A stretch of 40,717 nucleotides of DNA from Phormidium tenue FACHB-886 (GTDB lineage: Bacteria > Cyanobacteriota > Cyanobacteriia > Elainellales > Elainellaceae): the NCBI RefSeq assembly GCF_014764505.1, contig NZ_JACXWX010000041.1, positions 1 through 40,717 of the forward strand, given 5' to 3'. The position numbers were made by a program, and so were the translations under genes. The notes under the pieces are model-generated. The model was not told the origin of the DNA. It searched no databases and saw only the letters and a program-made list of their open reading frames with translations. The number at the start of each line of letters is the position of its first letter. Position 1 is the first letter of the stretch. Of this stretch, positions 1 to 40,717 are shown piece after piece.

Positions 1-27
1 TGAGAGGGGCGCGGAGCGCCCCTCTCA
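1..27. terminator. Strong GC-rich hairpin at the window edge
   Basis: A perfect 12-bp inverted repeat (TGAGAGGGGCGC against GCGCCCCTCTCA) encloses a 3-base loop. On the plus side it is followed by CTTAAAAATC, which is not a clean T-run; the minus-side flank lies outside the window. It is probably the terminator of a gene to the left, but orientation cannot be decided here. From 28 to 278 I see no gene. Confidence 0.5.
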
Positions 28-278
28 CTTAAAAATCATCCCCCTGTTAAGCAACACCGGCATCAGGAGCAAATGAGCAAATGGGGAATGAGCTAGAGTA
101 GGTGCTCCGAAATATCTACCAGATCGCCTGACTTGAGATACACAAAATTGACATTCCTTAAATCAAGCTGCCATCAGTTTGATTACAGTCAGCTTGATAG
201 TTGAGAATGTGACTATTTTTTAATTCAACGGCTGCCTAGTAGGTGTCCGAGAAGTTGTTTGAGTCGCCCGCAACTTTT

Positions 279-1739
279 CTAGAGATCTGCAATTTCTCCA
301 TCCGATGCCACTATTGAACTAGCAGATGTTGGAGACTGAGGCAACAACCAACTGAGCAGAATTGCCGCTAAACCGCCTGTCGAAGTTGCAGAGGCAAACA
401 TATTTCTAATAATGGCGGGCTGGTTATTAAATAGCTCTGGTACAAACACAACCCCTAATCCCAACGCTAGCGAACCTGCAATGATAATTGTGGCACGACG
501 ATCTAGATTCTCAGACGCGACAATCCTGACTCCAGCAACTGCGATCGAACCAAACATGACAGTAGTTGCTCCGCCTAAAACAGGCTGAGGAATAGACTGG
601 AAGACGCCGCTAACAATAGGCAATAGCCCCAATAGCACCAGAATACCTGAGACAAAGAACCCAACATAGCGGCTGCCTACACCCGTCATTTGGATGACAC
701 CTGTGTTCTGGCTAAATGTGGTGATGGGAAAGGTATTGAGTAATGCTGCTAAAGAAGAATTTAACCCGTCCGCTAGCACTCCAGCTTTAATCCGACGGAT
801 GTAAACGGAACCTGAAATGGGTTCTTTAGAAACAACAGAAGTGGCAGTCATGTCGCCTACCGATTCAATGGCAGTTAGCGGGTAGAGAATCAAAAATGGA
901 ATCAGGGCACTGAAATCAAAACTCATGCCATAGCGGAATGGAACAGGTACGCTAATAAGTGGAAGATCATTGAAAATATTGAAATTTACCATGCCCATGA
1001 ATGCAGAAACGATATAGCCAACGAGCAAGCCAATGGCGATCGCCCCCATTCGGATATATTGATTCTTAGCTAGCGTCAAAACAATCACGATCAAAAACAC
1101 GCCACCACCCAGCGCAATGTTCTGGGCATTCGCAAACGTATTGTTCTGTAATGCTGCCGTGCCGCCGCCCATACTAGTAACGCCCGTTTTGAGCAGACTC
1201 AGCCCAATCAGCATTACCAAAGTCCCTGATACAATCGGCGTGACGATTTTGCTTAGCAGATGCAAAAACCGGCTCAGAATCACATTGGCAAACGCACCAA
1301 AAAAGCAAACGCCAAAAATTAGCGCCAGTGCCTGCTCTGGTGTCCTTCCGGCTTGAATACCAGTGCTTGCCACGCCCAAGATGGCACCAAGAAATGCAAA
1401 GCTAGTGCCCTGTAAGCTGAGCAAGCCCGATCCTACAGGACCAAAGGTTTTGCACTGAATAAAAGTGCAGATGCCAGAGGCAAACAGCGACATACTGATA
1501 ACAAAGCTTGTGTTAGCGGCATCAAGTCCTAGGCTGGTGCTAATGATCAACGGTGGTGTCACAATACCAACGAACGCTGCCAAAACGTGCTGCACAGCAA
1601 CAAAGATGGACTCAACCAACGGCGGTTTATCATATAGCTTATAGATCAGTTCTGAACCCGTTGCCGATAGCTCTGGAAAACCTTGAGCTTCAGGTAATTC
1701 AGCTTGCTGCGAAGTACCAATTTCTTCTTGCTGTGCCAT
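279..1739 (-). CDS. NCS2-family xanthine/uracil permease
   Basis: An inner-membrane nucleobase:cation symporter of the nucleobase-ascorbate transporter (NAT/NCS2) family. The protein has about a dozen hydrophobic segments, the TM8 signature ESVGD, and the family motif QNTGVIQMTG, matching Q-N-x-G-x(4)-T-[RKG]. The Q at the first position, rather than the E of UraA, points to xanthine or urate rather than uracil. LSLQGTSFAFLGAILG is the usual TM3 motif. I start it at the ATG at 1739 (MAQQEEIG, 486 aa), with GGAAG about a dozen bases upstream. An in-frame ATG at 1811 would add 24 residues with no homology-like character. It stands alone, with no purine-catabolism neighbours, so the substrate is inferred from the motif only. 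Confidence 0.85.
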   Translation of the reverse strand: MAQQEEIGTSQQAELPEAQGFPELSATGSELIYKLYDKPPLVESIFVAVQHVLAAFVGIVTPPLIISTSLGLDAANTSFVISMSLFASGICTFIQCKTFGPVGSGLLSLQGTSFAFLGAILGVASTGIQAGRTPEQALALIFGVCFFGAFANVILSRFLHLLSKIVTPIVSGTLVMLIGLSLLKTGVTSMGGGTAALQNNTFANAQNIALGGGVFLIVIVLTLAKNQYIRMGAIAIGLLVGYIVSAFMGMVNFNIFNDLPLISVPVPFRYGMSFDFSALIPFLILYPLTAIESVGDMTATSVVSKEPISGSVYIRRIKAGVLADGLNSSLAALLNTFPITTFSQNTGVIQMTGVGSRYVGFFVSGILVLLGLLPIVSGVFQSIPQPVLGGATTVMFGSIAVAGVRIVASENLDRRATIIIAGSLALGLGVVFVPELFNNQPAIIRNMFASATSTGGLAAILLSWLLPQSPTSASSIVASDGEIADL

Positions 1740-1956
1740 ATTTTTGCGATCGCTTCCTAAGCTTCCACAACTTTGCTTAAAGCTAAGCCGCTGTATTGTA
1801 AGCGCCAGCAAAGACCCTAAAAAGTAGCTGCAGTTACATAAAAAGCTCGAATTTCAGGGTTTTCTCCTCATAAACAGTGAATTGCAAACGATCGCTATGT
1901 ATGGCTCATTTACCAATATTTTACCGCGCAGTTACCAGCGGTAAAAATCTATCGGA

Positions 1957-1986
1957 ACGGAAAATCAGCCGGAAGATTCGGCTGAT
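1957..1986 (-). terminator. Probable rho-independent terminator of azoR
   Basis: A perfect 8-bp stem (ATCAGCCG/CGGCTGAT at 1964-1971 and 1979-1986) with a 7-base loop is followed on the minus strand by TTTTCC. It lies about 150 bp downstream of the azoreductase stop, in the 400-bp gap before the permease. Apart from this hairpin and the tandem repeat, I see nothing in that gap. Confidence 0.45.
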
Positions 1987-2009
1987 AATACTGGTTATCG
2001 CTTCTAATT

Positions 2010-2065
2010 GAAAGGTTTGCAGCCATGTCATAACTTTGAAAGGTTTGCAGCCATGTCATAACTTT
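2010..2065. repeat. Perfect 2 x 28-bp tandem repeat
   Basis: Two exact copies (2010-2037 and 2038-2065) beginning GAAAGGTTTGCAGCC and ending AACTTT. They are non-coding and lie between the azoR stop and its probable terminator, so they fall in the azoR 3' UTR. It looks like a slippage duplication; no function is visible. Confidence 0.85.
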
Positions 2066-2138
2066 GATGACTTTGTTCGATCCATCGCTACGTAACCTGT
2101 TGGAATGTCCTCAAATCTACCGCGACCTCTAGTACTCA

Positions 2139-2771
2139 CTATCCAACGGCTAGCTCAACAATTTTGGCACGAGCATCTGCAATGGACTCAGCTAATTTTT
2201 GCCCACCATACTCATCGTTTTCCACATGAATAAAGGTGATATCCGTAATGCCCATAAATCCAAAAATAGTTACCAAGTAGGGATCGTGGTGATTCATTTT
2301 TTCGTAGCGCCCACCAGGTTGAAAGCCAGAATCACCCCGTGCTTCGATGACAAACATTTTCTTACCCAGTACTAAAGGCTTGTAAGCGTTTGCAGCATCA
2401 TCAGGTTCAAATGCAACTGTTCGCCCAATTCGAACAATCTGGTCAATATAAGCCTTGAATCCGCTGGGAACGCTGAAATTATACATGGGAACACCAACAA
2501 CGTAGATATCAGCCGCTAAAAATTCATCGACTAGCTGCTCACTGAGGCGAATCGCTTCTTGAAGCTGCGGTGTATGTTGTTCTGATGGCGAAAAAGCAGC
2601 CGCAATCCAGGGTTCATCAACATGAGGAATAGGATCGCGCCCAACATCTCGATAAGCGATCGTATCGTTGGGATGTTGCTGTTTCCACTGTTCAACAAAC
2701 TCACGGGTCATACGACGAGAATGGGAACGTTCACCACGCGGACTTGCATCAATGTGCAATAGATGTGCCAT
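2139..2771 (-). CDS. azoR: FMN-dependent NADH-azoreductase
   Basis: A cytosolic flavodoxin-fold enzyme that reduces azo compounds and quinones with NADH, using FMN. At 210 aa it has the usual AzoR length and every landmark: the N-terminal HIDASPRGERSHSRRMTREF phosphate-binding segment, VPMYNFSVPSGFKAYIDQIVR, and GDSGFQPGG, followed by the dimerisation region ending FGFMGITDITFIHVEND. The start is supported by AGGAGA 5-6 bases before the ATG. It is divergent from an AraC-type regulator at 2931, the classic arrangement for a regulator controlling its neighbour. A role in quinone or electrophile detoxification is inferred from the family. Confidence 0.93.
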   Translation of the reverse strand: MAHLLHIDASPRGERSHSRRMTREFVEQWKQQHPNDTIAYRDVGRDPIPHVDEPWIAAAFSPSEQHTPQLQEAIRLSEQLVDEFLAADIYVVGVPMYNFSVPSGFKAYIDQIVRIGRTVAFEPDDAANAYKPLVLGKKMFVIEARGDSGFQPGGRYEKMNHHDPYLVTIFGFMGITDITFIHVENDEYGGQKLAESIADARAKIVELAVG

Positions 2772-2818
2772 AGTTTCTCCTGTCCGGTTACTGTTTTAGC
2801 TTAGGTGAATGACTCATG

Positions 2819-2856
2819 CTCAACTATCAAAATCCTGCTCAACTATCAAAATCCTG
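2819..2856. promoter_or_regulatory. 2 x 19-bp direct repeat, candidate AraC-type operator
   Basis: Two exact, abutting copies of CTCAACTATCAAAATCCTG (2819-2837 and 2838-2856) sit in the 160-bp gap between divergent azoR and the AraC-family gene. AraC-type regulators typically bind direct half-sites about two helical turns apart, so 19-20 bp spacing fits. Read on the minus strand each copy contains TTGATA and TTGAGC, so the repeat could overlap the azoR -35 region. The repeats are seen; their operator function is inferred. Confidence 0.45.
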
Positions 2857-2930
2857 CAATCAGTTTTCAGGTTGTTTGGTAGAAACTACCTGGAAGTGAA
2901 TACAATCAGAATCAGACGAATTGGGTTTGC

Positions 2931-3806
2931 ATGATGAAGACGATCGCCACCCATCCAGTTGAAACCGCCCACCTGCCAATCTTGTCGAGCCAAGCTCAGG
3001 GTTGGGAAAATATTCTGGTTGAGCAATTTCAGCAGCCTGCGGGAGAAGAAAGAAGTCATTTCAGCGAAGAACACGCCATTTGTCTGTCTTTGGCTCCCCG
3101 CCCTGTTCGGCTGCTGCAAATTAAAGGGGGCAGAACCTATGTAGGATTACACGCCAAAGGAGATGTTTCAGTAACGCCTGCCAAGACCCCGTTTTTTGCC
3201 CGTTGGGACAGTGACGACCATTGTATGCAGATTCGGATTGCGTCGCGGTTTATTCAAAGCGTGGCTAGAGAGACGATCGCTACCGATCCCGATCGGCTAG
3301 AATTGCGCCTCGAATTTCAGACTCGTGACCCACAGCTTGAGGCAATTGGCATGATGCTGCTAGCTGAACTTAGACAAGATAACTTAGGCGGAAAACTCTA
3401 TATTGAGTCGCTCGCTAACGTACTGGCAGTGCATCTGCTCAGGCAATATACTGCACCCAAATCTCGGTTTATCGTTTACGAAAGTGGCTTATCTCAGCGT
3501 CAACTTCTGCAAGTTGTAGAGTATATCAATGAATATCTTCATCAAGATATCAAATTGACCGACCTTGCTGCAGAATTGAGAATCAGCCAATCTCACTTCA
3601 GCCACCGATTCAAACAATCAATAGGCATGACTCCCTATCAATATCTGCTACAGCAGCGCATAGAACGGGCAAAGCAGTTGCTGAAACAAAGCGATCAATC
3701 AATTATGGACATTGCCCTTCTGTGCGGATTCAATAATCATAGCCATCTGAGTAAGCAGTTTCGGCAGCTGACAGGCATGACCCCAAAAGCTTACCGAGAG
3801 AATTAA
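2931..3806 (+). CDS. AraC-family transcriptional regulator (azoR-linked)
   Basis: A 291-aa protein with a variable N-terminal domain and the double helix-turn-helix AraC domain in the last ~100 residues. The first HTH is LTDLAAELRISQSHFSHRF. The second ends with the family signature IMDIALLCGFNNHSHLSKQF followed by RQLTGMTPKAYR. The N-terminal ~180 residues resemble the sensor half of cyanobacterial AraC regulators and show no clear catalytic motif. Two adjacent ATGs (2931, 2934) are possible starts. TACAAT at 2901-2906 is a plausible -10. Because it diverges from azoR across a direct repeat, it probably regulates azoR in response to a redox-active or electrophilic compound. Confidence 0.9.
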   Translation: MMKTIATHPVETAHLPILSSQAQGWENILVEQFQQPAGEERSHFSEEHAICLSLAPRPVRLLQIKGGRTYVGLHAKGDVSVTPAKTPFFARWDSDDHCMQIRIASRFIQSVARETIATDPDRLELRLEFQTRDPQLEAIGMMLLAELRQDNLGGKLYIESLANVLAVHLLRQYTAPKSRFIVYESGLSQRQLLQVVEYINEYLHQDIKLTDLAAELRISQSHFSHRFKQSIGMTPYQYLLQQRIERAKQLLKQSDQSIMDIALLCGFNNHSHLSKQFRQLTGMTPKAYREN

Positions 3807-3906
3807 ATCTATCGAAGACGATTGAAAAAGATAAACCCATATTGTTAGCCTGTATCTCCGGAACCATTCTGATATCCTGCCCTTGAGAGAGGAAAACGAG
3901 TAAAAA

Positions 3907-5715
3907 TTGCGGTTGAATAAAATCACTCATCGTTACTTGTTGATGCCTGACTCAACCGCCACCAGTCCTGATACGCCTTCTCTGGCAGTCAATGCCTTCC
4001 AACGGTTTGCGATCGCTGCCGAACAGATTGCCGCAACTCCCAAGCGGCTTACAAAAGCCGCTATTCTGGGAGACTACCTTGCTGCCCTATCAGATGATGA
4101 TTTGCGTCTGGCGGCTCGTTATTTTGCGGGTTCTCCCTTTCCCCAATTTGATCAGCGAGTCCTGCAGGTAGGCGGTTCAGCGCTGATGAGCGCACTTGCC
4201 ACGGTGAGCAAAGCAGCACCTAATATGCTGCAAGCAGAACTGGTGAAACGGGGGGATCTGGGAGATGTGGCAGGGGATGTTTTACCAGATTCAGCTGCCC
4301 CAACATTGACTTTGTCAAAGGTTGGCGAAACGTTTGCATCCCTAGTCGAAACACGTGGCAATAAACGCAAGGTAGAGGGGATTGTTCATCTACTGCAGCA
4401 GGCAACCCCTCTGGAAGCGAAATACCTAATTAAATTAATGGCAGGAGATTTGCGGATCGGGCTGCGCGAAGGTGCAGTGGAGGATGCGATTGCCCGTTTA
4501 GCCCAGCAGGAGGTGTCACGGATCCAGTGGACAAACATGCTCCTGGGAGATATTGGGGAAACGGCAGTGCTATCGCGGCACAATCAGTTAGATACCGCGC
4601 AAATGCGGCTGTTTCATCCGATCAAATTCATGCTTGCTAGCCCAGTCGATGATTTCGCTGAAATAACGCGACGGATGCCCGCAGGGTTTGCAGTGGAGGA
4701 CAAGTACGATGGCATTCGCGCTCAGGCTCACGTTGCTCCCACTCGTTCAGATAACCCTCTATTGCTGCATGGGGTCACATTTGCGGGCATTCGGGTTGCT
4801 CTGTTCTCCCGCACGCTGGATGAAATTACTCCCACCTTTCCCGATCTGGTGCAGCCGCTGGCATCGATGAAGCCAAGCGCATTTGGCATGGGTGCTAGCG
4901 CTGGGCTGATTTTGGATGGCGAAATTGTGCCGTTTCGGGATGAACGCATCCTGCCCTTTCAAGCGCTACAGAAGCGGCTGGGGCGAAAAACATTGACAGA
5001 AGACCTGCTGCGATCAGTACCTGTAGCATTCATCGCCTATGACATCTTGTACCGCGATGGGCAAGTGTTGATCGAAGAACCCTACGAGGTGCGGCAAGCG
5101 ATACTGGAATCCCTCAGTCTAGAATCTCCTGTGCTGCGGCGGGCAGTCTCGCAGCAATTCTCAGATGTGGCAGCTCTGGATCAGGAGTTTCAGGCAGCCC
5201 GCGATCGCGGCAATGAAGGATTGATGATTAAACACTTGCAGTCTACCTATAAACCAGGTAAGCGGGGGAAAGACTGGCTGAAGGTAAAACGAGCGATCGC
5301 CACTTTGGATGTGGTCATTACTGCTGCCGAAGTGGGAACTGGGAAACGCAGCCGTTTTCTGTCAGACTACACCTTTGCCGTACGTGCTAGTGAGGCTGAT
5401 CCAACTCTGCTCAATATAGGTAAAGCCTATTCCGGGCTGACGGATGCTGAAGTGCAAGAACTTTCTGACTGGCTGAAAGCTCATACACTGCAAGAGTTTG
5501 CGCATGGTAGAGTCCGAACGGTAGAGCCGAAAATTGTGCTGGAGGTGACCTTCGATCGCGTGCAAGCTTCAAAGCGGCATAAAAGTGGCTATGCGCTCCG
5601 GTTTCCCCGCATTCTTCGCATCCGCTCCGACAAACCACCGGAGGAAATCGATACGCTGGAAACCGTTCGCCAATTAGCTGCAGAAATGCAAGAAGCGGAA
5701 GAATCACTGGGTTAG
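3907..5715 (+). CDS. ATP-dependent DNA ligase (accessory)
   Basis: Seals nicks in duplex DNA using ATP; bacteria carry such enzymes in addition to the essential NAD-dependent LigA. An N-terminal DNA-binding domain (about residues 20-215, including GDLRIGLREGAVEDAIA) is followed by the adenylation domain. The nucleotidyl-acceptor Lys is in motif I, EDKYDGIRAQAH, at about K266. LILDGEIVPF is motif III, NEGLMIKHLQSTYKPGKRG corresponds to motif IV, and KDWLKVKR is motif V. An OB-fold C-terminus ends RFPRILRIRSDKPPEEIDT. This order is that of the archaeal/LigB-like class, not LigD; no Ku or polymerase domain is nearby. The open frame begins with TTG at 3907; an ATG at 3943 (MPDSTAT) would give 590 aa and is an equally good start. 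Confidence 0.92.
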   Translation: MRLNKITHRYLLMPDSTATSPDTPSLAVNAFQRFAIAAEQIAATPKRLTKAAILGDYLAALSDDDLRLAARYFAGSPFPQFDQRVLQVGGSALMSALATVSKAAPNMLQAELVKRGDLGDVAGDVLPDSAAPTLTLSKVGETFASLVETRGNKRKVEGIVHLLQQATPLEAKYLIKLMAGDLRIGLREGAVEDAIARLAQQEVSRIQWTNMLLGDIGETAVLSRHNQLDTAQMRLFHPIKFMLASPVDDFAEITRRMPAGFAVEDKYDGIRAQAHVAPTRSDNPLLLHGVTFAGIRVALFSRTLDEITPTFPDLVQPLASMKPSAFGMGASAGLILDGEIVPFRDERILPFQALQKRLGRKTLTEDLLRSVPVAFIAYDILYRDGQVLIEEPYEVRQAILESLSLESPVLRRAVSQQFSDVAALDQEFQAARDRGNEGLMIKHLQSTYKPGKRGKDWLKVKRAIATLDVVITAAEVGTGKRSRFLSDYTFAVRASEADPTLLNIGKAYSGLTDAEVQELSDWLKAHTLQEFAHGRVRTVEPKIVLEVTFDRVQASKRHKSGYALRFPRILRIRSDKPPEEIDTLETVRQLAAEMQEAEESLG

Positions 5716-5717
5716 AG

Positions 5718-5737
5718 ATAAATTGGCGCCAATTTAT
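5718..5737. repeat. Perfect 20-bp palindrome after the ligase gene
   Basis: ATAAATTGGCGCCAATTTAT is perfectly self-complementary and starts 3 bases after the ligase stop. It has no loop and no T-run, so it is not a standard terminator. About 70 bp further (5800-5830) there is an imperfect AAGATC/AAGACC short tandem run. Confidence 0.7.
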
Positions 5738-5850
5738 AGGAGGAGACGGGCTAAAAATCGGGGAAGGTGGATGCTAAGCTGCACACTGAGGCGATCGCAA
5801 TCAAGATCAAGACCAAGACCAAGATCAGTTAGAGACCACTAAATTCAGTT

Positions 5851-6747
5851 TTATGTCAGCGTTACTTTTCCCAGCAGTGACAGAATTTTCTCTTGCACGA
5901 ACTGCGAAAACGAAGTGGGTGTCGTTGTTGCTGAGGTGCGAGACTCGGCGGGAGTATACTCAGGATTGCCCAGTCCGCGCCACATTTCTACATAATCATC
6001 TGCCACGTTTTCACTCGCGCCTATCTGTAGCAAACCCTGCCGAAATTGGTCAGACGTGGTTTGAATATGGTTGATTGAACGTCCTAACACTTGACTCAAA
6101 ATCGCCGCTGCTTCATCAAAGCTTAAATCTGCTGGGCCGTGCAGTCCTAGTACAGATTGCCCATGCCAATCCTGCTGCAACAGCAGTTTTGCGGCAACAT
6201 CAGCAATATCTTGAGTGGCAATCATGGCGAGACGGCGATCGCCTGCGATCGGCAAGAATATACTATTTGCAGTTTGAATGACCTCAAGCTGCATCAGATA
6301 ATTCTCCATGAAGAAGCCTGGTCGTAAATGAACAACGTTGGATGCTACTGCATTCAACCGCTGCTCAACTCCGTATAACCCAGATATCGGACCCATACCG
6401 CCAGATGAATGAGCGCCATTACTAGAAAGGTTGACCACATAGGGAATGTGATTGGCTTGAACGGCAGCAGCGGCAGCATCTCCTACCTGATGCTGATACA
6501 CTCGAAAATCTGAAGCACCAAAGTTGTAAGGCACAATCCAATACAGCGCTTCTGCGCCTTGCGTTGCTTGTGACACAAATTGGATATCCTCAAGCAAACC
6601 CTGCCGCACAGCAGCATTCTGGCGAACAACAGGATGCAACTTTTCAGGATTTCTGACTAAAACAGTGACTTCTGCTCCGGCTTCAATCAACAATTGGGCA
6701 ATCCGCCCACCTGTGTTTCCGGTAGCTCCGGCAATGGCGATCGTCAT
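5851..6747 (-). CDS. NmrA-like NAD(P)-binding oxidoreductase (atypical SDR)
   Basis: A 298-aa Rossmann-fold protein. MTIAIAGATGNTGGRIAQLL carries the GxxGxxG dinucleotide motif (G7, G10, G13), and VTVLVRNPEKL shows the Arg typical of NADPH-preferring NmrA/SDR_a enzymes. The usual SDR catalytic YxxxK is absent: the equivalent segment reads LYGVEQRL. That places it with the atypical NAD(P)H-binding or quinone-oxidoreductase-2-like group rather than with classical dehydrogenases. The start is supported by TTGGAG 8 bases upstream. It is divergent from a cupin-AraC regulator at 6864, which probably controls it. The substrate is unknown. Confidence 0.85.
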   Translation of the reverse strand: MTIAIAGATGNTGGRIAQLLIEAGAEVTVLVRNPEKLHPVVRQNAAVRQGLLEDIQFVSQATQGAEALYWIVPYNFGASDFRVYQHQVGDAAAAAVQANHIPYVVNLSSNGAHSSGGMGPISGLYGVEQRLNAVASNVVHLRPGFFMENYLMQLEVIQTANSIFLPIAGDRRLAMIATQDIADVAAKLLLQQDWHGQSVLGLHGPADLSFDEAAAILSQVLGRSINHIQTTSDQFRQGLLQIGASENVADDYVEMWRGLGNPEYTPAESRTSATTTPTSFSQFVQEKILSLLGKVTLT

Positions 6748-6863
6748 AGCGATTACTCCAAAAACTCAACCTGTTTCTAGTTATAAATCTGAGTTATTGG
6801 ACATAGAATAGTAAAAGATCCAGTTTTCCTATTCAATCGTCTAAACTTTTTTGACCTGTTCAG

Positions 6864-7817
6864 ATGGATGCACTCAGTGAGATCCTTAAATCCGTCAAGC
6901 TCCATAGCACGGTGCATTGTCGCTCTCAATTCTCAGCACCTTGGGGAGTCCAGATTGAGTCGATGATAGATGCCTCATTTCATGTGGTGATGCGAGGCAA
7001 CTGCTGGCTTGAAGTGGAAGGGGTAGATGCCCAAATTCCACTAGTTGGGGGTGATTTAGTGGTGCTGCCGAGGGGCGTTGCTCATACCCTGCGCGATCGC
7101 CCTGATAGTCCTACGGTGATGCTAAGAGCGTTATTAGCCGATCGTCCCTGTCAGGGACAATTGACGCTGAACTATGGTGGAGGTGGAACAGTCACCACGG
7201 TTTTATGTGGCAAAGCCAGTTTTGAGAACCACGAGATTAATCCTCTGCTAGCTGCTCTGCCGCCTTTAGTATTGATTAAAGGGGAAGAAGGGCAGGCAGT
7301 GGAGTGGTTGGATTCGACGCTACAGTTTATTGCTTGTGAAACAGCATCCAATCGTCCGGGTGCCGAAATGATGATCACCTACCTGTCCAATGTTCTGTTC
7401 ATTCAGGCGGTGCGAGCATACCTTACCACTTTGAAGCAGCAAGACGATGGTGGTTGGCTACGGGCACTGGTCGATCCACAGCTCAGCACTGCTCTGGCGT
7501 TGATTCATCAACACCCTGGGACAGATTGGACGGTGGAGAGTTTGGCAAAGCAAGTGAGCATGTCTCGCTCTGGCTTTGCAGCACGATTCAAATGGTTGAT
7601 GGGGGAAGCACCGTTGCAATATATCACTCGTTGGCGGATGTACCGAGCAGTCGAGCTATTGCGATCGGGTAACTTGAATGTGGCAGAGATTGCCGAACGA
7701 GTAGGCTATGATTCTGAGACTGCTTTCAGCAAAGCATTTAAACGCCAAATGGGACAGCCTCCTAACCAATACCGTAAGCAAGGCAAGGTTTCCTCAATAG
7801 CGATATCTAAACTTTGA
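6864..7817 (+). CDS. AraC-family regulator with cupin sensor domain
   Basis: A 317-aa regulator. Residues ~5-190 form a Cupin_6-type (AraC_binding-like) domain: MRGNCWLEVEG, then LVGGDLVVLPRGVAHTLRD, which keeps the conserved P-x-G-x-x-H turn. The C-terminal ~100 residues are the AraC DNA-binding domain with two HTHs, WTVESLAKQVSMSRSGFAAR and NVAEIAERVGYDSETAFSKA, ending FKRQMGQPPNQYR. Regulators of this architecture usually sit opposite the oxidoreductase they control. Here the partner is the NmrA-like SDR 116 bp away. No strong Shine-Dalgarno precedes the ATG. Confidence 0.9.
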   Translation: MDALSEILKSVKLHSTVHCRSQFSAPWGVQIESMIDASFHVVMRGNCWLEVEGVDAQIPLVGGDLVVLPRGVAHTLRDRPDSPTVMLRALLADRPCQGQLTLNYGGGGTVTTVLCGKASFENHEINPLLAALPPLVLIKGEEGQAVEWLDSTLQFIACETASNRPGAEMMITYLSNVLFIQAVRAYLTTLKQQDDGGWLRALVDPQLSTALALIHQHPGTDWTVESLAKQVSMSRSGFAARFKWLMGEAPLQYITRWRMYRAVELLRSGNLNVAEIAERVGYDSETAFSKAFKRQMGQPPNQYRKQGKVSSIAISKL

Positions 7818-7902
7818 ACGGATGTATGTGGATCATAATCTAACGATCGGTTTTGATGCACCGATTAATGCCGCTTCATCCATGTCAAAATTCTTAATTT
7901 AC

Positions 7903-7934
7903 AGCTCATCTATTAACGCCATAATAGATGAGCT
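7903..7934. terminator. Hairpin between convergent genes
   Basis: A perfect 13-bp inverted repeat (AGCTCATCTATTA/TAATAGATGAGCT) with a 6-base loop lies between the convergent AraC gene (+) and the pentapeptide gene (-). There is no long T-run on either side, but the position suits a bidirectional terminator. Confidence 0.55.
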
Positions 7935-7949
7935 TCCTCTGATACTTGC

Positions 7950-8411
7950 CTAGCGCAGGTTTGCTTCATGAAGATCTGCTGCTTCCAAATTCGCCCCACT
8001 CAGATCTGCTTCTGCCAAATTTGCTTTTGCCAAATTTGCTCCTGTCAGGTCTGCTTCACTCAAGTCTGCCTCACTCAGGTCTGCTTTTTCCAAGTCTGCT
8101 GCCTTTAAATCTGCCTGATTCAGAATGGAGTGATCGAGAATGGCTCCTTCTAAAATTGCCTCATCAAGAACTGCATCACTTAGATTGGCACCCTGCAAAT
8201 TTGCTTGGGTTAGATCTGCACCTTTGAGGGTGGCTCCACTTAAATCCACTTGGTTCAGATTTGCTCGCTGCAGGTTTGCTCCGTCTAGCATTGCCCCATG
8301 TAGAACTGCACTACTAAGATCGATGCCTTCAAGTGCAGCGCCTCTTAGGTCAACAACACTAAAATCTCGCTCTCCAGCGGCGTATCTTTGTTTCAATTCT
8401 TCTACATTCAT
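7950..8411 (-). CDS. Pentapeptide-repeat protein
   Basis: A 153-aa protein. After ~18 residues (MNVEELKQRYAAGERDF) nearly the whole chain follows A(D/N)LXX in register, for example GADLTQANLQGANL and ADLSEADLSEADLTGANL, about 25 repeats. Such repeats fold into a square right-handed beta-helix. Members range from gyrase-protecting DNA mimics to proteins of unknown role, and cyanobacteria carry dozens. There are no membrane segments or fused domains. GGAG lies 8 bases upstream of the ATG. Function is not assignable; fold confidence is high. Confidence 0.92.
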   Translation of the reverse strand: MNVEELKQRYAAGERDFSVVDLRGAALEGIDLSSAVLHGAMLDGANLQRANLNQVDLSGATLKGADLTQANLQGANLSDAVLDEAILEGAILDHSILNQADLKAADLEKADLSEADLSEADLTGANLAKANLAEADLSGANLEAADLHEANLR

Positions 8412-8784
8412 CTTTAAGCTCCGTCTCTCTGTAGCTCGGTTTTCCTATAGCCAGGATTTGGTTATCGCATGTAAGTTATACCTCACCGTACTTCAGCGAG
8501 GATGAACAAACCCCTCTCTAAAGGTACACTTTAGCGGCAGAATTTCAGGTTATTTAGCTCTTAATGAGAGATAAAAAGGTGAATAAAATTTTCTGTAGAA
8601 TGTATTAAAAAAGCGCAAGAAACAAATAATCGATTAATTAGAGCGATAGCTCAATTGAGAATTGACGGCACAAAATTTTTAGATATGGGAAGTATAATCA
8701 AAGCGACTCTATCAACTTAATCTAGATGCAAAGGAAAGGTAGTTAGAGAAGCCCTGCCTCAGAATGCAGGAGCACCTGAAAACT
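8412..8784. other. Intergenic, nothing recognised
   Basis: An AT-rich stretch upstream of the pentapeptide gene. It should hold that gene's promoter at its left end. I found no convincing ORF, RNA or repeat. Confidence 0.4.
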
Positions 8785-9083
8785 AAGAGGTGCAATTCGT
8801 GAATGAGGTTGAATTCGTTTATTCAACTCCGGCGTGTACTTCAGAACGCAGCGATCGATTCGTAGAATGAGCCACATAAACACCTCGCTCAGCCATCATC
8901 TTCTTCAAACCCCGATGCTCAACGAGTAGCGGTAAGTCCAGTCCTGTTCAGCGGAGCCGTTCTCGAAGAGTAGGCGGGTTTACTGTTGCGGGGAACTAGC
9001 GAAGCCGAAGGGCAATACTGCCGCACATTGAAGAGGATCTCTGGCAGAAAGTGCCGCCAGTTAAACCGAAAGGAAGTAGACAT
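8785..9083 (-). pseudogene. IS6/IS240-family transposase remnant, N-terminal part
   Basis: From an ATG at 9083 the minus strand reads MSTSFRFNWRHFLPEILFNV then RQY, the typical start of IS6-type transposases. After an intrusion it resumes with YRYSLS, then in another frame KKMMAERGVYVAHST, then PELNKRIQPHSRIAP in a third. These correspond to the family's LRYSLSYRDLEEMMAERG...HSTIYRW...APELNKR region. It is broken by at least two frameshifts and an insertion, and the catalytic DDE part is missing. Family assignment is by motif memory, not alignment. Confidence 0.6.
8937..9014. repeat. ~78-bp GC-rich repeat inserted in the IS6 remnant
   Basis: The transposase reading is interrupted exactly between RQY and YRYSLS by a block containing GGCTTCGCTAGTTCCCCGC and GAACGGCTCCGCTGAACAG. 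This resembles the small palindromic GC-rich interspersed repeats of cyanobacteria. Boundaries are estimated from where the protein similarity stops and restarts. Confidence 0.4.
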
Positions 9084-9274
9084 GGAAAAGCCAACTGCAA
9101 GGGTTTAAGCTTTCCCACCTTACCACCCACCTGTTTTTGCGACGCAACCGGTTTTAGCAAAGACCACTTTAATTTGCAGAAGACGAGGCGATCGCTAAAT
9201 TGGGTTGAAAACTCTGCCGCTTAAACATTACCTGTACCCTAACCTAAAATCCATTGCAACGATTCAGAGCAACA

Positions 9275-9646
9275 TCAACTGAGCTGAGTTAGTTTCTCCT
9301 GACGCTGATGACGGATATGCTCCTCTCCCCATTGCCAAAGTGCATCAAACACAGGTGTGAGTTTCCGCCCCTGAGGAGTTAGAGAATATTCAACCCTGAG
9401 CGGCATTTCCTGGAAGTCTTGCCGATAGATGATTTCATGCTGCTCCAGTTCACGCAATTGCTGAATTAGCATTTTCTCGGTGATCTCTGAAACAGCCCGC
9501 TTTAACTCACCAAAGCGCATTGGCTTTTCCTGGAGCTTCCACAAAATTATGATTTTCCATTTACCGCTGATGGCTTGAACAGCAGCATCGATCGGACACT
9601 TGCATAACGCTCTCTGGGTATCCATCGTTGTCTGATTCTGCTCCAC
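9275..9646 (-). CDS. HxlR-family winged-helix regulator
   Basis: A 123-aa MarR-like HxlR/YodB-type repressor. CPIDAAVQAISGKWKIIILW carries the conserved Cys and the GKWK motif, followed by KPMRFGELKRAV and the recognition segment EITEKMLIQQLRELE, with the wing RVEYSLTPQGRKL. The lone N-terminal Cys (C16, with a neighbouring C14) is the residue used for thiol or quinone sensing in YodB-like members; whether that applies here is inference. The frame starts with GTG at 9646; an ATG at 9625 is an alternative. It is divergent from the quinone-reductase-like gene at 9831 across a palindromic operator candidate. Confidence 0.9.
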   Translation of the reverse strand: MEQNQTTMDTQRALCKCPIDAAVQAISGKWKIIILWKLQEKPMRFGELKRAVSEITEKMLIQQLRELEQHEIIYRQDFQEMPLRVEYSLTPQGRKLTPVFDALWQWGEEHIRHQRQEKLTQLS

Positions 9647-9650
9647 GAAA

Positions 9651-9697
9651 GGTACTTACCAAAAAGTAGGTTCTGTACAGGCAGTTAATACCTGCCT
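9651..9697. promoter_or_regulatory. Two palindromes, candidate HxlR operator region
   Basis: GGTACTTACC-AAAAA-GTAGGTTCTGTAC (9651-9678) is an imperfect inverted repeat abutting the hxlR-type start. A second, perfect one, AGGCAG-TTAATAC-CTGCCT, follows at 9679-9697. HxlR-type repressors bind TACTT-like palindromes in divergent promoters, so this is the obvious operator candidate for both genes. Confidence 0.5.
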
Positions 9698-9830
9698 ATG
9701 ATCAGGATAACAGCCTATAAAAGCTTAGCAGAAGCTACTGTGAGAAACTTCAGTTTTTGTTTGTAGGCACAAGCTGTTGACACAGCGTCTTCATGCTGAG
9801 CATTACTTTGATAGAGACAGGAAAAGCATC

Positions 9831-10499
9831 ATGAAGGTTTTAATTGTTTTTGCTCATCCAGAGCTCAAAAGTTTTAATGGGGCATTGTTTCAAAGAGCGA
9901 TCGATACGTTTAGAGAATTTGGACATGATGTACAGTACTCAGATCTTTATGCTATGAGGTTTGATCCCGTATCCGATCGCCGCAACTTCACCTCTATAAA
10001 AGATCCTGACTATTTCAAACAACAGATCGAAGAAATGTATGCGACAGAGATTGAAGGTTTTATTCCAGAACTTGAAGCCGAACTTCAAAAACTGGAATGG
10101 TGTGATTTGATGATCTGGCAGTTTCCTCTGTGGTGGTTCAATGTACCCGCTATTTTGAAAGGTTGGGTCGATCGCGTTTTCGCAATGGGGCGGGTGTACG
10201 GTAGCGGGTATATATATGAAACAGGCCGATTTCAAGGCAAGAAGGCGATGCTTTCGTTGACTGTAGGTGGAGCAAAAGAGCATTATCTTGAGGATGGTTT
10301 TAATGGCGATATCCAGGCTATCCTTCGCCCTATCCAGCGCGGTATCCTCCAGTTCACCGGTTTTGATGTTCTTGCCCCACAGATTGTTTATGCTCCTGTT
10401 CAACAAACTGATCAAGTTCTTCAGGAGATTTTAGATATTTTTTCTAAACGGTTGCAAACCATGGGAGATGAGCTACCGATTGTTGTCGGTAAGTATTGA
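9831..10499 (+). CDS. Flavodoxin-fold NAD(P)H:quinone oxidoreductase
   Basis: A 222-aa Flavodoxin_2-family enzyme (NQO1/MdaB/YwrO-like). MKVLIVFAHPELKSFNGALF is the phosphate-binding start. CDLMIWQFPLWWFNVPAILKGWVDRVF is the diagnostic QFPLWW...P..LKGW.DRVF block, and LSLTVGGAKEHY is the second FMN/FAD contact loop. The family does two-electron reduction of quinones, avoiding semiquinone radicals. The ATG at 9831 has AGGAAAA 6 bases upstream and begins exactly at the family start; a TTG at 9777 in frame is a spurious extension. It is probably repressed by the divergent HxlR protein. Confidence 0.92.
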   Translation: MKVLIVFAHPELKSFNGALFQRAIDTFREFGHDVQYSDLYAMRFDPVSDRRNFTSIKDPDYFKQQIEEMYATEIEGFIPELEAELQKLEWCDLMIWQFPLWWFNVPAILKGWVDRVFAMGRVYGSGYIYETGRFQGKKAMLSLTVGGAKEHYLEDGFNGDIQAILRPIQRGILQFTGFDVLAPQIVYAPVQQTDQVLQEILDIFSKRLQTMGDELPIVVGKY

Positions 10500-10659
10500 T
10501 TGGCATTTCAAACCGGGCAGAAATAGCAAATCTCGAAGCATTCTGCTGGCATTAGCTACTCAAAATCGGGTTGCGTTGGCTTCAGGACGTTGTGCATAAA
10601 GGACGACAACTCTTGCTTTCAACAGCGTTGCTCTCGAAAGATTAAGATATGTCGGGCAG

Positions 10660-10921
10660 TCAGGGTCTGAGGATTCTTAGAACTTCCTCTGCCAAGCCCC
10701 AACCTTCATCCAAATTGATGCAACACTCAACAGCTTGGGCAAAGAAGTCCTCGCCAAGAAGTGCTTCGATCGCATCTAAACTCAGGTGAATCGGCACGAA
10801 CAAGCACGATGTTGACGTGAACAACATTGCGTGGCTCTCCCTCAATTCGGCACTCCATTACAAGTTCTGCAATGTGCCATTTTACATCTTTAGAAATATA
10901 TGCCATGTCTTGTGATATCAA
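10660..10921 (-). pseudogene. Degraded gene, DUF4288-like start joined to HEAT-like fragment
   Basis: One minus-strand frame reads MAYISKDVKWHIAELVMECR then IEGEPRNVVHVNIVLVRADSPE (start 10906), resembling DUF4288 proteins. It then runs into nonsense. In the next frame HLSLDAIEALLGEDFFAQAV then ECCINLDEGWGLAEEVLRILRP follows and stops at 10660; this is helical and HEAT-like. The pieces may be one frameshifted gene or two genes fused by deletion. The domain names are recalled impressions rather than searched results. Confidence 0.4.
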
Positions 10922-10990
10922 CGTTCAACTTGCCTGTTGAAAGAAGCAGAAACACTGCCATGACAACGAGTTAGAAGCAGAAGACTGTTG

Positions 10991-11220
10991 AATTGGCATC
11001 AGTCCTGCTAAAGACACTGGTTTGATTCTCAGTGCCCGAGTAGGCAAACATACGAACGAGTTCATTGGGGCATCGGTTGCCAGTAGCGAGGGCAAAACGG
11101 CTTGTCGAACTGGACTAATGGATGGTCCTTGGTCTTGGACAGATTTTGTTACTTATCCTACACTTCTTTAGCGCATAATCACCAAAGCACAACCAAGGCT
11201 CTCATTAGCACCACTAAAGA
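10991..11220 (+). pseudogene. IS1-family transposase remnant
   Basis: The plus strand reads AKDTGLILSARV, then after a +1 shift GKHTNEFIGASVASSEGKTAC, then in another frame WTNGWS. These match the IS1 transposase stretch with VGKHTD...EGKT.C..W.TDGW.GYERVL. Three frames are used within ~130 bp, so it is inactive. No terminal inverted repeats were identified. Confidence 0.5.
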
Positions 11221-11240
11221 GAGTTCGAAAATAGTTAATT

Positions 11241-11999
11241 TCATCGAGATGCCATGCGTATACGTGTGATTAAATCATTCAACGCTGCTTTCACCGAGGG
11301 AGTCTCCGGCAAATAGCTGCGATCGCTCGCGGCTTCCAAAGTTTGTACCAGACGCTGATATTCCTGCTGATGAAAGGCTAAATCAGTTTGGCTGCGAACT
11401 GCTTTTTTAGTGCCGCTCAACTTTTGAGCGACCAGATCAGCAATGTAGGGCAGCTGAAACTCCTTGTTCAGAAGAATTAGATTCGCCTCAATTTCTCCCG
11501 TCTGCATTAAATGAATACCCGTCAGCAGAACGCGATACAAATAAAGCAATGGTTTAACCCGATGCGGATTTTCCTTCTCAAATAGCCGCCATTGCGTTTG
11601 AGCAAAACCGAGGTAGTGATGGCTGTGATAGCGCGTGATGCAGCCTTTAGCGATCGCCTTCAATTCCTCCTGCTCAGGTGTCGCATAAACAATATGCGGC
11701 GAGTAAAGCTGTTCCAGAACATAACCATTGCGCTTCAGCAGCAGCCCGCAAAACTTCTTGAGGTCATGGGTGACGAGATCCAGCTGCAAACCGTCCTGAA
11801 GCTGCGACACTTCGATTGTTTCCCGTCCTGAATCCAGTCCAATCACTTCTTTTAGCGGCAGGATGTGAACGCCGCGCAGGTCATAGTCGGAGTCAGGAGA
11901 GGGAAAGCCGTAGAGGTGCGCCCCGCTAATTGTGGCAAACAGTAGCGGGTAAGGCTGTTGAGTGACAGCGGTGAGCAGTGGGATTGCGATAGTATTCAT
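11241..11999 (-). CDS. RlaP-type predicted nucleotidyltransferase (PF10127), copy 1
   Basis: A 252-aa protein of the polymerase-beta nucleotidyltransferase superfamily. ISGAHLYGFPSPDSDYDLRG holds the G-x(9)-DxD catalytic motif, with D38 and D40 as metal ligands. The family's usual GS is GA here. RGVHILPLKEVIG and HDLKKFCGLLLKRNGYVLEQ are typical of the YcgL/RlaP group, which comparative genomics has linked to RNA repair. Its ATG overlaps the stop of the upstream paralogue by 4 bases (ATGA), so the two are translationally coupled. The target (RNA end, nucleotide or protein) is unknown. Confidence 0.82.
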   Translation of the reverse strand: MNTIAIPLLTAVTQQPYPLLFATISGAHLYGFPSPDSDYDLRGVHILPLKEVIGLDSGRETIEVSQLQDGLQLDLVTHDLKKFCGLLLKRNGYVLEQLYSPHIVYATPEQEELKAIAKGCITRYHSHHYLGFAQTQWRLFEKENPHRVKPLLYLYRVLLTGIHLMQTGEIEANLILLNKEFQLPYIADLVAQKLSGTKKAVRSQTDLAFHQQEYQRLVQTLEAASDRSYLPETPSVKAALNDLITRIRMASR

Positions 12000-12943
12000 G
12001 GTTCAACAGCAGCCATACTGCGACGAGCTTGAATCAGAAAAGCATTTGCCTGTTCGTAGTTGGGACGTTCGGGCAGCTTGGTCTGGGCGAAGGCACGATC
12101 GAACGTCTGGTGTAGGTCGAGTCGCCAAGCATTGACCGCGTCCCAAGACATCTCCTGATGCCGGATTGCCAAAAGCTGCGATCGATAGTCCTCAACCTGT
12201 ACGGGCACGAATCCCTCCTTGAGCACGGTAATCCCGGATAGCAAGAGACGAATCAAGTGCATCGCGTGCTTCCAGCGAATCTCGCCTTTTGTGCGGAGGT
12301 CCTGCTCCATCTTCTTGAATTGCGACAGCACATAGCTGTTGTAAGTTTGGTAAACCAATTGCGACAGGAAGATTTCTCGGAGCTGCAACAGTTCAGTTGC
12401 GATCGGTGTGGCAACTTCAACCAAAGGCGTATAAAGACATTCCAGCACGTTCGGATTTGCCTTCAACGCTAGAATCAAAAACTTTTGGAGTTCCCAGTAG
12501 CATTCCTGGGTTACCGCGTTTTCTAGCTGCTCAGGAATGCCATAGAGTGACCAGTGCAACGGGGCAGGGGGTAGATAAATCCCCCGACGATCAATGTCTG
12601 AGGCTTCATGGTCTAGTCCATACGCTCTAGAACCGACAACACAGCGATAAATGACAGCATCGTACAGGTTGTAATCTGCCAACACTGCTTGTGAAACCTG
12701 TAACCCCTCACTCTGGTAATGTTTGCGGATACTGAATTCATGCCGTCGCAGATTGACCATTGACTGATCCGGCAGTTGAATCTGGTAAGTGTGGGAGTTA
12801 TCCGTTGGAGCTTTGACGATCGCGCCCACTGCTCCCCGCAAGCAGACGAGTGTTCCGGTCGAGGTTTTCACCTCAATCCGGGTCACAACTTGTGTACCCT
12901 GGGGCAAAATCAGGTTGTAGGCAGAAGTTTCCTTTTGCGTCAT
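11996..12943 (-). CDS. RlaP-type nucleotidyltransferase, copy 2, with SH3-like N-terminus
   Basis: A 315-aa paralogue of the downstream gene. Residues ~90-315 contain CVVGSRAYGLDHEASDIDRR with the canonical GS (G104, S105) and DxD (D116, D118). ELQKFLILALKANPNVLECL matches copy 1. It carries an extra ~75-residue N-terminal domain (RGAVGAIVKAPTDN through YQIQLPDQSMVNLRRHEF) that looks like a small SH3/KOW-like barrel, a common nucleic-acid or protein-docking module. GGGAGG 4 bases before the ATG is an excellent ribosome site. TATAAT on the minus strand at 12982-12987 is a likely -10 for the two-gene operon. Confidence 0.82.
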   Translation of the reverse strand: MTQKETSAYNLILPQGTQVVTRIEVKTSTGTLVCLRGAVGAIVKAPTDNSHTYQIQLPDQSMVNLRRHEFSIRKHYQSEGLQVSQAVLADYNLYDAVIYRCVVGSRAYGLDHEASDIDRRGIYLPPAPLHWSLYGIPEQLENAVTQECYWELQKFLILALKANPNVLECLYTPLVEVATPIATELLQLREIFLSQLVYQTYNSYVLSQFKKMEQDLRTKGEIRWKHAMHLIRLLLSGITVLKEGFVPVQVEDYRSQLLAIRHQEMSWDAVNAWRLDLHQTFDRAFAQTKLPERPNYEQANAFLIQARRSMAAVEP

Positions 12944-13098
12944 GCTGCCTCCCTAGCTGAGCAGTAACACTTTTGTAGTACATTATAATACAATGGTTAT
13001 TTAGAAGCAAATGGACCAGGCGAGTCGAGCGCTTGGTACAGAAAGAAAAATTTGGGAATAAAGCTGTAGCTTGAGATTTCAGTTCTGACAATTTCTGT

Positions 13099-14343
13099 CT
13101 AATCAGATAACTTCCTATGCCGCTCTACCATTCTGACAAATGTAGGCCAGTTGATTGCTTTACGTCGCATTTTTTCCTTCATTTCCTTAGCTGCCAAAGT
13201 ATAGCCGCCATCGGCACCGTCGATAAAATGAACTTGTGGACCATTGCGGTCAAACACAAAACAGGTCATGAGCGCCCGATTAGAAACATGCAATCCGTAG
13301 ACAAGTTTGCCTTTCTTATACTTATCCTCAAGATATTGGATCAGCATTTCTCTTTGAATTGCGTTACCCGAAATAACCATACGCAACATGTCATCAAACT
13401 TTCTATAGTCCGTGGCATCAGCGACAATTTTTTTATAGATCCCCCAATCTACTTGCTCTGATTTTACTTTAAGCTCCATCAGCACTAGTCCTAAAGCATT
13501 CTCAAGTTTAATTCGCCATAGATGTAGACATTTAGCTTGCCAACTTTTTGATTTTGACCGTGCTTTAGTCTCCTTCAACAGGTTATTTCTATTAAAGGTT
13601 AGGCGGAGTTTAGTGGTTAATACAGGATGGTAATTAGCATCATCACCATAGATTGACTGGATTTTCTCAATGACTTCTTTATAGATCGTGTTAGAACTTT
13701 GTGTGTCATTTACCGATGCGAGAATGATTAGACTAACTGTTTCTCCATGTCTACTTCGGATATCTCGCCAACGGCATTCTAAGCCAGAGAGATCAACAGA
13801 TAAAGAGGGATCCATCATGTCTAACCTATAAGAATTATTAGCACTTGGATCTTTAACCAGTTCAGTTGCGAAGCTTAAACCGCCACCCCAAAATGCAGCC
13901 TGGCTGTAGTGCTGCGATACCCTAATTTTTGCAACTTTAACATTGTAGTGAGCTGTAATTACATCTTTTACAGGTACAATACCTATCCGTAAATCCATAC
14001 CAAATTCTTTTGAGGCGAGCAATCGAGTTGCCAACAGTGCCTTTCTCGACTTGGATAATAGTGAAGGAGGAATTAGGATCGTTGCCCCATCTCCACCGAA
14101 GATGAAGGGAATCTCAATTTTATTAGCGCCACGATTTGCAACATTGAGTACAGCAATAATTGAACAGGCTCCTAAAAGATTGACATCTTTGTAGTGCCCT
14201 GATTCTATTGCTGCTGTTGAACCAGTAATGTCAGTGACGATGATGTACCACTCATCTGGAACAGAGACAAACTTTTCTGAGTTAGCAACATCGACAAAGC
14301 TACTGAGTGTGGGTAGTTTTGTATAGAAATTATCCAAGGTCAT
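13099..14343 (-). CDS. DUF3095 protein with nucleotide-cyclase-like fold
   Basis: A 414-aa DUF3095 member. IIVTDITGSTAAIESGHYKD and FIFGGDGATILIP reproduce the two Asp-bearing strands of class III nucleotidyl cyclases (D38 and D85, 47 residues apart, close to the usual spacing). The N-terminal half therefore probably has a cyclase-like core that could bind metal and nucleotide. The C-terminal half ends in FIDGADGGYTLAAKEMKEKM, a conserved-looking tail. Nobody has assigned a reaction to the family that I know of. GAGAGGAAG precedes the ATG. It lies 155 bp upstream of the RlaP pair on the same strand; separate promoters are likely. Confidence 0.75.
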   Translation of the reverse strand: MTLDNFYTKLPTLSSFVDVANSEKFVSVPDEWYIIVTDITGSTAAIESGHYKDVNLLGACSIIAVLNVANRGANKIEIPFIFGGDGATILIPPSLLSKSRKALLATRLLASKEFGMDLRIGIVPVKDVITAHYNVKVAKIRVSQHYSQAAFWGGGLSFATELVKDPSANNSYRLDMMDPSLSVDLSGLECRWRDIRSRHGETVSLIILASVNDTQSSNTIYKEVIEKIQSIYGDDANYHPVLTTKLRLTFNRNNLLKETKARSKSKSWQAKCLHLWRIKLENALGLVLMELKVKSEQVDWGIYKKIVADATDYRKFDDMLRMVISGNAIQREMLIQYLEDKYKKGKLVYGLHVSNRALMTCFVFDRNGPQVHFIDGADGGYTLAAKEMKEKMRRKAINWPTFVRMVERHRKLSD

Positions 14344-14835
14344 TGCTTCCTCTCCCAGGCGATTGAACTATGGCTTGAACAACTCTTGCTTCGGCGATTA
14401 CTACTTCATTGATTGCTTTGAGGTACAAGCAGGTATTTCGGCGCAACAGATTGCAACGCTCAAGCAACACAATCAGAACTCTGAAAGAATGTTTGAGAAT
14501 TTCCTTTTTACACCTTGGCGTTGTGATCTCCCTAGCCCCTCTTAAAAAGGAAGACCGAGTGATTCAAAGCTCCCTTGCAGGAGGATTTAGGGGACCAAAC
14601 AACATAGCGGTACTAAAAAAGACTCTTCAAACGTTCCCTGAAGAAGAGCATTGTAAATGACACCCTCTTTACTCAAGGTTCCCATCTGATTAGCGCCTAT
14701 CGTCAAATTCTGGGAATTAACTGTTAAATGACAATTAGAATCAGTTGCCACGGGAGTTTTAACGTCTACTGGCTGCTGAGCCGCTAAAATGGAATCTACA
14801 ATGATGCATCTCCAGCAGCCAGGGTACGAAGTTTT
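14344..14835. other. Intergenic with degenerate repeat and ORF-like debris
   Basis: At 14523-14600 CCCTAGCCCCTCTTAAAAAGG and GAGGATTTAGGGG form a degenerate inverted pair of the kind seen in dispersed cyanobacterial repeats. On the minus strand, about 14606-14790, a stop-free stretch contains VNSQNLTIGANQMGTLSKEG without a proper start codon; it may be a gene fragment. No RNA gene was seen. Confidence 0.3.
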
Positions 14836-16053
14836 CTACGGCATAGCAAAATCTACCAATGTTTGCTCAAGGTGAGCGAGGTTAACTTCCTGTTGTTCTA
14901 CAGCACCTAAACGCCGGAGATTCAACGTTTGACTGATAGCTTCCTGCTCACCTACGATCGCCATCAATGGCACTCGGCGTTTAGAGAGTTCTCGAATCTT
15001 TCTGCTGATTGTCCGATCCTGATTATGAAGTTCTACTCTAATTCCTAGCTGCTGAAGCCGCGAGAAAATTGCTTCTGCCCAAGCCGATGCTTTATCAGAA
15101 ATAGAGGCAATTGCGATCTGAGTCGGCGCAGCCCAAACGGGCAGGATACCGCTATGGTGTTCTAGCAAAATGCCAATCCAGCGTTCTAGCGATCCTAAAA
15201 TTGCCTGATGCAACATGACGGGACGTTCCAATTCTCCCTGTTCATTCACAAATCCCAGCTCAAAGACTTGAGGGAGATTGAAATCAATTTGAAATGTGCC
15301 GCACTGCCACGATCGACCCAGTTGATCTTGCAAACTGATTTCGAGTTTTGGTCCATAGAATGCTCCTTCATTTGGAGCCAATTGGTAAGTGTGTCCTAAA
15401 GATTGAACGGACTCAATCAACAGAGATTCAGCGCGATCCCATAGATGAGTAGAACCAAGTCGCTGCTCAGGTCTCAGGGAAATTTGCAAGGAAAATTGGC
15501 TATAGCCAAAAGCAGAATAGACCTGCTGCACCATCTTGAGAAAATTGCTAATTTCCTGCTGCACATCAGCTTCTCGGCAGAAGATATGAGCATCATCTTG
15601 AACAAACTGTCGCAGTCGCATACAGCCCGATAGTGTACCCGACAGCTCATTGCGATGGCAGATACCAAACTCCATCAAGCGCATGGGATGCTCCCGATAG
15701 CTACGCTTATGAGACTGATAGATAGCAATATGAGCAGGACAGGACATTGGCTTCAGTGCGTAGTCAGGATTGATGACAGACAATTCATTGCTGCCATTTG
15801 CTTGTTCGCTACCGACTACAAACATCCCTTTGCGAAATTTTTCCCAATGTCCTGAACGCTCCCAAAGCGATCGACTGAGCACAATAGGCGATCGAACTTC
15901 ATCAAATCCATGGTCCTGATAAACCTGCCGCATAAAGTTTTCAATGCTGCGAAAAAGCTGCAGCCCCTGCGGGTGCCAGAACACCATTCCCGGACTATGC
16001 TCCTCAAAGTGAAATAAGTCCATATCCCTTGCCAGTTCACGATGATCCACCAT
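14836..16053 (-). CDS. thrS: Threonyl-tRNA synthetase paralogue, catalytic core only
   Basis: A class II synthetase that charges tRNA-Thr. The protein is 405 aa, against ~600-640 for a full ThrRS. It begins at DHRELARDMDLFHFEEHSPG, i.e. at the catalytic domain, so the TGS, N1 and N2 (editing) domains are absent. Motif 2 is CHRNELSG...MRLRQFVQDDAHIF; motif 3 is GSLERWIGILLEHHSG. All three zinc/threonine ligands are present: C105 (MSCPAH), H156 (DDAHIF), H282 (MLHQAILG). The anticodon-binding domain follows, ending at MP. Without N2 it could not clear Ser-tRNA-Thr by itself. Anabaena has a comparable second, proofreading-impaired ThrRS (T2) induced by zinc shortage, which borrows editing by pairing with T1; this is probably its counterpart. 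AAGGAG precedes the ATG. Expression appears controlled by two leader-peptide attenuators upstream. Confidence 0.92.
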   Translation of the reverse strand: MVDHRELARDMDLFHFEEHSPGMVFWHPQGLQLFRSIENFMRQVYQDHGFDEVRSPIVLSRSLWERSGHWEKFRKGMFVVGSEQANGSNELSVINPDYALKPMSCPAHIAIYQSHKRSYREHPMRLMEFGICHRNELSGTLSGCMRLRQFVQDDAHIFCREADVQQEISNFLKMVQQVYSAFGYSQFSLQISLRPEQRLGSTHLWDRAESLLIESVQSLGHTYQLAPNEGAFYGPKLEISLQDQLGRSWQCGTFQIDFNLPQVFELGFVNEQGELERPVMLHQAILGSLERWIGILLEHHSGILPVWAAPTQIAIASISDKASAWAEAIFSRLQQLGIRVELHNQDRTISRKIRELSKRRVPLMAIVGEQEAISQTLNLRRLGAVEQQEVNLAHLEQTLVDFAMP

Positions 16054-16087
16054 TTTGGGTTCTCCTTGTTGTGTAAGTTATCAGACA

Positions 16088-16118
16088 ATAAAAAACCCTC
16101 CAAGCGAGGTTTGGAGGG
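16088..16118 (-). terminator. Attenuator terminator 2 (gene-proximal)
   Basis: On the minus strand the stem CCCTCCAA/TTGGAGGG (16118-16111 and 16103-16096) with a 7-base loop is followed directly by TTTTTT (16095-16090). It lies between leader peptide 2 and the thrS ribosome site, so transcription stopping here would prevent thrS expression. Its 5' arm, TCCCTCC (16119-16113), is complementary to GGAGGGA in leader 2. Confidence 0.85.
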
Positions 16119-16124
16119 ATGGGT

Positions 16125-16140
16125 AATTGCATACGCAATT
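16125..16140 (-). promoter_or_regulatory. Spacer hairpin of attenuator 2
   Basis: AATTGC-GTAT-GCAATT, a perfect 6-bp stem-loop, lies between the leader-2 stop and terminator 2. In the antiterminated state it would be enclosed between the paired GGAGGGA (16157-16151) and TCCCTCC (16119-16113), bringing them together. Confidence 0.55.
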
Positions 16141-16145
16141 GACCG

Positions 16146-16211
16146 TCATGTCCCTCCTGACGTGATGGTAGTGGTGGTAGTGTTGATTGCGAGCGGCAGT
16201 GTCAGCAACAT
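16146..16211 (-). CDS. Thr-rich leader peptide 2
   Basis: A 21-codon ORF on the minus strand. It begins MLLTLPLAIN, continues with five consecutive Thr (11-15), Ile, Thr17, Ser, and ends Gly-Gly-Thr-stop. Eight of 21 residues are Thr, and all four ACN codons occur (ACA, ACT, ACC, ACG). AAGGAG lies 5 bases before the ATG, a strong ribosome site. The Gly-Gly codons are GGA GGG, complementary to the 5' arm of terminator 2 about 33 bases downstream. This is the layout of a translated attenuator leader sensing charged tRNA-Thr: stalling in the Thr run leaves GGAGGG free, whereas completing translation buries it under the ribosome. Confidence 0.85.
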   Translation of the reverse strand: MLLTLPLAINTTTTTITSGGT

Positions 16212-16229
16212 AAGACTCCTTCTAATTCC

Positions 16230-16266
16230 AAAAAATATTGCCCTCCAGATGGAATCTGGAGGGCAA
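16230..16266 (-). terminator. Attenuator terminator 1 (distal)
   Basis: A perfect 12-bp stem on the minus strand, TTGCCCTCCAGA/TCTGGAGGGCAA (16266-16255 and 16249-16238), has a 5-base loop and is followed by TATTTTTT. It sits between leader peptides 1 and 2. Its GCCCTCC arm can pair with GGAGGG(U) from leader 1. Confidence 0.88.
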
Positions 16267-16299
16267 CTGAAGCAGTAAGACTAATTCCAGCGCGGCGCC

Positions 16300-16362
16300 T
16301 TACGACCCTCCTAAATGGGCAGTTAGAGTGGTAGTGGTGATAAGGGTAACGGCTGCTTTCAT
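16300..16362 (-). CDS. Thr-rich leader peptide 1
   Basis: A 20-codon ORF on the minus strand, MKAAVTLITTTTLTAHLGGS. Six of 20 residues are Thr, including a run at 9-12, encoded ACC/ACT. As in leader 2, the ORF ends Gly-Gly-x-stop with GGA GGG as the glycine codons (plus-strand CCCTCC at 16306-16311), complementary to the 5' arm of terminator 1. The ribosome site before the ATG is weak. The sequence of leader 2 is otherwise different, so the shared design (Thr run, then GGAGGG, then stop, then terminator with CCCTCC) is unlikely to be chance. Confidence 0.82.
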   Translation of the reverse strand: MKAAVTLITTTTLTAHLGGS

Positions 16363-16390
16363 GATAAGAAGAACTTTGCTTTTATATATT

Positions 16391-16419
16391 CTCTAACTCA
16401 ACTCAACAGTATATGTCAA
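16391..16419 (-). promoter_or_regulatory. Candidate promoter of the thrS leader
   Basis: On the minus strand a consensus -35 TTGACA (16419-16414) is followed after 17 bases by TTAGAG (16396-16391), with the AT-rich AATATATAAAA just beyond. Transcription would begin about 20-25 bases before leader 1. I saw no TGATAAT...ATTATCA-type Zur box here. The -10 is poor, so it may need an activator or an alternative sigma factor. Confidence 0.45.
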
Positions 16420-16549
16420 GGGTGCCGAGTACCCACCAAGATTGAAAATACATTTAGCAGGCTTAACGATGGGTCCTTGAAGTTATTGCTTTATAGCATT
16501 TGTGAGCTGTTGTGCTTCAGACTGCGACGATATCCTTCCGGTAGCGCAG

Positions 16550-16985
16550 TACGATCGCTATTTTATCCCGCTATCCTTAAGTGGCTCGATCGCATCGCGG
16601 GGGTATCCTTACTCAGTTCTGGGCTAATGGTACTCTCCAGTTATAGCGCTCAAGATAGCCCAGAGGCTCATGTTTTGCGTTCATTGCAAGAATTGAGGCG
16701 TTCAGATTCTTTAAAAAGCCAGGGATCTAGTGTGACAATGTTACTAAGCTTCAACTCAAAATGTAACGAAACAATTCAATGCTGGCACTTCGGCAGATTT
16801 TCGTTCTGCCTTTTCCGAATTACCTCAAAAACCTACACAGCCTAACGTCACTTACTTCATGAAATGCCTTGAGCAGTCTACATTTATAGGAATGGGTTCG
16901 ATATACATTTGAAGAATTGGCATTGCTAGAATTAATTGGTCTAGTTGATCCATTAAATTTTGCCTCACCAAAACTTTTGTGAGAA
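16550..16985 (+). pseudogene. Possible degraded gene, unknown
   Basis: Coding-like stretches appear in successive plus-strand frames: IAGVSLLSSGLMVLSSYSAQ with EAHVLRSLQELRRSDSLKSQ, then ADFRSAFSELPQKPTQPNVT and YFMKCLE, then EELALLELIGLVDPLNF before a TGA at 16979-16981. The pieces could be one frameshifted protein with a hydrophobic N-terminus. I recognise no family, and chance is not excluded. The rest of the gap to 17186 shows nothing. Confidence 0.25.
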
Positions 16986-17186
16986 CAGGAATGATTTACT
17001 CAGGAAAGATAACCTACCGTAATGAAATATGTAAGTTGTATACTCTCGAAAAGCGAGATTGGTCTAACAATTCTGCTGCCCGGCAGTAATCCAAGCTATT
17101 AGCGAAATGCAAAGATCGCTTACGTTTAGTGAGCCGAGCCCTTGTGCGACAGCATCTAGCATCTTGATGCATAGTGGTAAAAAGAC

Positions 17187-18104
17187 ATGATCGAAAAGAC
17201 AAAATCCAAGCAAGAAGTACTTGATCTAGCCCACAAGCATGATTTAACTATCCAAGAAGATTCACTGCAATTTAACGAATCGGGACTTGATTTTCAAGTT
17301 GTGTTAGCAACGGACGCTGATGGAGACCGCTGGATTTTGCGTCTCCCTCGGCGAGAGGATGTTCTCCCCTCAATGGATAAAGAAAAACGTACGCTGGAAC
17401 TAATTGCCCCTCTTCTGAGTGTGGAAGTCCCACGATGGACTATTTGCACAGATGAACTCATTGCTTATCGGGCATTAAACGGTGTGCCAACAGGTACAAT
17501 TGACTCGGAAGCAAAAGCTTATGTGTGGGAAATTGATGCAGCGAATCCACCCGATCAGTTTCATGAATCGCTAGCTAAAGGGATTGCCTCTCTTCATCAA
17601 GTTAGCATTGCAGAAGCACAAGCAATTGGTCTTTCCATCGAAACTGCTGAAGAAGCACGTGCAGCGCTGAAGCAGAAGATGGATACCGTGAAGGACAAGT
17701 TTGGTGTTGGTGAAGAGTTATGGAACCGTTGGCAATCCTGGCTCCAAAAGGATGACGTTTGGCCGAAAGAAACAGTGTTAACTCATGGCGATTTACACGC
17801 TGGGCATATTTTGATTGATGCCCAAGCACAGGTAACAGGCTTCATTGATTGGACTGAGGCAGCCGTCACTGACCCAGCCTGTGATTTTGTTGCCCACTAC
17901 CGCACTTTTGGCGAAGACGCCCTTAATAAGCTGATATCAGCATATGCCGAGGCAGGTGGATGTGTTTGGCCGAAGATGGCAGAACACGTCATTGAACTGG
18001 CTGCTTCTTATCCCATAGCCATTGCGGAATTTGCGCTGAAGTCAGGCTTGGATGAATATAAACAGATGGCTAGACAATCGCTTGGCGTGAGCGACTCCGA
18101 GTGA
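17187..18104 (+). CDS. Macrolide 2'-phosphotransferase-like kinase
   Basis: A 305-aa aminoglycoside/macrolide phosphotransferase-fold protein of the Mph branch. DRWILRLPRREDVLP is the nucleotide-contacting strand typical of Mph enzymes. VLTHGDLHAGHILID is the Brenner-type catalytic loop (D202, with H200 and H204), and GFIDWTEAAVTDPACDF carries the metal-binding Asp (D221). Mph enzymes inactivate macrolides by GTP-dependent phosphorylation of the desosamine 2'-OH. Chromosomal homologues in environmental bacteria may act on other substrates. It is alone, in a region rich in gene debris, so acquisition by transfer is possible. No strong ribosome site was seen. Confidence 0.85.
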   Translation: MIEKTKSKQEVLDLAHKHDLTIQEDSLQFNESGLDFQVVLATDADGDRWILRLPRREDVLPSMDKEKRTLELIAPLLSVEVPRWTICTDELIAYRALNGVPTGTIDSEAKAYVWEIDAANPPDQFHESLAKGIASLHQVSIAEAQAIGLSIETAEEARAALKQKMDTVKDKFGVGEELWNRWQSWLQKDDVWPKETVLTHGDLHAGHILIDAQAQVTGFIDWTEAAVTDPACDFVAHYRTFGEDALNKLISAYAEAGGCVWPKMAEHVIELAASYPIAIAEFALKSGLDEYKQMARQSLGVSDSE

Positions 18105-18256
18105 TTGAATTGAACGACAATCGCTCAGAATATCAACCCTCAAAGTCTCCGTCAGGCACAAAAATTCTAGTGCAGTAAACTGACTGAAACCGCTCGTGGT
18201 GTTGCATAGGTATCGGCAACCGCTGCCCAGGAACGCCAAGACTTCTCGGTTAAGCC

Positions 18257-18409
18257 TTATCTCTCATTTGTCACTTTGAGTAGAGGAAAGCTGAACAAAA
18301 ACAGTGAAGCCCTTGTGGAAGAAGGCAGTTCACGGTCACGGCTTATCCTGATTGCTTTTCAGCGTTTTAAGGCGAATTTTATTTACCGGAAGTGACAAAT
18401 GAGGGATAA
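18257..18409. mobile_element. 153-bp MITE-like element
   Basis: Terminal inverted repeats TTATCTCTCATTTGTCACTT (18257-18276) and the complement of AAGTGACAAATGAGGGATAA (18390-18409) match at 19 of 20 positions and face correctly outwards. The 113-bp interior has no complete ORF; its right part could be the tail of a transposase gene. No clear target duplication was found (flanks GCC and AAC). It is most likely a deletion derivative of a full IS. Confidence 0.6.
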
Positions 18410-18550
18410 AACAGTGAGAGTCTAAAAATTGTTTGAGTTTGTTGAAGTTGTGCTCGTTCATGGGATGTCCATCCAGATACGGGCAACTGGTGCCGCAGTG
18501 CAGCAATCCGTCCTGCACTGCGGGATCTTCCACCAGATTGAGCAAGTCTG
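18410..18550 (-). pseudogene. Gene fragment adjoining the MITE-like element
   Basis: The minus strand reads NLVEDPAVQDGLLHCGTSCP then YLDGHPMNEHNFNKLKQFLDSH, and coding character stops where the element begins at 18409. Beyond the element, 18167-18256 is open on the minus strand (LTEKSWRSWAAVADTYATPR and ending SLLH-stop), though another frame is also open, so the continuation is ambiguous. I do not recognise the family. Confidence 0.35.
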
Positions 18551-18657
18551 TCTCAACTCGCCGCTAAGTTTGGCGATCGCTGTGCCTTCTACTGGCGCTA
18601 ATTGCCTGCCGTTAGTGCTGAACGATCCTTGAGAAGGTATACGCATGATTAAGCTAA

Positions 18658-18768
18658 ATGGAAGCGATCGCCAAGCTGGTGGGTCTAGGCATTGTGAGTA
18701 GCATTGTTCTCCTGTGGGCAAGCACTGCTTTGGCAAAACGCCGCCCGATCGCCGCTGAGACACTGTGA
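18658..18768 (+). CDS. Possible 36-aa membrane peptide or signal-peptide remnant
   Basis: An ATG-initiated ORF starting MEAIAKLVGLGIVSSIVLLW and then ASTALAKRRPIAAETL. It has a hydrophobic helix followed by ALA-K, which looks like a signal peptide with its cleavage site, then a stop within 10 residues. There is no good ribosome site. It may be the surviving N-terminus of a truncated exported protein. Confidence 0.25.
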   Translation: MEAIAKLVGLGIVSSIVLLWASTALAKRRPIAAETL

Positions 18769-18898
18769 ACTGAACGATCGTTACGCCAGCTACGAATATC
18801 CGAGGGCGTCCGGGCGATCGGATTGATGGCGGTGCCAGACGCAGAGATAACCTGTTCCACAGCTTTCGAGACTTTCGGGTGGATACAGGACAGGGGGT

Positions 18899-20293
18899 TT
18901 ACTTCAACAATCCGGGTGTAGAGAACATAGAGCTGTCTGTAGAGAATGCTAGAGGCTGATAAGCGCTTGATCGCATCCAGCCTGCCAGCTCGCCTGACAG
19001 AGATGACGCCTGATTCAAACCCTCTAGACAGCCTCTAGTTTGAGCTTCTTCTAGTAGTGAAAGAGCAAGGCGATTGGTTCCTGACTTTCCTTGCAGTAGG
19101 AGATTAGTAGTCCCTGCAATCTGATTATGTTCTCCTTGATTTAGACCAGATTGCGATCGCTGTATTTCAACAGGTACAGGTATTGCACCAAAGGCGACTC
19201 CAATTTCTTCATCAACCACTTGCAGAACGGACTCTTGCTGAAACTGATGTTTGTAAGCAGCGATGATTTGAGAGATAGATTCCTCGTTTGCCTGCGTGTC
19301 TTCAACAATTAGAGAAACAACTTTGCTCGGTTCACGAATTAGGGTTCCAGACCGATCGAGAAACTGTCCTCTAGCGTTATACACCGTCAGACCATCAGAA
19401 AATTTTGGAGTTACAACATCGCTCAAAAACTGTCGAAATTGCTGATTTGTAACTCTTCCCTCTGTGCCGATGTTGCGACCAAAATAGAGGTCAACCTGAA
19501 TTTGTTCTGGCACCGGATCATTGTCAATCAAATCTTCTGCACCACCAAAACCAACTTTGACCTCTTCATTAACGACTTCCAGAACGGATTCTTGCTGGAA
19601 TTGGTGCTTGTACTGGTTAATGATTGTGTCGATCGCTTGCTCGTTGGTTTCAGTGTCTTCGACAATCAGTGAAACTACTTTGCTCGGCTCTTGAATCAGG
19701 GTGTTGGAACTATCTAAAAATTGTCCTTGTCCGTCATACACCGTTAGACCATCTGAAAACTGGGACGTGATCTTTTGATTCAGAAATCGCTGGAACTGCT
19801 GCTCAGAAACTTCCCCAGTTGTGCCGATGTTGCGACCAAAATAAAGGTCAACTTGAATTAGCTCTGGGTTCAGGTCATTTTCGATCGAATCATCAGCAGG
19901 ATCAAAGCTAACATTGATATCTGGATTGGCAACTCGCAAAACAGATTCTTGCTGAAACTGATCTTTGTAAGCGTCGATGATTTGATTGATCGATCGCTGA
20001 TTGGTTAGGTTGTTTTCATAAAGCAGAGAGACAACCTGGCTTGGTTCACGAATCAGCGTATTGGTGCTGTCTAGAAATTGCCCGTTAGCATTGTAAACAG
20101 TTAGCCCATCAGGAAAGAGCGGCGTAACTGTTTGGCTAAGAAATTGCTGAAATTCTGCTTCTGTTACCTGCCCAGTTGTACCAATGTTGCGGCCAAAATA
20201 TAAATCTTCTTGAATTAAAGCAGGCGCATTGTGCTGAAATTGAACGAGCGAATCTGGTACTCGATCGAGAGTTGACCCAGTAACTAATGACAT
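18899..20293 (-). CDS. Protein with three tandem DUF3574 repeats
   Basis: A 464-aa protein built of three near-identical units with an exact 119-residue period (DLYFGRNIG at Y32, Y151 and Y270). Each unit carries LYFGRNIGT..G.V, F...LSQ.VTP.FPDGLTVY, GQFLD...TLI.EPS.VVSL and YK.QFQQESVL. That is the DUF3574 pattern, normally a single ~130-aa domain. The units are joined by acidic Asp/Glu/Asn-Pro linkers. A ~100-residue Ser/Leu-rich tail follows. No signal peptide or membrane helix is seen. AGGAATAGGAA precedes the ATG. The function of DUF3574 is unknown; strong unit similarity implies fairly recent internal duplication. Confidence 0.8.
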   Translation of the reverse strand: MSLVTGSTLDRVPDSLVQFQHNAPALIQEDLYFGRNIGTTGQVTEAEFQQFLSQTVTPLFPDGLTVYNANGQFLDSTNTLIREPSQVVSLLYENNLTNQRSINQIIDAYKDQFQQESVLRVANPDINVSFDPADDSIENDLNPELIQVDLYFGRNIGTTGEVSEQQFQRFLNQKITSQFSDGLTVYDGQGQFLDSSNTLIQEPSKVVSLIVEDTETNEQAIDTIINQYKHQFQQESVLEVVNEEVKVGFGGAEDLIDNDPVPEQIQVDLYFGRNIGTEGRVTNQQFRQFLSDVVTPKFSDGLTVYNARGQFLDRSGTLIREPSKVVSLIVEDTQANEESISQIIAAYKHQFQQESVLQVVDEEIGVAFGAIPVPVEIQRSQSGLNQGEHNQIAGTTNLLLQGKSGTNRLALSLLEEAQTRGCLEGLNQASSLSGELAGWMRSSAYQPLAFSTDSSMFSTPGLLK

Positions 20294-20401
20294 TTCCTAT
20301 TCCTCAAGTAGATGAGTTGGGCGGTAAAAGGAAGAAGGCGGCGCTCACAGTTTGACGCTCAATAGTGCCGCAGAAAGTTCTTGAATTGGTGAATTTTCAA
20401 A

Positions 20402-20661
20402 TCAGAAGGCTCGATCGCTTCCAAGCTTAGAAGCGATCGCTCTACCAAGTCCACATTGAACAACTGAGCGATCGAAGGTTGCATCAAATCGAGTGTTTCC
20501 TTTGGTTTGGCAAACTTGCAGGATGTAATCGCCTACTCCTTTTAGACCTGTAATTGCGTCAGTAATGTTGCTGTTGCTGATTGTGTTGCGGCGGACTAAA
20601 TCTTGGGAAAGCGTTCCAGAATTTCTTGGTCTGCTAAAGTGTTGGCAGTGCCAAGGTCATA
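20402..20661 (-). pseudogene. Possible remnant of a PPC-type beta domain
   Basis: The minus strand reads YDLGTANTLADQEILERFPK to a stop, then in a second frame NTISNSNITDAITGLKGVGD, YILQVCQTKGNTRFDATFD. The second piece resembles the end of a bacterial pre-peptidase C-terminal domain (G.Y...V.Q..GNT.YD.TF). Both the family call and the idea that the two pieces belong together are tentative. Confidence 0.3.
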
Positions 20662-20977
20662 CCAGTTTACGCTGATGAGTAGTTTGAGAAATTGCGGTGA
20701 TGTTCGAGTTCAAGTGTGAGCCGCTTATGTGAGGACTCGATCGCTTTTCTCAACCAGGTAAGCTGAACGTCTACATACTTAGATTAGAGATTCATCCTTT
20801 GTTTGTCAGTCTAAAAAAGTCAGATCAAAAGTCTGAAAAGATCGGATCGTGGTGTTGGGCGTTAAGCGGGTTGCGGGGAGCGATCGCCTCGCGACAAAAT
20901 CGTGCGATCGCACCTACGAGGTTCATGCGTGTGTAGGCGCGGTCGGACTTGATTAACTTTCAACAGATCTACCTTGC
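20662..20977. other. Intergenic, nothing recognised
   Basis: Contains several CGATCG cores but no ORF, RNA or clear terminator. It is the 3' flank of the sensory operon. Confidence 0.3.
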
Positions 20978-21790
20978 TTAATTGCTTTCTAGCTCGACCA
21001 GAATTCCATCTATAGCGTCATCTTTCTGATCTAGCCTTAAAAATAAGCGTCCCCAAAATTGGGAATTGTCGCATTTACGAAATTGAGCTTTGCTGGAGAA
21101 GCCTTGCGGCGTTGTCTGCAGTTTCGTCAGTAGATATTCCTGATGAGCTGGGTCAATATAATGCTGTGACAGCGTGATTTTCCCGATCGCTTCAGATGGA
21201 GAATCATATCCCAGCATCTCAGCAAACCAACGGTTTGCTTCTAAGATGAACCCGTCGGTACGAGTCCGAAAAATGCCTAGAATTGGGCTATTCCACAGAA
21301 ATTGATAGGTTGCTTCCTTTCTTTGTAGCTGTTCTTCTAGCAGGTATCGTTTTTGTGTCTCTCGATCGAGGTATTCGTTCTGCTCCTGAAGTTGGCGCTG
21401 CAGTCGCCGCACTGTCAGCACGTTTTCAACTCGCGCAAACACTTCTTCTTCGCTAAACGGTTTGGTGATGTAGTCAACACCTCCCACTGCAAAGGCTTTT
21501 ACTTTATCTAAAACTTCATCTAGGGCACTAATAAAAATTATGGGAATCTCTTTGGTGTCGATCGCCGCTTTCAAACGCTGACAAACTTCATAGCCGTTCA
21601 TATCCGGCATTTTAATATCAAGCAAAATTAGATCGGGAGGATTTGCTTGGGCTGTTTTCAGAGCCATTTGTCCATTGATGACTCGCCGCACCTCATATCC
21701 CTGATCGATCAGCATGGCAGAGAGTAGACGAATATTGTTTGGTGTATCGTCAACCAGCAATATATTCGCTCTAGTATCACCCTGATTCAT
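20978..21790 (-). CDS. Response regulator REC-PAS
   Basis: A 270-aa cytoplasmic regulator. The REC domain (residues ~9-125) has the acidic pair D14/D15 (LLVDDTP), phospho-acceptor D58 (LILLDIKMP), S88 and K110 (YITKPFS). A coiled coil (RRLQRQLQEQNEYLDRETQK) leads to a PAS domain (~160-265: SPILGIFRTRTDGFILEANR...WFAEMLGYDSPSEAIGK). There is no DNA-binding or enzymatic output, so it must act by protein contact. I chose ATG 21790 because GAGGAG lies 6 bases upstream; an in-frame ATG at 21820 lacks one. It starts 58 bp after the hybrid kinase stop and is the last gene of the operon. Confidence 0.92.
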   Translation of the reverse strand: MNQGDTRANILLVDDTPNNIRLLSAMLIDQGYEVRRVINGQMALKTAQANPPDLILLDIKMPDMNGYEVCQRLKAAIDTKEIPIIFISALDEVLDKVKAFAVGGVDYITKPFSEEEVFARVENVLTVRRLQRQLQEQNEYLDRETQKRYLLEEQLQRKEATYQFLWNSPILGIFRTRTDGFILEANRWFAEMLGYDSPSEAIGKITLSQHYIDPAHQEYLLTKLQTTPQGFSSKAQFRKCDNSQFWGRLFLRLDQKDDAIDGILVELESN

Positions 21791-21848
21791 TTTTAACTCC
21801 TCTAACGTTTTCAACTTCAAATTGATTGTTCGATCGATTACTCAAACT

Positions 21849-24800
21849 TTACGGATCTATCAAAGGCTTGGTTAGATTCATAATGCAATCACAGCGGAAG
21901 TTATTCACCAAATGGCGAAGGGGGGTAGCGATTGATTCCTTCGATTCGGGAAGCTGCTGGATCAAATCTAGAATTGCCTGTTCATCGGTGCGGAGGGCAG
22001 CCTGATAGAGTTGCTGAATCCAGCTTGAGGGCAGGGCTGCTAATTGCTCTGAAGTTAGCTCTTGAGGATTGGCGATCGATCGCGGCGGCGTGGCAGCCTC
22101 ATAGAGATATTTCACCCCCAGATGTTGAGCGATCTTCTCAAAAATATCTCGTTCTTGAAAAGGCTTTCGCACTAGATCATCGCATCCGGCGGAGAGAATG
22201 TTGGACTGTTCTTCCTCGAAAACACTGGCGGTTAGGGCAATAATTTTGGTGGGTAATTTGTTCTGGTCTGCTCTTGCCTTTTCCAAGGCGCGAATCTGGC
22301 GGGTGGCTTCATACCCGTTCATCACTGGCATTCGCATATCCATCCAGATCAGGTGAGGCTGCCAACTTTGCCACTGCATGACTGCCTCTTGTCCGTTACT
22401 GGCAGAGCGGGTATCAAACCCAACCAGGTTCAGCAGGCGTACCATTAAGTCTCGATTTTCGTGGCGATCGTCTACAACCAAAATCCGATAGGCAAACTGC
22501 TGGGGAACCAGTCCGACAATGCGGCGATCGAAGGAATCTACCTCATCAGGCGAATCAGCGATTTGAATTGGAATTTCAAACTGAAAAACGGTTCCCCGTC
22601 CGATCGTGCTTGAAACTTGGATTTCGCCGCCCATGAGCTGCACAAACTGATGGCTGATTGCTAGCCCGAGTCCTGTGCCTTCATCGGATTGCACTCCTGA
22701 CATTGTTTGAATAAAAGGTTGAAATAGGTGTGCCATATCTTCTGGTGCAATGCCGCAGCCCGTGTCTTCGATCGCAATTTTCAGACGAGCGATCGCGCCC
22801 TGGTTTAATGTCTCAGTTTGCAGTGCCCTCAACGCAACACTTCCATGCTGTGTAAACTTGACGGCATTTCCCAGTAAGTTAATCAATACCTGGCGCAGTT
22901 TTCCCTCATCTGTTCTGACATATTGCGACAGGTTATTCGCCAGTTCAAAGTGCAGTGAAAGCTGTTTGGCTTGCGCTCTGACCTGAAACATTTCCTGAAG
23001 CGTTTGCAGCAGTCGATATAGGTCAAACGTCTCGACGCTGAGAACAATTCGCCCCGCCTCGATTTTCGACATTTCCAGCACATCATTGATCAAATTCAGC
23101 AGATGTTTACCGCTGTGATTGATTGTGGATAAGGCTTCTTGTTGAGTCGGGCTGAGCGTGGCGTCTCGCTCCATCAGCTGAGCAAAACCGAGAATCGCGT
23201 TGAGAGGCGTGCGGAGTTCGTGGCTCATGTTTGCCAGAAAAATGCTTTTAGCACGATTGGCAGCTTCGGCAGCTTCTTTTGCCACCATCAGTGAATCTTC
23301 TGCCTGCTTGCGCTCCAGTTCGGCTCCGGCACGTCCGGCAAAGATTTTTAGAATCAGTTCGCGTCCGGGGTCGTACTGCATGGGCTGAGTGTCCATCACT
23401 GCCAGATGTCCCAAGATGCTGCCCGATGAGTGGAGTAGGGGAACGCCCAGGTAGCTTTCTGCACCGATCGCCAATAGCTCTGTCGCATTCGGAAAAGCAG
23501 TTTTCAGCGCTTTGGGCAGGTAGTGAAGCTTGCCCGTCAGGACGATCGCACAGGGCAAATTTTCCGGGCTACACTCAAAATTCTCGCCCCAAGATTCGCC
23601 TTGCCAGAAAGAGAGGGTGCGAACGGTCGGGTTTGCTTGAGCGATCGAGTCAGAGGCAGCTTTATCGGCAAACGTAGTGACAAAGGCATAGCGCACTTGC
23701 AGCACTTCCGCGAGATAGCGGACACAGGAATGGAAAAACTCATCGCCCGTTGTGGCTGCTGTTCCTTCAACAATCAGCCGGAGTGCTTGTTCTCGGTGAC
23801 GGCGATCGGTGACATCTTCAGAAACCGCCAGAATATGAGTCGCATTACCCTGAGCATCATAGAGCGGCATTTTCCAGCCCCGCACCAGGATTTTATCTTG
23901 CGGCTCACCAATCCAGTGTTCTGGTAGCTCCAGCATTGTGCCGTGCTGGATTGCTGCCAAATCTTCTTGTAAATGGTAGTCGGCTTGTGATGGGGGGAGA
24001 AGTTCGTTGTCGTTGCGACCCATGCCTCGATCGCGCGAAAAGCCTAAAATTTTCTCAGAATTATTGTTGATCAGCACATAGCGAAACTCATTGCGGACAT
24101 CTTTCGCAAACAGCGCGAGGGGAATGCTATTGATAATGCTGTCGAGAAACCGTTGCGACTGCCGCAGTTCTTCCTCAAGCCGCTTTCGCTCGGTAATCCT
24201 GACGCCAATCCCTAATACGCTGTAGGTTTCGCTGCTGGGAAGCCGAATTGGGCGTTTTTGCCATTGCAGCCATTCATCTCGACTGGTCAGTGCCACGATC
24301 GCTTCTTCTGCAATAAAGATTTCCTCTTGAGTTTCAATCACTCGGCGATTTTGCTGAACAAATTGCTCCACCGCTTCGACTGGCAAATCTAGCTCACAAT
24401 CGCGTTTGCCAATCAGTTCCTCGACCATCAGTCCGTAGGAGTCTGCCATTGCTTTATTCGCAAGCAGATAGCATCCCTCCCAATCTTTGACAAAGATTAA
24501 ATTCGGGTCAGTATCGATGACCGCTCGGAGAAATTCTTGCTGCTGTTGGAGCGTTTCTTCAGCCCGTTTGCGATCGCCAACTTCAACTTGAAGCCGGTCG
24601 TTGAGCTGTTTTAGCGCAAGTGTACGTTCTTCAACTTTGGCTTCCAGGTTAGAGTACAGCGTCCGCAGTTGCTCAATCATCTGGTTAAACACCCGTCCCA
24701 ACGTGCCGATTTCGTTGTCCGAGGAAACGGGAGCGGTGCAGGTAAGATTGCCTGCTGCCACCTGAGTTGCGGTGTGCGTGATTGCCAAAATCGGGCGGGC

Positions 24801-25808
24801 AATGCGCTTCGTGCCGTAATAAACACCGATCGCCAGCAGTCCTGCTAGGCTCAGTCCGGTGACAAAAATTGTTTGGGCAAGCTGCCGCGCTGGGGTAAAG
24901 GCTTCCTGTGTCGTCATTTCAGCCATCAGCGCCAGGTCGTGATTCTTGAGCCAGCGGTAAACGCCGATCACCTCAACACCCCGGTAGTTACGATACATTC
25001 CAAACCCGCTATGTCCACGTGCAGCGCGTTCGATTCCTTCGCTGTAGACGTTTCTCTGAGATGAATTCAGCAGTGGGTCAGGTGTCCCAGGCGGAGCTTC
25101 TGAAACAAAAACGGTGTAGCGTTCAAAGTAGCCGCCTTGGTTTGGCAGCGTATTCCCCACCAGGTAGGTTTCTCCCGTTTTACCCAACCCAGTGCGTTTG
25201 CGAATAATGTCATCAATCCGGCTGAGTTCCAGGTGAATGGCAAGAATTCCAATCTGGCGGTTCTGCCGATCCTTAATGTAGGTGGCAAAGGTCATGCGGG
25301 GTTTGCCCGTGATCGGAGAGGGATAGAAATTGGGAGAAAAATTTGACTGCTGATTTTGCGGCAGATAGCTGTACTGCACCAGCGATTCGTAGGTGTTTTC
25401 TGCGGTCTTGTTGGTAGACAGAATCACTTTACCGCCGTTGGTGAGAACCAAAATTTCCCCTAAGCTGCTGTGATTGATGGCGATCGCCGTCAAAGAAGCA
25501 GATAAATGTTGATGAATCCGGCGTTTCTGCTCGGCTGGGGTGTTTTCTGCAAACAGCAGGGGCAAGGTTTCCTGTGCTTCCGGCATCTGGATCAACGTCT
25601 CAATTTCTTCGCGCTGATCTTCGACCCAGCGGTTTAATTCATCTTCTTTGAGAGTTGCCGTCAGGCTCAGGCGTTCAAATACCGATTGTTTTAATGCTTC
25701 ACGCGCCTGAAAAAAGGCGACAAAGCAGATGGTTCCCACTGTGACAAAAGACAGGAGCAGAAAGTATCCGATCAGTTGAACAATCAGGCTTCGCTTCCAA
25801 TGACGCAT
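21849..25808 (-). CDS. Hybrid sensor histidine kinase, dCache-HAMP-PAS-PAS-GAF-HK-REC
   Basis: A 1319-aa inner-membrane kinase. TM1 ~8-32, a periplasmic dCache-like sensor ~35-300, TM2 ~311-331, HAMP ~332-385, a coiled coil, two PAS domains (~425-540, ~550-670), GAF ~675-835, HisKA with H863 (NMSHELRTPL), HATPase with N981, DTGCGI (1015-1020) and GTGLGLA (1044-1050), then REC with D1157 (IWMDMRMP) and K1215. A ~70-residue C-terminal domain (LTSEQLAALPSSWIQQLYQA through NNFRCDCIMNL) is shared with the HisKA protein two genes upstream. AGGATAAGCC precedes the ATG. The periplasmic sensor and the preceding solute-binding lipoprotein suggest the ligand arrives on the binding protein. Confidence 0.95.
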   Translation of the reverse strand: MRHWKRSLIVQLIGYFLLLSFVTVGTICFVAFFQAREALKQSVFERLSLTATLKEDELNRWVEDQREEIETLIQMPEAQETLPLLFAENTPAEQKRRIHQHLSASLTAIAINHSSLGEILVLTNGGKVILSTNKTAENTYESLVQYSYLPQNQQSNFSPNFYPSPITGKPRMTFATYIKDRQNRQIGILAIHLELSRIDDIIRKRTGLGKTGETYLVGNTLPNQGGYFERYTVFVSEAPPGTPDPLLNSSQRNVYSEGIERAARGHSGFGMYRNYRGVEVIGVYRWLKNHDLALMAEMTTQEAFTPARQLAQTIFVTGLSLAGLLAIGVYYGTKRIARPILAITHTATQVAAGNLTCTAPVSSDNEIGTLGRVFNQMIEQLRTLYSNLEAKVEERTLALKQLNDRLQVEVGDRKRAEETLQQQQEFLRAVIDTDPNLIFVKDWEGCYLLANKAMADSYGLMVEELIGKRDCELDLPVEAVEQFVQQNRRVIETQEEIFIAEEAIVALTSRDEWLQWQKRPIRLPSSETYSVLGIGVRITERKRLEEELRQSQRFLDSIINSIPLALFAKDVRNEFRYVLINNNSEKILGFSRDRGMGRNDNELLPPSQADYHLQEDLAAIQHGTMLELPEHWIGEPQDKILVRGWKMPLYDAQGNATHILAVSEDVTDRRHREQALRLIVEGTAATTGDEFFHSCVRYLAEVLQVRYAFVTTFADKAASDSIAQANPTVRTLSFWQGESWGENFECSPENLPCAIVLTGKLHYLPKALKTAFPNATELLAIGAESYLGVPLLHSSGSILGHLAVMDTQPMQYDPGRELILKIFAGRAGAELERKQAEDSLMVAKEAAEAANRAKSIFLANMSHELRTPLNAILGFAQLMERDATLSPTQQEALSTINHSGKHLLNLINDVLEMSKIEAGRIVLSVETFDLYRLLQTLQEMFQVRAQAKQLSLHFELANNLSQYVRTDEGKLRQVLINLLGNAVKFTQHGSVALRALQTETLNQGAIARLKIAIEDTGCGIAPEDMAHLFQPFIQTMSGVQSDEGTGLGLAISHQFVQLMGGEIQVSSTIGRGTVFQFEIPIQIADSPDEVDSFDRRIVGLVPQQFAYRILVVDDRHENRDLMVRLLNLVGFDTRSASNGQEAVMQWQSWQPHLIWMDMRMPVMNGYEATRQIRALEKARADQNKLPTKIIALTASVFEEEQSNILSAGCDDLVRKPFQERDIFEKIAQHLGVKYLYEAATPPRSIANPQELTSEQLAALPSSWIQQLYQAALRTDEQAILDLIQQLPESKESIATPLRHLVNNFRCDCIMNLTKPLIDP

Positions 25809-25825
25809 GGCTTATCCTGAGAGTG

Positions 25826-25858
25826 TTTCTGGGCTTTTTCTGGGCTTTTTCTGGGCTT
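25826..25858. repeat. 3 x 11-bp tandem repeat between SBP and kinase genes
   Basis: Three exact units of TTTCTGGGCTT lie in the 98-bp gap, immediately upstream of the kinase ribosome site. They may reflect slippage, and could set the relative expression of the two genes. Confidence 0.8.
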
Positions 25859-25906
25859 AATGGATGCGGTCAGCTATCAAGTTTTTGATCAGTTGATTCA
25901 TCTAGT

Positions 25907-27304
25907 TTAGTTGTCCCATTCAGTAAAAATTCGATCGATTCGCGCGATCGCCTCGTCAACGGCTACTTCGGGAGATTGGCGATCGATCAGCACCCGATGC
26001 ATAGCATTACCCCAAACGTTTTCTGCTTGAACCTGCGAGTAAGCCGGATTGAGGACATGATAGAACGGACGAGTCGGATGCTGCTGGAACTGCTTAATTC
26101 CGGCTGAAATGTGGGGATCTTGAGAATCCTTCCAGAAAGAATTTTGGAGTGAGGCAGGCATAACGGGAAACCAGCGACCGAGCGATTCTTCAATGTAGGT
26201 ATTGAGCCGATCGGGCTGAATCAAATAGGTGAGAAAGTCTTTCGCGGCTGAAGCATTCCGGCTGTTGGCAAAAACCACCGCTTGCTTGACGGAGACCAGA
26301 TAGCTCATTGGGCTACCGTCGGGTTTGTTTGGAAAAGGACGAGTGACAAGCTGCTGTCTATAAACTTTCGGGTCTGCCCGCTGCGAGGCTGGGATCGAGA
26401 GGCTAGAGTTTACAGTCATCAAGGCCGTGTGATTGAGAAAGGTGACGTTATTATCAGAATCGACCCAGTTCAGTGCCGCTTTGGGGACGTAGCCATTGCT
26501 GTAGAGCTGAGTAAGCCAATTTAGGACGGTGACCAAGCCCTGACGCACAGCAGGATCGTTCGATCGCAGCTTGCCTTGATCATCAAGCAGTTTAATGTTG
26601 TACGCTTCCAGCAGTTGCTCAAATAGAAAAAATGTATCGCTAGCTTTCGGAGAGAGCGGCAAGCCCAATCCATAGATCGACTCACCCTGCTGGCGAATTT
26701 GCTGCTGCGATCGCTGCCAAAACCGCCAAAATCCATCCCAATCGTTGAGAATATCTGCATCCTTCCGATTGATTTGCTCTAGTAAATCGCGCCAGTAGTG
26801 AACGTGAATTGTTTGTAGCTCGATCGGGACTCCGTAATAGCTGCGCTTTTGGAGCGTTTTGTTATACAAACTGGCAGCGTTCAGGGCAGTCTGGCTATAT
26901 TGCTTTTCAACAGAGCGAACAACATCCGAGACATCTGCGAGCTTCCCTTCCAGTGCCCAGCGAGGCTGTAGCGTGTAGTCAGCACGATGGGCGAACAAAA
27001 TATCTGGTGGATCGTTATTCTCCAGAGCAATCACGGTTTGATTTAAAATATCATCTGAGCTAAACAGCGACAGTTCAACTTTGATGTGGCTTTGCTGTTC
27101 CCAACTGGCGATCGCCTTTTGCAAAGCCTGATCTTCTTCCGCGTAAAATCCTTGATTCCAAAAAATTCGCAGTACAGTGGGCGATTGAGGCGGTTGTGGA
27201 GTGGGGCTAATTGAGGACTGACAGGCAACAACCGCAACCAGGAAGCCCAGGCATAGCCAGATGTAGAGCCGCTGTCGTGATAAACGCAGTGAATGGACGA
27301 GCAA
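25907..27304 (-). CDS. Family 1 solute-binding lipoprotein (ABC-type)
   Basis: A 465-aa extracytoplasmic binding protein of the SBP_bac_1 (sugar/oligosaccharide) type. The N-terminus has a positively charged start, a hydrophobic helix and the lipobox V25-V26-A27-C28. The body has the family's features: TVLRIFWNQGFYAEEDQALQ, NDPPDILFAHRADY, and the late FLTYLIQPDRLNTYIEESLG. It starts with TTG one base after the preceding gene's stop, and the GGAGGG coding the last Gly-Gly of that gene serves as its ribosome site, so the two are tightly coupled. No permease or ABC ATPase is nearby, so it probably serves as a ligand receptor for the neighbouring dCache kinase rather than for transport. Confidence 0.88.
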   Translation of the reverse strand: MLVHSLRLSRQRLYIWLCLGFLVAVVACQSSISPTPQPPQSPTVLRIFWNQGFYAEEDQALQKAIASWEQQSHIKVELSLFSSDDILNQTVIALENNDPPDILFAHRADYTLQPRWALEGKLADVSDVVRSVEKQYSQTALNAASLYNKTLQKRSYYGVPIELQTIHVHYWRDLLEQINRKDADILNDWDGFWRFWQRSQQQIRQQGESIYGLGLPLSPKASDTFFLFEQLLEAYNIKLLDDQGKLRSNDPAVRQGLVTVLNWLTQLYSNGYVPKAALNWVDSDNNVTFLNHTALMTVNSSLSIPASQRADPKVYRQQLVTRPFPNKPDGSPMSYLVSVKQAVVFANSRNASAAKDFLTYLIQPDRLNTYIEESLGRWFPVMPASLQNSFWKDSQDPHISAGIKQFQQHPTRPFYHVLNPAYSQVQAENVWGNAMHRVLIDRQSPEVAVDEAIARIDRIFTEWDN

Positions 27305-27305
27305 T

Positions 27306-29666
27306 TTACCCTCCTTGCAATAGCGGTTGGGTGATGTTCAAGATTCTGTCGCAGCGAAAATCATTCACAATATCGGTTAGAGCGAGGGCGAGCGATCGGT
27401 GCGATCGAGGAATTTGCTCTAAGAGGTTAAAAATCTGCTGCTCATCGGTACAAAGGGCTGCTTGATGCAATTGGTATACCCATTCTGGTGGCATTGAAGT
27501 CAGCATCTCAACGGTAAGCTGTTCCTGCAAATCGCTGCTTGTTCCCTGAAGCGCACCTTGTTCTTTGCGGCGAGCAAGGTCGAGGATGTGATTGACCAAA
27601 GACGACAAATGTTTGGCGCTATCGTGAATAATTGTCAGGGTTTCTTGCTGACTTGCTGACAGTGAGGAATCGCGCATCAGGCGCTGAGAAAAGCCTTGAA
27701 TTGCGTTGAGCGGGGTTCGCAGTTCATGACTCATGTTGGCAATAAACTCGCTTTTGACCCGGAGCGCAACTTCCAGCTTTTGTTCTGCCTGCTTGCGAAC
27801 CGTTTCTTCGCGCTTTGCCTCAGTAATGTCGCGAAAGAACCAGATCCGACCATAGTAAGCCCCGCTTTCCGATCGCACCGGGCTAGAGTAGCGATCGAAC
27901 ACACGCCCATCTCGAAACTGAATTTCATCTCGGCTCGTTTCGGTCGGATGCTGATAGAGAAATTCCACGCGCTTCAGAAACTCGTCTGGGTCAGCTAGCT
28001 GTGCCACCACAAAAGCCAGCATTGCCTGATCGCGGTTGGAATGAAGCAAATCAGCCGGAATTTGCCACAGTTCACCAAACCGCTGATTTTGGGAAACAAT
28101 GCGACGATGCTCATCAATCAATAGAATGCCGTCAATCGCCGCTTCCTGCTGTGCCTTCAAGATCGCATTTTGCCGACTGAGGATTGCCTCAGTTTGCTGG
28201 AGGTCTTGTAGGAGTCGATCGCGATCGTGAAGTTCCTGCCGCAGGGCTTGCGTTGACGGTTCTGCTGCTGTGTCCTGATGGCGACGTTCAATCACCTGGC
28301 TGGCAATCACAAATTGATAGTCTAATTCGTTCAGATGATGCGTTGCCGCCCAGTGCTGCGCTTCTTCCAAAGCACGACCTCGCAGCAGGAATTCATCGCG
28401 TTTGGCAGAGGCAACCCAGGCATTCATCGCGGCTTGATAGGGGCATACTGCAAGCTGGTTTTCGACCCAGACCGGGCTAAACACTTCCCGGTAGATGCGG
28501 CTAAACACCTGAAGCTGTCCTTGATGCCGCACAACCAGCCCGCTCAGCAGCAAATCAAGCTGCTCTGAAGATTCATCGCAGTGAACCTTACCCCGCAAGA
28601 CCTTGAGGTACAGTTCCAGCAGTCCGATCGATCGCGGATGGCGCAGCAGGCGATCGCGAATCGTCTTCAGGTGTTCGGGTTCATCCTGCGCCTCCCAATG
28701 GTCAATGATGCACGATCGCACAAACTTCTCGATCGCCAAAACGGGAAGCTGATAGTACAAATCAATCAGATGTTGATTGACGATCGGCAGCTTGTAGTCG
28801 AGGCTGCAATCTCCTCCTTCCGGGTCTGCATCCTGTCGTAACTGCCTCAGCTCTGCCCCAATGCTCGCTCGATCTTCTGCCACAATCCGACAAAGCTTTT
28901 GCGTCAAAAACGGTTGCCCGCCCGTCCAAGCCAAAATTTCCTTCAGCACTGCCTGCGGATTGTCTACCTTTCCTTCCAGTCCGGCTGCTAAGGGCTGCGC
29001 TTCAGTCAGGCTGAATCCGGAGAGCGTGATCGACCGTCCAATATTGAGCGGGGTTCGCGATCGATCGCGGATCAAATCTGAGGCAGTCGCTACGCCAAAC
29101 AGCACCCAATTGAGTCGGCTATAAATCGGGTTTTCTGCTCGCTGGTTATAGCAGTAGCGAATTAAAACAAAAAAGTCATCTACGGCAAAATTGAGGCTCA
29201 GTACGCTATCAATTTCATCTACAAAGATAAACAGATCGCCGCTGGTTTGAGGAAGAACGATCGCCTCTAAAAATTCACTAAACCGCTGAATCAAAGATAA
29301 ATGCTGCCGCGCATTCCACCAGGGCATCAAATCAACGCTTTCCAGCAGATCAAATCCCCTCAGCAGATCGATCGCGACCCCGACATACCACTGTTCTGGC
29401 GTAATATTTTTGCTGCCAATCCGAGTCATATCGATCGAAGCACAGCGCATGCCCAGTTGCTCTAGCTGCCGCTTCGTCCTTAATCGCAGACTCGACTTCC
29501 CCATCTGCCGCGAGCTAAACACATAGCACAGTTCTCCCCGCAGCAGTGCCTGATAAAGTTCGCTGTCTGCTTGACGTTCGATATAGCTGGGTGCATCTGT
29601 TTTTAAGCTGCCCCCGACCTGATATTCATAGGAATGGCTTTGTATGTTGCTCATCTCGCGGTACAC
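27306..29666 (-). CDS. AAA_35 ATPase-PAS-HisKA protein lacking the kinase catalytic domain
   Basis: A 786-aa soluble protein. Residues ~10-440 form an AAA_35 STAND-like ATPase, with Walker A RQMGKSSL (53-60), Walker B LFIFVDEID (145-153) and the family's ALEEAQHWAA...LDYQFVIASQ end. A coiled coil, PAS (~503-615) and HisKA (~635-700) follow, with H647 in NMSHELRTPL. Straight after NHILDLARRKEQG the protein passes to the ~70-residue C-terminal domain shared with the hybrid kinase. There is no HATPase (no N, G1 or G2 box) and no receiver. It can therefore accept a phosphate but not make one from ATP. The frame starts at GTG 29666; ATG 29654 is an alternative. It is coupled to the SBP gene. Confidence 0.92.
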   Translation of the reverse strand: MYREMSNIQSHSYEYQVGGSLKTDAPSYIERQADSELYQALLRGELCYVFSSRQMGKSSLRLRTKRQLEQLGMRCASIDMTRIGSKNITPEQWYVGVAIDLLRGFDLLESVDLMPWWNARQHLSLIQRFSEFLEAIVLPQTSGDLFIFVDEIDSVLSLNFAVDDFFVLIRYCYNQRAENPIYSRLNWVLFGVATASDLIRDRSRTPLNIGRSITLSGFSLTEAQPLAAGLEGKVDNPQAVLKEILAWTGGQPFLTQKLCRIVAEDRASIGAELRQLRQDADPEGGDCSLDYKLPIVNQHLIDLYYQLPVLAIEKFVRSCIIDHWEAQDEPEHLKTIRDRLLRHPRSIGLLELYLKVLRGKVHCDESSEQLDLLLSGLVVRHQGQLQVFSRIYREVFSPVWVENQLAVCPYQAAMNAWVASAKRDEFLLRGRALEEAQHWAATHHLNELDYQFVIASQVIERRHQDTAAEPSTQALRQELHDRDRLLQDLQQTEAILSRQNAILKAQQEAAIDGILLIDEHRRIVSQNQRFGELWQIPADLLHSNRDQAMLAFVVAQLADPDEFLKRVEFLYQHPTETSRDEIQFRDGRVFDRYSSPVRSESGAYYGRIWFFRDITEAKREETVRKQAEQKLEVALRVKSEFIANMSHELRTPLNAIQGFSQRLMRDSSLSASQQETLTIIHDSAKHLSSLVNHILDLARRKEQGALQGTSSDLQEQLTVEMLTSMPPEWVYQLHQAALCTDEQQIFNLLEQIPRSHRSLALALTDIVNDFRCDRILNITQPLLQGG

Positions 29667-29730
29667 AGAACATGAACTAGTAGAATTTAATGGAATGCAT
29701 GAGGTGATAGGTAAGAGAGTTTGTAAGACG

Positions 29731-31170
29731 CTATCCCGTTGATGTCAATTCATTTTGAAAGTAAACCTGATATAGCTTGCGGCTGGGCATGACTCGATCG
29801 CCTTGCAGTTTGATCAAACCCAAACTTTCTAGCTTGTATGCTGTAACTGACTCTAAATGAATCAATTCATCAGACAAAACTCGTTTGAGGGCGATCGCTA
29901 AGGTCGAGTCTTTCTGAAGCAGGTTAAGCTGCTGGCGCAGATGTTCCCCATAAATACCCGCCGCAGTCGGAGCTTCCTCAAGCAGTTGTTCCAGCGTAAT
30001 TTCCTGTCGCCCCAAACTATAGAGCGCCAGACGCACTAAGTAGGGATGTCCACCAATCAGGTCGAGTAGCAGTTGCAGTTGACGTGCTCCCGATTTCCCT
30101 TCTGCCCAAGCGAGGTGATGCCGCAGAGCAAGATCTTGAATCTGAGCCAGCGTTAATTCTGGTAGCTTGATCGGCAAGCCGACGTTAAAAGGAGACTGAT
30201 TTAGGTTGAGGGGAATGTAAACTTCAGTAGAGTGAACAATTACAAGCCGCAGCTTTTGCCACACTTCAAATTCAGACGCATCCTCATACCACGATCGCAG
30301 AAGCGGCAAAAAATCCGCCGCCAAATCTGGGTATTCAAAAATGCGGTTGACCTCATCAATTGCCAGCACGAGAGCGCGATCGATCGCCTTCAGCAAATAG
30401 CGTTGAAAGTAGAGCGTACAGCTCATTTTGCTGCCCGTGTCTATGTTCCAATACTCGTCCATCGTTGGCGTTAAACCGAGCTGTTGGCTGACATTGGCAC
30501 AAAGCCAGCGCAAAAACTGATCGAGAGAATCAAAGACGGCGCGATCGGCTCGCTGAAGATTCAAGCTTGCGGTTTGCAAGCCTTCCTGTTTGGCATGAGC
30601 AATCAGGCGATGCATCAGCGATGACTTGCCCATTTGCCGAGGGGCACGAATCCGAATCAGGCTTCCCGGCTTGCCAATTTCTCGAAAAACTTGCGCTTCG
30701 ATCGGCGGACGATCGACATAAAAGCGAGAATTGAGCGGCACTGCACCACTGGGAAACTCTAGCGCGTTGGATGAGCCATCAGGATCGAGCGTGGTTCCTG
30801 ATTGGAACCCACCCGACTGCAACGGGCTCCCTAGACGATGCTGCTCCTGCTGATATCGCCGCAGTGCAGCGTGAAGGTTCTTCTTGGTGACCTTCTGTCC
30901 GATCGCTTGCGAAAGCGCCGACCAAAGCTGTGACCCAATTTCTCGAATATATCCATCATCATAGGTAAGCTCAACCGCAATTTCCTCGTAGCCCTGTCCT
31001 AGCCAAGATCGACAGAAAACCATCTGCTGTAGATCGCTGAGGCGTTGCGGCTGCAAGGCTTGCTCCAGAATCACGAGGGCTTCATCGACACTCATTGCTT
31101 GAGCAGCCAGTTGGAACGAGCGTTCATCTTCTGTTTCTAATTTTACTGCCATTGGTTGAGTTGCCATCAT
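29731..31170 (-). CDS. AAA_35 ATPase with vMAP-type N-terminal HTH
   Basis: A protein of 479 aa from the ATG at 31170, which has GAGG 5 bases upstream; an in-frame GTG at 31203 would give 490 aa. Residues ~20-105 form the small HTH domain found on vWA-MoxR-associated proteins and many cyanobacterial AAA_35 ATPases (SVDEALVILEQAL, then LGQGYEEIAVELTYDDGYIR). The AAA_35 ATPase follows, with Walker A RAPRQMGKSSL and Walker B ALVLAIDEV. The C-terminus is helical (QLLLDLIGGHPYLVRLALYS). The first Gly of the P-loop is Arg, as often in this family. It is the first gene of the sensory operon, 64 bp before the AAA_35-HisKA gene. It may form a hetero-oligomer with the second AAA_35 protein. Confidence 0.88.
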   Translation of the reverse strand: MMATQPMAVKLETEDERSFQLAAQAMSVDEALVILEQALQPQRLSDLQQMVFCRSWLGQGYEEIAVELTYDDGYIREIGSQLWSALSQAIGQKVTKKNLHAALRRYQQEQHRLGSPLQSGGFQSGTTLDPDGSSNALEFPSGAVPLNSRFYVDRPPIEAQVFREIGKPGSLIRIRAPRQMGKSSLMHRLIAHAKQEGLQTASLNLQRADRAVFDSLDQFLRWLCANVSQQLGLTPTMDEYWNIDTGSKMSCTLYFQRYLLKAIDRALVLAIDEVNRIFEYPDLAADFLPLLRSWYEDASEFEVWQKLRLVIVHSTEVYIPLNLNQSPFNVGLPIKLPELTLAQIQDLALRHHLAWAEGKSGARQLQLLLDLIGGHPYLVRLALYSLGRQEITLEQLLEEAPTAAGIYGEHLRQQLNLLQKDSTLAIALKRVLSDELIHLESVTAYKLESLGLIKLQGDRVMPSRKLYQVYFQNELTSTG

Positions 31171-31203
31171 TGCAGCCTCGCCTTCCTGCTGGGTATATAA
31201 CAC

Positions 31204-31601
31204 TTAAAGAAGAAATAAAAAGTAAGGAGTCTAATTGTTTCTTCGCGATCGAAGTATTTAAGAATACAGGTGATGCCTACCGAACTTTTGCCGAATTGCT
31301 CTCCAAGATAAACAGCTTTTCCTACTTTGTCTGTATGAAAAAGTTGGATAGTGTCGGATCATTGGGCGGTTTTCACTTGGAATCTTTCAATTAGCTTTTT
31401 CAAAAAACCACTTAACTGACATGACCTGCTACAATTCACCAGCGGTTTTGTCGATGTACCCAAACGGCGTGAAGCGGTAGTTGCTGAACAGGCTTCATGC
31501 TTGACAGTTTTGGCAGCTTCAGCTTTAAGAAAATCTTCAGAATTGAGTATTCAAATCTCGTCTCTTTTTCATAAATACATCTTTCCTCTCTCTTTTCTTT
31601 G
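31204..31601. other. Operon upstream region, no clear gene
   Basis: Presumably contains the sensory operon promoter near its left end. A plus-strand stretch, 31250-31394 (NTGDAYRTFAELLSKINSFS, then GSLGGFHLESFN-stop), looks somewhat coding but has no start of its own. No RNA or repeat was recognised. Confidence 0.3.
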
Positions 31602-31760
31602 TTAAGCAGCTTGAAAAATTGCTTGTAATTCATTGGCTCGTTCTAAAAATTGTTCTCTTCTCTCAGATAAAGACACTACTTCTGTCATATAACGCTGCGG
31701 TCTTATAAAGTCTCTTACCTCATCATACGCTTGACAAAATCGCTGCGCTGAATTCAACCT
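31602..31760 (-). pseudogene. 3' fragment of an unknown gene
   Basis: The minus strand ends a frame with FCQAYDEVRDFIRPQRYMTE, VVSLSERREQFLERANELQA, IFQAA and a stop at 31602. It is preceded by a stop ~50 codons earlier, so only the C-terminus survives. It is charged and helical, with no family recognised; it could be the tail of a transposase or plasmid-type protein. Between 31761 and 32090 I see nothing beyond short debris. Confidence 0.35.
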
Positions 31761-32090
31761 TCAAACGCTCCAAGGAATTACTGTTGAGAGCAGCGCAAAC
31801 GAGATTAATTGTTTGTCTCCAAAAAGTTTTTGCGGTACAACCGCAAGAGTTTGATCAGGAACTTTGAGTGGACAGTAGATCATGCCACTGCCAAGGGAAG
31901 CTCTGCTTTATTAGATGCATGCTCAAACGCTTAGTCCGCGTCTCATAAGATTTAAAGTAGCTCTATACCAAAGTTGCGGTATAAGCTCCGTAATTGAGCC
32001 ACTGCAACGTGAAGCATTACTGATAAACCTCCTCAGATTAACAAGCATTTCAACTTAGATCACCTCTTAGCAACAGGTGCCAAAATAGGA

Positions 32091-32726
32091 ATGTTTTGCT
32101 GGACTTTCATGATGTTGACCGCTTATTGGCTATGTTTTGGCATTGGTGGTGCGTTCGTGCTTTTAGCTGTCTTGAGCGGATTTGATGGCATAGATTTTGG
32201 CGATCCTGATGCAGATATTCACCTTGATATTGATTTAGAGTTGGTGGATACGGGCGATCGCCCATCTTCAGTTCTTACCCGTCAGCGTGCCCGGTACTCG
32301 TTCTTAGATGTCCTTAAAAGCTTTAAGTTTTGGACATTTGGACTCTGCTTCTTTGGTCTAACTGGGTTAGTGTTGTCCAATCTGTCTACACCGTTGGCTC
32401 TGACTGTCATAACAGTGATCTCCATTCTTATGGGGATTAGCTGTGGGGCTATTATGGCAGGTAGCCTGCGGGCACTGCAACGACAAAAGTCTGATAGCCT
32501 GGTGCGAACAGATGATTTAGTCGGTCTAACGGGAACCGTGCAGCTTCCATTTGACAAAGAGAGCCGCGGCAAGGTGCGGCTACAGGTGAAGGGCAGCCTG
32601 ATTGATTCTATTGCCTATACTACTGATGGCATCCCGTTGAGATTGGGCGATCGCGTTCTAGTGGTTGGTATGGAGCGAGACCGATTGTGGGTTGTGTCAG
32701 CCAACAGCTTGAATGGGGAAAGCTAG
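32091..32726 (+). CDS. NfeD-like membrane protein, flotillin partner
   Basis: A 211-aa protein. A hydrophobic helix spans ~8-31, then an acidic stretch (FGDPDADIHLDIDLE), then two helices at ~78-98 and 100-125. A C-terminal OB-fold (~140-205) contains DLVGLTGTVQLPFDKESRGK and the late LGDRVLVVGMERDRLWV. This order is that of short NfeD proteins, which sit beside flotillins (as YuaF beside YuaG in Bacillus). It lies 226 bp ahead of the two flotillin genes on the same strand. The start could also be ATG 32109 or 32112, since no ribosome site stands out. Confidence 0.75.
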   Translation: MFCWTFMMLTAYWLCFGIGGAFVLLAVLSGFDGIDFGDPDADIHLDIDLELVDTGDRPSSVLTRQRARYSFLDVLKSFKFWTFGLCFFGLTGLVLSNLSTPLALTVITVISILMGISCGAIMAGSLRALQRQKSDSLVRTDDLVGLTGTVQLPFDKESRGKVRLQVKGSLIDSIAYTTDGIPLRLGDRVLVVGMERDRLWVVSANSLNGES

Positions 32727-32952
32727 AAGAACCGAGGACTAAACTAAGATTTTACTCAGAAAGCTAATGGTTTGATTGTGAAACGCATGAGAAATTAGTT
32801 TCTTCGGCTAATGTAGGGAATATTTGAAGAACTGAAGCTAAAAACGGAGGAAAAGAGTAAATACTAAATAGAACTCGATTAAATTTTACCTAAATAGGAG
32901 GCTAAACTACCAAAAAAATTCACATTTAACTTTTGTCAATATTACCACTCCA

Positions 32953-34338
32953 ATGAATAATCAATTGACTGAATTAGAACATCAACTTACAACAGCCCAA
33001 ACAATAGGTACTGTCCCAGTTGTTGCCCAGGTTGATAGCGGAACCAAGTATCAGACCAATGATTCCAATCCATTACTGGCAGCAGTTCCAGTGATAGGGT
33101 TTTCCTTGTTAGGTGCGCTTCTGTTTGTCTGGTTTGTCAAAATCTTCATGCAAATCTGTAATCCTAACGAAATTCTGATCTTGTCTGGGCGCAAACACCG
33201 GACGAAGGAAGGACAGGAAGTAGGCTACCGGGTTATTTTTGGCGGGCGTACGATCGTTATTCCAATTTTGGAGACGGTGACGCGAATGGACTTAACCACA
33301 ATGCCCGTTCCGGTAGAAGTGAAGAATGCCTATTCTAAAGGCGGCATTCCATTACATATTCAGGCGATCGCCAATGTTAAAGTATCTAGCAACCCGGTTG
33401 TGGTAGGCAATGCAATAGAACGCTTTTTGGGGCGCGATCGCTCCGAAATCTCCCGTGTAGCGCGGGAAACACTAGAAGGAAACCTGCGTGGTGTTGTTGC
33501 TATGCTCACCCCAGAACAAATCAACGAAGATCGTCTAGAGTTTGCCGAACGAATTGCTCAAGATGTATCCCACGATCTAGCAAAATTGGGATTACACTTG
33601 GACATCCTCAAAATTCAAAGCGTTGCCGATGATGTGGATTACCTCAGCTCGATTGGACGCAAGCGCATTTCCCAAATCGTTCGAGATGCAGAAATTGCTG
33701 AAGCAGAAGCGATCAGCCAGGCAGAGCGTATTGAAGCTGATTGTCAACAACAGGCAGAGGTAGCAAAATCGCAAGCTCTGGCAGTCATTCAACAAAAGCA
33801 GAACGAGCTACGCAAGATTAAGGCAGAGCTAGAGCAGCAAGCTCGATCTGAAGAAGAGCGAACCAAAGCAGCCGAGAAAGAAGCCCGTGCTCGTGCAGAA
33901 CAAGAATTGCAAACAGTTCGAGCCGAACTAGAGCGGTTGCGCCTGGAAGCAGATAAAGTGCTTCCGGCTGAAGCGGAGATGCAGGCAAAAGCATTGCAAG
34001 CGAAGGGCGGCGCAGCTCAGCTGGCAGAAAATGCTAAAGCTGCAGCGCTGGTCAACGACATGTTATCTAAGGTATGGCAAGAAACAGGAGTAGATGCAGC
34101 AGAAGTATTTCTGATTCAGCAGATCGAGATGGTGCTGCAAGAGGCAGCAAAAATTCCTACTCGTATGCACCTGGAAAACATCAATGTGATTGATAACGGC
34201 GATGGTAAGGCGCTGGCAAGTTTAATCAATGTTTACCCCGAAGTAGTACGTCAATTTCTCGATCGGGTGGATCACACCCTCGGCATTGATGTTGCCGCTA
34301 CGCTAAATCGCCGTAAGCCCTACAAAGGAGACCAATAA
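32953..34338 (+). CDS. Flotillin-family (SPFH) protein 1
   Basis: A 461-aa membrane-microdomain scaffold. A ~40-residue polar N-terminus is followed by a membrane helix (41-66) and then the SPFH/Band 7 domain (ICNPNEILILSGRKH, NAYSKGGIPLHIQAIANVKV, ETLEGNLRGVVAMLTPEQIN). A long Glu/Ala/Arg/Gln coiled coil (~235-370, with EAEAISQAERIEADCQQQAE) leads to the flotillin C-terminus. Compared with copy 2 it has an unusually long N-terminal extension before the helix. No strong ribosome site precedes the ATG. It overlaps the next gene (TAATG). Confidence 0.93.
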   Translation: MNNQLTELEHQLTTAQTIGTVPVVAQVDSGTKYQTNDSNPLLAAVPVIGFSLLGALLFVWFVKIFMQICNPNEILILSGRKHRTKEGQEVGYRVIFGGRTIVIPILETVTRMDLTTMPVPVEVKNAYSKGGIPLHIQAIANVKVSSNPVVVGNAIERFLGRDRSEISRVARETLEGNLRGVVAMLTPEQINEDRLEFAERIAQDVSHDLAKLGLHLDILKIQSVADDVDYLSSIGRKRISQIVRDAEIAEAEAISQAERIEADCQQQAEVAKSQALAVIQQKQNELRKIKAELEQQARSEEERTKAAEKEARARAEQELQTVRAELERLRLEADKVLPAEAEMQAKALQAKGGAAQLAENAKAAALVNDMLSKVWQETGVDAAEVFLIQQIEMVLQEAAKIPTRMHLENINVIDNGDGKALASLINVYPEVVRQFLDRVDHTLGIDVAATLNRRKPYKGDQ

Positions 34339-35609
34339 TGTTTGAAGCCCTAGCTGCCTTGGTGGCAATTTTAGGAGCCGGAACCGGAGCCGGATTCTTT
34401 GTGATTCGCAACTTGTATTACATTTGTCAGCCCAATGAGGTGCTGATCTTTGCGGGTAACTCTCACGAGCTAGATGACGGACGCACAGTCGGTTATCGTT
34501 TGGTGAAAGGGGGGAGCAGTGTGCGGGTTCCGCTGATAGAGCGAGTGTTGCGGATGGACTTGAGCAACATGATTATCGACTTGCGAGTGTCAAACGCCTA
34601 CTCCAAAGGCGGCATTCCATTGACAGTAGAGGGAGTCGCCAACATTAAAATTGCCGGAGAGGAACCTGCGATTCACAATGCAATCGAGCGCTTGCTAGGG
34701 AAGAGCCGCAAAGACATCGAACAGATGGCAAAGGATACCCTGGAAGGTAACCTGCGAGGTGTATTAGCCACTCTGACTCCAGAGCAAGTCAACGAAGACA
34801 AAATTGCTTTCGCTAAAAGCTTGCTAGACGAAGCGGAAGAAGATCTGGGCAAGTTAGGACTAGTTCTGGATACGCTACAAATTCAAAACATTTCTGATGA
34901 TGTCCGCTATCTCAATTCGATCGGGCGCAAACAGCAGGCCGATATGCTGCGAGATGCCCGCATCGCAGAAGCGAAGGCAAGATCAGAATCTACCATTCAA
35001 ACCGCAGAGAATGAGAAAATTACAGCCTTGAGCCGCATCAATCGCGATACCGGAATTGCTAAAGCCGATGCTGAGCGCCGTGTTAAGGATGCGCTGACCA
35101 AACGGGATGCGGTTGTTGCTGAAGCCCTGGCTGAAATTGCCTCCGAATTGGCGCGAATTCAAGCCGAAGTCCCTGTACAACAAGAGCGGATCAAACAAGT
35201 AAAGCAGCAATTGCAAGCCGATGTAATTGCACCAGCTGAGGCAGGATGCAAGGAAGCGATCGCCCATGCTCAAGGAGACGCCTCCCAAATTATTGAAGAG
35301 GGCAAAGCCAGAGCCGAGGGTACCCTTCGCCTCGCTGAATCTTGGCGATCGGCTGGACCTAATGCCCGCGACATTTATCTACTACAGCGATTAGAAACGT
35401 TGCTGAAAACGCTCACCGCAGCTGTTCCAGATGTTAGAGTACAGAATGTAACCGTGATTGATGCTCAAGGTGGCACAGCAGCAACTAAACTCGGTGCCTT
35501 TATTGAGCAGTTTCGCCAAACTACAGGCATTGATTTGGTAGAGGCAGTGCAAGGGTTGAGCAGTTCTCAACAGAAGCATTTTCCTGCCGAGCTATTGAAG
35601 GAGCAGTAG
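34338..35609 (+). CDS. Flotillin-family (SPFH) protein 2
   Basis: A 423-aa paralogue of the preceding gene. Membrane helix 3-24, SPFH domain (ICQPNEVLIFAGNSHELDDG, NAYSKGGIPLTVEGVANIKI, TLEGNLRGVLATLTPEQVNE), coiled coil (~215-320) and C-terminus ARDIYLLQRLETLLKTL. AAAGGAGACC before the ATG, plus the one-base TAATG overlap with flotillin 1, show coupled translation. The pair probably forms mixed oligomers at the membrane with the NfeD-like protein. No terminator is obvious after the TAG. Confidence 0.93.
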   Translation: MFEALAALVAILGAGTGAGFFVIRNLYYICQPNEVLIFAGNSHELDDGRTVGYRLVKGGSSVRVPLIERVLRMDLSNMIIDLRVSNAYSKGGIPLTVEGVANIKIAGEEPAIHNAIERLLGKSRKDIEQMAKDTLEGNLRGVLATLTPEQVNEDKIAFAKSLLDEAEEDLGKLGLVLDTLQIQNISDDVRYLNSIGRKQQADMLRDARIAEAKARSESTIQTAENEKITALSRINRDTGIAKADAERRVKDALTKRDAVVAEALAEIASELARIQAEVPVQQERIKQVKQQLQADVIAPAEAGCKEAIAHAQGDASQIIEEGKARAEGTLRLAESWRSAGPNARDIYLLQRLETLLKTLTAAVPDVRVQNVTVIDAQGGTAATKLGAFIEQFRQTTGIDLVEAVQGLSSSQQKHFPAELLKEQ

Positions 35610-35635
35610 ATTGTAAAATTATTGCTGGAAACCCT

Positions 35636-35940
35636 TCCAAAGGAGAATAGGGCGAGCAAGGCAGGGGTGGTTCTAGGAATTGCTAAATCAGACTATTGTC
35701 GCTGGGTTTCTACCCCTAAATGGGCCCGGGCTTCCTGGAAAGTGACTTCCACCTGCCATCGTTGACGAAACCACAACAAGATTTGCTGGGCAGTGGCATA
35801 AACACCTGTCGAGAGAAAGGCTTGAGGCTCGAACTTACCCGTTGGACTTTGACCAGTACCCAACGAATGGGAACGGCAGGCAATCCGGTGTGATACCGAA
35901 CAGCCGAGGAATATCAACATCCTACCCTTGAAGCCCAAAA
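35636..35940 (-). pseudogene. IS701/IS4-type transposase C-terminal remnant
   Basis: The minus strand reads SPTGKFEPQAFLSTGVYATA then QQILLWFRQRWQVEVTFQEA, RAHLGVETQRQ, a TAG (35693-35695), then SDLAIPRTTPALLALFSF. The expected family text has W at the TAG, so a TGG codon has become a stop. The E of VEVTFQE is the catalytic Glu of the DDE triad. Upstream parts are frameshifted and the first two Asp are missing, so the element is dead. From 35941 to 36076 I see nothing. Confidence 0.65.
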
Positions 35941-36076
35941 TGCTTGCTTAGCGTAAGACCAGGGATTTATGTGATTCATTGCTAATTGCGCCAAATCATT
36001 TGCTCATCCACAGCAGAGATTCGTCAAGGACTTTAGATTAACGATTTCCGAAGGTGGACTATCAATAAGTAATTGC

Positions 36077-37438
36077 TTACAAGTCTGCAATTAGTCGCGC
36101 TTTTCGCAGAATCGATCGAAAAACAGTATCTTGGCTTGAGATGATGTCAATTCTGCCTTCCATCCCAACCTGAACCTGACAGTTGCGATCGCCCTGATTT
36201 AGCATCAAGCGTTCCGGCTCTAAAGTGACTTCATAATAAGGTGCTGCGATTGCAGGTTGGTCTGAAGCCGCTTGAGAGGCAGGCGGCTGGGCTGCATCGG
36301 GTGACACCGTTCGGACGGTGCCAGATAGCGTTCCATAGTCAGGATATGGGCAAGCCGAAACGCGGAACTGGGCAGCTTGCCCAACCTTAATTTTGCTGAT
36401 GTCTTGAGCGGGGACAAGCGCTTTGATAGTTAGCTGCGTTCTGTTCGGCACAATTTGGGCGATCTCTTCTCCAGGCTGAACGGTTTGTCCGGCGTTGCGT
36501 AAGGTGAGTTTGGCAATTGTGCCGTCTGTCGTAGCTCGAATCGTGGTTTTCAGCAAATCTCGCTCAACCTGCCCCAGTTCTCTTGTATCCAATTCAAGCT
36601 GATTTTGCAGCTGAATCTGCTGCTGCAGGAGCGACTCGCGCTCTTGGTTAAGTGAGGCAAGTGTGGCTTCACCCGTGGCTTGCTCTTGGGCAATTCGCTC
36701 AGATGCCATTGCAACAGCAGCATCCGTGGGGTTGAGTGCAGTTCTTGCTCGCTGCAGTTTAGCCTCAGCCGCTGCCACTTCTTGGTCCTGCTGCTGAACT
36801 GCTAGCTCGGCTTCGGCAAGTCGATCGCTCTCTAGCGCTCCCTGTGCAGCGATCGGGCGATACCTTGCCAACCTCACCTGTGCCGTATTCAGTGCGGCTT
36901 TTGCTGCCTGTAATGTGGCTTGTGCTTCAGCAACTTCAGACTGCGAGATCACCTGCTGATTTTGGTAGTCGCGCAATCGCTGGCTCCACTCGGCTTCTGA
37001 AGCCGCCACTGCCCGATCGCCTCTGTTGCGTTCTGCGCTGATGCGGCTGTCAATTGAGCGAATCTGCGCCTGCATCTGCAGGATTTGCAGCTGCGCCTGC
37101 CGAATACCGTTTTGCAGTTGCGATCGCTTCGTTTGCAGCTGCGAATCGTCGATTTGAGCGATGACTTCACCACTACGAACTATTTGATTAGGCGTGACCT
37201 GCACCTGCACAACCGTTCCGGCTGTCGCTGCCTGCACAATCCGCAATTCCCCAACCGGTCGAATGACGGCAGGCGCTTTAACTGTGACTCGGTATTGCGC
37301 AACTGAGGAGACTGCTACTGCAGCAGCGATCGTGCCAATCACGAATAGCCCACCAAACTTCATCCAGCTGCTCAGCGGCGGCAGGAAATCTTGGGTTTGC
37401 ATATTAGGCAGCGTTTCAAGATCCGAATGGCTAAACAT
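36077..37438 (-). CDS. HlyD-family membrane fusion protein
   Basis: A 453-aa periplasmic adaptor for the ABC exporter upstream. A short cytoplasmic start is followed by one membrane helix (~28-48), then a barrel and lipoyl half-motif (KAPAVIRPVGELRIVQAATA, GTVVQVQVTPNQIVRSGEVI). A long alpha-helical hairpin (~95-290, rich in Gln/Ala/Glu) follows, then the second lipoyl half (IRATTDGTIAKLTLRNAGQT) and a C-terminal barrel ending VGMEGRIDIIS. It begins 24 bp after the exporter stop, in the same operon. Such adaptors bridge the exporter to an outer-membrane TolC-type channel, which is not encoded here. Confidence 0.92.
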   Translation of the reverse strand: MFSHSDLETLPNMQTQDFLPPLSSWMKFGGLFVIGTIAAAVAVSSVAQYRVTVKAPAVIRPVGELRIVQAATAGTVVQVQVTPNQIVRSGEVIAQIDDSQLQTKRSQLQNGIRQAQLQILQMQAQIRSIDSRISAERNRGDRAVAASEAEWSQRLRDYQNQQVISQSEVAEAQATLQAAKAALNTAQVRLARYRPIAAQGALESDRLAEAELAVQQQDQEVAAAEAKLQRARTALNPTDAAVAMASERIAQEQATGEATLASLNQERESLLQQQIQLQNQLELDTRELGQVERDLLKTTIRATTDGTIAKLTLRNAGQTVQPGEEIAQIVPNRTQLTIKALVPAQDISKIKVGQAAQFRVSACPYPDYGTLSGTVRTVSPDAAQPPASQAASDQPAIAAPYYEVTLEPERLMLNQGDRNCQVQVGMEGRIDIISSQDTVFRSILRKARLIADL

Positions 37439-37462
37439 GATGGCTCTCTAATTGATTGGGTG

Positions 37463-39622
37463 TTACCGAGCGACAAGAACGGAATTGAAAAACTTGAGGT
37501 GATCGCCAGACCGGTGGCGCAGTTCTGCGGGCGTTCCCTGAATCTGCAGTCGACCGCGATCGAGCATCACAATCCAGTCGGCGCGTTCAATCACATTCGG
37601 ACGGTGGCTAATCAAAATCGTTGTTTTACCTCGACGCTGTGACAGGAGACGATCGAGTACTTCCGTTTCGCTAGATGGGTCGAGTGCGCCTGTAGATTCA
37701 TCTAAAATCAACACGGGTGGGTCGTTGAGGATGGCGCGGGCAATTGCCAAACGCTGCCGCTGTCCGCCTGAGAGGTTTGCCCCAAACTCACCCAGCACAG
37801 TTTGATATTTGTCGGGAAGCTGGCTAATGAATTCATCTGCTCCGACAATTTCACAAGCTTCGACAATGCGATCGAACGAAATGTGCGGATCGCTGAAGCG
37901 AAAATTCTCGACGATCGAGCGGCTCCAGAAATGCGGCTCCTGCGGCACTAGCGCAACTTGTTGTCGCAGGCAGTCGAGCGCGATATCTTGCTGATTGTAA
38001 TTACCATAGCGAATGTTGCCGTTTTGCAGGGCATATAGCCCAGCTAGCAATTTGACCAATGTACTTTTGCCACAGCCCGATTTACCAATTAGAGCGGTGA
38101 CCTGTCCACCGGGAATTGTGAGTGAAAAGTCGTCGAGCAAATCGGTGCGTCCGGCATGGTGAAACTGCAGATGGGAGCAAACGATATCGGCAGCGGGCGG
38201 TAGTGATGCCCAAGGCTTTTTGAAATCGTTAGCATCTTCAGGCGTGGCGTCGATCACCTCGCTGAGTCGCTGAAGCACCACTTGAGCGGTGATGAATTCG
38301 TCTACCAAACCGATCGCTGCCGTCAAGAAACCAAAGAAGTTACCACTCAAGCCGTTGTATGCCAGCAGCTGACCGATGCTGAGCGTGTGGTTAATCACTA
38401 AGTAGCTGCCCAACCACAGCAGCATGACGCTAGTGCAGGTTGAAAGAATGGTTACGGTTGTGCCGCTGTAAAGCTCCAACTTCATCATTCCCCAGCCGAG
38501 ATTTGCCAGCCGCCCAAAGTTGGTTTGATATTCTTGCCAAGCTTGCGGCGATGCCTGAGTGGTTTTTAGCACCTGCACGCCACGAAAGGTTTCCACCAAA
38601 AAGCCTTGATTTTCCGTGCCCTGTACGATCAAGCTGCGAGTTTTTTGGCGCAGGGCAGGTAGAAACAAGAAGCTAATTGCCGTCATCACCGCAAACGCCA
38701 CAAATGAAGCACCGGTCAGCGCTGGGCTGTAGAACAGCATGAAGCCCAAAGAGACGATCGCAATGAAAAACTGGCTGGGCAAGCCCAAAACAATCTGTGA
38801 AACCAGCGAGTGAATTGCGTCCACATCCGAGATGCGGCTGACAACTTCACCGCTGCGTCGCCCTTCAAAATAGCTGAGCGGCAGATGCAGCAGCTTGCGT
38901 CCATATTCCAAAATCAAGCCGAGCTGCAGGTGCTGCCCGAAGTAGCCGATTAGATGCGCCTGAATGATGCCGATTACGCTTCTGATAATCGTCATCACAA
39001 TCACGCCGATCGCCACAATTGTCAGCAGTTGCGTATCGCCGCGCACCAACACATCATCGGTCAACACCTGCATCATCAGCGGCGAGGCTAAAGCCAGCAG
39101 ACCAATTACGATGTTGAGCGCGATCGCCTGTACCAAAATCCCCTTGTAGGGCAAAACGCGTTGAAAGAAGCGCCCGAATCCAGAGAGGCGATCGTCTACC
39201 TGTTCGGCAAAGCGGCTCTCGTCTGGCGTCAGCAGCAGCATAATGCCGTTTTCCCAGCCTGCTACTAATTCTTGCCGCGTCAGATAGCGCAAACCGACAG
39301 CCGGATCGGCAACGATGTACTTCTTGCCACGCTGTCCATACAATACGACCCAGTGATAGCCCTTCCAGTGAATCACGGCAGGCAGCGGCACTTCTCCTAG
39401 TCGATCGAGCAACTGCGCGTTGGCTTTGACGTGGCGAGCGTTAAATCCTAGATTTTCCGCACCTCGATTCAGTCCGAGCAGGCTGGTTCCCCGCGCGCCT
39501 GTGCCAACGGCTTCGCGGCTGCGGCTGATGCTCAAGGTGCGTCTATAATATTTGGCGACAGTGGCAAGGCAAGCTGCGCCGCAGTCTTCTTCGCTGTGCT
39601 GTCGAACAGTGGGATAGTGCAT
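37463..39622 (-). CDS. C39-peptidase-containing ABC exporter (PCAT)
   Basis: A 719-aa bifunctional exporter that cuts a double-glycine leader and pumps the cargo out. Numbering from the ATG at 39622: peptidase C39 residues ~1-135 with C14 (QHSEEDCGAACL), H90 (YHWVVL) and D106 (VADPAVG); six-helix membrane domain ~150-450; nucleotide-binding domain with Walker A GKSGCGKST (513-521), LSGGQ (617-621), Walker B VLILDE (637-642) and H-loop H673. The frame is open up to an ATG at 39730, but MHYPTVRQHSEEDCG is the usual PCAT beginning. The probable cargo gene ends 165 bp upstream, and the HlyD adaptor follows. Confidence 0.95.
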   Translation of the reverse strand: MHYPTVRQHSEEDCGAACLATVAKYYRRTLSISRSREAVGTGARGTSLLGLNRGAENLGFNARHVKANAQLLDRLGEVPLPAVIHWKGYHWVVLYGQRGKKYIVADPAVGLRYLTRQELVAGWENGIMLLLTPDESRFAEQVDDRLSGFGRFFQRVLPYKGILVQAIALNIVIGLLALASPLMMQVLTDDVLVRGDTQLLTIVAIGVIVMTIIRSVIGIIQAHLIGYFGQHLQLGLILEYGRKLLHLPLSYFEGRRSGEVVSRISDVDAIHSLVSQIVLGLPSQFFIAIVSLGFMLFYSPALTGASFVAFAVMTAISFLFLPALRQKTRSLIVQGTENQGFLVETFRGVQVLKTTQASPQAWQEYQTNFGRLANLGWGMMKLELYSGTTVTILSTCTSVMLLWLGSYLVINHTLSIGQLLAYNGLSGNFFGFLTAAIGLVDEFITAQVVLQRLSEVIDATPEDANDFKKPWASLPPAADIVCSHLQFHHAGRTDLLDDFSLTIPGGQVTALIGKSGCGKSTLVKLLAGLYALQNGNIRYGNYNQQDIALDCLRQQVALVPQEPHFWSRSIVENFRFSDPHISFDRIVEACEIVGADEFISQLPDKYQTVLGEFGANLSGGQRQRLAIARAILNDPPVLILDESTGALDPSSETEVLDRLLSQRRGKTTILISHRPNVIERADWIVMLDRGRLQIQGTPAELRHRSGDHLKFFNSVLVAR

Positions 39623-39786
39623 GGGTTTGGGGTGAATGATGGGGCTGAACCGTGTAAAAGTAGATGCACCCTGAATGCTAAAGATCGTCTTCAGAAGAAT
39701 CGATCGAACTTGCGATCGGCAACGATACAAATATTGAAATGTGTACTGCGATCGAGTCGTGAATCGATCGCAGCAGAGAGTGATCT

Positions 39787-40191
39787 TTAGAACGCTGTGA
39801 AAGTTACCCGATATTTGGAGCCATTGCCAGAAATCGATTTCGTTTGCGGACTGCTAACACGGCTGGAGACAGTGAAGGTACCTAGCGAAGCATTGCGATT
39901 ACTCGCATCCCGCAGACGAACTCGGATCGAGGAATCTGAACCACCCGCTTCACCGAAATTAGCAACGGAGCCTTGACGCATGAACGTTGTTCTGCCGGAA
40001 CCGCTTCTAACACCATCAAACTCAGGAAACACTTGGTCAGAGCCACCGCCAGCTTGGTCGCAGAAAAGTGTCAGAAGCTGAACGCGCAAACCACCTTCGA
40101 CAATCGAGGCTTGTTCGGACGAAATTTCGGTAAACAGCTGATCGTTAATTTCAGACAGAGCGATCGAATTAGTTTAGTAGGAACGTGTCAT
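39787..40191 (-). pseudogene. Double-glycine-leader exported protein interrupted by a stop at codon 6
   Basis: From ATG 40191 (AAGGAAAAAACA upstream, a fair ribosome site) the frame reads MTRSY, TAA (40176-40174), then TNSIALSEINDQLFTEISSE, QASIVEGG and a ~99-residue body. LSEINDQLFTEISSEQASIV ending in Gly-Gly is a textbook PCAT leader with the cut after GG. The body, LRVQLLTLFCDQAGGGSDQV ... SSIRVRLRDASNRNASLGTF ... YRVTFTAF, is beta-rich, not bacteriocin-sized, and has one Cys. No ATG, GTG or TTG lies between the TAA and GG, so the leader can only be made by readthrough or a non-standard start (CTG, ATC). Its place directly ahead of the PCAT/HlyD genes makes it the expected cargo. Confidence 0.7.
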
Positions 40192-40562
40192 TGTTTTTTC
40201 CTTGAGTTAAGTAGTAGAGCATCCACAAGCTTTGAGAATCAATTGCTCGCTGCTTGTTTCATCTGCAACTAATGTATTTCACTTGCTTCGCGGCTGCAGC
40301 CTGAAAAAGCCGGAAAAAGTCAGGTACTTTGAGCAATGCCTGCTAAAAAGTAATAAAGCATGCAAGTCATTTGCTTCCAAACCTGCAATTTAAGTTGCGA
40401 TCGAATCTCTTCACTGTAAGCAGCAAAAAATCTGTCCTTATTAGATTAGACTTTATCGGAAATAGTACAGAACTGTAAAACGTTGAAGTTATCCCTTCAT
40501 ACTCTCGAAATTCCTCCCCTTCTTACATTCCTTTTTCCTTCTTTCACCTCCCCCTAGCTCGA
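40192..40562. other. Upstream region of the exporter cassette
   Basis: AT-rich and without an ORF. It should contain the promoter for the minus-strand cargo/exporter operon and the left end of the IS at the window edge. I could not fix the terminal inverted repeat of that IS. No RNA gene was seen. Confidence 0.3.
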
Positions 40563-40717
40563 TTAGGCTGTCTTCTGGAGAGTAACTGGTCTTTTTTGAC
40601 GATGGGTAAGCCGCAAATTGTGCAAACCACAAGCTGTTTCCATCACATCATCGGCATAGTGAGCCACCCGGTTGCGAAATTTCTGCACCACAATCTGACA
40701 GCGTTTGATGCCACCAA
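40563..40717 (-). CDS. IS5-type (DDE_Tnp_4) transposase, C-terminal end
   Basis: A partial gene cut by the window edge. The last 50 residues read GGIKRCQIVVQKFRNRVAHY, ADDVMETACGLHNLRLTHRQ and end KTA-stop at 40563. The pattern IKR...V..FRNR...Y.D.VMETACGLHN.RL is the C-terminal signature of IS5/DDE_Tnp_4 transposases common in cyanobacteria. The frame is intact as far as visible; whether the whole element is functional cannot be judged. Confidence 0.75.
   Translation of the reverse strand, partial: GGIKRCQIVVQKFRNRVAHYADDVMETACGLHNLRLTHRQKRPVTLQKTA

Follow-up and report, generated by a model that had tools for sequence, protein, structure and literature searches.

The locus described here raises the question of how a second, shortened threonyl-tRNA synthetase (ThrRS) gene is kept under control in a cyanobacterium. 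We analysed a stretch of 40,717 nucleotides, hereafter called the window (positions 1–40,717 of contig NZ_JACXWX010000041.1 from Phormidium tenue FACHB-886, genome code G000). Its thrS gene occupies positions 14836–16053 of the minus strand and encodes a ThrRS of 405 amino acids consisting of the catalytic core and the anticodon-binding domain. Most probably (we estimate a probability of about 0.87, based on sequence analysis), tandem ribosome-mediated transcription attenuators that sense Thr-tRNA control this backup ThrRS, which lacks an editing domain.

The product of thrS matched the NCBIfam profile TIGR00418 with 452 bits, and tRNA-synt_2b and HGTP_anticodon were its only Pfam domains. Since the TIGR00418 match starts at profile position 171 (171–558 of 565) and no more than these two domains were found, the TGS and editing domains are missing. 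The nearest solved structures are those of ThrRS chains some 410 residues long, and the alignment of the short enzyme covers residues 243–609 of the 642-residue ThrRS 1qf6. Zinc independence of the short enzyme was considered and ruled out, because the Cys, His and His zinc ligands, at what we take to be the zinc-binding positions of E. coli ThrRS, are present in the alignment. The same genome also encodes a longer ThrRS (open frame of 617 amino acids, 39% identity to the short one), and each of 15 other genomes with a short copy has at least one further ThrRS (37–41% identical, open frame of 562–639 amino acids). Judged from frame length, the longer proteins would be the full-length enzymes, and the compact editing-less ThrRS would supplement them, probably in a backup role. 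In a tree of 44 rows, which included thrS loci from other bacteria and left out the interrupted thrS of genome G015, all 17 short ThrRS rows formed one clade (support 100/100, stem of 1.37 changes per column) separate from both sets of cyanobacterial full-length enzymes. The attachment of this clade is weakly supported, and the tree program warns of long branches.

Upstream of thrS, direct reading of the minus strand confirmed the original prediction of Thr-run leaders, GGAGGG codons and CCCTCC terminators at the places claimed. Leader ORF 1 (16300–16362, minus strand; MKAAVTLITTTTLTAHLGGS; 20 codons and a TAA stop) has Thr at residues 9–12 and contains GGAGGG at 16306–16311 as two Gly codons, the proposed arm 2 of an antiterminator. 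It is followed by a predicted intrinsic terminator (16230–16267, minus) composed of arms 3 and 4 and a T tract, with a hairpin of 14 pairs at 16267–16237 and a folding energy of −24.2 kcal/mol. The 5′ arm of this terminator, CCCTCC at 16258–16263 (minus; arm 3), complements both flanking GGAGGG copies. Leader ORF 2 (16146–16211, minus; MLLTLPLAINTTTTTITSGGT; 21 codons and a TGA stop) is preceded by an AAGGAG site, has Thr at residues 11–15 and carries its own proposed arm 2, GGAGGG, at 16152–16157 (minus). Behind it lies a second predicted intrinsic terminator with six T residues (16090–16118, minus; hairpin 16118–16096; −12.6 kcal/mol), whose 5′ arm is CCCTCC at 16113–16118 (minus; arm 3). 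In both units the stop codon lies 9 nt after the start of GGAGGG, and the distance from the stop codon to the start of CCCTCC is 36 nt in unit 1 and 27 nt in unit 2. Both leaders had been said to end in Gly-Gly; the GGAGGG codons are there, but one further sense codon (Ser or Thr) precedes the stop. A putative −35 element of the promoter, TTGACA, was read at 16414–16419 of the minus strand. The proposed promoter motif is present, and in 16 of 18 related loci TTGAC is kept no further than 90 nt upstream of leader 1, but the promoter remains only TTGACA-like, and a sigma-70 scan of the window did not include 16419–16414 among its predicted promoters. The two of these 18 loci in which TTGAC is missing upstream of leader 1 are the Acaryochloris plasmid copies.

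On both strands of the whole window, leaders 1 and 2 are the only ORFs of 10–40 codons with at least four consecutive Thr residues, and both have a terminator behind them. Dinucleotide shuffling of the 427-nt upstream region (n = 3000) gave a Thr-run ORF in three cases, two such ORFs in none and a terminator behind the ORF in none, and 170 other loci (1.93 Mb, strands summed) contained eight Thr-run ORFs, one of them with a terminator behind it. As background we used thrS loci from other bacteria (at least 80, 43–50% identity, mostly Proteobacteria), which also served as tree rows, and 57 loci from viral contigs (39–50% identity), none of them a close relative. The leader RNA (16380–16054) was more stable than 100 of 100 shuffled sequences (z −3.2).

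To find further copies from the gene side, protein searches were run with E-value limits that were not uniform across them, and these gave 13 short-thrS loci. Four carriers (82–100% identity) were found among 36 genomes of the order to which the window belongs, two (one new) among 386 genomes of the phylum, seven (six new) among 291 genomes of the order of genome G040, and two among 72,556 plasmid records, both on plasmids of Acaryochloris marina MBIC10699. All 13 of these loci, found by protein similarity only, have leader 1, and 12 of them have leader 2. In the exception, G007, a Thr-rich ORF stands at the place of leader 2 without GGAGGG and terminator, and the functional second unit has been lost. 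From the leader side, 388 genomes of the class were searched with a covariance model (R2) built from 25 trimmed leaders; 10 candidates were scored per genome under strict filters, so that weaker elements elsewhere may be missed. At E ≤ 1e-4 R2 gave 20 matches in 11 genomes, nine of which (five genomes) were sequences used to build the model and 11 of which (six genomes) were new. Every match precedes a short thrS or, in G016, the broken remnant of one. Five of the six genomes with new matches have an intact short thrS behind the leaders; the sixth is G016, where altered copies of both leaders (L239:3700–4450, minus) stand before a clade-B-type thrS with a stop codon and deletions. An earlier model, R1, produced two weak overlapping matches on opposite strands elsewhere in the genome of the window (L121 and L122, G000:C79:18833–18970, 24.7 and 23.2 bits).

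The combined set comprises 18 short-thrS loci in six families and Acaryochloris, five of them found through the leader itself; G015 is counted and the G016 remnant is not. The thrS frame is open in 17 loci, while that of G015 (L087:1501–2697) has an in-frame TAG after 325 codons behind two leaders that look intact. All 18 loci have leader 1 and 17 of them have leader 2, and the expected layout of Thr run, GGAGGG, stop codon and CCCTCC terminator upstream of orthologous genes was thus recovered. Leader 1 of G729 starts near −598 (others −303 to −402), has a poor T tract and was missed by R2 and found by the ORF scan. A pattern that ignores the remaining sequence (GGAGGG, CCCTCC, GGRGGG) matched in 54 of 386 genomes. 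In the genome of the window it hit the two thrS sites only (the reversed control pattern gave one match), and no leader was seen at five other pattern loci that were inspected.

The variation among these loci bears on whether the leaders are translated. Within the leader ORFs, all 24 gaps counted per row over 25 leaders had lengths that are multiples of three, compared with 13 of 37 between stop codon and terminator; because related rows share gaps, these counts are not independent events. All 25 leaders have a distance of 9 nt from GGAG to the stop codon. In 35 leaders the Thr codons are mixed (ACC 120, ACT 80, ACG 31, ACA 23), while the Gly pair is GGA GGG in 33 of the 35, namely in all 18 leader 1 ORFs and in 15 of 17 leader 2 ORFs; the remaining two, from G718 and G578, have one changed arm 2 base each (one GGAGAG, one AGAGGG). 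Selection thus acts on the amino acid in the Thr run and on the RNA at the Gly codons. Mixed Thr codons together with a fixed GGA GGG are what Thr-tRNA sensing with an RNA-level role of GGAGGG predicts. Regarding translation initiation, ATG and GTG starts were allowed in the ORF scan; alternative starts are possible for several leader 2 ORFs, Shine-Dalgarno-like sites lie upstream of 6 of 17 leader 2 ORFs, and no clear Shine-Dalgarno site was seen by eye for leader 1. One might suppose that the hairpins serve as ordinary terminators or bind a factor and that the Thr-rich ORFs are no more than untranslated trinucleotide repeats, since (ACN)n is a low-complexity repeat able to drift and translation of the leaders is deduced from their sequence. 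Against this stand the open frames, the gap lengths within them, the constant distance to the stop codon, the use of all four Thr codons and the lack of further such ORFs in the window, and we give this explanation next to no chance. Most likely, the leaders are translated.

Sequence comparison establishes the layout, its conservation, the reading frames, the complementarity of the arms, the link to the gene and the limits of the cassette described below, and it makes attenuation a strong prediction. In either unit, arm 2 (GGAGGG together with the bases running over the stop codon) could pair with arm 3 (CCCTCC) to form an antiterminator, and in the alternative fold arm 3 would pair with arm 4 to form the terminator. 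When Thr-tRNA is plentiful, the ribosome would reach the stop codon, with GGAGGG beginning 9 nt ahead of it, and cover arm 2, and the terminator would form. When Thr-tRNA is short, the ribosome would halt in the Thr run, free arm 2 would capture arm 3 and the RNA polymerase would read on, such that uncharged tRNA-Thr would induce the gene. Since two terminators have to be passed in turn, thrS would be very tightly off, with a steep rise only upon ThrRS failure or threonine shortage.

The complementarity of the arms is consistent with this scheme. Folding only the stretch that spans arms 2 and 3 gave full GGAGGG:CCCTCC pairing in 24 of 25 leaders and partial pairing in the one with GGAGAG. In the 25-row alignment, 149 of 150 cells of the antiterminator core (2:3) were paired, a value that fell to 50–75% when the partner was slid along, and the terminator core (3:4) was paired to 94%, with one pair being U-G instead of U-A in 11 of the 25 leaders. 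The near-invariant 2:3 helix and the drifting 3:4 helix show a tighter constraint on arm 2 than on arm 4. As there is hardly any variation in the core 2:3 helix, no compensatory change was found in it. In four divergent leaders the helix runs on across the stop codon, and two of its pairs differ at both positions; covariation of this extended helix, coming from four sequences, is weak and was reached by 40 of 500 shuffles. The original prediction of attenuation is supported at the short-thrS loci by the open, conserved reading frames and by this antiterminator potential. Several features of a leader-peptide attenuator are found here: clustered Thr codons, a terminator after the stop codon, a mutually exclusive antiterminator whose 5′ arm a ribosome at the stop codon would cover and one halted in the Thr run would leave free, and a downstream gene for charging with the same amino acid.

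Ribosome stalling was modelled for 35 leaders by masking the ribosome footprint and ending the RNA before arm 4. The mean probability of 2:3 pairing was 0.82 with the ribosome at the Thr codons vs 0.54 without a ribosome. The value of 0.00 with the ribosome at the stop codon is a matter of geometry, as the footprint masks GGAGGG, and the values often near 0 with the ribosome at the last Thr codon before GGAGGG come likewise from the mask. Without a ribosome, the 2:3 probability of leader 1 was below 0.5, predicting termination, in 13 of 18 copies, where the early Thr codons and the preceding bases can pair with arm 2; the five copies predicting antitermination are those of G007, G040, G430, G587 and G729. 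Leader 2 gave values above 0.5 (antitermination) in 13 of 17 copies and termination in four. As modelled, a protective 1:2 pairing in untranslated RNA is not general across the leaders.

The readthrough predicted without a ribosome for 13 of 17 leader 2 copies would also fit the idea that leader translation matters but that the signal is general stalling or a ribosome antibiotic, with the Thr run acting as a nascent-chain arrest sequence. Leader-peptide switches responding to antibiotics exist, and the window has a gene for an Mph-like macrolide phosphotransferase some 0.8 kb away from the promoter of the cassette. Arrest peptides, however, keep a specific sequence, whereas in the leaders the length and position of the run and its partner residues vary, Thr identity is kept and synonymous codons are free. 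Moreover, the controlled gene is a short ThrRS gene in 18 of 18 loci while the flanking DNA mostly differs, which leaves this explanation a slim chance. A further possibility is that only the second unit regulates, leader 1 and terminator 1 being a relic or a constitutive transcription trimmer. The default termination predicted for most leader 1 copies and the lack of a clear Shine-Dalgarno site agree with this, but leader 1 is the more conserved unit, both in occurrence and in its invariant GGA GGG, and it is the sole intact unit in G007. We therefore regard the chance that unit 1 has no regulatory part as very slim and prefer two Thr-tRNA-sensing attenuators acting in series.

With regard to known systems, classical attenuators (E. 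coli thrL type, Rfam Thr_leader RF00506) belong to proteobacterial amino-acid operons and pheST. The leaders described here resemble them in the cognate codon run, the overlap of terminator and antiterminator and the leader stop codon beside the switching arm; unlike them, they stand before an aminoacyl-tRNA synthetase gene of cyanobacteria and are arranged as two units in series. An Rfam search of window positions 14500–17200 gave no Thr_leader (RF00506) or T-box match at E ≤ 5. Two other Rfam matches in the thrS region were rejected, as both were far below gathering scores. A T-box needs no ribosome and itself binds the uncharged tRNA; in this it differs from the window leaders, for which a stalled ribosome is proposed. 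The thrZ gene, which is also preceded by T-boxes, encodes a spare ThrRS.

According to excerpts of two articles, thrS is the only synthetase gene of Bacillota with tandem T-boxes (PMC12452182), and multiple T-boxes precede thrZ but none were found in 13 cyanobacterial genomes (PMC2494555). The T-boxes of thrS and thrZ, as described in these excerpts, share with the window leaders the principle of tRNA-charging sensors in series, there two or three (PMC12452182, PMC2494555). The doubling, which had been put forward as new, therefore has a precedent, but in the form of the unrelated T-box (PMC12452182, PMC2494555, in the same excerpts). A Thr leader before thrS is likewise already in print: in Streptomyces lividans, as given in an excerpt of PMC8079986, the Thr-containing leader peptide MKRVRPFLETTPGFVPAR precedes thrS in the thrL-thrS arrangement. 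It is like the window leaders in this respect and differs from them in having two Thr only, a single leader and no clear terminator, and in belonging to an actinobacterium (PMC8079986, same excerpt). In bacilli, histidine leader peptides are described before the synthetase-related paralogues hisS* and hisZ (PMC2965389, in part); these too are cases of leader-peptide attenuation of synthetase-related paralogues outside proteobacteria, and they differ by their histidine codons and their occurrence in Firmicutes. No word beginning with cyanobacteri occurs in the main text of PMC2965389. An excerpt of a 2016 article on leader genes states that reliable data on attenuation were lacking for cyanobacteria and tenericutes (PMC4833913), and the one leader-peptide passage in the excerpted text of PMC8632094 is not about cyanobacteria. 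As to the cyanobacterial double case, for which novelty had also been claimed, no cyanobacterial leader-peptide attenuator was found among the papers listed from the open-licence literature, which covers the field in part, subscription papers lying mostly outside it. While the class of mechanism is known, the occurrence in cyanobacteria, the tandem layout and the target, a mobile editing-less ThrRS, are new here.

Zur control of the window thrS was also considered. With the motif that we take to be the Zur box, no box-like site was found within 16100–16700, which includes the promoter region, and Zur control was rejected, the window containing 30 box-like matches vs 27 expected and none at the promoter. 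A second ThrRS is known from another cyanobacterium, Anabaena, whose thrS2 product (T2) is, according to an excerpt of PMC4787780, expressed under stress, repressed by Zur and equipped with the N2 editing domain. Unlike the gene for T2 as described there (PMC4787780), the window thrS encodes no editing domain and has no Zur-like promoter box.

Thr leaders may also occur singly before thrS elsewhere. A relaxed scan of thrS upstream regions examined 108 of 168 loci, the gene being unplaced in 60, including the full-length thrS of the window's genome (L002). Four of the 108 loci (L034, L045, L046, L080) have a Thr-rich ORF with a terminator, a result to be read as a lead and not as a survey. In Vogesella alkaliphila (L034:2115–2280), a tRNA-like stretch is followed by the 12-codon ORF MFKRTTTTRISR with a GGAG site, a terminator and a full-length thrS, making this locus a candidate for a single Thr attenuator in a betaproteobacterium. 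L046 and L080 (Burkholderia and Paraburkholderia) have in common a Thr-rich ORF of 14 codons, MTPRTLTETTSERR, then a terminator and thrS, and in L045 (Rhodocyclaceae) the Thr-rich ORF VVTRTCTRVGL lies upstream of thrS. Judged from these sequences, single Thr leaders preceding thrS in some betaproteobacteria are candidates.

To delimit the conserved unit, the DNA of the 18 loci was compared by blastn (E ≤ 1e-5; positions relative to the thrS start). Between the window and G040, G691, G755 and G026, similarity extends from −366, the TTGACA motif, to a point between +1190 and +1225; the last position of the gene is +1218. In other close relatives a shorter stretch of the promoter-leader-thrS unit matches the window, and in the divergent loci (G602, G549, G583, G587, G729) the match covers the gene alone. 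Between −426 and +1231 the two Acaryochloris plasmid copies, on pREC1 and pREC2, have 96% identity, and within 4 kb on each side they share nothing beyond this stretch; their annotated neighbours differ. Exceptions are G698 and G755, which belong to one genus and share −627 to +2045, and pREC1 and G718, which have another stretch in common (+4287 to +4822) that falls inside folE on pREC1. Since homology usually runs from the promoter to the thrS stop codon and the neighbours differ, the promoter, both attenuators and thrS seem to form one transferable cassette that moves as a unit.

Several neighbouring genes were recorded. At the plasmid copies (L188:1774–8847 and L187), the thrS cassette of pREC1 is divergent from cysS and lies about 3 kb from folE, which is also near the cassette in G718. 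On pREC2 a gene for a Fur-family regulator lies downstream and one for a 'metal-binding protein' upstream. There is thus a hint of zinc-related genes around the cassette. A Cys-run leader was not seen in front of the pREC1 cysS gene, where there is only one ORF with two Cys. In the window, the gene at 17187–18104 (plus strand), about 0.8 kb from the cassette promoter, encodes a product most like Mph(B) macrolide 2′-phosphotransferases (414 bits, below the NCBIfam cutoffs). Two adjoining, slightly overlapping genes at 11241–12943 (minus) both belong to the RlaP family of RNA-repair nucleotidyltransferases, and the 464-amino-acid protein encoded at 18899–20293 (minus) has three internal repeats around 'VDLYFGRNIGT' and no NCBIfam match above cutoff.

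As to why such a cassette would be kept, we offer tentatively, and with some doubt, that it is a horizontally moving, self-contained rescue or resistance device: an editing-less ThrRS that stays silent until the ThrRS of the host fails, a failure it would sense via its own attenuators in series. Causes of such failure could be a natural ThrRS inhibitor, a loss of zinc or a severe lack of threonine. Because the cassette carries its own attenuators, it would work in any host with coupled transcription and translation. If this is true, the rescue cassette would be a case of convergence with the tandem T-boxes, which thrS alone has among the synthetase genes of Bacillota, and a mobile editing-less synthetase would be linked to a switch that senses failure. 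That Bacillota reached a tandem design with T-boxes (PMC12452182, as excerpted) suggests that thrS in particular may call for sensors in series. Finally, a double attenuator that is conserved and defined at the sequence level would provide a ready test of whether transcription and translation in cyanobacteria are coupled as tightly as leader-peptide control needs.
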